Positions 1 through 64,000 of a stretch of DNA of 64,000 bases are shown here, one piece after another. The stretch spans positions 248,001 to 312,000 of the forward strand of contig DATENU010000020.1 in NCBI GenBank assembly GCA_035274845.1, read 5' to 3'. Source of the stretch: Chthoniobacterales bacterium (lineage in GTDB: Bacteria; Verrucomicrobiota; Verrucomicrobiia; Chthoniobacterales; UBA10450). Position 1 is the stretch's first letter; every line of letters starts with the position of its first letter. The notes under the pieces were generated by a model that was not told the origin of the DNA, ran no database searches, and was given only the letters and a program-made list of their open reading frames with translations. Position numbers and translations under genes: made by a program.

Positions 1-438
1 GTGGCGAAGAATGTCGTCGGTGGAGTAGTGACCTGGGTGGTGCTGATGGTCGTTGTCGGATTGCCCTACTGGATTGTGTTGATTCCGCTCCACGGTCTGT
101 TGCTTGGAACAGAGTTGCGGCGAGCGCTGGCGGAGTCGCCGCTGCTTTGGCTGACTTTTGGATCGCTCGCGGCCGGGCATTTCTGGAAGGCGTTCCGCTC
201 CGGTTACGACACGATGCCGGACAATGAGCTGAAGCAACGAGTGCGTTGGGATACTTATCTTCTGATCTTGCGCGCCGTCGCCATGTTTTTCATGGCCGCG
301 CACGGGCTCGCCCTTGTTATGGTTCCGCTGATGGCGCTGGTGCTGACCTACTTCGAGATTTGGCCCGAGCGCGTACTCGGCGCGGTGTTTGGCGATCCGA
401 AAAGGCTTTGGGAATACGATCCGGAGAAGGGGAAGTGA
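1..438 (+). CDS. Small integral membrane protein, possibly 5'-truncated
   Basis: The 145-residue product is strongly hydrophobic, with three or four probable membrane segments (about residues 8-35, 44-62 and 80-118) and a short charged C-terminus. The GTG at base 1 gives a plausible N-terminus, but the window begins there, so the true start may lie upstream. I do not recognise a family. Its TGA stop (436-438) lies inside a purine-rich short repeat that runs up to trmO, so the two genes are close and may be co-transcribed. Confidence 0.6.
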   Translation: MAKNVVGGVVTWVVLMVVVGLPYWIVLIPLHGLLLGTELRRALAESPLLWLTFGSLAAGHFWKAFRSGYDTMPDNELKQRVRWDTYLLILRAVAMFFMAAHGLALVMVPLMALVLTYFEIWPERVLGAVFGDPKRLWEYDPEKGK

Positions 439-470
439 GAAGTGAGAAGGAAGAAGGAAGAAGGAAGAGG
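429..470. repeat. Purine-rich degenerate tandem repeat (GAAGTGAGAAG / GAAGGAA type)
   Basis: This tract is built from GAAGTGA and GAAGAAG-like units. It contains the stop codon of the preceding gene, and its 3' end (AGGAAGAGG) is placed to act as the ribosome-binding site of trmO at 480. Similar words recur at 11253-11289 and 12935-12973. Confidence 0.7.
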
Positions 471-479
471 TTACATATT

Positions 480-887
480 ATGAACGAGTACACGCTGGAG
501 CCGGTTGGTTTCATCCGGTCGACGGTGCAGGGACGCGAAGACGCGCCGCGGCAGGGACCGGAAGGAGCCCCGGATGCGTGGCTCGAGATCGAACCGCGAT
601 TCGCGGACGCGCTGCTTGGTATGGAGGTTGGTCACGAGCTGATTGTGATCACCTGGTTGGATAAGGCGGACCGCGCGGTCTTGAAGAACCATCCGCGGAG
701 TGATGAGAGCCGTCCGCTTACCGGCGTCTTTTACACGCGCTCGCCGGCGCGACCAAATCCGCTCGGCTTGCACCCGGTCATCGTGCGCGAGATCGATGGC
801 ACGCGCTTAAAGATCGGGCCAATCGAAGCGTTCGATGGCACTCCGGTGGTCGATATCAAGTCAGCGTCGACGCGGGCGGACGAGTAA
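480..887 (+). CDS. trmO: TsaA/TrmO-type tRNA (t6A37) N6-methyltransferase
   Basis: The 135-residue protein is a single TsaA-like beta-barrel domain. It carries the family signature GVFYTRSPARPNPLGL at about residues 80-95, preceded by a charged DESR motif. TrmO uses SAM to methylate the threonylcarbamoyl-adenosine at position 37 of some tRNAs. E. coli TrmO is longer because of a C-terminal extension that is absent here, as in many TsaA homologues. The ATG at 480 was chosen because the domain begins there and AGGAAGAGG lies about 8 bases upstream; the longer reading frame from 246 only overlaps the previous gene. The family assignment is firm, but the exact tRNA substrate is inferred. Confidence 0.85.
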   Translation: MNEYTLEPVGFIRSTVQGREDAPRQGPEGAPDAWLEIEPRFADALLGMEVGHELIVITWLDKADRAVLKNHPRSDESRPLTGVFYTRSPARPNPLGLHPVIVREIDGTRLKIGPIEAFDGTPVVDIKSASTRADE

Positions 888-897
888 GGGAGAAGCG

Positions 898-927
898 GGG
901 ATGGAGGATCGAGGATTGAGGATGGCG
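898..927. repeat. GAGGATCGAGGATTGAGGATGG-type degenerate repeat at a gene start
   Basis: The units GGAGGATC, GAGGATTG and AGGATGG are variants of one 7-8 base word. The tract spans the start codon of the hydrolase gene and encodes its first residues, MEDRGLRM. A related tract lies at 34226-34254. Confidence 0.6.
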
Positions 928-1824
928 GGAAGCAGCAAGACTATTTTCTATTCCATCTTTTCTATCCTCGCTGCGCTGATCGCAGCTGCAGCTCTCGCGG
1001 CCGATTCAAACGGGCAGGGCGGAGGCAAGACTGGTTACGTTGATGTCTCCGGAGCGAAACTTTACTACGAAGAATGCGGTTCCGGTCCGGCGGTAGTTCT
1101 CTTGCATGATGGCTTGCTTGACTCCAAGTCGTGGGACGAGGTCTGGCAACGGCTCGGGGCGAAGTGCCATGTGATCCGGTATGATCGACGCGGTTACGGG
1201 CGTTCCGATCCGGCCACCAGTTCGTTTTCGCCGGTCGAGGACCTGGCGAAACTGCTGACGCACTTGAAGGTGCAACACACGGTAGTGGCCGGCAGCTCAT
1301 CAGGCGGCGCACTCGCGATCGATTTTGCCATTGAGCAACCGGAGATGACGGTTGGGCTGTTTCTGATTGGCCCGGTCCTGCACGGCATGGACTTCAGCGC
1401 TGAGTTTCGGGCGAGAGCGAATCGCAACAATGAGCCGATGGAGCGCGACGATGTCCGCGCAATGGCTAGGAATTGGTCGCAGGACAAGTTTCTCCTCACG
1501 GGCCCGAATGAGAAGGCGCGCCGCAAAATCTACGAGCATCTCGTCGCGAACGCGGAAAAGCTAAAGAAATACGACGGCGCTCTCGAAAACAAACTCGCGC
1601 CGCCAGCCAGCGAACGGCTCGGCGAGATCAAAGCGCCGACGCTGATTCTCCTTGGTGAAGGCGACATCGGGGATGTGCAGGTTCACACTCGGGCGATCAG
1701 CGGCGGTATCAGCGGATCCGAGCGGATCGTGGTAAAGGGCGCCGGCCACCTAATCCAACTCGAGAAACCGGACGACCTAATCAAGCGGCTGAAGGATTTC
1801 GCCGAGAGGTGCGTGCACAAATGA
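901..1824 (+). CDS. Secreted alpha/beta-hydrolase fold protein
   Basis: The 307-residue protein has an N-terminal hydrophobic signal segment ending near ALAA (about residue 38), then an alpha/beta-hydrolase domain. Visible landmarks are the oxyanion strand VVLLHDG, the nucleophile elbow GSSSGG, an acid in the strand ending LGEGD and the late histidine GAGHLIQLEKP. The substrate cannot be told from sequence. The ATG at 901 has AGGGAGAAG upstream, but an in-frame ATG at 922 would give a cleaner signal peptide. The first codons (MEDRG) derive from a short repeat also found at another gene start near 34239. Confidence 0.8.
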   Translation: MEDRGLRMAGSSKTIFYSIFSILAALIAAAALAADSNGQGGGKTGYVDVSGAKLYYEECGSGPAVVLLHDGLLDSKSWDEVWQRLGAKCHVIRYDRRGYGRSDPATSSFSPVEDLAKLLTHLKVQHTVVAGSSSGGALAIDFAIEQPEMTVGLFLIGPVLHGMDFSAEFRARANRNNEPMERDDVRAMARNWSQDKFLLTGPNEKARRKIYEHLVANAEKLKKYDGALENKLAPPASERLGEIKAPTLILLGEGDIGDVQVHTRAISGGISGSERIVVKGAGHLIQLEKPDDLIKRLKDFAERCVHK

Positions 1825-1951
1825 TCGGAAGCTGGCCTCTGTCTGGCCGGTAGAGTGGATTACGACGCGCCATATCAGCCACGCGATCGCTCGGAGACGA
1901 TGCTTTCGGGCGCCTTTTGATCGCCGCCACGTCATGACCGCCGGTTCTGAA

Positions 1952-2734
1952 TTATGGGCTCAGGTCCAAGACGTTGCTTAGGTAGTCGTGTTGGTAGATC
2001 CGAATTTTGTTGCGAATTCCGGGTCCGATGTCGGTTAGGGCAGCCCGATCTATGGAGACCTTCATGGAGTTCGCCTGGAAGGTGGCTCTCGCATTTTTGA
2101 ACTTAAAAAAGAGAACCTGCGTGATGTTATCCTGGGCCTTTATCAAGAACGCAAAGAGAGAAACGAAGACGTCGCCATTAGGATCCTTGTCAACCAACCC
2201 AATTTGAAAACGCGCTATCTTCGCCTTCTTCGCTTCACGTTCAAACAGAGTGATCCACGGGCTGTCCGATTTCATTGCGCTCAATGCATTGATAGTAGTG
2301 GTAATAATGAGGAGCGCCGCCGGAGCCGGCCCCAACGCGACGGTCAGGACTTCGATGATCTTCTTGTGCACCTCAACGGCCGTGCCTTGAGCAGTGTAAT
2401 CCGTCCAGCTACTCTCTTGAAGGGTCCAACCGACGTTTTGCAGCACGTCGGCGTAGGCCCCGAACCATTCGAGCGGCGATTGGTCGGCTGGAAACTTCTT
2501 GTTCGCCACCAATTGAGCCAGTAAGGCAGAATCGGATATGGCCTCACGGACGTCGGTGGTGACGCCTTGGGCGAAGGAGAACACGGCGGAGCCCGAAATC
2601 TGCGCCTGGGTTTTAGCCTGATCAAAAACAGGCCCAGCCTCGTCGGCCGCTGACAGCTCAAGGATGCCGCGGGGAGTGCCGCGTAGATCGATTGCGTTAA
2701 GAAAATTTCTTGCCTGGAAGGAGTCGTATTTCAT
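1952..2734 (-). CDS. Unrecognised protein with central hydrophobic segment, divergent to the caspase-like gene
   Basis: The 260-residue protein lacks a signal peptide. The first 125 residues look mainly helical. A strongly hydrophobic stretch follows at about 129-153 (APAALLIITTTINAL), and then a region rich in alternating hydrophobic residues, likely beta strands, at 176-230 (FQIGLVDKDPNG, VLFFKFKN). I recall uncharacterised bacterial proteins with a similar helical half followed by an FQI-type beta half, but cannot name a family. A membrane-active or pore-forming role is only a hypothesis. The ATG at 2734 was chosen; in-frame ATG 2755 and TTG 2782 are alternatives. It is divergent to the caspase-like gene across 74 bp. 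Confidence 0.7.
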   Translation of the reverse strand: MKYDSFQARNFLNAIDLRGTPRGILELSAADEAGPVFDQAKTQAQISGSAVFSFAQGVTTDVREAISDSALLAQLVANKKFPADQSPLEWFGAYADVLQNVGWTLQESSWTDYTAQGTAVEVHKKIIEVLTVALGPAPAALLIITTTINALSAMKSDSPWITLFEREAKKAKIARFQIGLVDKDPNGDVFVSLFAFLIKAQDNITQVLFFKFKNARATFQANSMKVSIDRAALTDIGPGIRNKIRIYQHDYLSNVLDLSP

Positions 2735-2808
2735 ATGAAGGGGCTTTTCCCCCATCGGACGAGAAGCAACGTCGTCTGTCAATCATGAACGTCATCAGAT
2801 AAGGCAAG

Positions 2809-4620
2809 ATGCAACGGAATCTTTCTCTGGCAGTCGGTGTGGCGCAGGCTGGCCATTTGGCTTTTTTGAACGGGGCGATCAACGGTGCTCGCGCCTTTCA
2901 TGAGTGGGCAAAGACGTCGTCCTACGAATCGCATCTGCTCGTGGATGATCCCGACCCGGTGACGGTGGATGTTCTGCGGTCAAAGTTCGACGCCATGTTC
3001 AGCGGCGGCGCTCCGGTCCACCGGTTGTTATTGTATTTCTCAGGCCATGGGATGATCCGTGATGCGGAGGAACGGCTGTGGTTTCTGTCCAAATGGGATA
3101 CAGAGCTACGCGTAGTCCATGTGGAAATGCTTCGGCGACGATTGATGCGGTACTACAACATCGAGCAGATCGCCATTTTTGCGGATGCGTGCAGCGTGTT
3201 GCCCTCGAAGATCGAACAACTGGATCTTTCACTGGATGGGGTAGTCTCACAAAGGTCCGGCACGCCAACAGGGGAAACGCAAATTGATCGGTTCGATGCC
3301 TCGCAAGACGGGGATGCGGCCTTGATGCTCCCGTTCGAGGACGCCAGCGACGATCGTGGAGTGTTCTCTGGCGTACTGCTGGAAGCACTCTGGGGCACCA
3401 AAACGAACGCCTTCTCCAAGCTAAAACAAAACAAGATCACAAGCGGAAGCCTTGGGAGCTATCTCAAAACGGAGGTGCCACGGGTCGCAAAAATATATAA
3501 CCGGGAGTTGAAGCCCAGAATCAGTCCCACGTTTGAGGAAGCAGATGATATTTATTTTGAAGCCGATCCGACGTTCAAACCGCCGGTTCTCCCGCGCTGG
3601 CCGCCGCCGGATCTTGTTATAGGACCACCGGGCCCGAAGATTATAGAGACTCGGCGGCTTGACGCAGAGTGGGGGTCTGTGTCGGTACCAGAAGACAGCA
3701 CGCCTTTTCCAGAATCCGAAAATACTGGGCAATGGTTGATCAACAAAATCGATCGACTCCGCATTCCCGGCATGGGCTACAATTGTATCGGCATAAAGAT
3801 ACAAGGCGAGGCAGTCAAAAGTTTGAGGACCCGAGGAACGAAAAAGACACTTTGGCAGAACAGTACACAAAAGGACTTATGGCTGCTTTCCGACGTCCAT
3901 TCTCCAGAATCAGCCGAACCGGTCCTGATAGAATTTGTGGACGGTATGTTTGCCTCGGTAACGGGAGTGCCTAATTTTACCACCCACGTGATACGCGATT
4001 CCCGTGGCGTATCCGGACTAGTTTACCAATCAACCCTTGACCCTAATTCCACCAACCGCATGGCCGAAACCGCCTTGTCGGCGATGGAGAACGGCACCCT
4101 GAGGATGGACGCGGTAGTCGATTTTGCCACCAGCCTGCGGAAAGAGAAGCATCGCGATCCCATGCTCGGCGTCATCTCCGCCTATCTCTACGACTCCGTC
4201 GGTGATCTGGGAAACATTCGTCGGATGGCATATTATTATGTCGAAAACGGGCAACCCATTCCGTACGACATCGCCCTGCTGGCACAGGTACCCGGTGAAA
4301 TGCGAGAATCGCGACTTTGGGTCAGGATACCGGCGGTGCCTGCGCAGAAACCACGCACGAAGGCGGAGAAGGACTTTCCTTGGACATTTGAGAAATTAAG
4401 AGCATCGGAAGGTGCCGTCGCCGGGTTCTGGCCTTGGATGCGCCAAGGTTGGACGTACCTCCAAGATCCGCTGGATGTGGAATCAGGATTGATAAGATGG
4501 GGGTTGAGCGAACTGATCCCCCGACTCCGTCCCGGACGTTTTGTTATGCTTGACCCGGCGGGAGGCAAACGCTTGTCTAAGCTCTTCGATCTGGAAATAG
4601 CCCGCCCCAGATCGCTGTAA
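2809..4620 (+). CDS. Caspase-like (peptidase C14) protein with large uncharacterised C-terminal region
   Basis: The 603-residue protein begins with a caspase/C14 domain (about residues 5-250). The catalytic histidine is in LYFSGHG (His80) and the cysteine in FADACS (Cys128). A later strand GVFSGVLLEALWG also fits the family. A proline-rich linker follows (about 256-276), then some 320 residues that I do not recognise. No signal peptide or membrane segment is seen, so it is probably cytoplasmic. Bacterial C14 proteins cleave after Arg/Lys or Asp depending on subfamily, and several act with neighbouring effector genes in defence or cell death. Here the only partner is the divergent unknown gene at 1952-2734. 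The family is firm; the role is unknown. Confidence 0.85.
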   Translation: MQRNLSLAVGVAQAGHLAFLNGAINGARAFHEWAKTSSYESHLLVDDPDPVTVDVLRSKFDAMFSGGAPVHRLLLYFSGHGMIRDAEERLWFLSKWDTELRVVHVEMLRRRLMRYYNIEQIAIFADACSVLPSKIEQLDLSLDGVVSQRSGTPTGETQIDRFDASQDGDAALMLPFEDASDDRGVFSGVLLEALWGTKTNAFSKLKQNKITSGSLGSYLKTEVPRVAKIYNRELKPRISPTFEEADDIYFEADPTFKPPVLPRWPPPDLVIGPPGPKIIETRRLDAEWGSVSVPEDSTPFPESENTGQWLINKIDRLRIPGMGYNCIGIKIQGEAVKSLRTRGTKKTLWQNSTQKDLWLLSDVHSPESAEPVLIEFVDGMFASVTGVPNFTTHVIRDSRGVSGLVYQSTLDPNSTNRMAETALSAMENGTLRMDAVVDFATSLRKEKHRDPMLGVISAYLYDSVGDLGNIRRMAYYYVENGQPIPYDIALLAQVPGEMRESRLWVRIPAVPAQKPRTKAEKDFPWTFEKLRASEGAVAGFWPWMRQGWTYLQDPLDVESGLIRWGLSELIPRLRPGRFVMLDPAGGKRLSKLFDLEIARPRSL

Positions 4621-4708
4621 GTTTGCCCTGCTCTGGTTTGAAGGACTTCGGGCGCATAGTTTGCAGAGAAAAACGGTTGCTGTAGAACAGTCAACTGGGC
4701 TGAGATTT

Positions 4709-5128
4709 CTATTCGCCGATGATTTTGACCAAAACCCTCTTCTTCCGGCGGCCGTCGAATTCGCCGTAGAAGATTTGCTCCCAGGGACCGAGATCGAGAC
4801 TGCCTTTGGTGATCGCGACGACAACTTCGCGGCCCATGATCTGGCGCTTGAGATGGGCGTCGGCGTTGTCTTCGCCGGTGCGATTGTGGCGATAGGCAGA
4901 GGTGGGCGCGTGCGGCGCCAGCTTCTCGAGCCAGACCTCGTAATCGTGGTGCAGACCGGATTCATCGTCGTTGATGAAGACGGACGCCGTGATGTGCATG
5001 GCGTTGGCCAGGCAGAGACCTTCGGCAACGCCGCTCCGGGTGACCAATTGCTCGATCGTCGGCGTGATGTTGATGAACCCCCGGCGTCCCGGAACTTCGA
5101 ACCAGAGGTGTTCGGTGAGCGATTTCAA
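4709..5128 (-). CDS. YjbQ/UPF0047 family protein
   Basis: The 139-residue product has the conserved YjbQ core: a start of the form (M)[17 protein letters not shown], then [10 protein letters not shown], the [10 protein letters not shown] histidine strand, the [11 protein letters not shown] region and a C-terminal [13 protein letters not shown]. coli YjbQ has weak thiamine-phosphate-synthase activity; the physiological role is unsettled. The TTG at 5128 was chosen because it matches the usual N-terminus and length (about 132-140); upstream in-frame sequence is low-quality repeat (GTGACGTGTGA) and has no family similarity. Confidence 0.85.
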
Positions 5129-5134
5129 GGAGCA

Positions 5135-5160
5135 GTGACGTGTGAAATGTGACGCGTGAC
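5135..5160. repeat. GTGACGTGTGA-type degenerate repeat
   Basis: Tandem variants of GTGACGTGTGA lie just upstream of the YjbQ start. The same word occurs twice within the DUF1697 gene (10884-10895 and 10928-10939). Confidence 0.6.
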
Positions 5161-5169
5161 GAGAGGAAT

Positions 5170-5193
5170 TGTAGGGCAACCGCTCCGGTTGCC
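5170..5193. repeat. TGTAG-led palindrome (GGCAACC-N5-GGTTGCC)
   Basis: A 7-bp perfect stem with a 5-base loop follows the word TGTAG. TGTAG-led palindromes of different stem sequence recur at 14201-14225 and 47183-47206. Confidence 0.6.
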
Positions 5194-5273
5194 AATGACG
5201 CTTCGCATGGCGCCGTTCCTGCAACGCCGGAAACACTTGGCACGGCGGTGCTTGTCTGATGGGATAACGGCGT

Positions 5274-6644
5274 ATGCCGAGAAAATTTATCTATGTGATG
5301 GCGATCGGAATTCTGATCGGCGCCGGGACGCTTTTTGCCCAGGAGAAAACAGGGGAGGGAACACTGAACCTGGACAAGAAAACATACCAATTTAAGCAGG
5401 CGTTGGCGTTCGAAACGACAGTCGACAACGAGGAAGCGATCGTGGTGGTGTTGACCTCCAAGGCGGTTCCGGGCGAGAAGATCAAGGAAGCACGCGAAAA
5501 CGACAGGCAAAGCGGGGACACCGATTTCGGGCGGCCATTCCTGAAGCTCATTTTCAAGAAAACCGGCGAGTTCAAGTATTTCAGTGCCGCTGCCGGTGGC
5601 ACCTCGCTCGGCCGGCACAGCGGCACCGCGAAAGGCGAATTGAAAGTGCAGAACGGTCACGCCATCGGCAAAGCCAGCCAGCCGATGGAAACCGAGGGAA
5701 TGTTTCCCACGGGGTTCGATGTGCATTTCGATGTTGCGCTGCTCAAGGCGGGCGATACGCCGCCGGCGACCGTGGTTAAGCCGCCCGGCCCGGCCGCGAA
5801 TGTGCCCGCGACCGTTGCCGGAATTTTCAAGGGTAACGGCAAAGACGCCAAGATCGCCTTTGTGTCGGCGCGGTGGGGCGAACCGTTCAGCGGCAAGACG
5901 GGAATCGTGCTCGTGTTCTCCGAGAAAGATCAGTCGAAAATTAAGAAACCCGACTTCGACGCGGCGTTCGGAAAACTCGGCAGCGCGCTGGTCGTTTCAG
6001 CGCATGAAGATGGTCAAATTTTTGGATGCCAGGTAGCGCATAGCGCGCACAAGAAATCGGGCTTCAGCTCAATCGGCAGCATTGAGATGAGCGACTTCAC
6101 GTTCGCGGATGGCAAGGTCGAGGGAGAACTGACCACCAATGGGCAGGTCGAAACGTTCGGCGAAACCTGGGAGGTGAAATTGAAGTTCGTGGCGCCGCTG
6201 GGCGAAATCCCGAAGGAATTTCAGGTGCCGGAATCGAAGAAGGAAGAGAAGCCGACGACCAAACCGAGCGAGAAGTCCACGAAGGCGGATTCGGAGGACG
6301 AGGACGACGTCGAAGATGCTACAACCTCGGCTCAACCAAAAGTCGCCGGATTAAACGTGAAGGAACTGGCGCTCACGAAAGATGCGACCGACGTCGAATA
6401 TAAAAAGGTCGTCGAGCACATTCTCTTTAAGAGCAAATCGGACGTGAAGAAGGTGTGCGCGGAGCTGGCGACGGCGCTAAAAGCCCAGGGATGGACGAAC
6501 GACGGCGCGGACATGATCCAGCCGCAATCCTCGATCATGAAGCGGAAACGGGGCGCGGCCACGCTCACCATTTTCGTGAAACCGGCGGACGGTGGCAGCC
6601 AGGTCCAGATGTTCACCGAAGGCCTTTCCTGGGACGGCCAGTAG
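5274..6644 (+). CDS. Secreted protein with a duplicated beta-rich domain
   Basis: The 456-residue product starts with a signal peptide (about residues 1-23, ending LFAQ). Two blocks, about residues 53-157 and 208-310, look homologous: each has an IV(V/L)V strand followed by S-K, an FG segment, a run of strands and a final FDV or LKF strand. This suggests an internal duplication. A charged, low-complexity linker (about 320-355, rich in K, E and D) leads to a C-terminal alpha/beta segment of about 100 residues. I do not recognise a named family. It is likely periplasmic or exported. Confidence 0.7.
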
Positions 6645-6753
6645 GCCGGTCGTGAGGTCGCGAAATGCCTCGACGGGTTCGCGCTGAATTGATCGAGGGC
6701 ACGAAACGCGAAGATCGACAAATCTGGGGAGACCGGACAAACTCGTTCGTACT

Positions 6754-7152
6754 ATGAAACTTAGGACTCTCAGGAAAAAGATCCGTCGGCTGGAAAAGCG
6801 TCTCCGGGAAGGTCCAAAGAAATTGAGCAAGCTGAGGCAGAAATTGGAGGCGATGGAAACGGCAAAGAAGATCGTGGCCGCCCAGCGCAAACCGGCTGCC
6901 GTCGCGCGGAAAAAGGCCGCCGCTTTCAAGCCAATCGCCCCCAAAGCAGTTGCGAAATCAGTTCCCGTTCAGAAGCCGGCCGCTCCGAAAAAGGTGAAGA
7001 AAAAGCTCAATATTTCGCCTGAGCGGCGTGCGCAACTTGCGGCGGCCATGAAAGCTCGCTGGGCTGCCAAACGAGCCGCCGCAGCGATGAATTCGCAACC
7101 CGCGGTCCCGGATCTGAACCTTGGAGTTCAGGAAGTCGCTCCGGCTTCGTAA
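6754..7152 (+). CDS. Basic, Lys/Ala-rich histone-like protein
   Basis: The 132-residue protein has an N-terminal charged heptad region (about 1-50, RKKIRRLEKRL) that could form a coiled coil. A Lys/Ala/Pro-rich tail like bacterial histone-H1-like proteins follows, then a conserved segment, LNISPERRAQLAAAMKARW (about 86-104). This segment resembles a short motif common in small DNA-associated bacterial proteins. A nucleoid or DNA-binding role is an inference from composition. The ATG at 6754 is the only sensible start. Confidence 0.65.
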   Translation: MKLRTLRKKIRRLEKRLREGPKKLSKLRQKLEAMETAKKIVAAQRKPAAVARKKAAAFKPIAPKAVAKSVPVQKPAAPKKVKKKLNISPERRAQLAAAMKARWAAKRAAAAMNSQPAVPDLNLGVQEVAPAS

Positions 7153-7204
7153 CGATCACCGTGGTCCACCGAGAGTGATCTGATCGTCACGATCGTCCGC
7201 CGCA

Positions 7205-7873
7205 ATGCCAGAACCCCGGTTTGTCCCGGCGCCCGGGATCGGTCCTCGATCGGACGAAGAATTGCTTCGGCGCGCCCGCGAGTTTTATGAAGCGATGGAT
7301 CGCCGGCGGACGATTCGCGAGTATTCCGACCGGCCCGTGCCACGTGAGGTGATCGAATATTGTTTGCGTGCCGCAGGCACCGCGCCGAGCGGAGCGAACT
7401 TGCAGCCGTGGCATTTCGTGGCGGTGAGCGATCCGGCGCTCAAGCGGGAGATACGCGTCGCGGCCGAAAGGGAAGAAAAAGAGTTTTACGAACAGCGCGC
7501 GCCGAAAGCATGGCTGGAAGCGCTGGCCCCGCTCGGCACCGATTCGAGTAAACCATTTCTGGAAATTGCGCCGTGGCTCATCGCGGTGTTCGCGCAGCCG
7601 TTTCGCATCCTGGCCGATGGAAGTCGCACGCCAACGTATTACGCGATCGAGTCAGTCGGGATTGCGACGGGTATTCTGGTAACCGCAGTGCACTCGTGCG
7701 GTTTGGTGGCGTTAACTCACACTCCGAGCCCGATGGGATTCCTGAACAAGATCCTTGGGCGCCCTTCGCACGAAAAACCGTTTGTTCTTTTGGTCGTCGG
7801 CCGTCCCGCGGAAGATGCGCGCGTGCCGGACATAAGCCGCAAGGAGCTAGACGAAATCAGCACCTTTCGATGA
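7205..7873 (+). CDS. Nitroreductase-family flavoprotein
   Basis: The 222-residue protein has the FMN-binding start RRRTIREYSDRPVP (about 34-47) and the APSGANLQPWHF motif (about 60-71), both diagnostic of the nitroreductase fold. The late segment THTPSPMGFLNKIL fits the subgroup close to iodotyrosine-deiodinase and BluB-like enzymes. Members use FMN and NAD(P)H to reduce diverse substrates, and the substrate is not predictable here. No signal peptide is present. The gene converges on msrB with only 7 bp between stops. Confidence 0.85.
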   Translation: MPEPRFVPAPGIGPRSDEELLRRAREFYEAMDRRRTIREYSDRPVPREVIEYCLRAAGTAPSGANLQPWHFVAVSDPALKREIRVAAEREEKEFYEQRAPKAWLEALAPLGTDSSKPFLEIAPWLIAVFAQPFRILADGSRTPTYYAIESVGIATGILVTAVHSCGLVALTHTPSPMGFLNKILGRPSHEKPFVLLVVGRPAEDARVPDISRKELDEISTFR

Positions 7874-7880
7874 TGAATCT

Positions 7881-8429
7881 CTACGGGCGTTCCTCGAATT
7901 TGAGGGCCAGCCCGTTCAGGCAGTATCGTAATCCGGTTGGAGCGGGGCCGTCATCGAAGACGTGGCCGAGGTGGGCGCCGCAACGCGAACAGAGAATCTC
8001 GTCCCGATCCATCCCGAAGCTGCGATCTTTCACGGTCGTGATGATTCCCGGGATGAACGGCCCAGTGAAGCTGGGCCAGCCGGTGCCGGATTCAAACTTC
8101 GCGTCACTCGCGAACAAAGGTGCGTTGCACCCGACGCAATGGAACACGCCGCGGCGATGTTCGGTGAGCAGGACGGAAGAACAGGAGCGCTCGGTCGAGT
8201 GGCCGCGGAGAATCGCATATTGCTCCGGCGTGAGCTGCTTTTTCCATTCGGCGTCCGATTTCTCCACTTTCGGGACGGGCGCCAGATCCTGGGCGGTGGG
8301 CTTCAATGGTTCCATATTTTTGACGGCAACTTTTTCGGTTCCCTGGGCATGCGGTTGCCGCGCTATATAAAGAGCGCCAAGCGCGATTACGGCGAGGAGA
8401 ATAAGAGATCGGATGGTGAGGCGATTCAT
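7881..8429 (-). CDS. msrB: Exported peptide-methionine (R)-S-oxide reductase
   Basis: The 182-residue protein reduces methionine-R-sulfoxide in proteins. An N-terminal hydrophobic segment (about 5-22) predicts export or membrane anchoring. The MsrB domain follows, with structural zinc cysteines in two CxxC pairs (98/101 and 147/150), the GTGWPSF motif, the CGAHLGHVFDDGP motif and the catalytic cysteine in RYCLNG (Cys170). Cys83 (ERSCSS) sits where the resolving cysteine is found in many MsrB proteins. An export signal suggests envelope protein repair. Confidence 0.92.
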   Translation of the reverse strand: MNRLTIRSLILLAVIALGALYIARQPHAQGTEKVAVKNMEPLKPTAQDLAPVPKVEKSDAEWKKQLTPEQYAILRGHSTERSCSSVLLTEHRRGVFHCVGCNAPLFASDAKFESGTGWPSFTGPFIPGIITTVKDRSFGMDRDEILCSRCGAHLGHVFDDGPAPTGLRYCLNGLALKFEERP

Positions 8430-8780
8430 AAGCGGGCTTTCTCAAGAGACAGCCTTGGGCCGCTCCTGTTCAATACAGGAGACGCACGAGCGCTGAATAT
8501 TATTCCCGGGTGATGCAGCGCCAACGGCGCGCCCTCAACTCCAGCCTGGGGCAACGCCCCAGGATAGGGGGATTCCGTTGGTTCCAGCGCTGAAGGCGCG
8601 ACTCATGTTTTGAATCGCGCTTTCAGCGCTCGGTCAATTTTGATGCGTGATTCCTGGGGCGTTGCCCCAGGCTTAAATTGAAGTGCGCCTTCAGCGCGGA
8701 AACGGACGCCGGCTTTGGTCGGCCCGGTAACCGGCGAGGGGCGCGGCGGAGCGCTGGGGAACGATGATAGGGAGGACAAA
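8430..8780. other. Gene-free region holding a 186-bp palindromic repeat
   Basis: Between msrB and the GH13 gene, 8514-8699 is occupied by repeat copy 1. The rest is short spacer. GGAGGAC at about 8771 is the likely ribosome-binding site of the GH13 gene. No further gene is seen. Confidence 0.6.
8514..8699. repeat. 186-bp palindromic repeat, copy 1 (upstream of GH13 gene)
   Basis: The element contains CCTGGGGCAACGCCCCAGG and, about 100 bp later, its reverse complement. Between them is a second inverted pair, AGCGCTGAAGGCGCGA and TCGCGCTTTCAGCGCT. It is therefore a nested imperfect palindrome. A near-identical copy in the same orientation lies at 10499-10684, and a diverged relative is at 40186-40390. 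Confidence 0.9.
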
Positions 8781-10442
8781 ATGATCAACGATCTTTGGTA
8801 CAAGAACGCGGTCATCTATTGCCTCTCGGTCGGCTCCTACATGGATTCGAACGGCGACGGCGTCGGCGATTTCGAGGGGTTGATGCGGCGGCTGGATTAC
8901 CTTCATGGGCTGGGTGTAACCGCGGTGTGGTTGATGCCGTTCCAGACGTCGCCCTGCAAAGACGACGGGTACGACGTTGCGGATTATTACAACGTTGATC
9001 CGCGTTACGGGACGCTCGGGGATTTCGTGGAGTTTACCCACGCGGCCAAACAGCGCGGAATCCGGGTCTTGATCGATCTGGTCGTCAACCACACCTCGAA
9101 CGAGCATCCGTGGTTCAAGGAGGCGCGGAAAGATCCGGAGTCGAAGTATCGCGATTGGTATGTGTGGTCGAAGAAGAAGCCCTCAAACGCCCACAAGGGA
9201 ATGGTGTTTCCCGGCGTCCAGAAAACGACCTGGAGTTACGACAAGGAAGCGCGCGCTTATTATTTCCATCGCTTTTACGATTTCCAGCCGGACCTCAACA
9301 CTTCGAATCCGCGGGTGCAGGCGGAGATTCTGAAGATCATGGGCTTCTGGATTCAACAGGGCGTGTCCGGATTCCGGATGGACGCGGTGCCGTTCATTAT
9401 CGGGACCAAAGGCGCGAACGTGAGCCGGCCGAAGGAACAATGGGACATGCTGCGGACGTTTCGGGAATTCCTCCAATGGCGCCAGGGCGATTGCATCATC
9501 CTGGCCGAGGCGAATGTCCTGCCGGAGACCGATCTCGATTATTTCGGCAAGGACGGCGAGCGGATGCACATGATGTTTAACTTCCAGGTAAACCAGCACC
9601 TCTTTTATGCCCTCGCCTCCTGCGACACGCGGCCGTTGATCAAAGCGATGAAGGCGACCAAGCCGCGCCCGGCGACCGCGCAATGGGGAATGTTCCTGCG
9701 CAATCACGACGAGCTGGACCTCGGCCGCCTGACGAAGAAACAGCGTCAACAGGTGTTCGATGAATTCGGGCCGGAGAAGAAAATGCAGCTCTACGATCGT
9801 GGCATTCGGAGGCGGCTGGCGCCGATGCTCGGGGGCGACCAGCGCCGGCTCGAGCTCGCTTACAGCCTCATGTTTACCCTGCCAGGGACGCCGGTGATCC
9901 GTTATGGCGATGAGCTTGCGATGGGTGACAATCTTGAGCTGCCGGAGCGGAATTGCGCCCGCACGCCGATGCAGTGGTCGTCCGAACCGCACGGTGGGTT
10001 CACGAAAGCGGACAAACCGAACAACCCGGTGATCGAGGAAGGCCCGTACGGCTATCAGCGGCTCAATGCGGCGATCCAGCGGCGGCATCCGGAGTCGATG
10101 CTGAACTGGACGGAACGCATCATGCGCATGCGCAAGGAGGTGCCGGAGATCGGTTGGGGCGATTTCGCCATTCTAAAGATGCGCGATCCCGCGGTGCTCG
10201 CGATGCGGTATGATTGGCGGAACAATTCTGTTTTGGTTCTGCACAATCTGCATGAGGAACCGCGTGAAGTAGTCGTTGATGTAGAGCTTGGCAAAGAGGG
10301 GCTGCGCTTGATGAACCTGCTTGGCGATGAACACAGCCAGGCCGAAAAGTCGGGCAAACACCGCATCGTGCTCGAAGGCTACGGTTATCGGTGGTACCGG
10401 GTGGGTGGCCTCGATTATCTTTTGAAGCGGACGGCAGTGTGA
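8781..10442 (+). CDS. GH13 family trehalose-synthase-like glycosidase
   Basis: The 553-residue enzyme starts with the typical DLWYKNAVIY and has the full GH13 barrel. DLVVNHT is at 99-105, the nucleophile Asp201 in GFRMDAV, the acid/base Glu243 in ILAEAN and the third acid Asp310 in LRNHDE. The opening motif and the length fit the trehalose synthase (maltose alpha-D-glucosyltransferase) subfamily, but no maltokinase domain is fused. Other retaining alpha-glucosidase activities are possible. The ATG at 8781 has GGAGGAC upstream. The gene stands alone between two direct copies of a 186-bp repeat, and no glycogen or trehalose gene adjoins it. Confidence 0.88.
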   Translation: MINDLWYKNAVIYCLSVGSYMDSNGDGVGDFEGLMRRLDYLHGLGVTAVWLMPFQTSPCKDDGYDVADYYNVDPRYGTLGDFVEFTHAAKQRGIRVLIDLVVNHTSNEHPWFKEARKDPESKYRDWYVWSKKKPSNAHKGMVFPGVQKTTWSYDKEARAYYFHRFYDFQPDLNTSNPRVQAEILKIMGFWIQQGVSGFRMDAVPFIIGTKGANVSRPKEQWDMLRTFREFLQWRQGDCIILAEANVLPETDLDYFGKDGERMHMMFNFQVNQHLFYALASCDTRPLIKAMKATKPRPATAQWGMFLRNHDELDLGRLTKKQRQQVFDEFGPEKKMQLYDRGIRRRLAPMLGGDQRRLELAYSLMFTLPGTPVIRYGDELAMGDNLELPERNCARTPMQWSSEPHGGFTKADKPNNPVIEEGPYGYQRLNAAIQRRHPESMLNWTERIMRMRKEVPEIGWGDFAILKMRDPAVLAMRYDWRNNSVLVLHNLHEEPREVVVDVELGKEGLRLMNLLGDEHSQAEKSGKHRIVLEGYGYRWYRVGGLDYLLKRTAV

Positions 10443-10443
10443 T

Positions 10444-10466
10444 CAGCCTTCGCCAAGGCTACGGCT
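10444..10466. repeat. AGCCTT-CGCC-AAGGCT palindrome
   Basis: A short stem (AGCCTT / AAGGCT) with a CGCC loop lies immediately after the GH13 stop codon. It is followed by GACAGGCAAGCGAC. It belongs to the set of short palindromes seen between genes in this window and has no T-tract, so it is not a clear terminator. Confidence 0.5.
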
Positions 10467-10498
10467 GACAGGCAAGCGACAGCAACAGAAGGAGCGAC

Positions 10499-10684
10499 GC
10501 AGCGCCAACGGCGCGACCTTAACTCCAGCCTGGGGCAACGCCCCAGGAATAGGGGATTTCACTGGTTCCAGCGCTGAAGGCGCGACTCATGTTTTGAATC
10601 GCGCTTTCAGCGCTCGGTCAGGTTTGAAGCGTGATTCCTGGGGCGTTGCCCCAGGCTTAAGTTGAAGTGCGCCTTCAGCGCGCG
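10499..10684. repeat. 186-bp palindromic repeat, copy 2 (downstream of GH13 gene)
   Basis: It has the same orientation and nearly the same sequence as 8514-8699, with about a dozen differences by eye. Both inner inverted pairs are intact. It ends next to the stop codon of the DUF1697 gene. Confidence 0.9.
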
Positions 10685-10689
10685 GAACC

Positions 10690-11250
10690 TCAGCCAGCTT
10701 TCAGCACCGCGACGATCTTCTCGATGGTGTTCCAGTTGCGGTTCGTGGCGGGGACGCCGATTTGCTTCTCGAGCTTGCCGAGGCAACCGATGGCTTTCAT
10801 TTCGCGGCGATAAACGCCCAGAACGAATCGGCCTCGGATGGCGATGACCTTGGCGAGCCAGGCTTCCTCGGAGGGAAGGGAAAGTGACATGTGACCCTCC
10901 TTCGCCGTGCTTCGGCGTGGCAGGCGAGTGACGTGTGACGTGAGGGGCTTGTGAAGCACGTTCACGAAACGGGTGATCATTGGACCAGAGGGCTGTCCTT
11001 TAAATGGATCGCTTGCCACGAGATTGAGAATCTCCCGGGCGGGACAAATCATAATTTCGATTTTGAATGGGAGCTCCCGGGCGATCGCGGCCCGCAGAGT
11101 GGATTCGCTGACCTCTTTTCGAACCACGAACGTTCCGACCGCGCCGATGTTCACTACGTCGAACCTCGACAGCTTCTTCGCGATCTCGCCGGGCCGGCAA
11201 CGATTGGCTTTGCCGACGTTCACGGCGCGGAGAAAGACGACGGAAGACAT
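10690..11250 (-). CDS. DUF1697 family protein with a repeat-derived insertion
   Basis: The 186-residue protein shows the DUF1697 pattern: VVFLRAVNVGKANR at the N-terminus, VVNIGAVGTFVV, AREILNLVASDPF and a C-terminal RNWNTIEKIVAVL. The function of the family is unknown. Residues about 104-122 (TSHVTRLPRRS, then TAKEGHMS) come from 10884-10941, which is a GTGACRTGTGAC-flanked palindrome like those between genes. It appears to be inserted in frame before the LAKVIAIRGRF strand. The ATG at 11250 is clear. Confidence 0.82.
   Translation of the reverse strand: MSSVVFLRAVNVGKANRCRPGEIAKKLSRFDVVNIGAVGTFVVRKEVSESTLRAAIARELPFKIEIMICPAREILNLVASDPFKGQPSGPMITRFVNVLHKPLTSHVTRLPRRSTAKEGHMSLSLPSEEAWLAKVIAIRGRFVLGVYRREMKAIGCLGKLEKQIGVPATNRNWNTIEKIVAVLKAG
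10884..10939. repeat. Palindromic element inside the DUF1697 coding region
   Basis: Direct words GTGACATGTGAC (10884-10895) and GTGACGTGTGAC (10928-10939) flank CCTTCGCCGTGCTTCGGCG, which can fold as a hairpin. The whole element is read in frame by the host gene. Confidence 0.6.
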
Positions 11251-11252
11251 CC

Positions 11253-11289
11253 AGGAAAGTAAGAAGGAAGAATTAAAAATTAAGAAGGC
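11253..11289. repeat. Purine-rich degenerate repeat (GTAAGAAGGAAGAA type)
   Basis: It lies between the DUF1697 start and the SIMPL gene stop. It shares GTAAGAAGGAAGAA with 12935-12973. Confidence 0.6.
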
Positions 11290-11302
11290 AGACGAGCCCT
11301 GC

Positions 11303-12025
11303 TTATTTCGCCGGAGAGATCAGGTAGATAACGTGAACACTTTGGCTCACGGTCATCGGCCCGAGAAGGTACTCGGGCGGGCCGGTCACAATCGAGCGTG
11401 CGGTGGTCTCCGCATAGTCGGAACCAAATATGTCACCGCGAATTTGCGCGAATGGCTTTGGCGATATGGCGAACACGGAATCAATTGTGACGCCCATTGC
11501 TTTCGCAGTTTTATCCGCTTGTTCGCGGGCATTAACCAAGGCGCTCCGCCAGATTTCGTCCTCTACTTCTTTCTGTTTTTTCAGAGCCCCAGTGATCTCG
11601 GTGAACTCCGTGCCGGGAATACCTATTAATTCATCGACCAGCTTCGGAAATATCTCGAGATTATGCACCTTCACTTCGAAGCGTCTCGTCACACTGTAGC
11701 GGATGATCTTACCCTTCCTGTGACCGGGCTCGTCATATTCGAATTCGGGCTCTGATTTGATATCCGCGGCAATGGTATCGCTTTGCGCGATATTCTTGTC
11801 CTTTAGGAGCGCGAGAATCTTCGTGGCTTTTGTTTGGACCTCCTGATTTGCCTTAGCCTGGTCCGGATTGCGAGCGACGGAGTCGAATCGCAGCGTTACC
11901 ATGTCGGCCGCTTTCTCGATTTCGGCTTTGCCTTCGACGTAGATGTAGGGTTTGTCCGGAAGGCCGCCCTGGGCAAACAAGGGCACGGGGAGAGCGAGAC
12001 AGGCGAGGAGAAGGAGCTTCTTCAT
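11303..12025 (-). CDS. SIMPL (DUF541) domain exported protein
   Basis: The 240-residue protein has a signal peptide (about 1-19, ending LFAQ) and a SIMPL domain. It has the YIYVEGKAEIEKAADMVTLRF opening, a central VTRRFEVKVHNLEIFPKLVDEL and the AREQADKTAKAMGV segment. SIMPL proteins form oligomeric shells in the periplasm or outer envelope; their biochemical role is poorly known. It is followed on the same strand by the histidine-phosphatase gene's downstream neighbours, so loose co-transcription with 12071-12550 is possible. Confidence 0.87.
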   Translation of the reverse strand: MKKLLLLACLALPVPLFAQGGLPDKPYIYVEGKAEIEKAADMVTLRFDSVARNPDQAKANQEVQTKATKILALLKDKNIAQSDTIAADIKSEPEFEYDEPGHRKGKIIRYSVTRRFEVKVHNLEIFPKLVDELIGIPGTEFTEITGALKKQKEVEDEIWRSALVNAREQADKTAKAMGVTIDSVFAISPKPFAQIRGDIFGSDYAETTARSIVTGPPEYLLGPMTVSQSVHVIYLISPAK

Positions 12026-12070
12026 TGTGCCAGCGTGACGGAACTGGCCGCATCCTTCAAGATCGCAACG

Positions 12071-12550
12071 TCACCGGTAGTGCAATCGGATCAGGCGGGG
12101 CTTTTCTTCGAGGAGGACGATGAAAAGATTGTCGTAATCGGGATCGTCGATCTTGATCGGCGTCGTGATGCCGAGAGTCTTGATGAGGTTGGGAATGGTG
12201 TTGCCGTGACCGACGACGAGGATGTTGCCGGATGAACCCTGGAGTTTCGCGATGAGCGCGGGCTGATCCTTGGCCGGAATGATGGTTGGCTCGAGATGGA
12301 GCGCTTTCGCGAGCGGCGCGGCGGTTTGTTGAGTGCGCTTGAGCTCGGTGGTGAAGATCGCGGAAATCTCGGCGTCTTTGAGAAGGGTCGCCAGGGATTC
12401 GGCCCGGGCCCGGCCGGCTTCGGATATGTCCATATCGTCGCCGCCGGTAGTGGTTTTTTCGGCATGGCGAACGAAGAAGATCGTCGGACCCGCGAGGGCG
12501 TTGCCCGCGAACAAGACGCAGGAAAGCAGAAGAGCGAGAAGTGTTTTCAT
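12071..12550 (-). CDS. Exported histidine phosphatase superfamily protein
   Basis: The 159-residue protein has a signal peptide (about 1-20, ending ALAG), then the catalytic RHAEK motif (residues about 28-32), a second-site arginine in ELKRTQQTA and the second histidine in LVVGHGNT. This is the SixA/phosphoglycerate-mutase-like fold, in which the first His is transiently phosphorylated. An exported version more likely acts on extracellular phosphate esters than on phosphoproteins; that is inference. Confidence 0.85.
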   Translation of the reverse strand: MKTLLALLLSCVLFAGNALAGPTIFFVRHAEKTTTGGDDMDISEAGRARAESLATLLKDAEISAIFTTELKRTQQTAAPLAKALHLEPTIIPAKDQPALIAKLQGSSGNILVVGHGNTIPNLIKTLGITTPIKIDDPDYDNLFIVLLEEKPRLIRLHYR

Positions 12551-12582
12551 GGTGGAGTTTGCGCGACTTATCGCGGTGCTGA

Positions 12583-12933
12583 TTAAGGCGAGAAGCCCGA
12601 AGCGGGCAGGTTCGTTTGAATGAACTTCGGGCTGGCGTGGACATCGATCTGGCGCAGGATCGTGTCGCCAGAATTTACGAAGCGATGCGGGGTGCCGGCT
12701 GGAATAACGACGATGCCGCCGGCTTTCACTTCGCGCTCTTCATCGCCGACGGTGATAGTGGCGGTGCCCTCGAGCGTGAAGGCGACTTCGACGTACGGGT
12801 GACTGTGCAACGGCGGACCTTTCCCCGGATCAGCGTTCACAATGTAGGCGGAGAAGGGCGCGCCGTGGTTTTCGCCGATGAAGTCGTACGACATGCCGAC
12901 GAAGGGGAGCTGGTCGAGGTTGAGAAAGCTCAC
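12583..12933 (-). CDS. Small cupin-domain protein
   Basis: The 116-residue protein is a single cupin barrel. Metal-ligand motif 1 is visible as PPLHSHPYVEVAFTLEG (two His and a Glu), and motif 2 as VIPAGTPHRFVNSG. The substrate is not predictable. The start is a GTG at 12933 next to the purine-rich repeat; the minus-strand upstream region is pyrimidine-rich and gives no clear ribosome-binding site. Confidence 0.8.
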   Translation of the reverse strand: MSFLNLDQLPFVGMSYDFIGENHGAPFSAYIVNADPGKGPPLHSHPYVEVAFTLEGTATITVGDEEREVKAGGIVVIPAGTPHRFVNSGDTILRQIDVHASPKFIQTNLPASGFSP

Positions 12934-12934
12934 G

Positions 12935-12973
12935 GGAAGTAAGAAGTAAGAAGGAAGAAGGAAGAAAGTTGAG
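12935..12973. repeat. Purine-rich degenerate repeat (GAAGTAAGAAGGAAGAAGG type)
   Basis: Units of AAGTAAG and GAAGGAA lie between the cupin start and the DUF2911 gene. It is the longest match to 429-470 and 11253-11289. Confidence 0.7.
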
Positions 12974-12982
12974 AGGGCGGTC

Positions 12983-14125
12983 TTACTTCTTGAGATCGGC
13001 GAGGGCCTTTTCGTAAATGGGGAGATTTGGTTTTTGGACCTCGGGGACGCTCTTTAGGGCGATCTCCCAGTTCTTGATGGCGTTCGGTTTGTCGCCCAGC
13101 GCGGTGTAGCCGCGAGCGAGGCCGACGTAGGTGTAGAATTTTTCGTCGGGATGCTGGGCGGCGTTGAACTTGAATACCTCCATCGCTTTTTCTTTGCGGC
13201 CGCCCCGAAGAATCCTCATTGCCGCCTGATGCACCGTGATCACGTCGGGGTTTGGCAGATGAAGGGCTTTGTCCAGGGTCGCATCGGCTTCGGATTCGCG
13301 GCCCATTGCCGTCAGGACGGCGACCTTAGTCTGGAGCGTTGAAAAATCTTCGCGGCCGCCTCCCTCGCCGCGGAACGGTTCCTTAATCGCTTTGTCGGCC
13401 CAGACAAGCGCTTCCTCGAGGTTCACTTTGTGATCCGCGCAAAATTGAGCGGCGGCCTGCCAGCTGCGGTAATTGAACCCCGGCCAGGAATTGAGTTGTT
13501 CCCGCATTTTGGCGACGTAGAGCTCGTTTACGTTGGGCACATCGATCTTGAAAGAGACGCGCTTGTTTTCCCATTGCAGGAACGCTGTCGCGGAGTCGGG
13601 CAGGCGATCGTCGAAACCGAACGTCATGAATTCGGTGAACGGCGCATCTTTGGGATCGGCGGGCACGCGGAGCACATCATTCGCCGGATCGTATTGATAG
13701 GCGCCCCAGCCGATGGTCTTGGAGAAGATCCAGGTCCACGGTCCGGTTTTCTCGAGGGCGAGGAACAACCCGTAGGTGCCGGCTTTCAAATCTTTCCCGC
13801 CGATCTTCACGTCGTGCGACAAGGTGATCGTCGTCGTTTCGTTGGCGCCGGTCCGCCAGGGTTGGGCTTTGCTCGGGCCGAAGCCGTCGTCGAAAAACCC
13901 GTACGGGATCAATTCGCCCCAGATATGGCCGGTCCGCTCCTGCTTGTTGAAGTGAACGCGCGGGCTGTGGTAAGTGATGGATACCTCCACCAGGCCGATC
14001 CATTGCGAGACTTTCGCCTTTTGGTTGTCGCTGTTCGGCGGTTGGGCGAGGTCCGATAGCTCCTGGCCCCAAACGGGGAGCGAAGTGGATAACAAAAGGG
14101 CGCACGAAAACAGAATCCGTTTCAT
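12983..14125 (-). CDS. DUF2911 domain protein with C-terminal TPR region
   Basis: The 380-residue product has a signal peptide (about 1-20, ending VWGQ). The DUF2911 region follows (about 35-200), with VSITYHSPRV, the WRTGANETTTITLSHDV stretch and AGTYGLFL. The second half (about 215-380) is helical and TPR-like, with segments EALVWADKAI, EADATLDKAL and YTALGDKPNAIKNWEIAL. DUF2911 is common in secreted proteins of Bacteroidota and Verrucomicrobiota, and its function is unknown. Confidence 0.85.
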   Translation of the reverse strand: MKRILFSCALLLSTSLPVWGQELSDLAQPPNSDNQKAKVSQWIGLVEVSITYHSPRVHFNKQERTGHIWGELIPYGFFDDGFGPSKAQPWRTGANETTTITLSHDVKIGGKDLKAGTYGLFLALEKTGPWTWIFSKTIGWGAYQYDPANDVLRVPADPKDAPFTEFMTFGFDDRLPDSATAFLQWENKRVSFKIDVPNVNELYVAKMREQLNSWPGFNYRSWQAAAQFCADHKVNLEEALVWADKAIKEPFRGEGGGREDFSTLQTKVAVLTAMGRESEADATLDKALHLPNPDVITVHQAAMRILRGGRKEKAMEVFKFNAAQHPDEKFYTYVGLARGYTALGDKPNAIKNWEIALKSVPEVQKPNLPIYEKALADLKK

Positions 14126-14524
14126 GGGGTGAGTTTAGGCTGTGTGGCTCTGGCAGCGCGAGAATGAATTGAATGGCGTCTCAGTGCGCCAGCCCTCTTC
14201 TGTAGCAGCGTCCCTGTGGGACGCTCGCGCGGAATCCTGGGAGATGCCGCACCCAGCGCCTGAAAGGCGCGCAGGAATTAAGCCGGGAGTGAAGCGGAGC
14301 GGAACTCCCGGGTATGGTGCGCAACGATAGCGAGCCCCTGAAAGGGGCGACGGTGCGTCGTCCGCCACCCCTTGTCAGGGGTTGGAGAAATTGGCATCGA
14401 ATCGGTTCCCGGAGTTTCGCTGCCGCTTCACTCCGGGCTCTAATCCGACGCCCCTCCGGGGCTATCGGGACGCGCGGCGTTTCCTCTGACGTCGCCCGCA
14501 GGACGACGGCTACAGAAGCAGCGA
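14126..14524. repeat. Intergenic block of palindromic repeats
   Basis: This 399-bp gap has no gene. It holds a TGTAG-led hairpin (14201-14225, AGCGTCC/GGACGCT) and pieces of the same family as the array at 21420-21958: AGCGCCTGAAAGGCGCG, GAGCCCCTGAAAGGGGCGACGG, a paired ACCCCTTGTCAGGGGTT, and CTCCGGGCTCTAATC followed by CGCCCCTCCGGGGC. Confidence 0.75.
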
Positions 14525-15379
14525 TCAGAGATCGCGGGCCTGGAAGGTATCGCCCTGGTTCAGGTCGCCGGTTTCGTAGCCTTTCCGAAACCAGCGGACG
14601 CGTTGCGCGGAAGTGCCGTGGGTAAATGAATCAGGGACGACGTAGCCGCGGGACTGGCGTTGCAGATTATCGTCGCCCACCGCACTGGCGGCCTTGATCG
14701 CTTCGTCGAGGTCGCCAGCTTCGACGATGTGTTTGACCCGATCGGCATAATGCGCCCACACGCCAGCGAAGAAGTCGGCCTGAAGCTCAAGCCGAACGGA
14801 GAGCTTGTTATATTCCGCTTCACTGACCCGGCCGCGCGCGGCTTGCACGCGATCGGAGATGCCGAGGAGATTCTGCACGTGATGCCCAACCTCGTGCGCG
14901 ATCACATACGCTTGCGCGAAATCGCCCGGGGCGCCGAAGCGGTCCCGCAGTTCGCGATAGAAACTGAGGTCGATATAAACGCGCCGGTCTTCCGGACAGT
15001 AAAACGGCCCGGTGGCACCGCTGGCGAATCCACAACCTGAACGAGTCTGGTTCGAGAAGAGGACGAGCTTCGGGTCTTCGTACTGCCGACCCATTTTGGC
15101 GAAGATGGCCCGCCAGGCATCCTCGGTATCGGCCAGGACGACGGCGACGAATTTCGAGGCTTCGTCTTTGGGCGCGTTGCTATCGACCGAGCGCGGTTGG
15201 GTCGAAGCCGATTGCTGCTGCGAATTGATGAGCGCCTGCGGATCGCCCCCGAGGAGAAGATAAGCGACGACGAGAATGACTCCGCCGATTCCTCCGCCGA
15301 CCGCAATCCGGCCGCCGCCGCCGCCGGATCCGCGTTGGTCTTCAACATTCTCGCTTTCCCTTTGGTCCCGCCAGAGCAT
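14525..15379 (-). CDS. Membrane-anchored neutral zinc metallopeptidase (YpfJ family)
   Basis: The 284-residue protein begins LWRDQRESENVEDQRG, the signature start of the YpfJ family (COG2321). A glycine-rich stretch and one membrane segment follow (about 25-45). The zinc site is HEVGHH at 162-167, with a downstream ELQADFFAGVW likely giving the third ligand. Cysteines at about 116 and 128 may pair. It is probably anchored with the catalytic domain outside the membrane. Substrates are unknown. The gene is divergent to the cNBD-reductase gene, 61 bp away. Confidence 0.9.
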   Translation of the reverse strand: MLWRDQRESENVEDQRGSGGGGGRIAVGGGIGGVILVVAYLLLGGDPQALINSQQQSASTQPRSVDSNAPKDEASKFVAVVLADTEDAWRAIFAKMGRQYEDPKLVLFSNQTRSGCGFASGATGPFYCPEDRRVYIDLSFYRELRDRFGAPGDFAQAYVIAHEVGHHVQNLLGISDRVQAARGRVSEAEYNKLSVRLELQADFFAGVWAHYADRVKHIVEAGDLDEAIKAASAVGDDNLQRQSRGYVVPDSFTHGTSAQRVRWFRKGYETGDLNQGDTFQARDL

Positions 15380-15440
15380 CGCCCTTCAGAGTGGCCCGAC
15401 TCATTTGGATTTACAAGGAGCGTTGCGTAGACTCCGGGTG

Positions 15441-17144
15441 ATGACGCGCACGGAAGAGGAGGACGAACGGTTCTATCGCGATACGGAAGCGATCGCGTTT
15501 CCGAAGCTGACGGACGAACAGCTCGCGCTTTTGGAACCGCTGGGAACGCGGCGCAACCTGAAGCGTGGCGACATTGTGCTGAAAGCCGGCCAGCGGGAAT
15601 TCCCACTCACTGTGGTGTTGGAAGGCGAGCTCGAGGCCTTCGAAACGCGTGACGGCGAGGAGCAAATCCTGGCGACTGCGGGTCCGCGCGATTTCCTGGG
15701 CGATGTCTCAATGCTTCAGGGAACCTCAGCGCTGGCGAGCGCGCGGGTGAAATCGGAGGACGCAGAAGTGCTGCAAGTCCCGGCCCAAAAACTCCGGCGC
15801 GCCCTGGCGGAAATGCCGAAGATCGGTGAGCCGATCGTGAATGCGCTGATCATGCGACGGGTCCGGTTGAAGCGGGACAAGGAGTTTGCCGGGCTGCGGA
15901 TTCTCGCGGAGCCAGACTCGCGCGCAGGCCGGCAGTTGGACGATTTCCTCGACAAGAACCACATTCCTCACCGCCTGATCGATGTGAAGAGCGAGCAGGG
16001 CGCAACCCTGGCGAGCCGTTTGCATTTGTCCGATCGAGATCTGCCGGCGCTCATTACGCCGCGCGGAATGCCTCTGCGCCGGCCTTCCCTCCGCGAAGTG
16101 GCGCGGGAGGTCGGTTTGCTTCAGTCGCATGTCGACGAAAACCAAGACGAGATTGCCTGCGACCTGGTGATAATTGGCGCCGGGCCGGCCGGCTTAGCGG
16201 CGGCGGTCTATGCGACCTCGGAAGGATTGGATACAGTGGTCTTGGAGAGTTACGCGCCCGGCGGCCAGGCCGGTTCCTCTTCGTTGATCGAAAACTTTTT
16301 CGGTTTTCCCACCGGCATCAGCGGCGGCGACCTGACTTGGCGCGCGCAGCTTCAGGCCTACCGTTTTGGAGCAAAATTTTCCACACCCGCGCAAGCCTTG
16401 TCTCTAAAATATACTCCGCACGCTGAATACCGCGCCCACTTTCAGGTGGAAGGTTGTTCCGCCACGCTCTGCGCTAAGGCGGCGGTGATCGCGACCGGCG
16501 CAAACTACAATCGGCTCGAAGCCGAGGGGTGCCATCGGTTCGAGAATGTTGGGGTTTATTATGCGGCCACTGCATTCGAGGGCAGGCTCTGCCGGGGCGC
16601 GACCGTGATTGTGGTGGGCGGCGGAAATTCGGCAGGCCAGGCGGCGATGTTTTTGTCCGAAGGCGCGGCGAAAGTGTTGCTGGTCATTCGCGGCCACGAT
16701 CTTTCCCAAAGCATGTCGGATTACCTGTCGCGGCGCGTTCTGGCTCGGGAAAACATTGAGCTCCTTCCCTGCACCACGATTCGGCGGATGACAGGCAACT
16801 CCGTGCTGGAGGCGGTGGAGTTGGAAAACACAAAGACAGGCGAACGCCGTTTGGTTGAAACGCCCGCGGTCTTTTCCATGATCGGGGCAACCCCCTGCAC
16901 CGAATGGTTGCCCCCCGAGATCTTGCGCGACAAGAAGGGCTTCATCCAAACGGGCGCGCTGGTGGCCGCCGCGCCGGAGTGGGCGGGCCTGGCACGTTCG
17001 CCGGCGGCGCTGGAGACGAGCCTGCCAGGGATCTTTGCCGTAGGCGATGTTCGTTCGGGCTCGGTGAAACGTTGCGCGGCCGCGGTGGGCGAAGGGAGCA
17101 TGGCCATCGCCGGAGTTCACGAATCATTGAAGGAGAAATCATGA
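15441..17144 (+). CDS. Cyclic-nucleotide-binding-domain fused thioredoxin-reductase-like flavoprotein
   Basis: The 567-residue protein has three parts: a CRP-type cNMP-binding fold (about 20-145), a glutaredoxin-like segment (about 150-225) and a two-dinucleotide-fold thioredoxin-reductase-like domain. FAD motif IIGAGPAG is at 244-251 and NAD(P) motif VVGGGNSAG at 391-399. The redox CxxC expected near 375-378 is replaced by AATA, so classical disulfide reduction is not possible. The phosphate-binding cassette of the cNMP fold (FLGDVSML then SALAS) lacks the usual Glu and Arg. Nucleotide binding is therefore doubtful. The ATG at 15441 follows the divergent promoter region. It overlaps the next gene by ATGA. 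Confidence 0.88.
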   Translation: MTRTEEEDERFYRDTEAIAFPKLTDEQLALLEPLGTRRNLKRGDIVLKAGQREFPLTVVLEGELEAFETRDGEEQILATAGPRDFLGDVSMLQGTSALASARVKSEDAEVLQVPAQKLRRALAEMPKIGEPIVNALIMRRVRLKRDKEFAGLRILAEPDSRAGRQLDDFLDKNHIPHRLIDVKSEQGATLASRLHLSDRDLPALITPRGMPLRRPSLREVAREVGLLQSHVDENQDEIACDLVIIGAGPAGLAAAVYATSEGLDTVVLESYAPGGQAGSSSLIENFFGFPTGISGGDLTWRAQLQAYRFGAKFSTPAQALSLKYTPHAEYRAHFQVEGCSATLCAKAAVIATGANYNRLEAEGCHRFENVGVYYAATAFEGRLCRGATVIVVGGGNSAGQAAMFLSEGAAKVLLVIRGHDLSQSMSDYLSRRVLARENIELLPCTTIRRMTGNSVLEAVELENTKTGERRLVETPAVFSMIGATPCTEWLPPEILRDKKGFIQTGALVAAAPEWAGLARSPAALETSLPGIFAVGDVRSGSVKRCAAAVGEGSMAIAGVHESLKEKS

Positions 17145-17410
17145 ACGCCGGCACGTGCCCGCACATCGATGCCGTTGTTGAGGTCAAGCTCCCCGACGTT
17201 CTCGAGTGCAACGAGTGCGTAAGAATCGGGGCGCAGTGGGTGCACTTGCGGAGCTGCCAGACCTGCGGAGTCACGCTCTGCTGCGACGATTCGCCGAACA
17301 AGCACGCCACGAAACACGCGCGAGCCAGCGGTCATCCCGTGATTGCATCCGCCCAGCCGGGGGAGCGCTGGCTATATTGTTATGCCCACGACGCATTTAC
17401 CGAATATTGA
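17141..17410 (+). CDS. UBP-type zinc finger protein
   Basis: The 89-residue protein is almost entirely a UBP (ubiquitin-hydrolase-type) zinc finger. It has CPHIDAVV at the N-terminus, CNECVRIG, RSCQTCGVTLCCDDS and HATKHARASGHPVI, which give the Cys/His ligands. The C-terminal GERWLYCYAHDAF also fits. In bacteria such proteins often sit beside cNMP-binding thioredoxin-reductase fusions. Here the ATG at 17141 overlaps the upstream stop (ATGA), indicating translational coupling. Eukaryotic versions bind the C-terminus of ubiquitin; the bacterial ligand is unknown. Confidence 0.87.
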   Translation: MNAGTCPHIDAVVEVKLPDVLECNECVRIGAQWVHLRSCQTCGVTLCCDDSPNKHATKHARASGHPVIASAQPGERWLYCYAHDAFTEY

Positions 17411-17470
17411 AACAGGAAAAAAGATTGCCCCTTGCCGAATAAATTTCGAGGCCATACGGTCAAAGGAAGT

Positions 17471-17764
17471 ATGAAAAAGAAGATCTTAATTCTCCTGGCA
17501 GCTGTGGCGGCACTCAGTGCGCCGCTGATTCAGGAGACTCGTGCGCTCGATTTCACCGTCAGTGTGGGTGATCGGCCCTATTATCATGGGGGCGGTTACT
17601 GGCACCAGGGGTATTACTGGGTCTGGGTTCCGGGGCACTACAGCCATCGCTGGGGCCGCTGGGTTCCTGGACATTATAGTCGGCGAGGCGGATACAATTC
17701 CCACTACGCTCGGACACATTATCGCCATCATCGGGTCTGGGTTTCAGACTCCAATTGGCGGTAA
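17471..17764 (+). CDS. Small secreted protein with WVPGHY repeats
   Basis: The 97-residue protein has a signal peptide (about 1-26) and a short mature part. That part is dominated by aromatic/His/Gly repeats: GGYWHQGYYWVWVPGHYSH and then WVPGHYSRRGGY. Similar YXW-x-PGHY repeat proteins are widespread in Verrucomicrobiota and Planctomycetota, with no known function. The ATG at 17471 has AAAGGAAG just upstream. Confidence 0.8.
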   Translation: MKKKILILLAAVAALSAPLIQETRALDFTVSVGDRPYYHGGGYWHQGYYWVWVPGHYSHRWGRWVPGHYSRRGGYNSHYARTHYRHHRVWVSDSNWR

Positions 17765-17787
17765 CAGGATAGAATAATCTAGCGACT

Positions 17788-17816
17788 GGGCTCGCAGGCG
17801 TAATGCCTGCGGGCCC
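17788..17816. repeat. Palindrome CGCAGGC-GTAAT-GCCTGCG
   Basis: A 7-bp perfect stem (17793-17799 / 17805-17811) is flanked by GGGCT and GGGCCC. It lies between two convergent genes and could end transcription, but no T-tract is present. Confidence 0.5.
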
Positions 17817-17881
17817 TCGTCGTTTGGAGGGACGAGGGACAAGGGGCGAGGGTGGGCGAGGACGCGGACGAGGCGGTCTCG

Positions 17882-18370
17882 TTATCCGATCTCCTCGAAC
17901 TCGCCGCGCTCGCGATTTTTCCGGACGCGTTCCCACCCAAAACATTTGCCGTTCATCGCCAGGTAAACTCCCGCGGGCAACACCTGCGCGAACGAAAGAG
18001 CGCTGCCGAGATTGAACAGCCCATCGGAACTTCCGAAAGCGTAAGGGATAATCGCCCCCGTCAGGACAACGGTTTTCCCGGTGACCGCGCGAGCCACCGC
18101 GGCGGCGGTCTCCGTCATGGTGTCGGTGCCGTGCGTGATGACGATGCGGTCCTCTTCGGACTGGAGGCAATTTTGGACGATGAGCGCGCGATCGGCGTCG
18201 GTCATTTCCAGGCTGTCGATCATCATCACGGTGCGGATGGTGACGTCGACGCGGGAACGCCCCAGCCGGAGCATCTCGGCGACGTGCGTATCCTGGAAGA
18301 AAAGCTCGCCGTTGCGCTCGTTGTATTTCTTATCAAACGTGCCGCCGGTAACGAGAATTCGGATCGTCAT
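17882..18370 (-). CDS. Short asparaginase-family protein (N-terminal domain only)
   Basis: The 162-residue protein matches the N-terminal domain of type I/II L-asparaginases. It has ILVTGGTFDKKY with the first catalytic Thr, ITHGTDTMTETA with the second Thr-Asp pair, and VVLTGAIIPYAFGSSDG. Full enzymes are about 320-350 residues with a second domain that completes the active site of a neighbouring subunit. Short single-domain homologues are known in many bacteria. Whether this one hydrolyses asparagine is uncertain. Confidence 0.85.
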   Translation of the reverse strand: MTIRILVTGGTFDKKYNERNGELFFQDTHVAEMLRLGRSRVDVTIRTVMMIDSLEMTDADRALIVQNCLQSEEDRIVITHGTDTMTETAAAVARAVTGKTVVLTGAIIPYAFGSSDGLFNLGSALSFAQVLPAGVYLAMNGKCFGWERVRKNRERGEFEEIG

Positions 18371-18471
18371 GGGACTGATGGTTCGCGAAGCAAGCCGAAG
18401 CTAGCGTTGCGGCGGGCGCACCGCAATCCTGCGGCGATTGACCTTCACCCAAACCGGCCCTAGGTGACCTC

Positions 18472-18915
18472 ATGACGACATCGAAGCCCAACACGTTCGT
18501 TCATCCGTATTTGTTCTTTGGCGGCCGCTGTGACGAAGCGATCGAATTCTATCGCGCCACGCTCGGGGCCGAAGTGGTGATGCTTTCGCGGTTCAAGGAG
18601 AGCCCGGAACCGCAGCCGGGTCTGCCTGAATGTTTCGGAGACAAAGTGATGCACGCCAGCATCCGCATCGGCGATACGATGTTGATGGCCTCCGACGGCC
18701 GCTGCGAAGGCGAGGCGAATTTCGAAGGGTTTTCGCTCTCCGTGACCGTGCCCGATGAAGCCGAGGCGACGCGCGTTTTCACCGCCCTCAGTGAAGGCGG
18801 GCTGGTGACGATGCCGCTCGCGAAGACTTTCTGGGCCGATAAGTTCGGGGTCTTGCAGGACCGGTTCGGAGTGGGCTGGATGGTTTCCGTGATGCACAAG
18901 CCGGAAGCAAAATAA
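18472..18915 (+). CDS. PhnB/YjdN-like VOC family protein
   Basis: The 147-residue protein starts with VHPYLFFGGRCDEAIEFYRATLGAE, the typical PhnB/3-demethylubiquinone-9-methyltransferase-like opening. It ends with the DKFGVLQDRFGVGWMVSV segment. This is a paired beta-alpha-beta-beta-beta glyoxalase fold. The enzymatic function of this group is unproven. AGGTGACC lies near the ATG. Confidence 0.88.
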   Translation: MTTSKPNTFVHPYLFFGGRCDEAIEFYRATLGAEVVMLSRFKESPEPQPGLPECFGDKVMHASIRIGDTMLMASDGRCEGEANFEGFSLSVTVPDEAEATRVFTALSEGGLVTMPLAKTFWADKFGVLQDRFGVGWMVSVMHKPEAK

Positions 18916-18939
18916 GCCGGCAGTCGATTTTTGATTCGG

Positions 18940-19137
18940 CTACGGGGCGGGGAAAACGCCCGGATTGTTCAAGGCGTGGAACGTCATCAGGCGTTTCGCG
19001 AGGCCGGCGGGAATCGGCCCGCTCAGTTGATTGTGGTCCACTCGCAATACCTGGAGGGCTGTCGCGTCGGCGAAACTCATCGTCCCGGAAAGCGATGCTG
19101 GACGGCGTTGGCAGACTCCGTTATTTGAAATTGCCGA
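18940..19137 (-). pseudogene. Relic of a leucine-rich-repeat protein (C-terminal fragment)
   Basis: Reading the minus strand, about 65 codons end in a stop at 18940. They contain a plant-type leucine-rich repeat, LQVLRVDHNQLSGPIPAGLA, preceded by an ISNN...PASLSG remnant of another repeat and followed by LMTFHALNNPG. No start codon or upstream repeats in the same frame are seen, because the P450 gene begins there on the other strand. It looks like the surviving 3' end of a longer gene. Confidence 0.55.
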
Positions 19138-19154
19138 GCAAGGACGTCGACGTG

Positions 19155-21395
19155 ATGCAAACCTCCTCAACGCCGGCGACAGGGAAGGAAGGCGCCGCTC
19201 CACTAGCGACCGACGAGTCGCCGGTTTCGCGCTGCCCATTTTCACCGCGTGTTCCCGGGCTGCCGCTGCTCGGCAATACGCGTGACTTCCTGAGAGACAC
19301 GACCGGGTTCCTGGTCTCATCCTATCGCGAGCACGGACCGATTTTCCGGATCCGAATGCTCTGGCTGAAGTTCACCGTGATCCTCGGCTTCGAAGCGAAG
19401 GAGTTCATGACGACGGGGGGCGAGCGTCACCTGACCCGTCACCCCATTTTTGATCCGGTCGGCGAGCAATTGGGCAGCGCGGATTTCGCCCTGGCCCTCT
19501 CCGGAGAGAAGCATCTTCATCTGCGCCGGCTCCTTCAGCTTGCCTATTCACGTGAAGTTGCGAGCCCCTATTTGCCGCAGCTCGTTCAGGCTGTCCGGGA
19601 AACTCTGCGGGAATGGCCGGCCGGTAGCGTCCAGGAAGTGTTCGAAGGCGTGCAGTTGCTGGCGTTCCAGCAGTATTGCCAGGTGATGGGAAATGTTTCG
19701 TTTCGCGAGCATTATCGCGATTGCCGGGTCGTGACCGACATGAACATGGAAGTCGGCGGCCGGGTCCTGCCGTTGTGGATGTTTCGCTGGCCGCCCTATC
19801 GCGCCGCCCGCCGGCGGGTCTTGAAACTGACGAGCGATCTGGTGGCACGTCATCGCCGGGACGGTCGCTCTCTGGATCGGCCACCCGACATCATCGACAC
19901 CCTGATCTCTCTCAAGTTTCCGGATGGCCGCCCGATGAGCGATGACGAAGTGGTCTGCTACGCGCTCTATGGATTCGCGGGGAGCAGCAGTTACATGGGG
20001 CGCCTCGTGGCGTTCATGCTCTACGAGATCTTCAAGCATCCTGATCTCCAGGCGCGGCTGATCGAGGAGGTCGACGTGGCGTTTGCCTCGGGCCTTCAGG
20101 ACGCTTCCGATATCCATGAGATGCGGCTTCTGCGCGCTGTCTTTCATGAAACCCTGCGCTTTCATCCGGTTTCGCAGGGAATGCCGTATGTGGCGAAAGA
20201 GAGTTTCCGGTTCAACGGGAACCGCGTCGAGAAAGGGGACATGGTTGTGCTCTCGCAGCTGCCGATGCTCTTCGACGAAAACGCGTTCCCCGATCCGGGC
20301 CGATTCGATCCGTCGCGTTGTCTGGAGGCGAGGAACGAGCATCGTAAGGGGGGCGCGTTCAATCCCTTTGGAATGCATCATCGGACCTGCGCCGCGATGG
20401 GCCTGGTCGAAATGATGGCCATCACCATGGTGGCCACCTTGCTCCATGAACGGACCCTGGAGATGGCGCCGCCCGGTTATCGGCTCCGGATGACGGTCAA
20501 GCCGTTGCCCGCGCCAGATCGCCATTTCAAAATGCGAGTTCGCCCCCGCGAACAAGCGCTCGTTAGGCCGGGTGCCGCCCTTCCGCTGCGCGAAGAAGTT
20601 TTCCTCGCCACCTTCGACGGGGCGGACAACGTCGATGTGATCGAGGCTTTCCGGCAGGGTGAATACATCAGCTTCGAGCCCGGAACCGAAATCATCCGTC
20701 AGGGGGATGAAGCCGACGCGTTCTATATTCTGCTCGAGGGCCGGGTGGAAGTATTCCGCACGAATGCGGGCGGCACCGAGGTGGCGTTCGTGGCGATTCT
20801 TCTTCCGGGCGATTACTTCGGTGAGATCGGCCTGCTCACGAACGCGCCCCGAAATGCCACGGTGCGCGTCCTGCCGGGATCACCAGCTCGCGTCCTGAAG
20901 CTGGGCGCGGAGGCGTTCCGGCAAGTGGTGGCGGAATCCGACATGGTGAGCAGTGAGATAGCTCGCGTCGCCCGGAAACGCGTGGCCCAGGAATTCTTGC
21001 TAGGGTCGGTGGTGGGCATGAATGAATCGGAAATTCAGAGCCGATTTCCGGAGTTCAAGCGCGAGAGGTTTGCTCCCGGAGAAGTGGTCCTGCGGGAAGG
21101 CGATTTACCGGACCGCTTCTACCTTCTCGTTCGGGGAACAGTCAGTGTCTCTCAACGCGACAAGGCGGGACGCGACCAGCAGGTCGCGACGTTGCGTCCC
21201 GGAGATTATTTTGGGGAAGCGGGCCTGATTCACAATGCTCCCCGCAACGCCACTGTGACCGCTTCGAGTGACGGCGAGACCGTCGCTTATTCCTGCGATC
21301 GGAGCGCTTTCGATCTTCTGGTCCGGGAGGCGGGGGGTCCGGCCGGCGATCTCGCTTTGGCGTTGTCCGGCAGACTCCGCGACCCGGTCGCCTGA
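19155..21395 (+). CDS. Cytochrome P450 fused to two cyclic-nucleotide-binding domains
   Basis: The 746-residue protein carries a P450 domain (about 30-465). ExxR is HETLR (Glu332, Arg335) and the heme-ligand loop is FNPFGMHHRTCAA with Cys412. The I-helix reads GFAGSSSYMG (274-282), lacking the usual acid-Thr pair. Two CRP-like cNMP domains follow (about 490-610 and 626-740). Both keep the phosphate cassette FGE(I/A)GL...NAPRNAT with Glu and Arg, so both could bind a cyclic nucleotide. There is no signal peptide. ATG 19155 was chosen; ATG 19095 is in frame but overlaps the LRR relic. Redox partners are not encoded nearby. Confidence 0.9.
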   Translation: MQTSSTPATGKEGAAPLATDESPVSRCPFSPRVPGLPLLGNTRDFLRDTTGFLVSSYREHGPIFRIRMLWLKFTVILGFEAKEFMTTGGERHLTRHPIFDPVGEQLGSADFALALSGEKHLHLRRLLQLAYSREVASPYLPQLVQAVRETLREWPAGSVQEVFEGVQLLAFQQYCQVMGNVSFREHYRDCRVVTDMNMEVGGRVLPLWMFRWPPYRAARRRVLKLTSDLVARHRRDGRSLDRPPDIIDTLISLKFPDGRPMSDDEVVCYALYGFAGSSSYMGRLVAFMLYEIFKHPDLQARLIEEVDVAFASGLQDASDIHEMRLLRAVFHETLRFHPVSQGMPYVAKESFRFNGNRVEKGDMVVLSQLPMLFDENAFPDPGRFDPSRCLEARNEHRKGGAFNPFGMHHRTCAAMGLVEMMAITMVATLLHERTLEMAPPGYRLRMTVKPLPAPDRHFKMRVRPREQALVRPGAALPLREEVFLATFDGADNVDVIEAFRQGEYISFEPGTEIIRQGDEADAFYILLEGRVEVFRTNAGGTEVAFVAILLPGDYFGEIGLLTNAPRNATVRVLPGSPARVLKLGAEAFRQVVAESDMVSSEIARVARKRVAQEFLLGSVVGMNESEIQSRFPEFKRERFAPGEVVLREGDLPDRFYLLVRGTVSVSQRDKAGRDQQVATLRPGDYFGEAGLIHNAPRNATVTASSDGETVAYSCDRSAFDLLVREAGGPAGDLALALSGRLRDPVA

Positions 21396-21958
21396 CGGTT
21401 TTGCGGCTGCGGCAAGTGTCCTCTGATTGTCGCGCCGTCCGTCACCCCTTGCCAGGGGTTCGACAAATGCCATTGGATCGGTTCCCGGAGTTCCGCTGCG
21501 CTCCACTCCGGGCTCTAATCCCACGCCCCTCCGGGGCTGTTGCCGGCGGCCTAACAGCGCCTGAAAGGTGCGAGGAATAAAGTCGGAAGTTTCGCGACGC
21601 TCCACTCGTGGGCTCTAATCCCACGCCCCTCCGGGGTTGTGGGCGGCGGCCTAACAGCGCCCGAAAGGTGCGACGAATAAAGCGGGAAGTTTCGCGACGC
21701 TCCACTCGTGGGCTCTAATTCCACGCCGCCCCGGGGTTGTTGGCGGCGGCCAGGTAGCGCTTGAAAGGCGCGAGGGGGCAAGGCCGGGGGTTTCGCTGCG
21801 CTCTATTCGGGCTCTGAGCCCGCGCCCCTCGGGTTGTTGCCGGCAGCCTAACAGCGCCTGAAAGGCGCGAAGGACTAAAGCCGGGAGTAAAGCGGAGCGG
21901 AACTCCCGGTGTATGACGCGCACCCTGACGAGCCCCGGAAGGGGCGACGGAAAGCGGG
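21396..21958. repeat. Array of four to five roughly 100-bp palindromic repeats
   Basis: The 563-bp gap has no gene. Successive units begin at about 21551, 21650, 21750 and 21847 (spacing 99, 100 and 97 bp), each with an AGCGCCTGAAAGGYGCG stem, a CTCCACTCGTGGGCTCTAAT-like middle and CGCCCCTCCGGGG. A diverged half-unit precedes them (21435-21550). Unlike a CRISPR array, there are no unique spacers. Confidence 0.85.
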
Positions 21959-22423
21959 TTAGCGTGACACGAAAAATAATGCCAATCCGACAGCGACCAG
22001 GTCTTCGCTGAGAGCGATGAAGACGTCTTTGATGTTAAGTTTCGTCACCAGCCATCGCCGGATTTCGTAGCCGGCAAAGGCACCGATTATGGCGCCGACC
22101 GCTCCGAGCAGGGCGCCGATCGGTAACGAGCGATTGGCCGACGCGCACAAGCAGGCGCCGCAGAAGGCTCCGGAAAGCAGACGAGCGAGCAAAGGCGCGA
22201 CGGCGGTTCGCCTGGGAATCGACGGGACGAGATCGGCCACCAGTTCGCCAAGCGCGCCGATCGTTAGTCCTGCGAGCGCGAGATTCGATTCCATGAACGC
22301 GAAGGGCGAACCATTCAGGTTCAGCCAACCGAGCCGGACAGCCCACGCGGCCGCCGCGGGCGCGAGGAAAGTCCGCAAACCCGCGACGAAACCGATGCCG
22401 GCCGCGAAGAGAAATGTTTCCAC
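21959..22423 (-). CDS. DUF4126 integral membrane protein
   Basis: The 154-residue protein has about four membrane segments (roughly 3-30, 48-66, 80-122 and 132-152). Its AGLRTFLAPAAAAWAVRLGW opening and GELVADLVPSIPRRT loop fit DUF4126. The function is unknown. The stop codon abuts the repeat array. It is 14 bp downstream of the cupin gene on the same strand, so the two may be one transcript. Confidence 0.8.
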   Translation of the reverse strand: METFLFAAGIGFVAGLRTFLAPAAAAWAVRLGWLNLNGSPFAFMESNLALAGLTIGALGELVADLVPSIPRRTAVAPLLARLLSGAFCGACLCASANRSLPIGALLGAVGAIIGAFAGYEIRRWLVTKLNIKDVFIALSEDLVAVGLALFFVSR

Positions 22424-22437
22424 GAAAAGCGCGGGCG

Positions 22438-22875
22438 TTACTCAGCCTTATTCCGGTCGTACGGAATGATATTGTCCCATTCCTCGGCCGAGGAGCGGGC
22501 GACGAAAGCGACGACCGGTTCGGTGTCGCTCATGTTAAAGACTTCATGGGGCACGCCCGGTTTGATGTAAATGAAATCGCCGGCCTCGTTCTCCAGGACC
22601 TGCTTGAGCCCCGGCCCGAATTCGTGCCGCACTTTTCCCTCGAGAATGTAGAGGATTAGCTCGAAGCCGACGTGGATGTGTGCATAGGCCACGCCGCCCG
22701 GAGGAATGGTGGCGATGTTGGCCGATAGTTTGGTCGTGCCGACGTTCTTTGCCGACATGCCCTGCTTGTAATGAATACCGTTCCAATCCCGGCGGGGGCC
22801 GCCGCCGCGAATCGTCAGGATCCCATCATGATCCTCGACGGCGTTGAGCTCGACCTTATCTTTGTCGTTCTTCAT
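22438..22875 (-). CDS. Cupin-domain protein
   Basis: The 145-residue protein has a single cupin fold. Motif 1 is visible as AYAHIHVGFELILYILEG (two His and a Glu), then HEFGPGLKQV and motif 2 IYIKPGVPHEVFNMS. Members of this group are often sensor-like or dioxygenase-like, and the ligand is unknown. The ATG at 22875 gives the KNDKDKVELN start; the longer frame upstream to 23070 overlaps the creB-like gene and has no cupin similarity. Confidence 0.82.
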   Translation of the reverse strand: MKNDKDKVELNAVEDHDGILTIRGGGPRRDWNGIHYKQGMSAKNVGTTKLSANIATIPPGGVAYAHIHVGFELILYILEGKVRHEFGPGLKQVLENEAGDFIYIKPGVPHEVFNMSDTEPVVAFVARSSAEEWDNIIPYDRNKAE

Positions 22876-23017
22876 CTTGCTTCGGGAATTTCCACAAGTT
22901 CTACCCGGCGGTTCTGTTTCCTGCGAGGTTACAGGCGTAATCCACGAACGAGCAATCTGTTTCCGCCGCGCCAACGGCGTTGTTGAGCGACGCGACTTAC
23001 GGTTAAGTTGAGCCCGG
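22876..23017. promoter_or_regulatory. Divergent intergenic region of cupin gene and creB-like regulator
   Basis: These 142 bp separate two divergent genes and must hold promoters for both. I see no convincing -35/-10 pair and no TTCAC tag here. A weak hairpin, CCGCGCCAACGGCG, lies at about 22967-22980. Confidence 0.35.
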
Positions 23018-23692
23018 ATGCGTAAGATTTTGCTGATCGAAGATGAGCCGTCGATTGCCGACAACATCATCTATGCATTAAAGACGGAAGGTTTCTCGCC
23101 CACCTGGTGCCAGACTGGGGGCGACGGGCTGCGCACCTTCGCCGAGCAAACTTTCGTGCTCGTGATTCTTGACGTAGGGCTGCCCGACATGAGCGGCTTC
23201 GAGCTTTGCAAACAGCTCCGGACGCGCTCTCGGGTTCCCATCGTTTTCGTCACGGCACGCAAAGACGAAATCGACCGCGTGGTCGGGCTCGAGATTGGCG
23301 CTGACGATTATGTAGTGAAGCCCTTTACGCCGCGGGAGCTCACCGCGCGAGTGAAAGCGATCCTGCGCCGAACCGAATCTGCCGGCGCGGCGCAGCCGGA
23401 GACAACGCGCCTGTTTTCGATCGACGAGGAGCGTTGCGAGATCCGTTATTGCGGCAGCCCGCTTCAACTGTCGCGATATGAGTTTCGCCTCCTTAAAGTG
23501 CTGGTCCAAAAGCCGGGGCGGGTTTATTCGCGCGACCAGCTGATGGAGTTGGCCTGGGAAGAGCCCGATACCGCGCTCGACCGCACGGTGGACGCGCATA
23601 TCAAGATGCTTCGAGCCAAGCTGCGGGCGATCCGCGACGATGAAGACCCGATCCGCACTCATCGGGGGCTCGGCTATTCGCTGAAAGACTGA
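23018..23692 (+). CDS. creB: CreB-like response regulator
   Basis: The 224-residue protein is an OmpR/PhoB-type regulator. Its receiver domain has acids DE at residues 8-9, the phosphoacceptor in VLVILDVGLPDMSGF and the lysine in DYVVKPFTPREL. The winged-helix domain is at about 135-222, with VLVQKPGRVYSRDQLMELAW. Assignment to CreB rests on the paired CreC-like kinase and on TTCAC tags spaced 11 bp apart before the gene at 25214, the same tag that E. coli CreB binds. It is separated from the kinase by one base. Confidence 0.85.
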   Translation: MRKILLIEDEPSIADNIIYALKTEGFSPTWCQTGGDGLRTFAEQTFVLVILDVGLPDMSGFELCKQLRTRSRVPIVFVTARKDEIDRVVGLEIGADDYVVKPFTPRELTARVKAILRRTESAGAAQPETTRLFSIDEERCEIRYCGSPLQLSRYEFRLLKVLVQKPGRVYSRDQLMELAWEEPDTALDRTVDAHIKMLRAKLRAIRDDEDPIRTHRGLGYSLKD

Positions 23693-23693
23693 C

Positions 23694-25130
23694 GTGAGCA
23701 TTCGCGCCCGCATCATCGTCACCCAGCTCCTCATCGTGGGAATCGGATTTTTTTATCTGGTGAAGAAGATCACCGACGTGAATGAGATCAAGCCGCGCTA
23801 CATGCAATCGATCGAGGAACCGATGGTGGATACGGCGCGGCTCCTGGCGGCGCTGCTCGAGAGCCAGAGCCCCGGCGGCAACATCGATATCGGGCCGTTC
23901 CGCGAATCGTTTCAGCGCGCTCGCTCCCGCCCCTTCAGCGCGAAGATTTACAGCAAACTCAAGACGGACATCGACCTCCATGTTTACGTCACTGACGCGA
24001 ACGGAATCGTCCTCTTCGATTCGAATGGAGGCAAGGCCGAGGGCCGCGACTTCTCCAGGCAGAACGATGTCTGGTTGACCTTGCGGGGGAAATACGGGGC
24101 GCGATCTACTCGAGCGGATCCGAACGATCCGACTTCCGCCGTGCTTTTTGTGGGAGCGCCCGTCATGAGCGAAGGCAACGTGATTGGCGTCCTGACGGTT
24201 TCGAAGCCGCAGAAGAGCATGGCGACGTTCATGCAAGAGACGCGACGAAAGATTTTCGTCATGGGTGCGATCGCCGCGGTTGCGGTCGTGATTGCCGGCG
24301 CGATCCTGTCGGCCTGGATAACGCGGCCGATTGAGCGGCTCACAAAATATGCGCGCGGGGTCCGGGATGGGCGCCGGACGCCGCTCCCAAAGCTGGGCGG
24401 CTCGGAGATCGGATCGCTGGGGAAGGCCTTCGAGGAAATGCGGGACGCGCTCGACGGGCGGAAATACATCGAGAGTTACGTCCAGACACTGACGCACGAG
24501 ATCAAGAGTCCGGTCGCGGCGATTCGGGGAGCGGCCGAATTGCTTCACGAACAAATGCCGTCCGAGCAGCGGGATAAATTTCTGGAGAACATTGAGGGCG
24601 AGACCGTCCGCATCCAGGAAATCGTGGATCGGCTTCTGCTGCTTTCGGCGGTGGAAGCGAAGAAGTCGCTCGAGGACCAGAAGCCGGTCAACCTGGCGGA
24701 ACTTTTGGAGCGAACCGTGGCGAGCGTAGCGGCACAGGCTTCGGCGAAGACCATCCACCTCGAAACCAAATTGCCGGCTGCGCCCGCGGTGATATCCGGC
24801 GACGAATTTCTCCTCGAGAAAGCGATTCTCAATTTGCTTCAAAATGCGATCGCGTTTGCCCCGGCTGGCGGAAGCGTCTCGGCCGAGCTGGTTCGGACCG
24901 ACAGTTCCGCGGCGGTGCGGATAACGGACAACGGCCCGGGTATTCCAGGGTTCGCCGAAACAAAAATCTTCGAGCGTTTCTATTCGCTGCCGCGGCCGGA
25001 TACGGGAAAGAAAAGCTCGGGGTTGGGGCTGGCCTTTGTCCGCGAGGTAGCGTTGTTGCATCGCGGGTCCATCGAAGTGAAGAACGCGCCGCGGGGTGGC
25101 GTGATCGCTGAGCTGGTGCTGCCGATCTAG
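23694..25130 (+). CDS. creC: CreC-like sensor histidine kinase
   Basis: The 478-residue protein starts at GTG 23694. It has an N-terminal membrane helix (about 8-22), an extracytoplasmic CreC-type sensor region (about 25-180), a second helix (about 187-207) and a HAMP segment. The HisKA box is LTHEIKSPVAAIRGAAELL with the phospho-accepting His, and the ATPase shows the N-box LLQNAIAFAP, NGPGIPG and SGLGLAFV. Length and organisation match E. coli CreC (474 residues). The signal is unknown. With the regulator upstream and the VIT/vWA gene downstream it forms the control half of the exosortase cluster. Confidence 0.88.
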   Translation: MSIRARIIVTQLLIVGIGFFYLVKKITDVNEIKPRYMQSIEEPMVDTARLLAALLESQSPGGNIDIGPFRESFQRARSRPFSAKIYSKLKTDIDLHVYVTDANGIVLFDSNGGKAEGRDFSRQNDVWLTLRGKYGARSTRADPNDPTSAVLFVGAPVMSEGNVIGVLTVSKPQKSMATFMQETRRKIFVMGAIAAVAVVIAGAILSAWITRPIERLTKYARGVRDGRRTPLPKLGGSEIGSLGKAFEEMRDALDGRKYIESYVQTLTHEIKSPVAAIRGAAELLHEQMPSEQRDKFLENIEGETVRIQEIVDRLLLLSAVEAKKSLEDQKPVNLAELLERTVASVAAQASAKTIHLETKLPAAPAVISGDEFLLEKAILNLLQNAIAFAPAGGSVSAELVRTDSSAAVRITDNGPGIPGFAETKIFERFYSLPRPDTGKKSSGLGLAFVREVALLHRGSIEVKNAPRGGVIAELVLPI

Positions 25131-25153
25131 CGGAGTGAGACGCGGTGCACTAT

Positions 25154-25191
25154 TTCACGTCGATTTCACGCTGACTTCAAAATGTTTTCAC
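25154..25191 (+). promoter_or_regulatory. CreB tag array: four TTCAC-type repeats at 11-bp spacing
   Basis: TTCAC begins at 25154 and 25165, TTCAA at 25176 and TTCAC at 25187, each exactly 11 bp after the last. Thus TTCAC-N6-TTCAC, the known E. coli CreB recognition tag, occurs here as an extended run. It lies 23 bp before the start codon of the VIT/vWA gene and just after the creBC-like pair, so it probably controls the exosortase genes. Confidence 0.82.
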
Positions 25192-25213
25192 ACGCCGTCG
25201 CCAGAGTGGCGGC

Positions 25214-27223
25214 ATGAAAACAAAAATCATCCTGACGGCGCTGCTGCTCGCGCTGCTGCCGATCAGTCAAATCCGAGCGAGCGAATCTGAAGATAATAAA
25301 GCGGACAAAACGCTCTCGCCCTATTTCCACGTGAAGACGGCCGAGACCAGCGTCGACGCGATGCCGCTCAAGTCCACCAACGTTCGCGCGACCATCGCGG
25401 GCGTCATTGCCGACGTGGTCGTGACGCAGACGTATTCGAATGCGGGCGGTGTGCCGCTGGAGGCGACCTATGTGTTTCCCGGTTCGACCCGCGCAGCCGT
25501 TTACGGAATGCAGATGAAGATCGGCGATCGTCTGCTGAAGGCGAAGGTAGAACCGCGCCAGGAAGCGCGCCGCACCTACGAGCAGGCAAAGACTGAAGGC
25601 AAGAGCGCGTCACTCCTCGAACAGCATCGCCCCAACGTCTTCCAAATGAACGTGGCCAATATCATGCCGGGCGACACCGTTGAAGTGGAGCTGCGTTACA
25701 CCGAGCTGCTCGTGCCGGACAGCGGTGAGTATTCCTTCATCTACCCGACGGTGGTGGGACCGCGTTACTCCAACCAGTCGGAGTCGACCGCGCCGGAGAC
25801 CGACAAATGGATTAAGAACCCGTATCTGATGAAAGGCGAGAAGTCGCCGGCGACCTTCAGCGTCGCGGTGGATATCGCAGCCGGGATGCCATTGCTGGAC
25901 TTTCGCTGTGAAACTCACGAGGTGAAACCGCAATTCACCGATCCGTCGCGGGCAACGATAACGCTTATGCCCGGCGACGCGACCGCGAACAACCGCGATT
26001 TTATTCTCAAGTACCGGCTGGCCGATTCCAAAATCGAGTCCGGCCTCCTCGTGAGCACGGGGGAGAAGGAAAACTTTTTCCTGCTCACGGTGCAACCGCC
26101 CAAGCGAAGCACGCCGGTAGCGTTGCCGCCGCGTGACTATGTCTTCGTGCTGGACGTTTCCGGATCGATGCACGGTTTCCCGATCCAAACCGCGAAGCAG
26201 TTGATCCGGCAGCTGTTCGGCACGCTCAAGCCTAACGATACTTTCAACGTGCTCCTGTTCTCAGGTGGCTCGACCGTCATTTCCCCCACGGAACTTGTTG
26301 CGACAAAGGAGAACCTCACGCGCGCCCTGGGCGTGATCGACCACGAGAAAGGGGGCGGTGGGACGGAGCTCTTGCCGGCGTTGGAGCAGGCGCTGGCCCT
26401 GCCGAATCCCAACGAAGCAGCGCGCAGCATAGTTGTCATTACAGATGGTTACGTCGATTGCGAAGCGAAGGCGTTCGACCTGATTCGCGGGAACCTGAAC
26501 CGCGCGAATCTGTTTGCCTTCGGAATCGGCTCCAGCGTGAACCGTCACCTGATCGAGGGAATGGCGCACGCCGGTGGTGGTGAGCCATTTGTCGTAACCA
26601 AACCCGAGGAAGCGGAGAGCGCGGTCGCGAAATTCCGCGATTACGTCGCCGCGCCACTGTTGACTCACGTCGCCGTCGACTTCGGCGGCTTCGATGTTTA
26701 CGACGTAGAGCCCCGTTCGGTGCCCGATCTCCTGGCCGACCGCCCCCTGGTCATTTTTGGCAAATGGAAAGGCAACGCGAGCGGAACGATCTCACTCCGC
26801 GGCAAGACCGGGGCCGGGGATTATCACGCCGAGTTCGCGCTCCAGGATGCGCGCTCGATGAGCGGGAGTAATGCGCTCATCTATCTCTGGGCGCGGACGC
26901 GTATCGCGGCGCTGGTAGACTTCGGACACGCTGGGCCGGAGGAGGAACGCGTAAAGGAGGTCACAAACCTCGGGCTCACCTACAATCTGCTCACGGCGTA
27001 CACTTCGTTCGTCGCCGTGGACGACATCGTGCGTAATCCCAACGGGAACGCCCAGACAGTGAAACAACCGTTGCCGATGCCGGCCGGAGTGGAAAACAGC
27101 GCCGTCGGCACACCGATTCACACCACCCCGGAGCCGGGAACGTGGGCTCTGTTCAGCGTCGTGGCAGTGGTCCTGGGCGCCCGCGTGTATCGCGCGAGGA
27201 AAACAAGATGCGCTCGGGCCTGA
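25214..27223 (+). CDS. VIT and von Willebrand factor A domain protein with PEP-CTERM sorting tail
   Basis: The 669-residue protein has a signal peptide (about 1-23), a VIT domain (about 40-170, with ATYVFPGSTRAAVYGMQMKI and EARRTYEQAK) and a vWA domain (about 305-480) whose metal-site motif is VFVLDVSGSMHG. The last 33 residues form a PEP-CTERM signal: PEPGTWALF, a hydrophobic helix, then RVYRARK. Such tails are cut by exosortases during export. The layout parallels the sortase-targeted VIT/vWA proteins of marine proteobacteria, but with an exosortase signal. It overlaps the exosortase gene by 16 bp. Confidence 0.92.
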   Translation: MKTKIILTALLLALLPISQIRASESEDNKADKTLSPYFHVKTAETSVDAMPLKSTNVRATIAGVIADVVVTQTYSNAGGVPLEATYVFPGSTRAAVYGMQMKIGDRLLKAKVEPRQEARRTYEQAKTEGKSASLLEQHRPNVFQMNVANIMPGDTVEVELRYTELLVPDSGEYSFIYPTVVGPRYSNQSESTAPETDKWIKNPYLMKGEKSPATFSVAVDIAAGMPLLDFRCETHEVKPQFTDPSRATITLMPGDATANNRDFILKYRLADSKIESGLLVSTGEKENFFLLTVQPPKRSTPVALPPRDYVFVLDVSGSMHGFPIQTAKQLIRQLFGTLKPNDTFNVLLFSGGSTVISPTELVATKENLTRALGVIDHEKGGGGTELLPALEQALALPNPNEAARSIVVITDGYVDCEAKAFDLIRGNLNRANLFAFGIGSSVNRHLIEGMAHAGGGEPFVVTKPEEAESAVAKFRDYVAAPLLTHVAVDFGGFDVYDVEPRSVPDLLADRPLVIFGKWKGNASGTISLRGKTGAGDYHAEFALQDARSMSGSNALIYLWARTRIAALVDFGHAGPEEERVKEVTNLGLTYNLLTAYTSFVAVDDIVRNPNGNAQTVKQPLPMPAGVENSAVGTPIHTTPEPGTWALFSVVAVVLGARVYRARKTRCARA

Positions 27224-27996
27224 TCAATCCGCCGCGGCTCATGCTCGCGGCTTTCGCGGTTGCGCTCTGGCCGGTGGGGCGTTGGTACGCTTTGCGCATG
27301 TTTGACGGCAGCGACGAACCCTACGGCCTCATCGCGCTCGGGACACTGGTGATCGTGCTCGTCAGAAAAGGATTCTCATTGCCGGATAGCGAACTGCGGT
27401 GGAGCTGCGCGGGCGGTCTCCTCCTCGGGTACGCGCTGTTGTATTCCGTGTTCTCGCCGCTGCCACGCGCGCTCGTGGCAGCGGCAGCGCTGGCGATCCT
27501 CCTTTTTCGTCAGCGCAACGTCGTCGCGCAAACGGCCCTGCTTGGCCTTTCCCTGCCGGTCGTGGCAACCGTGCAGTTTTATCTCGGCTTTCCGTTACGC
27601 GTAGTGGCGGCGGAAGCGTCGGTGCTGGTTCTGCGGGCCCTCCATTTGGAGGTTTCTCGCGAAGGCACCCTGCTGCACTGGCGCGGCGAAACCATTTTGG
27701 TCGACGCGCCCTGCAGCGGAGTCCGAATGCTCTGGTTTGGGCTCTATCTTGCCGCCGCTCTGGCGGCGCTGGGCCGACTCGATAACCGACGAAGCCTGGC
27801 CGCGCTGAGTGGAGCGCTCATCCTGGTTATCACGGCCAACGTCGTGCGCGCAACCGCGCTCTTCTTTAAGGAAACACAAATCGTTGCCCTGCCGGATTGG
27901 ACGCACACCGGTATCGGCGTCGTTCTCTTTGTCGCCGCCGTTCTTATCATCGTCCGCCTAACGAGAGCATTGTCACCATGCGTTTCCGCGACCTGA
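27208..27996 (+). CDS. Exosortase/archaeosortase family transpeptidase
   Basis: The 262-residue protein has about seven or eight membrane helices. It has the family's invariant residues: Cys169 in VDAPCSGVRML, Arg214 in ANVVRATALFF and His233 in DWTHTGIGVVLF. Exosortases cleave PEP-CTERM tails at the membrane and probably transfer the protein to a surface anchor. The start overlaps the PEP-CTERM substrate gene and the end overlaps the EpsI-like gene by 19 bp, so all three are translationally linked. I cannot assign the Xrt subtype from memory with confidence. Confidence 0.92.
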   Translation: MRSGLINPPRLMLAAFAVALWPVGRWYALRMFDGSDEPYGLIALGTLVIVLVRKGFSLPDSELRWSCAGGLLLGYALLYSVFSPLPRALVAAAALAILLFRQRNVVAQTALLGLSLPVVATVQFYLGFPLRVVAAEASVLVLRALHLEVSREGTLLHWRGETILVDAPCSGVRMLWFGLYLAAALAALGRLDNRRSLAALSGALILVITANVVRATALFFKETQIVALPDWTHTGIGVVLFVAAVLIIVRLTRALSPCVSAT

Positions 27997-28505
27997 TTAT
28001 TCGCTCGTCGTTCGCGGCCGCCTGCCTGGTCGCTGGCCTGGTGCCGTTGCGACCGGTCGCGCACGGCAGCCCGCCGCTTCGATTACCGGAGTGGCCGACC
28101 GGGTGGGATGGCCGCGAAATCTGGCAGATTCCCTTGAGCGGGAGCGACGAAAGGTTCGGTGAAAACTTTCCAGGCCGAATCGCGAAGTTTACCGATGGCC
28201 GACGCGAATTCATTTTCCGGTGGGTGACAATCGGGACGCGACAGTTGCACCCCAGCGCCGATTGCTTCCGTGGGGCGGGGTTCACGATTACGCCGCGACC
28301 GGCCTTTCGCGACCGGGAGGAAAGACAATGGAGTTCGTTTCTGGCCGGCCGCGATCAGCGCCAGCTTATTGTGCGCGAACGGATTGCCGACCGGCACGGC
28401 CACGAATGGACCGATGTCTCCTCGTGGTTTTGGAGCGTGGCCTTCGGTCAGACCCAGGGACCCTGGTTGAGCGTGACTGTGGTCGAGGCCGACGTTCCGC
28501 CTTGA
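27978..28505 (+). CDS. EpsI-like exosortase-associated protein
   Basis: The 175-residue protein has an N-terminal hydrophobic segment (about 5-28), then a region ending in QLHPSADCFRGAGFTI (His91, Cys96). This resembles the H-x4-C-x2-GAGW core of EpsI/DUF3485 proteins, which accompany exosortases either as separate genes or as C-terminal domains. A role in sorting or surface polymer export is inferred from that link. It is the last gene of the creBC-VIT-exosortase run. Confidence 0.75.
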   Translation: MRFRDLIIRSSFAAACLVAGLVPLRPVAHGSPPLRLPEWPTGWDGREIWQIPLSGSDERFGENFPGRIAKFTDGRREFIFRWVTIGTRQLHPSADCFRGAGFTITPRPAFRDREERQWSSFLAGRDQRQLIVRERIADRHGHEWTDVSSWFWSVAFGQTQGPWLSVTVVEADVPP

Positions 28506-28668
28506 TCGATAAAGGTTCGGAATGCGCTCTCTGCGCGGCCGGTGATTTTTGTCTTTGAGAAAGAGGACGAAAAAGAGAAGCTCGCCGGCACCGGTGAGAA
28601 TGATTGAGGGGGACGCAACACCGCTTCGGCCAGCAACGTGGTCCGCCGCGCGACCGCTCCGAAAAGCG

Positions 28669-29751
28669 ATGATTCGAAAAATGATTTCCGCAGCGGGAGC
28701 GGCGTTCGTCGCCGCGCTTTGCCTTGCTCTGCTTTCCTGTCATTCGCCTAATCGCGAGGCGAACGCGGCCGCGGTCCATTTCGCCTATTCGTGGGAGCAG
28801 ACGATCCGGGTGCTCGGTCTGCAGGATTTGTCCGATCTCAAGGCGGTCGAGACGCAGTCCCGCAATCTCGATCCGGAGCGCGTCGCCCTGCGAGCCTTGG
28901 GCTCGGAGACGATGCGGGCCGAAGGGGACCAGCTCGACAACCTCGTTCTCTACGTTGCCCGGACCCTGGACGAAAATATCCGGGTCAACTCAGCCCGGTC
29001 GGAATCGGCCGTGTCCCGCGCGCCGATTGCCGTGGATTTTGCAAATCCTTCGCTCAACAAACTCCTCGGGCTCGATCCGAAGGAGGGCGATAACAATCCG
29101 CCAAAAGCCCTGGCTGCGCTTCATGAAGCAATCATTCGCTTCGCCGACAAGACAGGGGTTGGAAAGGAATTCAAAGAGGCGCTCGAGCAGCGGAACCAGG
29201 CCGACGCCGCACAGGGCGGCGGCGGACCTGTTACGACCGAGCTGAGCTGGCTGGAGATCAGGGAGGAAAAAGTTCGAGCGAGCAGGAAAAAGGCGGCGAG
29301 CTTGGCCAGTCAGCGCGACAAAGTCGAAAAAGACGCGGCGGCGGCGAATGCGCCGGTGGGATTCGCGGGTGCGAAATGGCTGATGCACCCCGACGAGGTC
29401 AGGCACGTCCGACCCAACACTACCGTCGACGCTGATGGCGACCTGGTGGAGTCGATGGAATGGCTCGGTCGTCCCGCCCGGGTCTGGTACAACTTCAGTA
29501 ACGATTTTTTGGTGATGGTCAGTATCTCTTTCGGCCGCGCATCGGAGGCGGAATTCGCCATGACCCAGGGTTTTTTGCAGGGCCTCTACGGACGAATGCC
29601 CGCCGCTGATAAGACGGAGAAATATCTTCTTTCTTCGCATTACACCACCGGTCTCACGAGCGGCCACATTGTCCGCTTCTCCATTTCCCACGTCCTGGGA
29701 ACGCCGCCGGCCAGTGTGGAGCTGGTGGTTTATTCTCGCGAAGATTTCTGA
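28669..29751 (+). CDS. Predicted lipoprotein, paralogue A
   Basis: The 360-residue protein has a lipobox-like LALLSCHS (Cys about 25) after a hydrophobic signal. A helical, charged middle follows, with a likely coiled coil at about 195-235 (KVRASRKKAASLASQRDKVE). The C-terminal beta-rich part begins near PVGFAGAKWLMHPDEV and ends VELVVYSREDF. It is clearly paralogous to the gene at 30863-31936, which ends LELVIYSREDL. I recognise no named family. ATG 28669 was chosen for its signal peptide. Confidence 0.75.
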   Translation: MIRKMISAAGAAFVAALCLALLSCHSPNREANAAAVHFAYSWEQTIRVLGLQDLSDLKAVETQSRNLDPERVALRALGSETMRAEGDQLDNLVLYVARTLDENIRVNSARSESAVSRAPIAVDFANPSLNKLLGLDPKEGDNNPPKALAALHEAIIRFADKTGVGKEFKEALEQRNQADAAQGGGGPVTTELSWLEIREEKVRASRKKAASLASQRDKVEKDAAAANAPVGFAGAKWLMHPDEVRHVRPNTTVDADGDLVESMEWLGRPARVWYNFSNDFLVMVSISFGRASEAEFAMTQGFLQGLYGRMPAADKTEKYLLSSHYTTGLTSGHIVRFSISHVLGTPPASVELVVYSREDF

Positions 29752-29773
29752 TCTCGATGCGGGAAGAGACCGC

Positions 29774-29802
29774 CCGCGAATGGACGCGAATAAACGCGAA
29801 TG
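29774..29802. repeat. CGCGAAT-type degenerate tandem repeat
   Basis: Three CGCGAAT words occur at about 10-11 bp spacing (CGCGAATGGA, CGCGAATAAA, CGCGAATG). A single such word recurs at 40181, before the third palindromic repeat. Confidence 0.6.
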
Positions 29803-29953
29803 AATCGTAGGAACGGCGTGCTGCGTCGTCCGAGGGATGGAGACGGCCTGCCTTCAGGCCGTTGGGGGAAGCGCGGTTGTTGGAAGAAAGGCAGCAGCGG
29901 CGCTTTCCGTCTCCGGCACGAAGGCGTGCCGGCTCCATAGTGGAAAATCAGGA
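29803..29953. repeat. Intergenic palindromes ACGGCCTG-CCTT-CAGGCCGT and CCGGCACG-AAGG-CGTGCCGG
   Basis: Two perfect 8-bp stems with 4-base loops lie between convergent genes, enclosed by a weaker outer pairing (ATGGAG / CTCCAT). No coding function is seen. Confidence 0.6.
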
Positions 29954-30739
29954 TTAATCCAGCAACTCAACCGGATCGCCTTTCCGCACGAGACCTTCAA
30001 TGAGCACGGCGCCGTAGAGGCCGGCTTTGCCATCGTGGTTTTGGGCGACTGCCTTCAACACCTGCGGTGACTTCTCAGCCGTCTCCGGATCGAGTGTGAT
30101 CATCATGCAGCGGCCATCGCGTTTGACTATGGAAGCGACGACTTTCGAGCCAAGGCGTAGCGATCGTCCCACGAAGTCGTCCTCCGCGAAGGCCGGGAGG
30201 CCGGGAAGGTCCAGATAGACGTTGGCGCGGAACTGCCGCTTATCGATTGACGTCCCGGATTCTTCGGCCAGTTGGCGAGCTGTTTGCAGCGAGAAAAAAG
30301 AAACTGGCGCGCAATCGGTTAGGCTACGATCGGACCGAATGAGCCTGATCTCGTGGAGATGATTAATTCCCGCGCGCAGATTCTCGATCAAGGCTGGGTC
30401 ATCAATCGCGAAGACTTTTCCGTCCGGGCTTTCCACATCGAGCCCCATCTCCGCCGCGGCCGCGGGAAGGGGCCACGCGCCGTTTTCCTCGGCCTCGAGC
30501 AGGTTGATCGGCCGGGCCGCTTGGGCGCCGGCGCGGAAACAGGCCCGGTAGCGAATCATCTGGCGCTGGTCGCGTCCGGTGAAATAGGGAAAGCCCGGGG
30601 GAGCGCCGGAACTGCAAAAGGCAAAAAGGCGGTCGCCATAGACTCCGGCATAACCCGCGAACAGTTCGTCGAGCTCTTCGCCCTTCATGCTCTTTACGGG
30701 GTAACGCCAAAGACTGTCGATGGTCCCGATGACGCTCAC
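29954..30739 (-). CDS. MOSC domain protein
   Basis: The 261-residue protein (from GTG 30739) begins SVIGTIDSLWRYPVKSMKG, the N-terminal beta-barrel signature that precedes MOSC domains. The MOSC core follows, with SVSFFSLQTA-like PVSFFSLQTARQLAEESG, RQFRANVYLDLPG, FVGRSLRLGS and the cysteine in KRDGRCMMITLDPET. MOSC proteins handle molybdenum cofactor sulfur chemistry or N-hydroxylated substrates. The frame extends to 30835 with a hydrophobic leader, an alternative start. It interrupts two paralogous lipoprotein genes and is transcribed against them. Confidence 0.87.
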   Translation of the reverse strand: MSVIGTIDSLWRYPVKSMKGEELDELFAGYAGVYGDRLFAFCSSGAPPGFPYFTGRDQRQMIRYRACFRAGAQAARPINLLEAEENGAWPLPAAAAEMGLDVESPDGKVFAIDDPALIENLRAGINHLHEIRLIRSDRSLTDCAPVSFFSLQTARQLAEESGTSIDKRQFRANVYLDLPGLPAFAEDDFVGRSLRLGSKVVASIVKRDGRCMMITLDPETAEKSPQVLKAVAQNHDGKAGLYGAVLIEGLVRKGDPVELLD

Positions 30740-30862
30740 AGCGCACGGTAGAAAACCGATGGACCAAAGTAAAAGCACAAATCCAGTCGCTCTGCTTAAG
30801 GCGGCAACGGGACGTTTTTCCAAGATTCCTTTCAATCCGATAATCCGCTAGAAGGGCCCAGG

Positions 30863-31936
30863 ATGGAAAAAATCTCGCGAACGAGTCTGGCGTTCCTGGT
30901 GGCTATATGCCTCGGCCTGATTTCATGCGGGGAATCATCCAAAGGCCAGCGGGCAGCGGTCCAGTACGCATTCTCGTGCACGCAAGTAGTTAAATTCCTC
31001 GGCTTCGGTTCCATGTCCGATTTACGGGAGGTCGAGAAACAATCCCGAGGTATGGACCGGGAGCGGGAGGGGCTTCGCGCCGATGCTTCCGAGCGAGCAC
31101 AGGAAGAAGCGCGCCAGCTGGATGCGCTCATTCTTTACGTCGCGAAATGCCTGGACCAAAATATCAGGGACAACGCCGCGCGACCTGAAGCGGAGGCTGC
31201 GGCCGGCCCTCTTCCGGTGGTTTTCCCGAATGCCGCCTACAATCAACTTCTTGGACTCGATCCGAAAAATGGGGACGACAGCGCGCAACGATCGCTAACC
31301 GCGCTTCACGCTGCTATTCATCGTTTCGCGGAGAAGGTTGGAGTCGATGGCGATTTTAAGGACGCCTTGCAACGCAGAGCAGAATCGGACGCCGCTCAAA
31401 GCAGTCGAAAGCCGGCCGCACCCGAAAAGACCTGGAAACAGGTCCGCGAAGAAAAGCTCGGAATTATGCGAGCAAAGAAGGCGGCTTTGATTGCCGAGCG
31501 CGGCCAGGTGGAAAAACAGGCCCTTGAGGCGAAGGCGCCGGTGGGATTCGGGCCAGCCAGGTGGTTGATGTATCAGGAGGAGGTGAAAAAGGTTTGTCCC
31601 AACGCAACTCCCGACTCGGAGGGCAACCTGGAGGAGAAAATGCAATGGCTGGATCGCCCCGTAAAAGTGGAATACAAATTCGAGAACGGTTTCCTGGTTA
31701 ACATCATGGTCTCCTTCGAAGACCCGGGGACGAAAGCCACTTTCTCTGCGACGCAGCAGTTCCTGCAAGGCACCTACAAAATGTCGAATCCCAAACCGAT
31801 GGAGACGTTGGCCCTGACCTCGACTTACTCGACCGGTATTCTGAAGCCCCACCTTATCCGGTTTACGATCTTCCACGCGCTCGGCAATACCGCTTCCGGG
31901 TTGGAGCTCGTTATTTACTCGCGAGAGGATCTGTAG
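30863..31936 (+). CDS. Predicted lipoprotein, paralogue B
   Basis: The 357-residue protein has a signal with lipobox GLISCGES (Cys about 22). It aligns along its length with the gene at 28669-29751. Shared blocks are QVVKFLGF/QTIRVLGL, LNKLLGLDPK/YNQLLGLDPK, APVGF-GPARWLM and the C-terminal YSREDL. The middle is helical with likely coiled coil. The function is unknown. A secreted LprI-like gene follows after 19 bp. Confidence 0.78.
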   Translation: MEKISRTSLAFLVAICLGLISCGESSKGQRAAVQYAFSCTQVVKFLGFGSMSDLREVEKQSRGMDREREGLRADASERAQEEARQLDALILYVAKCLDQNIRDNAARPEAEAAAGPLPVVFPNAAYNQLLGLDPKNGDDSAQRSLTALHAAIHRFAEKVGVDGDFKDALQRRAESDAAQSSRKPAAPEKTWKQVREEKLGIMRAKKAALIAERGQVEKQALEAKAPVGFGPARWLMYQEEVKKVCPNATPDSEGNLEEKMQWLDRPVKVEYKFENGFLVNIMVSFEDPGTKATFSATQQFLQGTYKMSNPKPMETLALTSTYSTGILKPHLIRFTIFHALGNTASGLELVIYSREDL

Positions 31937-31955
31937 TTGGTAAGACTCGGATAGG

Positions 31956-32849
31956 ATGGGACCTCGTAAATCTGCTGTTTGGTTCGCTCTGGCGACGACG
32001 GTGCTGGCCAGGCCGGCAACATCAGCCGGCGGTGAGTTCAAGCGGTTTCCGGAAACGATTTCGCCCGACGGCGCTTATGTCCTGGCCTGGGGAGCGGGTG
32101 GAGAACAGGCTGGGGATACGGCGCAATTTACCGAGGTTCCCTACGAGAACGACGATTTCGACCAGGCGAACGTCGACGCGGATGTAAACAACTATTTGGT
32201 CGAGACAGCTACGAACAAGATCGTCGCGACCATTCCCGGCTTTTCCTATTTTGCCGGGCCGAATCTCCGCAAGAACCGATCGGGCCTCAACATCGCCTGG
32301 ACGCCCGATGCGCAGTCCGGGCTGGGAATATTCGATGGGCGCTGGAGTTCGGAAGCCGTGGTCTGGATCGAACCGCGAACGCGCAAGATGGTGGATGTGC
32401 AGGAGCAGCTTGCGAAAGGCTTTATGACTGTGCTGCACAAGAACGAGAAGCGCTTCAAGACCGTCGAGGTCCGATTCTTTGGGGCCGTGATTCCCAAGCC
32501 AGGGGTCCTTGTTATCCGCGCTTCCGGCTCAATCCCGAAAGAAGATGAAACCGCCGATTATGCGCTGAAGTTCACTATCACCGGAGCAGGCGACAAGGTT
32601 CAATTCCATCTGCAAAGTGGCCGGCGTCTGCCGGAGGAGTCGAGGGCCCTTCCCAGTGATCCGGAAGAGGAGTTAAACCGGGTTTACACCAAGGTGCGGA
32701 GCAGCTTGTCGCCCCGCGACCGCGATACCTTGCGCGACGAGCAAACGCGCTGGCTGAAATTGCGCGAGCAAATCGCCAACGACAATAGCCGGGAACGATT
32801 CACTCAGCACCGGATCGAAGAGTTGCACTCTCTGGAAGTTTCCAAATAA
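31956..32849 (+). CDS. Secreted protein with C-terminal LprI-like domain
   Basis: The 297-residue protein has a signal peptide (about 1-24). Its N-terminal part is beta-rich and resembles secreted SPDGAYVLAW-type propeller blades. The C-terminal part (about 220-295) fits the lysozyme-inhibitor LprI/DUF1311 pattern: LNRVYTKVRSSLSPRDRDTL, EQTRWLKLRE, then a late Arg/His helix. The cysteines usual in that family are missing, so inhibitor function is doubtful. It probably shares a transcript with the upstream lipoprotein. Confidence 0.68.
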   Translation: MGPRKSAVWFALATTVLARPATSAGGEFKRFPETISPDGAYVLAWGAGGEQAGDTAQFTEVPYENDDFDQANVDADVNNYLVETATNKIVATIPGFSYFAGPNLRKNRSGLNIAWTPDAQSGLGIFDGRWSSEAVVWIEPRTRKMVDVQEQLAKGFMTVLHKNEKRFKTVEVRFFGAVIPKPGVLVIRASGSIPKEDETADYALKFTITGAGDKVQFHLQSGRRLPEESRALPSDPEEELNRVYTKVRSSLSPRDRDTLRDEQTRWLKLREQIANDNSRERFTQHRIEELHSLEVSK

Positions 32850-32915
32850 GGGAAATGCTGGCCGGCCGAGAAGGAAGGTGCAGAACGAGTTTGAAGCGCG
32901 ATAGTTCCAGCCTTC

Positions 32916-34223
32916 ATGCCTTTTCGCGCTCTCCACCTTTCACCTCAAATCTTGCAGGCGGTTCTTGAGGCCGGCTACACAGAGCCCACTCCGATTCAGG
33001 TCGCGGCCATTCCGCCCATTCTCGCCGGACAGGACCTGATCGGCATCGCGCAAACCGGGACCGGAAAGACAGCGGCGTTTGTGCTGCCGATTTTGACGAA
33101 GCTCGCCGGCTCGCTCCAAAGCGGGCAAAGGCGTGGCACGCGTGCCCTCGTGGTTGCGCCTACTCGCGAGTTGGTCGTGCAGATAGAGGAGAATGTCCGC
33201 GCTTACGCGAAACACCTTCCTTTACGAATGGCGACGGTTTTCGGCGGCGTCAGCGAGCGCCCTCAGCTCGAGGCCCTGCGTTCCGGAGTCGAGTTGGTGG
33301 TCGCGACCCCGGGCCGGCTAATCGATTTAATGGGCCAACGCGCCGCCAACTTTTCCGGGCTCGAATTCCTCGTGCTGGACGAGGCGGACCGAATGCTCGA
33401 CATGGGATTTCTTCCGCCCATCCGCCAGATCGTGAAGGCGCTGCCGCGAAACCGCCAAACCCTCATGTTCTCCGCGACGCTTTCGCGTGAGATCGAGAAA
33501 CTTACCCACGAGTTTCAGCGTTCGCCGAAGATTGTTGAAATCGGCCGGCGCGCTAACCCGGCCGACACGGTCACGCAGTTTGCCTACGAGGTGTCGTCGC
33601 ACTTGAGGCCGGCGCTCCTGCTCCATCTCCTGGGGGACCCGCAGTTCGACACGGTCCTGGTTTTCACGCGGACCAAGCGCGGGGCCGATCGAATCGCACG
33701 CCGTCTCGAAAGCAGTGGAATCAAAACCGGAACGATCCATTCCAACCGCTCCCAAAATCAGCGGCTGCGCGCACTGAAGGATTTCAAGTCGGGCGCAGTC
33801 CGGGTTTTGGTGGCTACGGACATCGCCGCGCGCGGTATCGACGTGGATGGGATTTCGCACGTGGTGAACTACGATTTCCCCATGCACCCGGAGGATTACG
33901 TCCATCGCATCGGACGCACCGGCCGCGCTCTCGCCATTGGCGACGCGATCAGCTTTATCACCGCGGAAGATCACGGCCCGTTGCGCTCGCTCGAACGTTT
34001 CATTGGGCGCGGCATCGTGCGCAGACGCGCGGAAGGCTTCGACTACAACGCGCCCGCTCCGCCACGGGAAGAGAGGGGCAGAGGAGAGCGACGGCTTTCT
34101 CCACCGAAGTTAGAACCGAAATCCCCAGGGAATTCGCCGCGCGGGAGCGGTGACGCGGCGCAACGCAAGACCGGGTGGCGGCCGCGCCGCTTTTCTTCGA
34201 ATCGCCGCTCACGAGGACGGTAG
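32916..34223 (+). CDS. rhlE: DEAD-box RNA helicase, RhlE type
   Basis: The 435-residue protein has all core helicase motifs: the Q motif YTEPTPIQ, Walker A AQTGTGKT (45-52), PTRELVVQ, TPGRL, DEAD (155-158), SAT (186-188), and in the second RecA domain VLVFTRTK, TDIAARGIDVD and HRIGRTGRA. The basic, Arg/Pro-rich tail (about 370-435) is typical of RhlE and aids RNA binding. It likely acts in ribosome maturation or RNA turnover. Confidence 0.92.
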   Translation: MPFRALHLSPQILQAVLEAGYTEPTPIQVAAIPPILAGQDLIGIAQTGTGKTAAFVLPILTKLAGSLQSGQRRGTRALVVAPTRELVVQIEENVRAYAKHLPLRMATVFGGVSERPQLEALRSGVELVVATPGRLIDLMGQRAANFSGLEFLVLDEADRMLDMGFLPPIRQIVKALPRNRQTLMFSATLSREIEKLTHEFQRSPKIVEIGRRANPADTVTQFAYEVSSHLRPALLLHLLGDPQFDTVLVFTRTKRGADRIARRLESSGIKTGTIHSNRSQNQRLRALKDFKSGAVRVLVATDIAARGIDVDGISHVVNYDFPMHPEDYVHRIGRTGRALAIGDAISFITAEDHGPLRSLERFIGRGIVRRRAEGFDYNAPAPPREERGRGERRLSPPKLEPKSPGNSPRGSGDAAQRKTGWRPRRFSSNRRSRGR

Positions 34224-34225
34224 AA

Positions 34226-34254
34226 CAGAGGATAGAGAATGGAGGATCGAGGCT
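34226..34254. repeat. GAGGATAGAGAATGGAGGATCGAGG-type degenerate repeat at a gene start
   Basis: This is the second copy of the GGATCGAGG word family. It spans the ATG at 34239 and encodes MEDRG, like the tract at 898-927. Confidence 0.6.
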
Positions 34255-34607
34255 GGCGGCGGCGACTCGCTCACATTGCCATGGGCGTTCTGGTGCTGGT
34301 TGTCTCTCTTGCCGCAACGGCAGCATGTCCGCCGTGGAGAGGAGCGCCGGTTATTATTAAACCATCGGGCGAACGTCTTTGCGGGAAGCATCGCGAGCCC
34401 TTGCGGAAAACCACAGTCTACGGACCTGATCCCGCGATCTGCATCCTGGTCCAGGAAAACAAAGAGGCCGCCAAAGCGCGCGCCTGTTCGCCTAACGCCA
34501 TCTCTTTTGGCGTCAGCCGGACGAAGAGCCAGCTTTACTCACGGGCGGTCGAGACTTCCTATTGTCCGCAGTGCGAGGCTTTCATGCATGCGCAGACGAG
34601 GAAGTAA
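34239..34607 (+). CDS. Small secreted cysteine-rich protein of unknown function
   Basis: The 122-residue product has a signal-like hydrophobic segment (about 12-28) ending in TAACPP. The mature part has cysteines in RLCGKHRE, AICIL, RACSP and YCPQCEAF, which could bind a metal or form disulfides. The N-terminal MEDRGW is encoded by the short repeat, so the real start could be later. I recognise no family. Confidence 0.55.
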   Translation: MEDRGWRRRLAHIAMGVLVLVVSLAATAACPPWRGAPVIIKPSGERLCGKHREPLRKTTVYGPDPAICILVQENKEAAKARACSPNAISFGVSRTKSQLYSRAVETSYCPQCEAFMHAQTRK

Positions 34608-34616
34608 GGTGCGGGG

Positions 34617-35183
34617 TCACCGCTTGCGGCTAATCGGCGCGTGTCGCGGACAGGTGACAAGATGGTCGTTGACCATGCCGGTCGCCTGCATCAACGCGTA
34701 ACAGATTGTCGAACCGACAAACTTGAATCCGCGGCGGAGAAGATCGCGGCTCATCGCGTCGGATTCCGCGGTGCGCGCCGGCACCTGCGCTGGGCGGCGC
34801 CACCGGTTTTGAATCGGTTTACCACCGACGAAACTCCAGAGGTAGGCATCGAAACTTCCGAACTCTTTTCGGACTTTAAGAAATGCGTTCGCGTTCTGAA
34901 TCGCGGCCGCGATCTTGAGGCGGTTGCGGACGATTCCCTCGTCGCCGAGCAGTCTTTTCACCTCACGCGTTCCGTAGCGGGCGATATTCTCGGCGCGAAA
35001 TCCATCAAACGCTTTGCGGTAGTTCTCCCGTTTTTTCAAAATCGTGATCCAGCTCAGTCCTGCCTGCGCGCCCTCCAGGATCAGGAATTCAAACAGGCTT
35101 CGATCGTCATGCAGAGGCACTCCCCATTCTTTGTCGTGATAGCTGATTGCCGGCTCAATCGTGGCCCATGGACAACGAGGCAT
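34617..35183 (-). CDS. tag: DNA-3-methyladenine glycosylase I
   Basis: The 188-residue protein matches Tag in length and motifs. MPRCPW holds the first zinc Cys and YHDKEWGVP the first zinc His. LEGAQAGLSWITILKKRE forms the base-binding pocket with its Trp and Glu. DHLVTCPRH near the C-terminus gives the remaining zinc His and Cys. It removes 3-methyladenine from DNA in base-excision repair. The ATG at 35183 was chosen because MPRCPW is the canonical start. The upstream M48 gene ends 31 bp before, so lemA-M48-tag may be one transcript. Confidence 0.93.
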   Translation of the reverse strand: MPRCPWATIEPAISYHDKEWGVPLHDDRSLFEFLILEGAQAGLSWITILKKRENYRKAFDGFRAENIARYGTREVKRLLGDEGIVRNRLKIAAAIQNANAFLKVRKEFGSFDAYLWSFVGGKPIQNRWRRPAQVPARTAESDAMSRDLLRRGFKFVGSTICYALMQATGMVNDHLVTCPRHAPISRKR

Positions 35184-35214
35184 AGGCAGACGATGCGCGA
35201 ACGCATCGGCGGTT

Positions 35215-37251
35215 TCAAACCACCGCGCCTTGATCCCGCAAAAATGGCGGAACCGGGCAGTCGAGCGCATCGGCCACTGCGCGAAGCAACTCGGCCTCGC
35301 GCGGCTGGATCAGGCGATCGGCGGCAACGGTTTGGGCGCAGGCGTTCAGGACATTCTTTTTGATCTGCGGCACAGCCTGGCTGAAACGCTCCAGGACAGG
35401 ATCGAGATGGGCGAGATCGCATTCGCCCGGCGGCAGCCAGGGTATTTCGGAACGGGCGATTCGGCCTAACGACTCGGCTCCCTGGGCAAAGGCAACGCGC
35501 GCCTGGGCGGGATCGTCCTGGCCGGCGTAGGCCGTGGCTGAGAGGAGCACGCCGCAATCGCGCGCCAGGGGACGCAAGTCGTAGAACTGGATGACCGACC
35601 TGCCGCTGGGAAAGAAGAAGGTCTCGAGATGACGCATTACAATTTTTTGGAGCATGTATTCGAACAAGTTCGTCTCGGCATCGCTCTCCACGAGCATTTT
35701 TACGGCGGCCCGGAACTGTTCGAACTGCGGACGAGAGAGACGGCGCAGAGCGGGAAGGGCGAGGTCCAGCAACGGAATTCTGGCCGGCGCGGGAAGTTGT
35801 TGGATCTCGGGAAAGATTCGAATTGCCGCGTCCTGCATGCCTTCCCAGGTTGCGCGGCTCAGCTCGTCGAGCTGCTTCTCGCGCGCCGCGGGATCTTTCG
35901 CGAGGAGGAACGCGCAGACTAACGCTCCGGCTTCGAGCGGATCGCGGACGGCGGTCCGAAGCGCCGGCGAAATTGTCTGGTGAAGATCGATCGCATATTC
36001 AAGGTGTTCGGTTGTCGGACGGCCAATGTCTGCCACGAGCGCCTGCTGGGTAATAACCGTCGGCGCTGATGCCGGAAGCGGTGGCGGCTTGGCTCCAGGC
36101 GGTGGCGGCGGCCGCATCGGCGGCAGGGGAGGCGGTTGCATCCGCGGTGGCGGTGGGGGCGGCGGTTGGGGTTGCGCGGCGGGTGGCGGAGGCGGCGGTT
36201 GGGGTTGCACTAAAGGCGCAACTCCCGGGAGAGGCGGGGGAGCTGATGGCGCGGCGTCGGGCATCACAACGCTTGGAAAATTTCCGTCGAAGCTCGGGTC
36301 AAGGGCGCGAATTCTTTCGATCAACGGCGGGTGAGTTGCGAATCCAAAAAAATTGCTCTTCAACCCGTTCGCAAAAAACAAGTGACTGGCTTCTTCGGCC
36401 CGAGGCGCCTGCAAGCGAGAGCCTTCCGCAATTCCCCCAATTTTTTTCAATGCATTCGCCAGCCCGCCGGGATTGCGCGTGAATTGCACAGCGGAAGCGT
36501 CTGCCAGGAATTCCCGCTGGCGACTGACCGCGGATTGGATCAGCCGGCCAAAGAGGACGCCGATCCAGCCAATGGCGATGAGCGCCAGACCGAGCAGCGG
36601 CAGAGGATTTTTCTTCCCACGCGTCTGGAGAAGGACGCGGCCGATGACAGTCAGGCAAAGAATTCCGAAGATGAGTCCCATCAGTCGGAGATTGAGCCGC
36701 ATATCGCCATTGAGGAGATGGCTAAACTCGTGCGCGATGACCCCCTGCAGCTCGTCGCGGCTCAGCAGGTTGATGCATCCCCGGGTGACGGCGACCGCGG
36801 CGTCGCTGGCGGAATGTCCGGCGGCGAACGCGTTGATCCCGCTTTCGTTCTCCATTACATAGACCTGCGGAACAGGAACGCCGGAAGCGATCGCCATTTC
36901 TTCGACCACGTTCAGGAGCTTCCGCTCGTTGAAATCGGTTGTGTTGGAATCAACGAGACGGCCGTCCATGAGCTCCGCGACGGCGCGACCGCCGCGCGCC
37001 AGGGCCATCGTCTTCGCGACGCTGCCGATGGAAATGACAGCCAGGGTGCCGAGCGCCGTGCCGAAGAACAGCCCCGGGTTCGCCCAGTTGAAGGTCGTTC
37101 GCCCGGAAGAATTCTTGAGCTCGACGCCGGAGAAAATCAGCGCGACCGCCACGTAAACCGACACGATCAGGAGGACGACGGCGACGGCAAAATAAAATAC
37201 CAGGAACTTGGTATTGCGACGGGCCTTGTCCTGGCGCTCGAAAAAGTCCAC
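35215..37251 (-). CDS. M48 (HtpX-like) membrane metallopeptidase with proline-rich linker and helical C-terminal domain
   Basis: The 678-residue protein has two N-terminal membrane helices (about 16-40 and 60-80) and the HtpX-type site HEFSHLLNGD (His174, His178) with Glu247 in REFLADASA as the third ligand. Another helix pair lies between them. A long proline-rich linker (about 335-400) joins a helical C-terminal region (about 405-678) ending in a TerB-like stretch (RLIQPREAELLRAVADAL). HtpX itself is about 290 residues, so the second half is extra. The start is GTG 37251 with GGAG nearby. It lies 24 bp after lemA. Confidence 0.88.
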   Translation of the reverse strand: MDFFERQDKARRNTKFLVFYFAVAVVLLIVSVYVAVALIFSGVELKNSSGRTTFNWANPGLFFGTALGTLAVISIGSVAKTMALARGGRAVAELMDGRLVDSNTTDFNERKLLNVVEEMAIASGVPVPQVYVMENESGINAFAAGHSASDAAVAVTRGCINLLSRDELQGVIAHEFSHLLNGDMRLNLRLMGLIFGILCLTVIGRVLLQTRGKKNPLPLLGLALIAIGWIGVLFGRLIQSAVSRQREFLADASAVQFTRNPGGLANALKKIGGIAEGSRLQAPRAEEASHLFFANGLKSNFFGFATHPPLIERIRALDPSFDGNFPSVVMPDAAPSAPPPLPGVAPLVQPQPPPPPPAAQPQPPPPPPPRMQPPPLPPMRPPPPPGAKPPPLPASAPTVITQQALVADIGRPTTEHLEYAIDLHQTISPALRTAVRDPLEAGALVCAFLLAKDPAAREKQLDELSRATWEGMQDAAIRIFPEIQQLPAPARIPLLDLALPALRRLSRPQFEQFRAAVKMLVESDAETNLFEYMLQKIVMRHLETFFFPSGRSVIQFYDLRPLARDCGVLLSATAYAGQDDPAQARVAFAQGAESLGRIARSEIPWLPPGECDLAHLDPVLERFSQAVPQIKKNVLNACAQTVAADRLIQPREAELLRAVADALDCPVPPFLRDQGAVV

Positions 37252-37275
37252 CCGCTCCGGATTATCTGCGAAGAC

Positions 37276-37869
37276 CTAGAACGCGACCTTGGGAGCTTCC
37301 TTTTGTTCCGGGTTTTCGATGACGAAAGGTTCGGCCGGGGCAAAATTGAACGTGTTCGCGATGATATTAGTGGGAAAAACTTCGCGGCGCGTGTTGTAAG
37401 CCATCACCGAATCGTTGTAAGCCTGGCGCGCGAAGGAGACTTTGTTTTCAGTGGAGGTCAATTCCTCCATCAAGTTCAGCATGGTCGTATTGGCCTTGAG
37501 ATCGGGGTAGGACTCGGCCAGGGCAAACAACCGGCCGAGGACGCCGGACAATCCCGATTCCGCGGAAGAGAGCTGTTTCATCGCGGCCGCGTCGCCCGGG
37601 TTCTGCGCGGCGGCGGTATTGGCGGTAGCGGCCGCGTTCCGGGCCGCGATCACCGCTTCGAGAGTGCCGCGCTCGTGCTGGAGATAGCCCTTGGCCGTTT
37701 CGACCAGGTTCGGAATAAGGTCGTAGCGTCGCTTGAGCTGAACATCGATCTGCGAGTAGGCGTTCTTGTAACGATTCCGCAACGCGACCAGTGAGTTGTA
37801 GGCGCCGACGACGAAAACCACGAGAACAACCGCGATCAGCACGAAGAAGCCGCAAGAAAGCAAGAGCAT
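37276..37869 (-). CDS. lemA: LemA family membrane protein
   Basis: The 197-residue protein has one N-terminal membrane helix (about 4-24) and the LemA signature NRYKNAYSQIDVQLKRRYDL, then LIPNLVETAKGYLQHE, LSSAESGLSGVLGRLFALAE and NDSVMAYNTRREVFPTNIIA. LemA proteins commonly pair with M48 proteases, as here. They may help membrane quality control. A strong ribosome-binding site (AGGAGAAAGG) precedes the ATG at 37869. Confidence 0.93.
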   Translation of the reverse strand: MLLLSCGFFVLIAVVLVVFVVGAYNSLVALRNRYKNAYSQIDVQLKRRYDLIPNLVETAKGYLQHERGTLEAVIAARNAAATANTAAAQNPGDAAAMKQLSSAESGLSGVLGRLFALAESYPDLKANTTMLNLMEELTSTENKVSFARQAYNDSVMAYNTRREVFPTNIIANTFNFAPAEPFVIENPEQKEAPKVAF

Positions 37870-37941
37870 CCGATTACCTTTCTCCTAGAATGGTGCACTG
37901 GTAGACCAAAGCGGAACGACAGGCAATCACAAGATTGCGGC

Positions 37942-37976
37942 AAAGCAAAAGGGCGCGGCCTTAACGACCGCGCCCT
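37942..37976 (-). terminator. Rho-independent terminator of the HAF-repeat gene
   Basis: On the minus strand a perfect 9-bp GC-rich stem (AGGGCGCGG / CCGCGCCCT) with a 9-base loop is followed by TTTTGCTTT. It lies about 35 bp beyond the stop of the gene at 38011-39165. Confidence 0.8.
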
Positions 37977-38010
37977 CGCACCATGCCTACAGAAAATCGA
38001 GTGTTCCTGC

Positions 38011-39165
38011 TTAGTCGACCAGCGTCGAAGCGAGCACAGGGGATTCTACGCCGCCGGATGGCACGGGGGTCAACAGGACGGCATGGTAAGCGCCAACCGA
38101 ATTGACGAAGGCTACTGCGGCGATCTGGCCTTTATCGTTGATCGCCGTGGCACGATCGAGGCGGTATTCTTTGGCCGCTTCGCCGATTAGGTCGTTCAGA
38201 TTGCTCATCGCGCCGTTTTGGGAGACGAAGGCTACCGACCAGGGTCCGCGAGTCGCGTCAATGATTCCCCGTGTGTCGGACGGAAGATAAGTGTAACCAA
38301 CAACTGCGTCGGTTGAATTGATTCCCAAGGCATAGCTGTAGTCCAGATCTCGGGAACTGCCGGCCAGGGTGCCGAGGTCGCGCATGGCTCTGCCATCGTA
38401 TAGGAAAGCATGAATTCCTTGCCCTTTTGAGTCGATTGTTGAATAGCCGACCACGTGGCCCTTTTCATTGATGGCCATGCCATAACTGAAGTCACCGCCG
38501 AGCGTTCCGAGGTCGCGCATTCCGGTTTTGGTGCTCCAGACAAACGCGTGGGTGGCTCCTGTGTCGCTCTTGAGCTGAGAATTTCCGGTCACTGCTCCGC
38601 CGTCATTGATTGCCCACGCCTGCGCGAAGGCTCCGCCGAGCGTGCCAAGATCGGTCATGCCGGTGCGAGACGACGTGCTGGTAATGAAGGCGCGGCCTGA
38701 GCTGATGTCCGAGCTTTCGCTGGCAATCCCAACTACCTGGTTAAAGGAGTTGATGTCATTGCCTCGGCTATACGGGCGGCCTTTGAGCGAGCCCAGGTCG
38801 GTGGCCGTTCCATTGCTGAAAACGGCGGCGTGCGGGATGTCCATGCCGAAAGTCGAATCACCGACGACCAGACCGGAGTCATTGATTCCGAAGCCGTGAC
38901 TGATTCCTTTCGAATACTTGGCGACATCCTCCATTTTTTCCTTCGCGGTTTCGGTATAGCGAAAAGCGGAGGTTCCCGAAGTGCCCGCGACCTGAGCGTT
39001 GGCATTGATCGCGGCCGGTTCGCTATGCTCCTGGTCGGGGAGAACCCCGAGGTCGGTGACGTTGTAAGTTTGCGCCTCGGCGCTCAAAACCCCAAACGCG
39101 CAGGACGCGGCCAGGGTGAGTGCCAGAAGGCGATGTGAAGTGTTTGAGTGGATAGGTAGTTTCAT
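38011..39165 (-). CDS. Secreted HAF-repeat protein
   Basis: The 384-residue protein has a signal peptide (about 1-32, ending AEAQ). Repeated units of about 45-60 residues follow, marked by DLGTLGG, A(W/M)AIN and HAF(V/L)(W/Y): DLGTLGGAFAQAWAIND and DLGTLGGDFSYGMAINE are the clearest. This is the extracellular HAF repeat family, probably a beta-propeller-like surface or secreted protein of unknown function. ATG 39165 was chosen for its signal peptide; the longer frame has none. Confidence 0.87.
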   Translation of the reverse strand: MKLPIHSNTSHRLLALTLAASCAFGVLSAEAQTYNVTDLGVLPDQEHSEPAAINANAQVAGTSGTSAFRYTETAKEKMEDVAKYSKGISHGFGINDSGLVVGDSTFGMDIPHAAVFSNGTATDLGSLKGRPYSRGNDINSFNQVVGIASESSDISSGRAFITSTSSRTGMTDLGTLGGAFAQAWAINDGGAVTGNSQLKSDTGATHAFVWSTKTGMRDLGTLGGDFSYGMAINEKGHVVGYSTIDSKGQGIHAFLYDGRAMRDLGTLAGSSRDLDYSYALGINSTDAVVGYTYLPSDTRGIIDATRGPWSVAFVSQNGAMSNLNDLIGEAAKEYRLDRATAINDKGQIAAVAFVNSVGAYHAVLLTPVPSGGVESPVLASTLVD

Positions 39166-39236
39166 GGGGGAAGAGATACGGGCGCTACAAAACCCGCGCC
39201 AATCGGGAAAAGTAAACCGACTGTTACCTTCGTCTT

Positions 39237-40070
39237 TTACGAGGGAAAAACGCTCGCTGAAGGCAACGAAATTTCCGCCAAGTTGGTCTTGGTTCGACTC
39301 CGCACGAGCGCGGTGAGACCAACACCGAGCCACAGGACCGCGTAAACATACCACAGAAGAATGAGCGTCGGGCCCGAGAACAGCGGGAAGATTAACCCGG
39401 CGCCGACCGCGTTAATGGTGGCGTGAAACAACATCGCGAGCAGCACGCTGCCTTTGGTGTGATTGAAAAGCCAGGTCAGCATGAACGTTCCGCCGAAGAC
39501 CGAGATAAGAAACGCGGGGACGATTGGTCCGGGAAACTCGTGGCCAACCAACGGCAAATGCCAGACCGCCCACAGGAGAGCGAGAATCAGGCTTGCCCTC
39601 AGCGCTGAGTGTTTGCGTAGCAATTCCGGCAGAGCGAAGCCGCGCCAGCCCGGTTCTTCGCCCAGCCCGATGAAGAGCAGGATGAAAAGAAACCGGTCTG
39701 GCAGTTCGCGAATTTTCTCCGCGGACAGATTCGCAACCGGGCTGTGAGGCAGAAAGCAAAAGGTAATCCCAACCGCGGCCACACAAATCGCGAGCGGCAC
39801 GAGGAAGACGATGCCGTACCATTTCAGGCCGACGCGCCAACGCACGATACGGCTGAAATATTCACGGAGTCCGGGCCGGCCATACGCGACGGCCGTAATG
39901 ACAATTCCAGCGACGAGCGGCCCGAGAGGATTGGGCCCGGTGTTGCGACCGCGAGCCAGGGCAATGATCCAAGGATACCAGGAGAGGAGATAAGCGAGCG
40001 TGAAGAACGCCGATAGCTTGTGGCGATTGAGGAAGGCTTTCACTTTGTGGATGTGATGCGGCCAGCGCAT
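39237..40070 (-). CDS. CPBP-family intramembrane metalloprotease
   Basis: The 277-residue protein has about eight membrane helices and the CPBP (CAAX protease/Abi) motifs: GLGEEPGWRGF (Glu138-Glu139, Arg143), AVWHLPLV (His171) and the late MLFHATINA. These form the glutamate/histidine active site of the Rce1-like fold. Bacterial members serve in bacteriocin self-immunity, protein processing or unknown roles; the neighbours give no hint. Confidence 0.9.
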   Translation of the reverse strand: MRWPHHIHKVKAFLNRHKLSAFFTLAYLLSWYPWIIALARGRNTGPNPLGPLVAGIVITAVAYGRPGLREYFSRIVRWRVGLKWYGIVFLVPLAICVAAVGITFCFLPHSPVANLSAEKIRELPDRFLFILLFIGLGEEPGWRGFALPELLRKHSALRASLILALLWAVWHLPLVGHEFPGPIVPAFLISVFGGTFMLTWLFNHTKGSVLLAMLFHATINAVGAGLIFPLFSGPTLILLWYVYAVLWLGVGLTALVRSRTKTNLAEISLPSASVFPS

Positions 40071-40424
40071 TCGCTGGATTCAACAAATTGGTTTTGAGTC
40101 ATAATACTGCGCCGCGGCGGGGAACAGATGCTCGCTCGCGAATTACGTGATGTGCGCAGTGATGCGGGGAGCCGAATCAACGCGAATGAAACGCGCTTTC
40201 AGCGCTTGCGATCGGGGACCGCGGATTATCCTGGGGCGTCGCCCCAGGCTTTAAATGAGGAGCGCCGTTGGCGCTGCCTTTGCGCCAGCGGCGCAAATCA
40301 AATCAGCCTGGGGCGTCGCCCCAGGACATGAATGGCAAGAAATCCTAGCGCTGAAAGCGCGATTCAACTCCTGGGGTGCGCCGCCTAATCAGCAGCCAAC
40401 TGCTCGCCGGGACAAGCAGGGGAA
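40071..40424. repeat. Gene-free region with a diverged copy of the palindromic repeat family
   Basis: These 354 bp carry CGCTTTCAGCGCTT at about 40193, then CCTGGGGCGTCGCCCCAGG at 40230-40248 and again at 40307-40325, with GCGCCGTTGGCGC and TGCGCCAGCGGCGCA between, and AGCGCTGAAAGCGCG near 40346. It is related to the 186-bp elements but rearranged. No gene is seen. Confidence 0.8.
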
Positions 40425-40898
40425 TTACTTGCTGTCGACCGTGTGAAGCTTGATCTGGATCTCGGATTTCAAAGTCCGGTGGACGGGACATTTCCCGGCG
40501 ATCTCCATCAGCTTCGCATGTTGCTCAGAGGTGAGGGGACCGGTCAGCTCGACGGCGACGTCGATCCGGTCGAGCAGGCCCTCTTTCGTTTCGCAATCAT
40601 CGCAGTCCTTCGCGTGAATGCGGGAATGGCGCAGAGAGACGGTGATATTTTCGAGTGGCAATCGCCTCTTTCGCGCGTACAAACCGACGGTCATCGACGT
40701 GCAAACGCCCAAGCCGATCAGGAGGTAATCATACGGCCCGGGAGCGGCATCGCCGCCACCGTCGCTGACCGGTTCATCCGCCTGCAAATGGTGCCGGCCG
40801 GTGACGACTTCCTGGAGAAATTCGCGCGCATTCCCGCGGACGACGACGTCCGGAGGCTGCGTGGCTGGTTCTGTGGCAGGCGAGGTATTTGTGTCCAT
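40425..40898 (-). CDS. OsmC family protein
   Basis: The 157-residue protein has the OsmC-like fold with its two reactive cysteines, in LLIGLGVCTSMTVGLYARKR and IAGKCPVHRTLKSEI. These reduce organic hydroperoxides in the OsmC/Ohr group. The KDCDDCETKEGLLDRI region fits the YhfA-like subgroup. The N-terminal 20 residues are low complexity (TSPATEPATQPP). No signal peptide is present. Confidence 0.88.
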   Translation of the reverse strand: MDTNTSPATEPATQPPDVVVRGNAREFLQEVVTGRHHLQADEPVSDGGGDAAPGPYDYLLIGLGVCTSMTVGLYARKRRLPLENITVSLRHSRIHAKDCDDCETKEGLLDRIDVAVELTGPLTSEQHAKLMEIAGKCPVHRTLKSEIQIKLHTVDSK

Positions 40899-40991
40899 GG
40901 CGCAAGGATACCGGAGAGCGGCGCGGTCGGAAGTCTGAAAGCGAATGAAAGAGTTTTGCCATTCGCTGGGCCGGGGCGTTAAGGTGGGTTC

Positions 40992-41648
40992 ATGAAATCA
41001 TTCCTCTTTGCCATTTGCCTGGCATCCGCCGGGATCTCATCTCTGCTCGGCCAGACTTCTCCCACTCCAGCCTCCAAAGCGCCTGCCCAGGAAACAGCCA
41101 CCCTGACGCCGGAAGAACGGACGCGCGCGATCGAATATCTGAAGCAGACCAAAAAAGATTTCCTTGCTTCCATCGATGGTGTTTCGGACGCGCAATGGAG
41201 GTTTAAGGCCGCGCCCGACCGTTGGTCGATCGCCGAGACCGCGGAGCATATCGCCGTCGCTGAGCAAACGATCTGGGAGCTGGTTACCGGAAAAATCATG
41301 AAGTCACCGGCCGCGCCGGAAAAGAAAGCCGAGGTGAAGGGCAAGGAAGAGATTATTTTTACCAAGATTCCTGATCGATCGCGAAAGGCACAGGCCCCGG
41401 AGCAGTTGAAACCAACGGGGCGATGGGCGACTCGCGCCGCGCTCACGAAGGAGTTTGAATCGACCCGGGAGAAGGAAATCGCTTACGTCACCGAAACAAA
41501 GGAAGACTTGCGAAGCCATTTCGAGGACCATCCGGCCGTTAAGACGATGGACGCCTGGCAATGGCTTCTCTTTAACGGCGCCCATTGCAAGCGGCACACC
41601 GCCCAGATTCTCGAAGTGAAGGCAGATCCGAACTACCCGAAGAGCTAA
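40992..41648 (+). CDS. Exported DinB-like four-helix protein
   Basis: The 218-residue protein has a signal peptide (about 1-20, ending LLGQ) and a DinB-superfamily bundle. One metal histidine is in WSIAETAEHIAVAEQ, and the other two in FNGAHCKRHTAQI. DinB-fold proteins are usually thiol-dependent transferases or of unknown role, and an exported version is unusual. The next gene's GTG starts one base after its stop, which implies coupling. Confidence 0.83.
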   Translation: MKSFLFAICLASAGISSLLGQTSPTPASKAPAQETATLTPEERTRAIEYLKQTKKDFLASIDGVSDAQWRFKAAPDRWSIAETAEHIAVAEQTIWELVTGKIMKSPAAPEKKAEVKGKEEIIFTKIPDRSRKAQAPEQLKPTGRWATRAALTKEFESTREKEIAYVTETKEDLRSHFEDHPAVKTMDAWQWLLFNGAHCKRHTAQILEVKADPNYPKS

Positions 41649-41649
41649 C

Positions 41650-42324
41650 GTGGCGGATACACTTTCATTGATCGTCGAGCGCGATCGCATCCCATCGCCG
41701 GGGAACACGCCGCAGGCCCTGGCCTGGCACCAGGGTGAGCTTTGGCTGGGGTCGCGTGATCTCCAGCGAATTTATCGAATGGATCGACCAAACGGACGCG
41801 TGCTCGAGGAAATCGAAGCGCCGGGAATTCCCTGGGCGGCGGTCTCGGTCGGAGATTCGCTCTATTTCACGCTGGGTGAAGGCGCCGAGGACGATCGCTA
41901 TCTTCGGCGCTACGTTCCGGGGAGAGGATTTTCAGACGACGAACGCATCGCCTGTCCTGACTTCACGGGCTCCTATCTTAGCTACGATGGGAACGATCTT
42001 TATTTGAGCCAGTGGTACAAGAACCGGATCCTGAAGCTGGACGCGAAAGGGGGCATCGTTGGTGAGATCGCGGTCGGTGCCGAGATCAGCGGTCACACTT
42101 TTGTAAACGGTTCGATCTACGTCCTGGAAGGGACCGAGCAGAACGGCGGCGATTGGCGGCTGGCGCGCCTCGATTCGGTCGAAGCGAACCCCCGGGTGGA
42201 GGAACTCGCTCGCGTCCCGTTTCAATGCCGATCGCTGGGGTTCGATGGAGAAAAACTTTGGACGAACCATCGGGAAGCAGATCAAACGGTCAGCTTCGCC
42301 ATGCCGTCGCCAAATGGCGGATGA
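41650..42324 (+). CDS. Beta-propeller-like protein of unknown function
   Basis: The 224-residue protein starts at GTG 41650. It has repeating blades such as PQALAWHQGELWLGSRDLQRIYRMD, GDSLYFTLG, GNDLYLSQWYKNRILKLDAKG and GSIYVLEG, which suggest a five- or six-bladed propeller of the SMP-30/YncE kind. No signal peptide is seen and no catalytic residues can be named. It is coupled to both neighbours. Confidence 0.72.
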   Translation: MADTLSLIVERDRIPSPGNTPQALAWHQGELWLGSRDLQRIYRMDRPNGRVLEEIEAPGIPWAAVSVGDSLYFTLGEGAEDDRYLRRYVPGRGFSDDERIACPDFTGSYLSYDGNDLYLSQWYKNRILKLDAKGGIVGEIAVGAEISGHTFVNGSIYVLEGTEQNGGDWRLARLDSVEANPRVEELARVPFQCRSLGFDGEKLWTNHREADQTVSFAMPSPNGG

Positions 42325-42356
42325 AAACGTCCCCGCGCCGGAGTAAGAATCTGGCG

Positions 42357-42908
42357 ATGCGTAAAGTAACGTTCGGCGGCGCTTGTAGTCTCGATGGTTT
42401 TTTTGCGCGGGAAGACGACTCCGTCGACTGGCTGATGTGGTCGGACGAAGCCGCCGAGATCATGGAGGATTTCTGGACGACCATCGACACGATGGTCATG
42501 GGCCGGAAAACCTATTTGGCCGGACTAAAATTAACGAAAGGGAAAGCCAATCCCTATCCGGGGATCAAATGTTACGTTTTCTCGCGGACGCTGAAGCCGC
42601 AAAAGAACGGGCCGGAGATTGTCGCGACGGACGCGGTCGCATTCATGCGCAAGCTGCGACGACAGGCGGGGAAGGGCATTTGTGTGATGGGAGGCGGCGA
42701 ACTGGCGCGACCACTTCTCGAAGCCGGAGTCATCGACGAGATCGGCTTCAACATTCAGCCCATCCTGCTCGGCTCAGGCATTCCGCTTTTTCACCGGATG
42801 AAACGCCAGATTGATCTGGAGCTGGTCGAGTGCAAGCCGTTCAAGAACGGCTGCGTTTACGTTTTGTACCGAGTGAAAGGTTCAAAACCGAAACGCAGCA
42901 AGAAGTAG
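42357..42908 (+). CDS. Dihydrofolate-reductase-family (RibD C-terminal-like) protein
   Basis: The 183-residue protein begins RKVTFGGACSLDGFFARED, the typical start of this family. It has VDWLMWSDEAAEIM, TMVMGRKTYLAGL and the nucleotide-site CVMGGGELARPLLEAGVIDEIG. It is an NADPH-type reductase fold; true folate reduction is not expected. An in-frame ATG at 42321 overlaps the upstream stop (ATGA) and would add 12 basic residues, so the true start is undecided. Confidence 0.85.
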   Translation: MRKVTFGGACSLDGFFAREDDSVDWLMWSDEAAEIMEDFWTTIDTMVMGRKTYLAGLKLTKGKANPYPGIKCYVFSRTLKPQKNGPEIVATDAVAFMRKLRRQAGKGICVMGGGELARPLLEAGVIDEIGFNIQPILLGSGIPLFHRMKRQIDLELVECKPFKNGCVYVLYRVKGSKPKRSKK

Positions 42909-42924
42909 AGGAATCTCCAGGGCT

Positions 42925-43659
42925 TTAGCGGCGCTCGGAGTTGCTCTGCACTAACTGGATCGCGTCGCGGAATGGCAGCGGAGCAGCGATGGTGGAGAAT
43001 GATTCCGACGACCCGCCCGTCCCGCGAATTTCCACCGTGCCGTAATTGAAGAGCCGTCCGAGCATGCTTTGGAACACGGCGACCGACTCGATCTTAGAAA
43101 TGAACATCTCGAAGGTGTGGCGACGAATAAACCCGACTTTGATGAGGACGCGCCGGTCGGTAATGACCAGCTCGCTCGTTTTCAAGGTCAAGGTCGCGGA
43201 AAGCAAAATGACGGCGGGAATCAGCAGGAGCAGCCATGCCAAATAAAAGCCGCGCCACGACGCGAACATCGCGATCGGCACAATTATGATCAGCGTCAGG
43301 AATGCAACGACGATTGATCCACTCAGCGCCATCCAATGGATCGCGGTTTGGTGCAGCGGCCGCTCGTCCGGCTGCAAGGTCGCGGTGGTGTACGCGCCGA
43401 GCTTGTGGGGTGTCGGCGCCGCTTGTTTCTCCGGAGCGACTCGCGGGATGTCCGGAGGGGTCGGGGGCGCCTGCGACAAAGGCGGGTCCCGGTGCGCGAT
43501 CGAAAATTGTTCAAAGGTGGAAAGCGGAACCCATTCCGTCCCGCCTTCAGGCCGCCCAAGGTCGGAGAGCGCAACCTGGCCGGCGATCAGGCGGCTCCGG
43601 ATCTCAGGCTCCGAATACGGCCCAAGCTCGCGGCCGTCGTGGCGAATCATGAATTCCAT
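42925..43659 (-). CDS. GYF_2 domain membrane protein with PH-like domain
   Basis: The 244-residue protein (ATG 43659) opens with a GYF_2-type domain, IRHDGRELGPYSEPEIRSRL and WVPLSTF. A proline-rich linker (about 58-85) is followed by two membrane helices (about 110-155) and a bacterial PH-like domain: ITDRRVLIKVGFIRRHTFE, ISKIESVAVFQS and YGTVEIRGTGG. Such PH domains recur in membrane-associated proteins of unknown role. The longer frame to 43947 lacks any domain. Confidence 0.82.
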   Translation of the reverse strand: MEFMIRHDGRELGPYSEPEIRSRLIAGQVALSDLGRPEGGTEWVPLSTFEQFSIAHRDPPLSQAPPTPPDIPRVAPEKQAAPTPHKLGAYTTATLQPDERPLHQTAIHWMALSGSIVVAFLTLIIIVPIAMFASWRGFYLAWLLLLIPAVILLSATLTLKTSELVITDRRVLIKVGFIRRHTFEMFISKIESVAVFQSMLGRLFNYGTVEIRGTGGSSESFSTIAAPLPFRDAIQLVQSNSERR

Positions 43660-43747
43660 CGGTGGTCGTTGAGTAATCGTTGCCCGCCGGTTGTAAAGTC
43701 GCCACGAACCCGGAGGAACGCTTGACGAAGAGCACTCTCTCGCTCTT

Positions 43748-44227
43748 ATGGAACGCGCCATGGTGATCAGCGCAAGGCTCGTCTCGTTGCAGTTGGTTGT
43801 TGCTCTTTTGCTCGGCGTTTCCGGCTGCTCGAAGAAACGAAGCGAAGCCATTGTCCTCGCCAAGGAGCATATTGACGTGGCGGAGGCCAACCCTTCGCCG
43901 ACCGCAACCCCGTCAATGGATGACGTAAAGGACCGGCCGGCTGACACTCCGGCCGAAGAGGTGACGCTTCAAGAAATGGCTCCTGACGAGATCGCCGTCG
44001 ACGGCTTCGTCATGAAGAAAGAAGTCCGGGGCACGAGCAAAGATCCGCGGGCGAATAAGGAAGAACAATGGCGGATCGAGGTTCAGATCGTCGATATCGG
44101 CCGGTCGAAAACAATTCAAAGCGACCGGGCCCACTACGACAAACTGAAGGTGGGCGACCGCATCAAGGTCGCCTATTACAAGGGCAACTACACCGGCACC
44201 GTGTGGGCCGCTATCATCGAGGATTAA
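43748..44227 (+). CDS. Predicted lipoprotein
   Basis: The 159-residue protein has a hydrophobic signal and the lipobox LGVSGCSKK (Cys about 27). A Pro/Ala-rich spacer follows, and then a beta-rich domain of about 80 residues (WRIEVQIVDIG, VGDRIKVAYYKGNYTGTVWAA) that could be an OB- or SH3-like barrel. No family is recognised. It ends 10 bp before the oxidase gene. Confidence 0.65.
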   Translation: MERAMVISARLVSLQLVVALLLGVSGCSKKRSEAIVLAKEHIDVAEANPSPTATPSMDDVKDRPADTPAEEVTLQEMAPDEIAVDGFVMKKEVRGTSKDPRANKEEQWRIEVQIVDIGRSKTIQSDRAHYDKLKVGDRIKVAYYKGNYTGTVWAAIIED

Positions 44228-44237
44228 AACAGGCCGC

Positions 44238-45374
44238 ATGACTTATGACGTGGCCATTGCCGGCCTGGGCGGAATAGGCAGCGCCATCGCGGCGCATTGC
44301 GCGGCCCGCGGCGCGTCCGTGATCGGGCTCGAGCAATTCGGCGCGGCCCACGATCTCGGGTCGTCGCACGGCAAAAGCCGGATGATCCGGCAGGCTTACT
44401 TTGAAGATGCCGCCTATGTGCCGCTGGTCCTCCGCAGTTACGAATTGTGGCGGGAGCTGGAGCGGCAAACGGCGGAAGAATTGTTGCGGATCACAGGCGT
44501 GCTCTCCGTTGGAGAAGAGTCGTGCGAAATCATTGCGGGGACAAAGCGCTCTGCCGGCGAACACGGGCTTCGACTGGAAACCTTGAGCCAGCACCAGGTG
44601 CGGGAGCGTTACCCAAGGTTGCGCTTGTTGCCGAACGAGGTCGTGTTGTTCGAGCCCGATGGCGGCGTTCTGGATCCGGAGCGCGCGATCCGTGCGCATT
44701 TGCAGGTGGCGCAAAAGAAGGGCGCGGAACTGCGCTTTCAGGTTTCCGTTCGGGGGTGGGAAGCGACGCCAGGCAACGTGGCGATCGGCCTCGAAGATGG
44801 AACGCAAGTGTCGGCGAGAAAGCTCATCCTGTCGTTAGGCCCGTGGTTCAAGGAAACGATGGACGCTCTCGGCGCGCCGCTCCGTATCCAAAGAAACGTT
44901 CAAACCTGGTTCTCGCCGAGCGTCGCTTCCTACAACGCCGGCGATTTCCCTGCGTTCCTTCTCGATCGGGCCGGCTTGCCCTCGCCGCTCTATGGATTCC
45001 CTGATTTTGGCGATGGCGTAAAAGCGGCGTTTCACGGCCATGGCCAGATCACAACCGCTGACGAGGTCGATCGCGAAGTCCATCTCAAATCAGACGTCGA
45101 ACCGATTGTGACCGCGATGGAACAATGGATGCCTGGCGCGGCCTCGAATTTCCGCGAAGCAAAGCCATGCATGTACAGCCTGACGCCCGACGGCAATTTT
45201 GTGATCGATCGCCATCCAGCCCACGCCAACGTGATCCTCTGCGGCGGTTTTTCGGGACACGGCTTCAAGTTCGCCCCCGTCATTGGTGAAATCGCGGCGG
45301 ACCTGGCTTTGGACGGCGGCTCGCGTCATCGAATCGATTTTCTTTCGCTCCAGCGATTCAAAACCGGCGAATAA
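44238..45374 (+). CDS. solA: N-methyltryptophan/sarcosine oxidase family flavoprotein
   Basis: The 378-residue protein fits the MTOX/MSOX family. It has an N-terminal FAD motif VAIAGLGGIGSAIAAH, the GSSHGKSRMIRQAYFED signature (about 41-57), the covalent-flavin cysteine in KPCMYSLTPDGNFVIDRHP (Cys311) and GGFSGHGFKFAPVIGE at the end. These enzymes oxidise N-methyl amino acids to give formaldehyde and hydrogen peroxide. N-methyltryptophan versus sarcosine or another substrate cannot be settled from the sequence. Confidence 0.85.
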   Translation: MTYDVAIAGLGGIGSAIAAHCAARGASVIGLEQFGAAHDLGSSHGKSRMIRQAYFEDAAYVPLVLRSYELWRELERQTAEELLRITGVLSVGEESCEIIAGTKRSAGEHGLRLETLSQHQVRERYPRLRLLPNEVVLFEPDGGVLDPERAIRAHLQVAQKKGAELRFQVSVRGWEATPGNVAIGLEDGTQVSARKLILSLGPWFKETMDALGAPLRIQRNVQTWFSPSVASYNAGDFPAFLLDRAGLPSPLYGFPDFGDGVKAAFHGHGQITTADEVDREVHLKSDVEPIVTAMEQWMPGAASNFREAKPCMYSLTPDGNFVIDRHPAHANVILCGGFSGHGFKFAPVIGEIAADLALDGGSRHRIDFLSLQRFKTGE

Positions 45375-45406
45375 ATTCGCTTGGAGTTTTTTCGCAGAAC
45401 GCCGAA

Positions 45407-45898
45407 ATGTTTGGACCGATGCACGGCCGGTTAAAGAAATTCTTAGTTGCTTTCGTGGCGATCGCGTTCATCGCCATTCAGCCTGTGCGCGCCGGTTCGG
45501 TCGGCGATTTTTTCAAGGCGCTTGGTAATTCGATCGCACATCCGGGCCAGAAAAAGAAGACGCCACCTCCGAAGCCGGGAACGACGACAACGACGAAAAA
45601 ACCGAGGACGAAAGGGGAACAACAAGCCGCCGATTACCCTCCCGTGCCGCCCACGCCTCCGGCGCCAGCGCCGACGTCCACGCCTACGGCAACAACGAGC
45701 CAGCCGCCGGTTCGCCCGGCATCGGCGCCGACGATCAAGACCAGGCGCGACATCCCGTACGCCATCCCGGTGCCGAACAAGCCTGGTTTCGTTACGAGTC
45801 CGTATGCGCCGAAGCAAGGCCTGGTGGATGTGCGCGGTTTCCCGAGCGGGACGGAAGTGAAAGACCCCTATAGCGGGAAGACCTTCCTCACGCCCTAG
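45407..45898 (+). CDS. Proline/threonine-rich secreted protein
   Basis: The 163-residue protein has a signal peptide (about 1-29), a short segment (GSVGDFFKALGNSIAHPGQ), a low-complexity Pro/Thr/Lys region (about 48-110) and a conserved-looking C-terminus, PNKPGFVTSPYAPKQGLVDV, ending in FPSGTEVKDPYSGKTF. Small proteins with that type of C-terminus are common in Verrucomicrobiota and have no known role. Confidence 0.68.
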   Translation: MFGPMHGRLKKFLVAFVAIAFIAIQPVRAGSVGDFFKALGNSIAHPGQKKKTPPPKPGTTTTTKKPRTKGEQQAADYPPVPPTPPAPAPTSTPTATTSQPPVRPASAPTIKTRRDIPYAIPVPNKPGFVTSPYAPKQGLVDVRGFPSGTEVKDPYSGKTFLTP

Positions 45899-45955
45899 AA
45901 CAGGCGTTGCCTTTCACGGGCCTTACCGATTACAACGCGGGAGCAAGCGCACGGC

Positions 45956-47146
45956 ATGGCTCAGGACGTATTCATCTCACACTCGACCAGAGATAAGGTT
46001 GTTTCGGACGCTGTTTGTGCCGCGCTCGAAAATGGCGGAGTCCGCTGCTGGGTCGCGCCGCGCGACGTCCAGGCCGGACGATCGTTTGCCGGCGAAATTA
46101 CCCGTGCCATTCAAGAGAGCAGGATCATGGTGCTGATCTTCTCCGCGCACTCGAATAATTCCGAACAGGTCTTGCGCGAAGTGCAGCTCGCCGTGAAGGC
46201 ACGCCTGCACATCATTCAATTCCGAATCGAAGATGTTCGTCTCAATGACGATCTCGAGTATTTCCTGAGCACGCCGCATTGGCTGGATGCGTTGACGCCG
46301 CCGCTGGAGAATCACCTGCGAAAGCTGGAAACGTCGGTCAAAACACTGCTCGATGGCGCCACGACCGAACGGGCGGCGAGGCAACTGGCTTCCACCGCGC
46401 CCGGTGTGCCACTTCGCCCACGGCCCTCTGCAAAACTCGCCTGGATTTGCGCCGGCCTGCTCGTCGCCATGGGCGCGGCCGCCTTGGTTTGGAAAGCTTC
46501 GCGACCAACGCAAGATCGGTCTTCGCCCCCCGCGCCTTCTGCCGCATCCCGCGCATCCGTCAGTTCGTCACCGACAGCCGCCGCCACGGACGAAGTGGTC
46601 GTCGAATTTCCCGAGGTCGATACCAACAGTGCGCCGGGACACACCGTGGCCGCCCTTCCTTACCTGCATCGGCTCGGAATATCCGTCACAGACGTCGAGC
46701 CGCCTGGCTCGGAGATTGTCCTGATCAATAATCGCGCGGTGTATCAAGGCCAGGCCGTCGCGCCGACGACGAGCCAGAACCTGCTCACCCAGATGAACAC
46801 CGGGAATGTCCCGGCCTCGTTTACGCTGAAGTTCCGAGATCCCGCCCGAAGCGTCAGCTTCATTCGCCCTTCTCTTTATCCGGCGACCAACAGCGGAATC
46901 ACCCATCCAGCCTGGAGCGTTCATGCCCTCGATCGGGAAGGCCGGGAGCTAAGCGCGCAAAGTGAGGGGCTGACCAGGAGCTTCTCGGATGTACCCGGGG
47001 CGGTTTATATTCTGCGGGCCCCGGGATTCGAGCCGATCGCCGGGCTTCGTTTCGATTCCGACCCGAGGCTCGACGGTCGACCCTTCGCCGCGTTCAGCGC
47101 CATCCTGATTGAACGGTTAACGCTGGTGCGGTTTGAGACGAAATGA
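45956..47146 (+). CDS. Membrane-anchored TIR domain protein
   Basis: The 396-residue protein has an N-terminal TIR domain (about 1-134). It shows DVFISHSTRDK, CWVAPRDVQAG and SAHSNNSEQVLREVQLA, whose Glu75 is the best candidate for the NADase acid. A linker and one membrane helix (about 161-179) follow, then a Ser/Pro/Ala-rich stretch (about 182-212) and a probable beta-rich outer domain (about 215-396). If the topology is as drawn, the TIR faces the cytoplasm and the beta domain the periplasm. No partner defence gene is adjacent. Confidence 0.85.
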   Translation: MAQDVFISHSTRDKVVSDAVCAALENGGVRCWVAPRDVQAGRSFAGEITRAIQESRIMVLIFSAHSNNSEQVLREVQLAVKARLHIIQFRIEDVRLNDDLEYFLSTPHWLDALTPPLENHLRKLETSVKTLLDGATTERAARQLASTAPGVPLRPRPSAKLAWICAGLLVAMGAAALVWKASRPTQDRSSPPAPSAASRASVSSSPTAAATDEVVVEFPEVDTNSAPGHTVAALPYLHRLGISVTDVEPPGSEIVLINNRAVYQGQAVAPTTSQNLLTQMNTGNVPASFTLKFRDPARSVSFIRPSLYPATNSGITHPAWSVHALDREGRELSAQSEGLTRSFSDVPGAVYILRAPGFEPIAGLRFDSDPRLDGRPFAAFSAILIERLTLVRFETK

Positions 47147-47262
47147 GCTTCAAGGAGCGGCGGTTTGAAACCGCCGGTTTTCTGTAGCCGCGTCCCTGTC
47201 GGACGCGTTGCAGCGGCGCGCCACAACAAAGACGGCGGTTTCAAACCGCCGCTCCTTGAAGC
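47147..47262. repeat. Perfect 29-bp inverted repeat with inner hairpins
   Basis: Arms 47147-47175 and 47234-47262 are exact reverse complements over 29 bp. Each arm itself ends in a palindrome (GGCGGTTTGAAACCGCC). Between them is a TGTAG-led hairpin (GCGTCC/GGACGC) related to 14201-14225. It sits between convergent genes. Confidence 0.9.
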
Positions 47263-47280
47263 GCAATTACGTTCGACGCG

Positions 47281-48354
47281 TCAGAGCTTAAGCGCTGTCC
47301 GCAAATGGGGTACGAGGCGTTTCGTGAATTCGACGGAGTCGCCCGCGGAGAGGTGCGACCATTCGGGACAATGGAAGCTCGCCAATTCTGGAAAATCTTC
47401 GAAGTAAATCCCGGGAACGCCGCTTTGCTGGACGAGCGGGTCCCAGGTCCGGGCGCGTGGAGTCTGGGCGTCTTCGAGTTTCCTTAATTGATCGCTAACC
47501 GGAAACCGGACGAAGACCAATTTGCCGCCGCGGGCGCGGAACTTCTGGACGGCGGCGATCGTGTCGCCGAACCGCGCTCCAATCGCCGCCTTGATTTTCT
47601 CGCCGAAAACTTCCGGAGGCACAAAGCTCGGCGGCGGCGGCGGCGTGAAGAGCGCGATCCAGCCATTCTTGACCCGATCCTGCAAGCGGCCGGGCCGGGC
47701 GCATTGTTCGAACATCCGGGCGCGCCGTTCGCGATCGATCGAGCAGAAGTAAGGTGGGAAGGGCGGCGGCACCTGCGCATTCGGACGGTTTGGGACCGGC
47801 AGTTCTTTCAGCAGCGCCTCCAGCGTCAGGTCGTCCTGTTTGAGGAATGCGAAACTGCGCTCGAGCGGCACGGAAATTTCGTGGCTGACCCGCTGCGCCA
47901 GAGTCTGGCCGTGATAACGCTGGACCGCTTTTTCGCCGCGCTCGACCGGGAACGACCCGGGCGGTGCGAAATAAAGCCCCGGCACGATGCTGCAAATGAT
48001 GGTGCCGTGAAAGTGCTCGTCGTTAACCAGGTCGGCCAGGACCGGATAGGCGCAGCCGCCGGCGAGCCCGAGTTGCACGGGCCGTTTGCCGAGCCCCTGC
48101 TCCAATTCGTCGAGATCCATGTCGAACCAGATCCGCGAATCACCGACGAGCACGATCGATTCGGGCTCGACGTGCCGGCGGGCTTCGGCCCAGAGATCGC
48201 TCGTATCGTTCAAGGTCGGCTCGTAGCCTAACGAACGGCAATAGACTTCCCAGGCCGCCACCGCGACCAACACCGCCACGGCGACCGTCACGGCGATGCC
48301 GCGCCACGGCAGCGGCGGAATCACCCGCTCAAAACTGGAAGTAGATGAAGGCAT
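47281..48354 (-). CDS. Membrane-anchored SGNH-like protein, partner of an MBOAT acyltransferase
   Basis: The 357-residue protein has one N-terminal membrane helix (about 18-38). An SGNH/DltD/AlgX-like domain follows, with the serine in VLVGDSRIWFD and a late EWSHLSAGDSVEF near residue 335 that may hold the His/Asp pair. A proline-rich insertion lies at about 187-205. Such proteins work with MBOAT enzymes to O-acetylate surface polysaccharides. Its start overlaps the MBOAT gene end by 26 bp, which supports the pairing. Confidence 0.8.
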   Translation of the reverse strand: MPSSTSSFERVIPPLPWRGIAVTVAVAVLVAVAAWEVYCRSLGYEPTLNDTSDLWAEARRHVEPESIVLVGDSRIWFDMDLDELEQGLGKRPVQLGLAGGCAYPVLADLVNDEHFHGTIICSIVPGLYFAPPGSFPVERGEKAVQRYHGQTLAQRVSHEISVPLERSFAFLKQDDLTLEALLKELPVPNRPNAQVPPPFPPYFCSIDRERRARMFEQCARPGRLQDRVKNGWIALFTPPPPPSFVPPEVFGEKIKAAIGARFGDTIAAVQKFRARGGKLVFVRFPVSDQLRKLEDAQTPRARTWDPLVQQSGVPGIYFEDFPELASFHCPEWSHLSAGDSVEFTKRLVPHLRTALKL

Positions 48355-49750
48355 TGCTGTTTCCCTGGTTAAGAATAATGGCGGAAGCCATGAGGAACCA
48401 AACTGTGGTTACGAGCCAGCGGGGGACGCGGCTGACGGCGGCTTCCAGCGAGATGTCCCGCAAGGACCAGTGCCCGATAAGCAGGAAGAGAGTGACGATC
48501 GCGACCTGCAAAATCTCGCGGGTGCTGAGGATGGCGTCGCCGTTCGGATGACGTCCGAACATTCCGGCGATCATACGGCTGGCGGCTTCGAAAGTGGACG
48601 CGCGGAAGTAAACCCATGCGATCAGGACCGCGAAATAAGTCGTTAGTCCGATCAGGAGTTTTACGCCCAGGTTTTCCGTCCAGGCCGCGTCTTTGATCGT
48701 CGCTTTTAGCAAACGCTCAATGGCCAGATAGGAGCCGTGGAGCAAGCCCCAGACGACGAAGGTCCAGGCCGCGCCGTGCCAGAGTCCGCCGAGGAACATC
48801 ACGATGACGAGATTCACCATGGCCCGCGCCGCTCCCTGGCGATTGCCGCCCAGCGGAATGTAGAGGTAATCGCGCAGGAACGTGGAAAGCGAAATGTGCC
48901 AGCGCCGCCAGAAATCGGAGAACCCGATCGCCGCGTAGGGGAAACGGAAATTGTCCTTGAGATGAAACCCGAGGCAGAGGGCGGCGCCGATTGCGCAGGT
49001 GGAATAACCGGCGAAGTCGAAGAAGATCTGGCCCGCGAACGCGATCACGCCCATCCAGGAGTCGAGGGCGACCAGCGGACCGCCGTGGCCGAAGACGCGA
49101 TCGGCGGAGCCTGAGAGCATCGTATCGGCGAGCACGACTTTCTCGAAAAGCCCGAGGGTCATCAGAAAGAGGCCCCAAAGAAAGCGGCCTGATTGTGGTT
49201 TTGGCGGCGCATCGAGTTGGGGCAGGAAATCACCCGCCCGGACGATCGGTCCGGCGACCAGCTGCGGGAAAAACGAAACCGCCAGAGTGAAATCACGCAG
49301 CGACCGGGTGGGGCGCATCACGCCGCGGTAGATGTCGAGCGTGTAGGAGAGAGAGTGAAAGGTGTAAAAGGAAATGCCGATGGGCAGAAAGACGTCGAGA
49401 TGGGGCGGCTTATACTCGATGCCGCCGCGCGCCAGGACCCACTGGAAATTTTCGAGGAGGAAATTCCCGTATTTGAAAAACCCGAGCATGCTCAGGTTCA
49501 CCGCGACGCTGATGATCAGCCAGAGCCGGCGTTCATGCGGCGTATCCACTTTTCCCATTTTCCGGCCGAGATAGAAATCGAGCGCGGTCGTGGCGAAGAG
49601 CAGCGCGGCGAATGGCGGGTTCCAGGCGCCGTAAAAAATGTAGCTCGCGACCAGGAGCAGATTCTTCCGTCCCTCCCACGAACCCATCGACCAGTAAGCC
49701 GCGAGGACGACCAGGAAGAAAACGACGAAGGTAAGCGAGTTAAACAGCAT
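48329..49750 (-). CDS. MBOAT family O-acyltransferase (AlgI-like)
   Basis: The 473-residue protein has about ten or more membrane helices and the conserved AlgI-type signatures: LPIGISFYTFHSLSYTLDIYRG, RDYLYIPLGGNRQG and GGLWHGAAWTFVVWG with the catalytic His. It likely transfers acyl groups across the membrane to a polysaccharide, with the overlapping SGNH-like protein as the second enzyme. No polysaccharide synthase is encoded beside it, so the target is unknown. Confidence 0.92.
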   Translation of the reverse strand: MLFNSLTFVVFFLVVLAAYWSMGSWEGRKNLLLVASYIFYGAWNPPFAALLFATTALDFYLGRKMGKVDTPHERRLWLIISVAVNLSMLGFFKYGNFLLENFQWVLARGGIEYKPPHLDVFLPIGISFYTFHSLSYTLDIYRGVMRPTRSLRDFTLAVSFFPQLVAGPIVRAGDFLPQLDAPPKPQSGRFLWGLFLMTLGLFEKVVLADTMLSGSADRVFGHGGPLVALDSWMGVIAFAGQIFFDFAGYSTCAIGAALCLGFHLKDNFRFPYAAIGFSDFWRRWHISLSTFLRDYLYIPLGGNRQGAARAMVNLVIVMFLGGLWHGAAWTFVVWGLLHGSYLAIERLLKATIKDAAWTENLGVKLLIGLTTYFAVLIAWVYFRASTFEAASRMIAGMFGRHPNGDAILSTREILQVAIVTLFLLIGHWSLRDISLEAAVSRVPRWLVTTVWFLMASAIILNQGNSNAFIYFQF

Positions 49751-49815
49751 CCGAAGCCGGTTTTCCTAGCGAGTGGCTGCCGTCACGACAAGCGGATTTT
49801 CGCAGCGTTTATCAG

Positions 49816-51114
49816 CTATTCGATCGACTTCAATGAGGCGACGTCTAAAAGCACCAGCCGCTCCTGATCGGACTCCCCCTGTTGGACCATGAGCCGCTTT
49901 CCATCCGGCGAGAGCGAAACGCCGAGGACGAAATCGAGGATGCGAAATGTCTTTACGATTTCCATTTCGGGGAAACGTAGCTTCACGACGTAGTTGTCGT
50001 AATGTTTCTGACTCATGAAAGCGGTGTTGTCGGCCACGAAGTAGCAGCCTGACGAGTCCGGGGCCATTATCACCTTCTCGATTCTCGCAGTTCCCGAATA
50101 AACGTGTGCGACTTTGCCGCTGGAGGTATCAACCAAATCCAACACGTGGTCCGCACCCCAGACCAGGATCCATTTTCGATCCGGTGAAATTAGCGTGTTG
50201 GGCCCCTCGATATCGTCATGTCTCCGGAGCGTATAGGCGACCTTCATCGAAGGAAGCTCGTGCACCCTCGCATCCCCACGACCAGGCAGGACAAGGACGC
50301 GATCCTTGCCGACGAAATGGCCCGCCATTCCGTTGGTCGCAGTCAACGGCTTGCCGATCGCCTTATTCGTGATCGCATCCCAGACCTGGAGATTACTCTT
50401 CGGACCGTTTTCACCCGGAGTGTCGAAGGTTACGACCCATTTCCCGTCGTCGCTCGCGTCGAACCCCAGGCCGTAGGCAGCCTCCGTCTTCGGGTGACGC
50501 ATCGGCGCGCCGGCGGCCTTCCACTCTTTCGTGTCGTAACGCGTTACGGTGCCCGCTCCGTCCATCAGGAAGCATTGCGATCCACCCGCCGCGAAAATAG
50601 CGAAGCCGGTGGCTTCATCACTCACGGGTTCGCCAAGAGAAATCGTCGCGATTTTTTTGCCGCTTGGAATCCCAAAGACGACGGCTTCTTTGTTTGCGAA
50701 GAGGAGGAGCGTTGTTCCATCGGGAGAGAACAGCGCCGGCATCTGGAACTCCGCGTTGAACTGGTAATCGAGGAGCGGTGATATCGCTTTGGCCGTGGTG
50801 GCATCAAAGACGCGCGAGTGACCATCCTTGAACCCCACTACGGCCAGTTTCGCGTCGCTGCTCATTACAAATCCGCCGGCTGCGGCGTTCGGATCCAAAT
50901 CGCCGGCCACGATTGTTCCCGCCGGCAGTTCCCAGATGGCGAAGGCTCCCTCGCGGGAAATGGTGATGACCCTCGACGCGTCGTGATTGAAGCTGGCGCG
51001 GAAAACGCCTCGCAAGTCGCTGAGTTTTTCCGCGGCCTCCGCGGGGGAAATAAATGCTACGGCCAGGACCATCAGCTGCGAGATCGAAACGAAAAATCGC
51101 CGGATTGCGTTCAT
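49816..51114 (-). CDS. Secreted WD40-like beta-propeller protein
   Basis: The 432-residue protein (ATG 51114) has a signal peptide (about 1-27, ending AEAA) and repeated WD40-like blades: FRASFNHDASRVITISREGAF, then IWELPAGTI, LLLFANKEAVVFGI, LQVWDAITNKAIGK, WILVWGADHVLDLVD and LSPDGKRLMVQQGE. Seven blades are plausible. No catalytic motif is visible. It is separated by about 260 bp from the divergent RedB-like gene. Confidence 0.78.
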   Translation of the reverse strand: MNAIRRFFVSISQLMVLAVAFISPAEAAEKLSDLRGVFRASFNHDASRVITISREGAFAIWELPAGTIVAGDLDPNAAAGGFVMSSDAKLAVVGFKDGHSRVFDATTAKAISPLLDYQFNAEFQMPALFSPDGTTLLLFANKEAVVFGIPSGKKIATISLGEPVSDEATGFAIFAAGGSQCFLMDGAGTVTRYDTKEWKAAGAPMRHPKTEAAYGLGFDASDDGKWVVTFDTPGENGPKSNLQVWDAITNKAIGKPLTATNGMAGHFVGKDRVLVLPGRGDARVHELPSMKVAYTLRRHDDIEGPNTLISPDRKWILVWGADHVLDLVDTSSGKVAHVYSGTARIEKVIMAPDSSGCYFVADNTAFMSQKHYDNYVVKLRFPEMEIVKTFRILDFVLGVSLSPDGKRLMVQQGESDQERLVLLDVASLKSIE

Positions 51115-51374
51115 GCCGGCGGATATTGGCGTCACGGAAGTTTCGCGGCAAGAAGCATTTATGATTCAGCGCTTTGATGCTCGGTCTTTCGCTCATTCTG
51201 TCCGGTTCTTAAGAAAGGCGACGTTTATCCCGCTTACCTAGCGCGAGAGGGAGACACCGCCCACTGGCCTTTGGCGGTTACTGGTTCGCGACCCCTGCGC
51301 CGAGCTTTTTCTCCCGTGCCGTCCAGGGAGGGATTGGAATGGCGGCTGCTTAGATAACGCGCCGCGTGCTCGCC
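51115..51374. other. Divergent intergenic region
   Basis: About 260 bp separate the WD40-like gene and the RedB-like gene. Promoters for both must lie here, but I see no clear motif, repeat or gene. Confidence 0.4.
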
Positions 51375-51998
51375 ATGGGAACCTATTTTCGCCCAAAAAT
51401 TTTCATTACTGCCGTGCTGGCGGTGACTTGGGTGGCTGCGCTCGGATACGGAATGCAGGTTCTGCTCAAATACGAGACCACCCCGGGCTCTTCGGGCCCG
51501 CTCACCCCAAAATGGCCGTCGGCGTCCATGGTGCACCGGCAGCCGGACAAACCGATGCTGTTGATGATAGCGCACCCGCATTGCCCCTGCACGCGCGCCA
51601 GCGTCGCGGAGCTCGCCCAGATCATGGCGCACGCGCCCGAAGGAACGGCGGCAACCGTGCTTTTCGTGAAGCCGTCCGGCGCGGGGCCGGATTGGGATGA
51701 CACTGATTTGCGCCGGAGCGCGGCCGCCATTCCCGGGGTCAGCGTTCTAACCGACGCGAACGGAACCGAAGCGGCGCGATTTGGCGCCCAAACGTCCGGA
51801 CACACGCTGGTGTTCGACCGAACTGGGAACCTGTTATTTAGCGGCGGAATCACGGCTACTCGCGGCCACGTTGGAAGCAACGCCGGGGAAAATGCCGCTC
51901 TCGCCGCGCTACGACAACAAGTGCCCGATCGTGCGCGGACCGCAGTGTTCGGTTGTTCGCTCGCGAACCGGGTTCCGTGCCCGGCAGACAAATTATGA
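51375..51998 (+). CDS. RedB-like thioredoxin-fold protein
   Basis: The 207-residue protein has an N-terminal membrane helix (about 8-27) and a thioredoxin-like domain. Its motif HPHCPCTRASVAELAQ (about 69-84) has two cysteines placed C-x-C and matches the RedB proteins named from myxobacteria. Later strands include VLFVKPSG, PGVSVLTDANGTEA and TLVFDRTGNLLFSGG. The next gene's ATG overlaps its stop (ATGA), so it is translationally coupled to the hybrid kinase. A redox or metal cue passed to the kinase is a reasonable guess. Confidence 0.8.
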   Translation: MGTYFRPKIFITAVLAVTWVAALGYGMQVLLKYETTPGSSGPLTPKWPSASMVHRQPDKPMLLMIAHPHCPCTRASVAELAQIMAHAPEGTAATVLFVKPSGAGPDWDDTDLRRSAAAIPGVSVLTDANGTEAARFGAQTSGHTLVFDRTGNLLFSGGITATRGHVGSNAGENAALAALRQQVPDRARTAVFGCSLANRVPCPADKL

Positions 51999-54562
51999 TC
52001 GAGCTAGCCACCTTGGGAGCGACTCCCGAACCCGCCACCGAGCGCGCGGAAGAACTGTTCCAGCAGCATCGCCGGGAAATTTTTCGCCACACAGACCAGC
52101 TTTTTGCGAAGCTGATGATCTTCCAATGGGTGGCCTGCATCGTCACCGCCCTCGTCGTATCGCCCCTCACGTGGAGTGGGGGATCGAGCCAGATCCACAT
52201 TCACGTTTGGGCGGCCGTCGTCATCGGAGGCGTTATCAGCTTGTTCCCGGTCTGGATGACCCGCGCCTGGCCCGGATCAGTCGCGACGCGGCACGTGATC
52301 GCCGTCGCGCAAATGCTGATGTCGGCGTTGTTGATCGCGCTGACCGGGGGCCGGATCGAAACGCATTTCCACGTCTTCGGTTCGCTGGTAATTCTGTCAT
52401 TTTATCGCGATTGGCGGGTGCTGGTGCCGGCGACAATTGTAGTGGCGCTCGACCATTTTCTGCGAGGCGTGTTTTTGCCCTATTCGGTTTACGGAGTACT
52501 GAGCGCGAGTCCGTGGCGTTCAATAGAACATGCTGGCTGGGTCATATTTGAGAATGTTTTTCTCGTTATTTCGTGTTTTAGAAGTATTCGGGAAATGCGC
52601 TTCATCGCCAACCGCACCGCGGCCTTGGAAGCCAGTGACGCGCGCTCGCGCCAGCTCTTTGATGACGCGCCGATCGGCATGGCGGTGGTGTCCGCTGACA
52701 ACAAGAAATTCAAGCAGGTCAACGCCCGGTTCGCGGAGATGATCGGGTACTCGGAGGCTGAGCTCACGGCTTTGACGCCCCTCGACCTGACTCATCCCGG
52801 CGATCTGGCTGAAACGCAACGGCTCGTTACGGCGATGCTGGAGGGAGCCGGGCGGTGCTGCGTCGAGAAACGTTACCTGCGCAAGAACGGCGAGGTCCTT
52901 TGGGCTGAGCGCACCGCCTGCGTCATTCGCGACAAGGACGGCACGGCGCGCGACTTCCTGATCATGGTCGAAGACATCACGGAACGGAAACGGGCCGAGG
53001 AAGCGGTCCGCGAGAGCCAGCGCAAGCTCGCTGCGGCGCTCGAGACCAACCAGCTCATCATGGACAACTCCCAGGACGTTATTTGCACGATCGACGAGGA
53101 GGGCCGCTTCGTGACGATGAACCAGGCGAGCGAAACACTTTGGGGTTACGTCCCCGCGGAGCTGATCGGGCGGCGTTACATGGAGCTCGTCCATCCCGAG
53201 GACCAAGCTGCTACCGAGCAAGCCGCCGCCGATATTCGCGTCAACGGCAAAGTTGTCGACTTCGTCAATCGCTACGTGCGCAAGGATGGATCGGTCGTCA
53301 GCGTGCTTTGGTCCGCGTCCTGGTCGGACAGCAAGAAAATGCTTTTCTGCGTGGCGCACGATATCACCGAGCGGACGCGGATCGAGGCAGCCTTGCGCGA
53401 GGCGAAGAACGAAGCCGACCGGGCCAACCACGCCAAGAGCGAATTCCTTTCCCGCATGAGCCACGAGTTGCGCACCCCGCTCAATGCCATTCTCGGATTC
53501 GGCCAGTTACTCGAGCGGCAAAACCCCACCGTGCAACAGCGGGCGCGCGTCGAGCACATCACCAGCGCCGGCCGTCATCTGCTCAACCTGATCAATGAAG
53601 TTCTCGATATCAGCCGAATCGAAGCGGGCCATCTGCAATTGTCCGTGGAGCCGGTCTCCGTGACCGACGTTTTGGAAGAAACCCTGGCCCTGATGCGGCC
53701 GCTCGCCGCCGCCCGCGAAATGGAAATCTCCGTCGATCCGCACCTCGACAAGGAGCTTCACGTCGGCGCGGACAGACAGCGGTTGAAACAGGTGTTGCTG
53801 AATCTGCTCACGAACGCGGTGAAATATACGCCGGTCGGCGGCAGCATCGCCGTCGTTCTCGATCAATCGCAATCGACCAATACGCGCCTGGTGGTGACGG
53901 ATACCGGCGCCGGCATTGGCCCGGAAAAACTGGAGCGGCTCTTTACGCCCTTCGACCGGCTTGGCGCCGAGCAATCCGGCGTGGAAGGGACCGGGCTAGG
54001 TCTGGCGCTTTGTCAGAGGCTCATGCATGCGATGGGCGGCGATATCGGTGTTCATAGTGTGGTGAACAAGGGAAGCGCGTTTTGGATCGAGCTTCCCTCA
54101 GTCGATTCGCCCCTGAAAACGTTGCCGAAAGATCGCGGCGCGAAGCTGGCGGAAGCGAACGGCCGCGGAAAAATTCTCTACATCGAAGATAACCTTTCGA
54201 ACCTGACACTCGTCGAGCAGATGCTCGCGGAGCAGCCGGAGATCGAACTGCTGACGGCGATGCAGGGCGGCCTGGGGCTCGAGCTGGCCCGGCGACATTC
54301 CCCCGACCTCATCTTGCTCGATCTTCATTTGCCCGACCTGCCGGGACACAAAGTCCTGGCCGGCCTTCGTGAGGATTCGCTCACCCGACATATTCCGGTG
54401 GTCGTGATCAGCGCCGATGCCACCGCGCGCCAGATCCAGCGTCTGATGTCGGCAGGCGCCCGCAGTTATCTCACCAAACCTATCGACATCGGCGAATTTT
54501 TCCGGGTCATCGACGAAACGATGCGCGGTCACGGTTCCCGGCTCGAAAACGCCGCCGCCTGA
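51995..54562 (+). CDS. Hybrid sensor histidine kinase with membrane sensor, two PAS domains and a receiver
   Basis: The 855-residue protein has an N-terminal membrane module (about 35-205). Its helices carry HIHVWAA and ETHFHVFGSLVILSFYRDW, with several histidines that could bind a cofactor or metal. Two PAS/PAC domains follow (about 215-340 and 345-460). The HisKA box is FLSRMSHELRTPLNAILGF, the HATPase shows NLLTNAVKYTP, DTGAGIG and EGTGLGLALC, and the C-terminal receiver (about 725-845) has LILLDLHLPDLPGH and SYLTKPI. ATG 51995 was chosen for its ATGA overlap with the RedB-like gene. A response regulator follows after 6 bp. Confidence 0.92.
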   Translation: MIELATLGATPEPATERAEELFQQHRREIFRHTDQLFAKLMIFQWVACIVTALVVSPLTWSGGSSQIHIHVWAAVVIGGVISLFPVWMTRAWPGSVATRHVIAVAQMLMSALLIALTGGRIETHFHVFGSLVILSFYRDWRVLVPATIVVALDHFLRGVFLPYSVYGVLSASPWRSIEHAGWVIFENVFLVISCFRSIREMRFIANRTAALEASDARSRQLFDDAPIGMAVVSADNKKFKQVNARFAEMIGYSEAELTALTPLDLTHPGDLAETQRLVTAMLEGAGRCCVEKRYLRKNGEVLWAERTACVIRDKDGTARDFLIMVEDITERKRAEEAVRESQRKLAAALETNQLIMDNSQDVICTIDEEGRFVTMNQASETLWGYVPAELIGRRYMELVHPEDQAATEQAAADIRVNGKVVDFVNRYVRKDGSVVSVLWSASWSDSKKMLFCVAHDITERTRIEAALREAKNEADRANHAKSEFLSRMSHELRTPLNAILGFGQLLERQNPTVQQRARVEHITSAGRHLLNLINEVLDISRIEAGHLQLSVEPVSVTDVLEETLALMRPLAAAREMEISVDPHLDKELHVGADRQRLKQVLLNLLTNAVKYTPVGGSIAVVLDQSQSTNTRLVVTDTGAGIGPEKLERLFTPFDRLGAEQSGVEGTGLGLALCQRLMHAMGGDIGVHSVVNKGSAFWIELPSVDSPLKTLPKDRGAKLAEANGRGKILYIEDNLSNLTLVEQMLAEQPEIELLTAMQGGLGLELARRHSPDLILLDLHLPDLPGHKVLAGLREDSLTRHIPVVVISADATARQIQRLMSAGARSYLTKPIDIGEFFRVIDETMRGHGSRLENAAA

Positions 54563-54568
54563 TTGTGT

Positions 54569-55102
54569 ATGAGTGCCGAACCTGAGAAGATCGATCACAA
54601 CTGGCTCCCGAACGCCGCGCCCTTCGCGAAGATGAAGATACTTGTCATCGACGACGAGCCGGTCAACGTCGCCCTCCTCGAAGCGATGCTGCTCGAAGGC
54701 GGATACACGCGGGTCCAAACGATCACCGATTCCCGGCTGGCCATGGAGACGTGTCACAGTTTCGATCCCGACCTGGTGTTGCTTGATCTGATGATGCCGT
54801 TCGTGGATGGATTCAGCATCCTGGAATCGATCCGCGCCGCCGGGGCCGAAGAATTCCTGCCGGTAATCGTGCTGACGGCGGACGCGAATGAATCTACCAA
54901 GCTTCGGGCCTTGCGTGCGGGAGCGACCGATTTTCTCCTGAAACCTTTCGATCAACTGGAGGTGCTCTTGCGGATGAACAATTTGCTGGAGACGCGGCGG
55001 CTTCATCTCCAGCTCGACATGCAGGTGGCGGCCTACGCTGATGCGGTCCGCGAACGCACGTCCGAATTGCGCGAAGCGCAAACCCTGTTGCAAAAAGCCT
55101 AG
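54569..55102 (+). CDS. Single-domain response regulator with C-terminal coiled coil
   Basis: The 177-residue protein has a receiver domain (about 22-140): ILVIDDEPVN, the phosphoacceptor in LVLLDLMMPFVDGF, VIVLTADAN and the lysine in DFLLKPFDQLEVL. A helical tail follows (about 140-177, RTSELREAQTLLQKA), a linker that usually leads to an output domain, missing here. It sits 6 bp after the hybrid kinase and is the likely end of its phosphorelay. It converges on the TonB gene with overlapping ends. Confidence 0.9.
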   Translation: MSAEPEKIDHNWLPNAAPFAKMKILVIDDEPVNVALLEAMLLEGGYTRVQTITDSRLAMETCHSFDPDLVLLDLMMPFVDGFSILESIRAAGAEEFLPVIVLTADANESTKLRALRAGATDFLLKPFDQLEVLLRMNNLLETRRLHLQLDMQVAAYADAVRERTSELREAQTLLQKA

Positions 55103-55710
55103 TACGACGCGCCGGACAGCGTGAAGGTGACCGGACAGGTTACGGTCGAAACCGATCCCGGCTTGAAGCGCCACCTCCGAAATCCCGCGATCGCCGCGTT
55201 GTCGAGAAACGCGCTGCCTGTGCTTTTCGCCATGGTCACGCCGGTCACGCCGCCGCTTGCCGGATCGACGCTCATGACGACCACGCCGTCGCCGGTGATT
55301 TTCTGTCGGCGCGCTTCGTAAGGATATTTTGGACGCGGCGCGTTGAGCGCGAGCACTTTTGCCGCGGACATATTCAGCGAACTCGGAGCGTGAGTATTTC
55401 GCTGCGCTGTTATCGGCGTGAATTTCGTCGGAGGCCGGCGGACGGGTGGGGGAGTCGTGGCGGGCTCAACGAACAATTGATCGAGCACCGGTGGCGTGGG
55501 GAGCGGATCGGTTTGTTCCGGCTGCGGATCAGGAGTCGGGTCCACAGGCTCTAATTCGATTACGGGCGGATCGCCCGTGGGCTCGAAGGGGATCGGTGGC
55601 ACTGTTTGTGTCCTCGCGAAAGTGATGGCGGCAACGTGGATCGCCGCGGCTGCCGTCAGCGCTGTGACGAAGCGCCACTTGTTTTCTGGCTGATAGATTA
55701 AGGCGTTCAT
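55099..55710 (-). CDS. TonB-like energy transducer
   Basis: The 203-residue protein (ATG 55710, with AAAGGA upstream) has an N-terminal membrane anchor (about 15-33) and a proline/acid-rich periplasmic spacer (about 40-90, DPPVIELEPVDPTPDPQPEQ). Its TonB C-terminal domain has RPKYPYEARRQKITGDGVV and FLDNAAIAGFRRWRFKPG. It would pass energy from ExbB/ExbD to outer-membrane receptors, none of which is encoded in this window. Confidence 0.88.
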   Translation of the reverse strand: MNALIYQPENKWRFVTALTAAAAIHVAAITFARTQTVPPIPFEPTGDPPVIELEPVDPTPDPQPEQTDPLPTPPVLDQLFVEPATTPPPVRRPPTKFTPITAQRNTHAPSSLNMSAAKVLALNAPRPKYPYEARRQKITGDGVVVMSVDPASGGVTGVTMAKSTGSAFLDNAAIAGFRRWRFKPGSVSTVTCPVTFTLSGASY

Positions 55711-55781
55711 GACTGGTCCTTTCACCAGTCAGACACGCGAAAGCGGCGAATCTTAAGTTGAAGCGCCGCGGCTTCGAAAAC

Positions 55782-57845
55782 TCACCAGATTCGCACTCGG
55801 TCTTTCGGGTCTACAAACAGCTTCTCGTCCGGCTGCACTTTGAAAGCATCGTACCAGGTGTCGATGTTCCGCATCACGCCGTTGACGCGATATTGCCGCG
55901 GCGAATGCGGATCGCTCACCACCTGACGACGCACAAAATCGTCCCGCACCTTGCCGCGCCAGGCCTGGGCCCAGCCGAGGAGAACGCGTTGCTCGCCGCT
56001 CAATCCGTCGATCATCAGCGACGCGTTGCCCTGGAGCGACGCTCGATACGCGTCCAGCGCAATCACGACGCCGCCGAGGTCGGCGATGTTTTCGCCCATG
56101 GTCAGCTCCCCATTCACTTTCGCGCCGGGCAACGGCTCGAATCTCGAATATTGCTCACCGAGCACCTTGGCGCGGGCCTCGAACGTCTTCGCGTCTTCCG
56201 CCGTCCACCAGTCATTGAGCTTGCCCTCGGCGTCGAACTTCCGGCCCTGGTCGTCGAAGCCATGGGTCAACTCGTGGCCGATCACCGCGCCGATCGCGCC
56301 GTAGTTAATCGCCGGATCCGCGTTCGCATCGAACATCGGCGGCTGAAGAATGCCAGCAGGGAAAACGATGTCGCGCAGCGCGCCGTTGTAAGCATCGTTG
56401 GTCTGCGGCGTCATGCCCCAATCCGCCATGTCGACCGGCTCCGGCAGGCGTCCCGAGTAGAAGGCCCAGTCGGCCGCGCCCGCGCGGCGCACGTTACCCA
56501 CGAGATCGTCATCGCGGATTTCGACTTTCGAATAATCGCGGGCCTTATCCGGATACCCGACCTTGATGTTGTAAGTGTCGAGCTTCTTGAGCGCCTGCAC
56601 TTTCGTCGCTTCGCTCATCCAATCGAGCTTTGTGATCCGCTCGTGCATCGCCACTTTCAGGTTGCGGACCAGCTCTTCGATCTTGGCCTTCGCCGCGGGT
56701 GGAAAATATTTCGCGCTGTAAAGTTGGCCGACCGCCCAGCCCAAATTGCCGAACCGATCGTAACGATCGCCCGCGCCGTAATCCCCGCCGCTCACCGCCT
56801 GGACGCCGCGTTTCCACCGGACCTTCTGTTCTGCCTGTCCGGAAAGCGTCTTGTTCCGCATCTCGAAGAACGCGTCCACGAAAGCCTTCGAAAGATACGG
56901 GGCGGCGTGATCGGCAATGTTGAATGCCTGCCAGGCCTGAATGGTCTCGATCGGCGCCTTGTCGAAAATCTCGGCGATCTTCGGGAACGCCGATTTCTCT
57001 GCGACCACCACCCGTTCCACTTTCGATAAGCCCGCTTCCGCGAGAAATTTCCGCCAGGCAAATTTCGGCGCGAGTTTTTCCAGCTCCGCGACAGACATCG
57101 CGTTGTAGGTCGCCACCGGATCGCGCTGTTGCGTCTTCGTCCAGCTCGCGTCCGCGATCTTCGTTTCGAGATCGATTACTTCCGCGGCGCGTTTCTCCGC
57201 GTCCGGCCACTCGAGCAATTTCAAGAGCTGCACGGCGTAGGTCTGATACTTCTGCTTCTTCTCCGCGAAGTCGGGCTTCAGGTAATAATCGCGATCCGGC
57301 AAGCCAAGCCCGGCCTGTCCCAGATAGACTGCGTATTTTTTCGGCTCCTTGATATCGACATCCACTCCCACGGCGAAGACGCCACCGTGAAAATCGGAGT
57401 TCTGCCGTCCCATCGTTGCCGCCAGCGCGTCCCGAGTTTTCGCGGACCGAATCTTCGCCAGCGTTTCCTTCAACGCCGAGGCGCCTGCCTTCTCCACGCG
57501 CGCCTCATCCATGAACGATTTGTAGAACGCGCCGACCTTGCCCTCGATCGTCGTTGGTTTCGGCTCCGCCTTCTTCGAGTTTTCCTCCAGGAGATCGTGG
57601 ACGCGTTGTTCTGTTAGATCGGTCATTGCCAGCCGCAGGCTGTAACCCGGCTTGTCCGCCGGAATCTCAGTCTTATCGAGCCAGGCGCCGTTCGCGTAGC
57701 GGAAGAAATCGTCGGCCGGTTTCGTTTTCAGGTCCGCGCCTTCGGTGTCGAAACCCCACGCGCCATATTGCGGTTTGCCGGCCGGCTGGGCGAAGGCGAC
57801 GGCGAGAGATAAAACGAGGATCAACAAGGCGGCTCGCGTTTTCAT
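55782..57845 (-). CDS. M13 family (neprilysin/PepO-like) zinc endopeptidase
   Basis: The 687-residue protein has a signal peptide (about 1-19) and the full M13 architecture. The zinc site is HELTHGFDDQG (His524, His528), the third ligand is Glu585 in GENIADLGG, and the substrate-binding segment NDAYNGALRDIVFPAGILQPP precedes it. The ending DKLFVDPKDRVRIW-like DEKLFVDPKDRVRIW is typical. It cleaves short peptides and is likely periplasmic or secreted. Confidence 0.94.
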   Translation of the reverse strand: MKTRAALLILVLSLAVAFAQPAGKPQYGAWGFDTEGADLKTKPADDFFRYANGAWLDKTEIPADKPGYSLRLAMTDLTEQRVHDLLEENSKKAEPKPTTIEGKVGAFYKSFMDEARVEKAGASALKETLAKIRSAKTRDALAATMGRQNSDFHGGVFAVGVDVDIKEPKKYAVYLGQAGLGLPDRDYYLKPDFAEKKQKYQTYAVQLLKLLEWPDAEKRAAEVIDLETKIADASWTKTQQRDPVATYNAMSVAELEKLAPKFAWRKFLAEAGLSKVERVVVAEKSAFPKIAEIFDKAPIETIQAWQAFNIADHAAPYLSKAFVDAFFEMRNKTLSGQAEQKVRWKRGVQAVSGGDYGAGDRYDRFGNLGWAVGQLYSAKYFPPAAKAKIEELVRNLKVAMHERITKLDWMSEATKVQALKKLDTYNIKVGYPDKARDYSKVEIRDDDLVGNVRRAGAADWAFYSGRLPEPVDMADWGMTPQTNDAYNGALRDIVFPAGILQPPMFDANADPAINYGAIGAVIGHELTHGFDDQGRKFDAEGKLNDWWTAEDAKTFEARAKVLGEQYSRFEPLPGAKVNGELTMGENIADLGGVVIALDAYRASLQGNASLMIDGLSGEQRVLLGWAQAWRGKVRDDFVRRQVVSDPHSPRQYRVNGVMRNIDTWYDAFKVQPDEKLFVDPKDRVRIW

Positions 57846-57948
57846 AGGGAGCCGTTTTAGCTGGGATCGGTGATCCCGGCTATAGGTATTGTTCGTCCGG
57901 CTGGGAAAAATTGAGAAACTAAGGTTTTAGAATCCGTCATAGACGAGC

Positions 57949-58347
57949 ATGTATTCGCCCATTCGATTCTTCGCTGTTGTCACTCTCAGTCTGCTTTGGC
58001 TCATGTTGTGTCCCGCAAGCGCCCCGTCTTCGGAGCCGCCGAAGTATCTGGCCAAGGTCACGTTCGCCAAAGGGCTCGTCTTGCATTTCCCCGATTTCGA
58101 TGTCACTCCCGCCGAGAAACGCCGGGTCACTCCACCGCAGTATCCGCGCGGCTGGTGGGTTTATGATTTTGTTGTCCGGAGCAAGTCGGGCGAACAAACG
58201 GTCTCCTGGTCGGCGGGCACCGGTGACATTGGCCCCGCCCGCTTCAAGGTTGATGGCGGCGAATTTCAGATTGAGCTGGCTCACTCCGACAAGCTCGGAG
58301 CATTGGGAGAGGACGAGCTGGTAATCTCGAAAGTCGAGCGGCGGTGA
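57949..58347 (+). CDS. Small secreted protein of unknown function
   Basis: The 132-residue protein has a signal peptide (about 1-26) and a beta-rich mature region: YLAKVTFAKGLVLHFPDFDV, WWVYDFVVRSKSGEQTVSW and FKVDGGEFQIELAHS. The WW-type strand and DELVISKV end do not match any family I know. It converges on the channel gene at 58359. Confidence 0.65.
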   Translation: MYSPIRFFAVVTLSLLWLMLCPASAPSSEPPKYLAKVTFAKGLVLHFPDFDVTPAEKRRVTPPQYPRGWWVYDFVVRSKSGEQTVSWSAGTGDIGPARFKVDGGEFQIELAHSDKLGALGEDELVISKVERR

Positions 58348-58358
58348 ATTAGCTACAG

Positions 58359-59447
58359 CTATTCCGTGTTGGCCCCGAACCATTTCTTTTGCAGCTCATC
58401 GATAAAGCCGCGCTCGTTCAAGGCCAGGAGGGCGCGATTGATCGGCAGCCGCAACGGGCTGTCCTGTTGCAATCCGATTCCGTACGACTGCCTCTCGAAC
58501 GTCGGTCCGACCAGGCGCAGCCGCGTGCCGATCTTCTTTGAAAGGTAATAACGCAGCACCGGCGCATCATAGACCACCGCCTTCACCTCTCCCGAGTTCA
58601 CAGCCGCGATTGCCGTCGCGATGTCGGGATAGGAGGAAACCTTCGCTTTGTTACTTCGCAACCACGTTTCCGCGGTGCTCCCCGCAACCGTGCCGACCTT
58701 TACCCCGGGTAAATCGCCGGGGCCGCCGATATCGCCGGTCAGGCTTTTCACCGTCATCTCCGTTGTCACCGCCGCGGTGAAATAGGCGATGAGCACGATG
58801 CTGACGACCATCCAGAGGATCGCGACCAGGCGTGCCGGCACGCCCATGGGGCCTTTGGCTTCGCAGCCACCGGTGCAGAGCATGCTGATCGTCCACCAGA
58901 ACGATTCCCAGACGCCCGGTCCGTACGGCTCCGGGTACATCTCCGCGTTGCGCCGTCGCTCGAACCACCACACCAGATGCGAGATCAGGAACATCACCAG
59001 GAACACGAGCCCCAGGACCTTGAGCGTGTTCCAATTCATGAATTGCCGCATCATGTTCGAGCCGAAATTTCCGCTGCCGGCAGCTACGTTGCCGGCCACG
59101 AGGATTTGCAGCCCGGAATCGTAATACGGCTGCGAAAAATCCATCATGGCATGCCGCTCCGCCGTGATGCTGATCGCCGCGATCGCCACATCCGCCTGTT
59201 TGGTTTTCACTGCGTCGAGCATCTTCGGTACGCCGTCGACGCTCTGCATTTCGAACTGCAGTCCGGCTTCCCGCGCGACCGCTTCCCAGAGATCGATGCT
59301 GAATCCCACGAGCTTGCCGTTCTGCGTAAATGAGAACGGTTCGATTGGCTTGGTGACGACGCGAACCTTTTGCTGGGCAAAGCCAGACGCTGCGCCTAAC
59401 GACAAGCCGATGACCGCGAAGAGGAGCCGGCGGAGAGCGATTCGCAC
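58359..59447 (-). CDS. Prokaryotic glutamate-receptor-like ligand-gated channel
   Basis: The 362-residue protein (GTG 59447) has a signal peptide (about 1-25) and a periplasmic substrate-binding domain split into two lobes (about 28-115 and 245-355). Between them is a potassium-channel-like pore: helix about 142-160, pore loop SFWWTISMLCTGGCEAKGP (182-200) and helix about 205-230 with AYFTAAVTTEMTVKSL, comparable to the M3 SYTANLAAF region. This is the GluR0 layout. The pore loop has CTGGCE in place of the TVGYG filter, so ion selectivity may differ. Confidence 0.88.
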   Translation of the reverse strand: MRIALRRLLFAVIGLSLGAASGFAQQKVRVVTKPIEPFSFTQNGKLVGFSIDLWEAVAREAGLQFEMQSVDGVPKMLDAVKTKQADVAIAAISITAERHAMMDFSQPYYDSGLQILVAGNVAAGSGNFGSNMMRQFMNWNTLKVLGLVFLVMFLISHLVWWFERRRNAEMYPEPYGPGVWESFWWTISMLCTGGCEAKGPMGVPARLVAILWMVVSIVLIAYFTAAVTTEMTVKSLTGDIGGPGDLPGVKVGTVAGSTAETWLRSNKAKVSSYPDIATAIAAVNSGEVKAVVYDAPVLRYYLSKKIGTRLRLVGPTFERQSYGIGLQQDSPLRLPINRALLALNERGFIDELQKKWFGANTE

Positions 59448-59509
59448 CAGCGAGGGATAATTGGAATGCGTGGTTTGTGTCAATTCCCCGCTGTTATGGC
59501 CGCGCTCTC

Positions 59510-60379
59510 TTAATAAAACAAGTTGGCGCCGAAATCTGGAATCCGCCCAGTTTGGACCTCTGCGCTCCATTGATCGAGCTGCTTTCCTCCGAGGCTCCAA
59601 AACTTGCGGCAAAGCTCGAAATACTGGAGCACGACCTCTCTTTCGCCAATCTCTAGCAGGTCTTTCGCCAGACTCATATTCGGACCGAAGCTGTTCATCT
59701 GGGGCGACCCGGGGCTCTTTCCCGCTTCGAGCAAATGCCGTTTTGCATCGTCGATGCGTTTTTCGCAGATAGCGATTCGGCCGAGAACAAGGTTCGCGTT
59801 TTGAATCGCGTTGCCATAGTTCCAGCAAGAGTCGAATTTCGGGGCCAGCGCCCGCAATTCCTCCGCGTACCTCCGGGCATCGTCGATATTACCCGCGATG
59901 AAACTCTCCCTGGCCGCATCCCCAAGCGCGTAAAACCTCTCCTCTTCGGTTTTCGCCTGATTTAGTTCGCTGATTGCGCGATCGAGCCGTTCCTGCTGAG
60001 TGAACGCCAGCTCCGGGATGATCCTGGTATCGGCACTCCGTTTTTTCGCCATCGGAACGAGCAGCACTGAAGTTACGAACCCGAGGAGAGTCACGGCTAC
60101 GACAGCAACGCGTGGAAGCAACGGCCGGCGCTGGTAGAACCACCTCCACAGCTCGACGGCTGCATAAAGAACGGTAGCGCCAGAAAGAAGAATGCTACCA
60201 GCGAACTCCGGCAGACGGGTGGCCGGAACTCCCCAATACAACACCCGCCAAAGTTCGCCTGCGCAGAGCAGGAGGGACAGGAGCATGGCGAAACTAACCG
60301 CCGCCACCCAGAGAACTGAAAGGAATTTGACCATCAATTGTTTGGCAGAAAATGGATACTGCCGCGCGGCATTCTGCAT
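59510..60379 (-). CDS. Membrane protein with helical, TPR-like cytoplasmic part
   Basis: The 289-residue protein has three membrane helices (about 20-42, 58-78 and 90-108). A helical region follows (about 125-275), with TPR-like segments such as ERLDRAISELNQAK, EERFYALGDAARESFIAG, NIDDARRYAEELRALAPKFD and KRIDDAKRHLLEAGK. I recognise no family. ATG 60334 is an alternative start. Confidence 0.68.
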   Translation of the reverse strand: MQNAARQYPFSAKQLMVKFLSVLWVAAVSFAMLLSLLLCAGELWRVLYWGVPATRLPEFAGSILLSGATVLYAAVELWRWFYQRRPLLPRVAVVAVTLLGFVTSVLLVPMAKKRSADTRIIPELAFTQQERLDRAISELNQAKTEEERFYALGDAARESFIAGNIDDARRYAEELRALAPKFDSCWNYGNAIQNANLVLGRIAICEKRIDDAKRHLLEAGKSPGSPQMNSFGPNMSLAKDLLEIGEREVVLQYFELCRKFWSLGGKQLDQWSAEVQTGRIPDFGANLFY

Positions 60380-60596
60380 GCAGGAAACGAGCCGTCTCCT
60401 CCTGCGATTTTAGAATTGGCACGATCTCCGTTTGCTTAGCCGCGGCCTGCCAGGTCGTATGACCAGGCCCGGGTCAAGAAAAGCCTCTACTTCGCAGAAC
60501 AAGATGCCTAGGATCGACTCGCCCGCGATAGGTGGGACGAGGTCTTGGGGCGAACAACTTCAAAATTCCCTAAACGGGCTGAACTGGAGGACTAAG

Positions 60597-62708
60597 ATGT
60601 TTAGCAAAATGTTACGTTGTCTGTCGCTCTTGCTGCTCTTGCTCTTGAACAACAGCGTTAGAGATTCCGTTGAGGCAGCGGGGAATAGCCCGGGAACACG
60701 TGTCCCGGGACCGGACGTCATCACTGGAGACATGGATGAACTGGCCGTCTATGGAAACACCCAGACGCGTCTTGGCCTGGGAATAGGGATAACCTCCTGC
60801 AATGCCGGAGACGCGGAAGCGCATTTCGTTGCCTTTCCCAGCCTCAATCATCCCACCGTCGCGCAAAACCTCTACCGAATGAGCGGCGGATCGGGCAATG
60901 ACGATCGTTTTGAACAAATTGGCCAATCCTGGGTAAAACATACTTATGGCGCAGACGCGGCCAATTTGTGCGGTTTTGGTTGTACTCGGCCAACCCCATT
61001 TGACGGCACTCGTCTTGGCGTTGGGTGTTCCGATACCTATTTTTCCTTTCAAAGCGCGTGGCAAGGCGATCTCGGGTCGCGGGCTTGGGTAAATCCTTTT
61101 ACCGGTAATTTTCCGTCGACGGCAAGGGATCACACCGGCCACACTCATGCTCCCGAATCGCACATGATTCTGACGGAGTCGGGCGATTTGGATCCCGCGG
61201 CAAATCCAGGCGCGACCTATTATGCCGAAGTCCAATACAACACGCCAGATGAGTATACGTGGTGCCAGACTCATCCCGGGCAATGCAACATGTACAACAA
61301 TGCGTCCTACCGTCGGTACGATGTCGCTGTCGGCGCGAGTAGCTTCACTTTTTCTGCCCCTGGAGAAACCGTGCGGATGAGTCCGGCCATCAATGCCTGG
61401 ACTGGAGCGACCATCGTTCCAATTGAGCCCGAGGCGGGTGCCGACGGTCGCGGGTTCGTAGCTTCCAAAGTGACCAACCCGTCCGCGGGGGTGTGGCACT
61501 ATGAATACGCCGTCTATAACCAAAATCTCGATCGCGCCATCCAATACTTCAGTGTGCCTCTGGGATGCGGCGTCAGTGTGAGCAACCTCGGATTTCACGC
61601 TCCGCTCAATCATCCTGGATTCCCCAACGATGGAACCCGCGGTGACGCGGGATTCAGCAACGCTGCCTGGACCTCGAGTCAGACTGCCGGCGCGGTGAGC
61701 TGGAGATCCGAGACTTTCGCCCAGAACCAGAATGCGAACGCCATTCGCTGGGGCACGTTGTATAATTTCCGTTTCGATGCCGATCGTCCGCCGCAGACAA
61801 CGAATGCGCTGATCGGATTCTTTAAGACGGGATCTCCGGTTCTCGCCGCAATCCAAGGCCCGGCCCCCTGCAATGCGACCCCGACACCTGCGCCCACTCC
61901 ATTTCCGCCGGGAACCGCGCAGGCCGTAAATCTTTCCACGCGGATGCGGGTTCAGACCGGGGAAAATGTTGGCATCGGCGGCTTCATCATTACCGGTAAC
62001 GCGCCGAAACATGTTCTTCTCCGGGCTGTCGGACCTTCTCTGGTCCGGGCGGGTATCTCCAATGCGCTGCCCGATCCCGTGCTGGAGCTGCACGGTCCTG
62101 GCGCGTTTGTCACCAGCACGAACGATAACTGGCGAGATAACGCTGCGCAGGAGGCGGCGATCCTGGCCACCGGTCTCGCGCCTGCCAACGATCTCGAATC
62201 GGCAATCGACACCACCCTGGACCCGGGCGCTTACACTGCAATTGTCAGGTGTACGAATTCCACTCAAGGGGTCGCCCTGGTCGAGATTTACGATCTCAAC
62301 CCGGAAGCTCCTTCGAAGCTAGGCAACCTCAGCACGCGGGCCTTTGTCGATACCGGGAACAACATCGTGATCGCCGGCTTCATTGTCGGCAGCCACAGCG
62401 GGAATGACAGGTTTGTAGTGCGTGGGATGGGCCCGAGCCTCGCCGCGGCCGGAGTGTCCAATGCCCTGGCAAATCCTACTCTGGAACTGCGCGATCAAAA
62501 TGGAGCGCTCTTGATCGCGAATAACGACTGGCAGGAAAACCCGGCCCAGGCAGCGGAAATCAGCGGCGCGGGTCTGGCGCCTGGAAATAATCTCGAAGCA
62601 GCGATTGCGGCGACGCTTTCGCCGGGGCTCTACACGGCTTTGCTGGCGGGAAACAATGGCGGCACCGGTGTTGGTCTGGTGGAAGTCTACGACCGCGGAT
62701 CGCCCTAA
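60597..62708 (+). CDS. Large secreted protein with two C-terminal beta repeats
   Basis: The 703-residue protein (ATG 60597, TGGAGG upstream) has a signal peptide (about 1-27). A unique N-terminal region of about 400 residues follows, with paired cysteines and many aromatic residues. After a Thr/Pro linker (PTPAPTPFPPG) come two homologous modules of about 125 residues. Each starts LSTR(M/A)xVxTG(E/N)N and contains V(L/V)RA/GMGPSL, SNAL, NDNWR/NNDWQEN and a final VALVEIYD / VGLVEVYD. These modules recur in secreted proteins of Verrucomicrobiota and Acidobacteriota. The function is unknown. Confidence 0.78.
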   Translation: MFSKMLRCLSLLLLLLLNNSVRDSVEAAGNSPGTRVPGPDVITGDMDELAVYGNTQTRLGLGIGITSCNAGDAEAHFVAFPSLNHPTVAQNLYRMSGGSGNDDRFEQIGQSWVKHTYGADAANLCGFGCTRPTPFDGTRLGVGCSDTYFSFQSAWQGDLGSRAWVNPFTGNFPSTARDHTGHTHAPESHMILTESGDLDPAANPGATYYAEVQYNTPDEYTWCQTHPGQCNMYNNASYRRYDVAVGASSFTFSAPGETVRMSPAINAWTGATIVPIEPEAGADGRGFVASKVTNPSAGVWHYEYAVYNQNLDRAIQYFSVPLGCGVSVSNLGFHAPLNHPGFPNDGTRGDAGFSNAAWTSSQTAGAVSWRSETFAQNQNANAIRWGTLYNFRFDADRPPQTTNALIGFFKTGSPVLAAIQGPAPCNATPTPAPTPFPPGTAQAVNLSTRMRVQTGENVGIGGFIITGNAPKHVLLRAVGPSLVRAGISNALPDPVLELHGPGAFVTSTNDNWRDNAAQEAAILATGLAPANDLESAIDTTLDPGAYTAIVRCTNSTQGVALVEIYDLNPEAPSKLGNLSTRAFVDTGNNIVIAGFIVGSHSGNDRFVVRGMGPSLAAAGVSNALANPTLELRDQNGALLIANNDWQENPAQAAEISGAGLAPGNNLEAAIAATLSPGLYTALLAGNNGGTGVGLVEVYDRGSP

Positions 62709-62715
62709 CTTTTAA

Positions 62716-63099
62716 TCAATTAGCGTCCGCGACGTCGTAGGTCGTGATCTCGAGCTGAAATCCGTCCGGGTCGCGAAAGTAGATCGAGTGCGAAATGCCG
62801 TGGTCTTCAAACGCAAAGGGGATGCCTTTCGACGCAAGCTCGGCCTGCGCCGATTGAAAATCGCCGCTGGTCGCCGCGCGAAACGCAAGATGCGACACCG
62901 CGCTGCGACTCCCGGCCTGCTCGCCTTTCTTCTGCGGGAAGAGGGCCATGAAGGTGGAGCCCAGCCGAATGAAGATCGGCACGCCCGACCACTCCCCTTG
63001 AAATACGTGCTCAAACCCGAGTGTGCTCACATACCACTCCATGGTGCGTTCCGGCGACGCACAATGAAGAGCAGCGTGGTCGATTTGCTCAAGTCGCAT
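62716..63099 (-). CDS. VOC (glyoxalase-fold) family protein
   Basis: The 127-residue protein (ATG 63099) opens MRLEQIDHAALHCASPERTM with a metal histidine, has a middle SAVSHLAFRAATSGDF and ends with HSIYFRDPDGFQLEITTYDV, whose Glu is the last metal ligand. It could be a lactoylglutathione-lyase-like or fosfomycin-resistance-like enzyme; the substrate is open. Confidence 0.88.
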   Translation of the reverse strand: MRLEQIDHAALHCASPERTMEWYVSTLGFEHVFQGEWSGVPIFIRLGSTFMALFPQKKGEQAGSRSAVSHLAFRAATSGDFQSAQAELASKGIPFAFEDHGISHSIYFRDPDGFQLEITTYDVADAN

Positions 63100-63111
63100 G
63101 GGGCGGTACCA

Positions 63112-63146
63112 CAATCTGCAATCTGCAATCTGAAATCTAAAATCGG
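63112..63146. repeat. CAATCTG-type degenerate heptamer repeat
   Basis: Four or five variants of CAATCTG / AAATCTA lie between the VOC start and the M24 gene end. Confidence 0.65.
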
Positions 63147-63157
63147 CAATGGCGCCC

Positions 63158-64000
63158 CTACAGCGCCTTCAGGATCGGCACGATCTCCGTCTGGATCGGT
63201 TGGCCGGTGACTTCGATATCTTTCTCGCCGACGTAAACGTCGATCTCGGAGCGGACGCCGAACTTTCCTTCGAGATAGATGCCGGGCTCGATGGAAAACA
63301 AAACGCCTGCCGTGATAAAGCGCGAGTCGCGCGTCTCGAAGTTATCGATGTTCACACCGTTGCCGTGGCATTCTTCACCGATCGAATGGCCCGTGCGGTG
63401 GGTGAATTGCTCGCCGTAACCGGCCTTCTTGATCACGCCGCGCGAGACATCGTCCACCTCGGCGCCGTGGATCCGTCTTCCTTCCCGGACATTCTTGCGC
63501 ACGAACTCCGTCGCGGCGTCGCGGGCTTCCCGGACGATATTGAAAATGCGGACATGCTCCTCCGGCACCTTATCTCCGACGAAACCGGTCCAGGTTTGAT
63601 CGGTGCAAATGGCACCCGTCTTCTTTAGTTTGCTCACGATATCGAGCAGGACGAAGTCGCCGCGTTTGATCGGCGTCGCCGCTTCGCGAGTAGGGAAGTA
63701 ATGCGGGTTCGCGGCGTTGGCGTTCACGGCGACGATGCCCTCCTCGCGGACCATCCCTTCTTCCTCGAGCCGGCGGGCAATGAACTGTTGGATGTCGTAT
63801 TCAGTGATCGCCTTGTCCGCGCGGATATTCCGGCCGATCTCGGCGAATGCATCCATCAGGACGCGATGCAGTTTGTCGGACGCTTCGAAGTGCGACTGCT
63901 TTTGTTCGGGGGTGACGACCGCTTCGAATTGCTGGACCAGTTCGGCGCTGGTGACTACTTCCGCGCTGCGCCGGACCAGCTCCACCGTGCCGGCATCGAC
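63158..64000 (-). CDS. M24 family metallopeptidase (Xaa-Pro peptidase-like), 5' end beyond window
   Basis: At least 280 residues are present; the frame is open to the window edge, so the N-terminus is missing. The pita-bread fold ligands are visible: Asp in FVLLDIVSKLK, Asp in CTDQTWTG, His in HRTGHSIG, Glu in FSIEPGIYLEG and Glu in VRSEIDVYVG. It is likely an aminopeptidase P/Xaa-Pro dipeptidase-type enzyme with two metal ions. The stop codon (TAG) lies in a TGTAGGGGCGCC word on the minus strand, like the TGTAG motifs elsewhere. Confidence 0.9.
   Translation of the reverse strand, partial: VDAGTVELVRRSAEVVTSAELVQQFEAVVTPEQKQSHFEASDKLHRVLMDAFAEIGRNIRADKAITEYDIQQFIARRLEEEGMVREEGIVAVNANAANPHYFPTREAATPIKRGDFVLLDIVSKLKKTGAICTDQTWTGFVGDKVPEEHVRIFNIVREARDAATEFVRKNVREGRRIHGAEVDDVSRGVIKKAGYGEQFTHRTGHSIGEECHGNGVNIDNFETRDSRFITAGVLFSIEPGIYLEGKFGVRSEIDVYVGEKDIEVTGQPIQTEIVPILKAL

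Follow-up and report, generated by a model that had tools for sequence, protein, structure and literature searches.

Five open reading frames follow each other in one direction on the + strand of the 64-kb window (the whole stretch of DNA that was analysed), at the coordinates and with the overlaps given in an earlier, sequence-only reading. The first gene, creB (23018..23692), encodes a response regulator of the OmpR family and is followed by creC (23694..25130), which starts with GTG and encodes a sensor histidine kinase. After a gap containing a predicted CreB-binding array (TTCACGTCGATTTCACGCTGACTTCAAAATGTTTTCAC; 25154..25191, + strand) come the gene of a VIT/vWA protein with a PEP-CTERM tail (TPEPGTWALFSVVAVVLGARVYRARKTRC; 25214..27223), the predicted substrate, that of an XrtQ-like exosortase with several membrane helices (27208..27996) and that of a companion protein (27978..28505). 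The VIT/vWA gene overlaps the exosortase gene by 16 bp and the latter overlaps the companion gene by 19 bp. The next gene, at 28549-29751, was not counted as part of the unit because a different gene is found at that place in the sister genome G006.

The two regulatory proteins, read earlier as CreB-like and CreC-like, both exceeded the curated NCBIfam cut-offs, with 337.6 bits for CreB against NF008296 (cut-off 273) and 599.4 bits for CreC against NF008312 (cut-off 356). CreB is 52% identical to CreB of E. coli K-12, and CreC is 43% identical to its E. coli K-12 counterpart over the full length, including the sensor region. Against the models of the dedicated sortase system, CreB and CreC of the window scored 156 bits (TIGR03787) and 122 bits (TIGR03785). 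The same genome carries a second creBC pair, followed by a tag-like array, a 553-residue protein that is without a Pfam match and a CreD-like protein. Since this second pair has a tag-like array of its own, cross-talk between the two would be possible. A canonical creD is located elsewhere in the genome (G000:C17); no CreB tag (TTCACN6TTCAC) within one mismatch was found there, and the specificity of CreB in this organism is therefore not fixed by a second target.

The VIT/vWA protein starts with a Sec signal peptide, continues with a VIT domain (PF08487) and a vWA domain (PF13768/PF00092), both above the Pfam threshold, and has an intact MIDAS motif (DVSGS). It ends in a tripartite tail composed of a PEP motif, a hydrophobic helix and a basic end (TPEPGTWALFSVVAVVLGARVYRARK). 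By the generic PEP-CTERM models this tail is marginal: TIGR02595 (cut-off 16) gave 14.4 bits with the whole protein and 18.5 bits in the genome search, and PF07589 gave 16.7 bits, under its threshold of 20.7. A profile built from tails of the family recognized it with E=6e-13, a value obtained with the window's own tail included in the profile. Both the MIDAS motif and the PEP-CTERM tail were present in all 61 full-length VIT/vWA relatives. TIGR03788 scored 431.8 bits, under its cut-off of 551.65, and the neighbouring gene encodes an exosortase and not the sortase that, adjacent to a TIGR03788 protein, marks the marine proteobacterial sortase targets. The protein gave no match to TIGR04477.

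Membership of the neighbouring enzyme in the exosortase superfamily is clear from a PF09721 score of 83.9 bits (threshold 25.7) and from Cys169, Arg214 and His233, which are present at the positions named in the earlier reading and occupy columns that are invariant in 14 relatives. Its subfamily, which that reading had left to be classified, is nearest to XrtQ: NF012182 was the best of the exosortase-type NCBIfam models with 190.4 bits, under the cut-off of 270, so that the enzyme is XrtQ-like and not XrtQ by that model. A true XrtQ (360 bits) is found in Albitalea terrae (L154), a member of the Burkholderiales, in the same five-gene order and with an exact cre tag, which places XrtQ proper in the same wider clade. 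On the exosortase tree, which was built by a quick method and in which many deep branches are weakly supported, one branch comprised 72 rows, of which 67 were VIT-linked exosortases. No paper on XrtQ, or on CreBC together with an exosortase, was found in the open-access literature; the NCBI curators, having named the XrtQ family, may already know the gene order.

The fifth protein consists of a single N-terminal membrane anchor and a small alpha/beta domain. Its homology with the C-terminal domain of XrtT is evident from NF033770, which matched all 13 aligned members (best E 7.8e-10); in 33 VIT-linked loci companion and exosortase form a fusion, and in 35 they are separate. The label EpsI-like, which had been proposed for this protein, had to be abandoned: DUF3485/PF11984 scored 13.4 bits against a threshold of 26.1, and comparison with the EpsI-type domains of the same genome gave a probability of 1.9%. 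The AlphaFold model of the companion has a mean pLDDT of 92. Foldseek returned no match to the predicted fold at E<=0.001, and VIA-align gave middling matches (best Z 6.6 for a PsbP-like chain, 6.3 for DcrB and 5.7 for Mog1); we therefore make no claim on the fold.

The gap between creC and the VIT/vWA gene holds four TTCAC-like half-sites with an 11-bp period (TTCAC, TTCAC, TTCAA and TTCAC, separated by GTCGAT, GCTGAC and AATGTT), at a distance of 23-60 bp before the ATG of the VIT/vWA gene. Such an array of half-sites at 11-bp spacing is what is expected for a regulator of the PhoB/OmpR type. The first two half-sites, at 25154-25169, form an exact TTCACN6TTCAC that had been overlooked in the earlier reading; it occurs nowhere else in the 64 kb of the window, where 0.06 exact copies would be expected. 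This sequence is the cre/blr tag that is bound by CreB/BlrA upstream of creD (PMC4689548), and in E. coli K-12 a cre tag lies at the corresponding place, in the gap between creC and creD. The VIT/vWA gene of the window accordingly carries upstream the tag that characterizes members of the CreBC regulon. A tag with at most one mismatch was found upstream of the VIT/vWA gene in 51 of the 62 loci with upstream sequence, in several phyla (27 exact, 24 with one mismatch); at the same stringency, random windows from the same loci contained it in 1.8% of cases and the reverse strand in none. Exact tags were about 200-fold denser upstream of VIT/vWA than in the rest of the loci, and the four-half-site array with its 11-bp spacing is itself conserved among them. 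The whole genome (4.5 Mb) contains five exact copies and the reversed control three; exact matches are therefore not a basis for delineating a wider regulon. A scan for sigma-70 promoters gave nothing above chance.

The distribution of the unit was followed in an alignment-based scan of genome contigs covering the best 80 of 403 relatives, which are best matches and not a random sample, and in a survey of 387 genomes of the phylum, 23 of which had XrtQ-like enzymes; after removal of duplicates, at least 68 loci from the two sources had a VIT/vWA gene beside the exosortase. The order creB-creC-VIT/vWA-exosortase-companion recurs in Verrucomicrobia, in beta-, gamma- and 'delta'-proteobacteria and in Bdellovibrionota. 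Its occurrence in the genus is patchy (two of eight genomes). CreC occurs in 59 of the 387 genomes of the phylum, 58 times above the cut-off, and none of the 13 genomes with a VIT/vWA-exosortase pair lacks it; a Fisher test was applied to these counts, but its p-values come out too small owing to the relatedness of the genomes, and none is claimed.

Taken on gene order, domains, catalytic residues, the tail, conservation of the array and co-occurrence of CreC, the five genes are probably a dedicated exosortase unit that belongs to the CreBC regulon. In this model, CreC would sense a signal from the envelope and phosphorylate CreB. That the signal arises in the envelope is a natural guess, since work on Pseudomonas (PMC2654508) has connected CreBC activation with the loss of PBP4 and with beta-lactams. 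CreB would then bind the four half-sites in the gap downstream of creC and switch on one operon for the VIT/vWA protein, the exosortase and the companion. The VIT/vWA protein would leave the cytoplasm by the Sec route and be held by the C-terminal helix of its PEP-CTERM tail until the exosortase, with its Cys-Arg-His residues, cleaves it at the PEP motif and transfers it to a lipid or polysaccharide acceptor. The protein, which would bind metal through its MIDAS motif, is thereby predicted to end up external to the inner membrane and probably on the cell surface. The terms 'stress-regulated' and 'surface display', used in the sequence-only reading, are what we infer from the literature on CreBC and on exosortases, and should be taken in that sense.

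The creBC pair could also be a chance or co-transferred neighbour that controls other genes, beside an exosortase-substrate pair that is real. The linkage data give this reading some ground, as about half of the VIT/vWA-exosortase loci have no creBC beside them and, on the exosortase tree with its weakly supported deep branches, creBC moves into or out of the neighbourhood at least 18 times. Conservation of creBC next to the exosortase in relatives, which the earlier reading had named as a test, holds in so far as the order recurs across phyla, but not as a fixed linkage. The tag, however, is retained at the VIT/vWA gene irrespective of linkage, with similar frequencies where creBC is missing from the flank (26 of 32 loci) and where it is present (25 of 30), and CreC is encoded elsewhere in 29 of the 31 genomes tested with an unlinked unit (9 of 9 in the phylum survey and 20 of 22 further ones), as compared with 59 of 387 for the phylum at large; these sequences are related to each other, and the counts are not independent draws. 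VIT/vWA genes of the dedicated sortase system in Gammaproteobacteria, on the other hand, have the tag in just 1 of 30 cases. With these observations control by CreBC is strongly supported, and better than the earlier reading could tell, and a merely fortuitous neighbourhood appears very improbable.

A different objection concerns the substrate, since the exosortase might be a general sorter of PEP-CTERM proteins, for instance in exopolysaccharide export, with the VIT/vWA protein being merely the nearest of its substrates. The genome (24 contigs, about 96% complete) indeed encodes two further exosortases, one of them in a locus of the exopolysaccharide type next to a divergent PEP-CTERM-like protein that ends in VPEINPAWSTIASCLIAAGLILRHSSHARRK and has a differing tail (...VPEINPAW...); moreover, profiles find short tails poorly. 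Both of these exosortases nevertheless have neighbourhoods of their own, and a VIT/vWA gene adjoins nearly all members of the clade to which the exosortase of the window belongs. When tails were sought throughout the genome with the family profile, built from 21 tails including that of the window, the VIT/vWA protein of the window was the only one below E=1. One recognizable substrate in 4.5 Mb is what a dedicated system would be expected to have. TIGR02595 was likewise above its cut-off only at this protein; a candidate of that model at C10:63533 was discarded, as it lies inside the ORF of a membrane protein and not at a C-terminus. The view of the exosortase and the VIT/vWA protein as a dedicated pair is thus supported despite the two other exosortases, and a general sorter is improbable; 'self-contained', as the system had been called, is apt for the five-gene unit but not for the genome. 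The exosortase could finally clip the VIT/vWA protein free, for release or activation, with no transfer to an acceptor. The operon is without a gene for an acceptor or a glycosyltransferase, and to our knowledge the chemistry that follows cleavage by exosortases is not settled, which we count in favour of release. The Cys-Arg-His residues, for their part, are common to sorting enzymes, and a parallel unit of VIT/vWA and CreBC found elsewhere in the phylum has a true sortase, an argument for anchoring that has no direct bearing on the protein of the window. Release is, in our judgement, the rather unlikely outcome of cleavage.

The dedicated unit under CreBC that we favour resembles several known systems. 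The closest model is XrtQ (NF012182), as the XrtQ of Albitalea terrae shares both gene order and exact tag; the exosortase of the window differs in being under the cut-off and belongs to a wider clade that spans several phyla. The dedicated sortase system of proteobacteria (TIGR03785/03787/03788) follows the same logic of a two-component system, a VIT/vWA protein and a sorting enzyme of its own, and its TIGR03788 substrate is homologous to the VIT/vWA protein described here, but it uses a sortase instead of an exosortase, another regulator and kinase, and no cre tag. With the creBCD/blrABD regulon of E. coli, Pseudomonas and Aeromonas the unit shares CreB, CreC, the tag and its position just after creC, whereas the slot of creD in E. 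coli is filled by the VIT/vWA and exosortase genes and creD of this genome lies elsewhere. In the XrtN system (TIGR04477) a VIT-domain protein is likewise dedicated to one exosortase; the substrate of the window is, in contrast, a VIT/vWA protein with a Sec signal, of the TIGR03788 kind.

Two further arrangements in the phylum are relevant here. Three genomes (f47) combine an exact tag, creD, an XrtN-like VIT protein, the same type of exosortase, the companion, creB and creC; the VIT protein, inspected in a single one of these genomes (L069), is TIGR04477-like with 159 bits, under the cut-off of 250, and has a PEP-CTERM tail. Two others (f37) have creB-creC, tags, creD, a VIT/vWA protein and a sortase. 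Together with the second creBC locus of the genome studied here, they connect CreBC with surface proteins of the VIT type whose anchoring enzymes are of more than one kind. It is conceivable, and we propose it tentatively, that in many bacteria CreBC has, as one conserved output, a surface protein with a VIT domain and a dedicated anchoring enzyme, that this enzyme is interchangeable, and that creD may or may not accompany them. The interchangeable sets would be an XrtQ-type exosortase with VIT/vWA, the same exosortase with an XrtN-type VIT protein and creD, and a sortase with creD.

CreBC is widespread and known mainly for creD and for responses to beta-lactams; creD, its best-known target, encodes a product of little-understood function (PMC4689548, PMC2654508). 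The tag array in front of an exosortase operon in several phyla provides a concrete candidate for a second target of CreBC and predicts when the exosortase system would be switched on. The unit is, in addition, a small exosortase system with one substrate and as such suited to testing cleavage and anchoring. One regulator, CreBC, would link VIT systems of the sortase, XrtN and XrtQ types. If the broader proposal is true, CreBC would respond to envelope damage by switching on a VIT protein anchored at the surface, and in E. coli and Pseudomonas creD would be a remnant of this response or a helper in it.

The genome from which the window was taken holds a second creB-creC pair, at locus L188 5708-10976 (G000:C11:244000-258000). 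There the two genes are followed by a tag-like array of four half-sites (7910-7947), a 553-aa protein with no Pfam match and a 403-aa membrane protein that is weakly CreD-like. A further exosortase of the same genome (L026 8600-11058, G000:C11) is adjoined by a protein of 285 aa whose PEP-CTERM-like tail (VPEINPAW...) is divergent; the two lie in an exopolysaccharide-type locus. In the window itself, a single 766-aa protein (19095-21395) fuses a cytochrome P450 to two cyclic-nucleotide-binding domains, an unusual pairing. Shortly downstream of the exosortase unit, proteins of 400 aa (28549-29751) and 357 aa (30863-31936), both without a Pfam match, look alike and are separated by a reverse-strand ORF.

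In another group of the phylum, locus L069 (8016-12902) carries, in one direction, an exact cre tag, creD, an XrtN-like VIT protein, an XrtQ-like exosortase, its companion, creB and creC. L064 and L067 show the same arrangement; among these three loci, the VIT protein, which has a PEP-CTERM tail, was read in L069. Loci L174 and L175 combine creB-creC, cre tags, creD and VIT/vWA with a sortase and are the sortase form of the CreBC-VIT/vWA unit. Finally, an exact triple cre tag at L071 3834-3860 sits directly upstream of creB, which suggests creB autoregulation in that genome.
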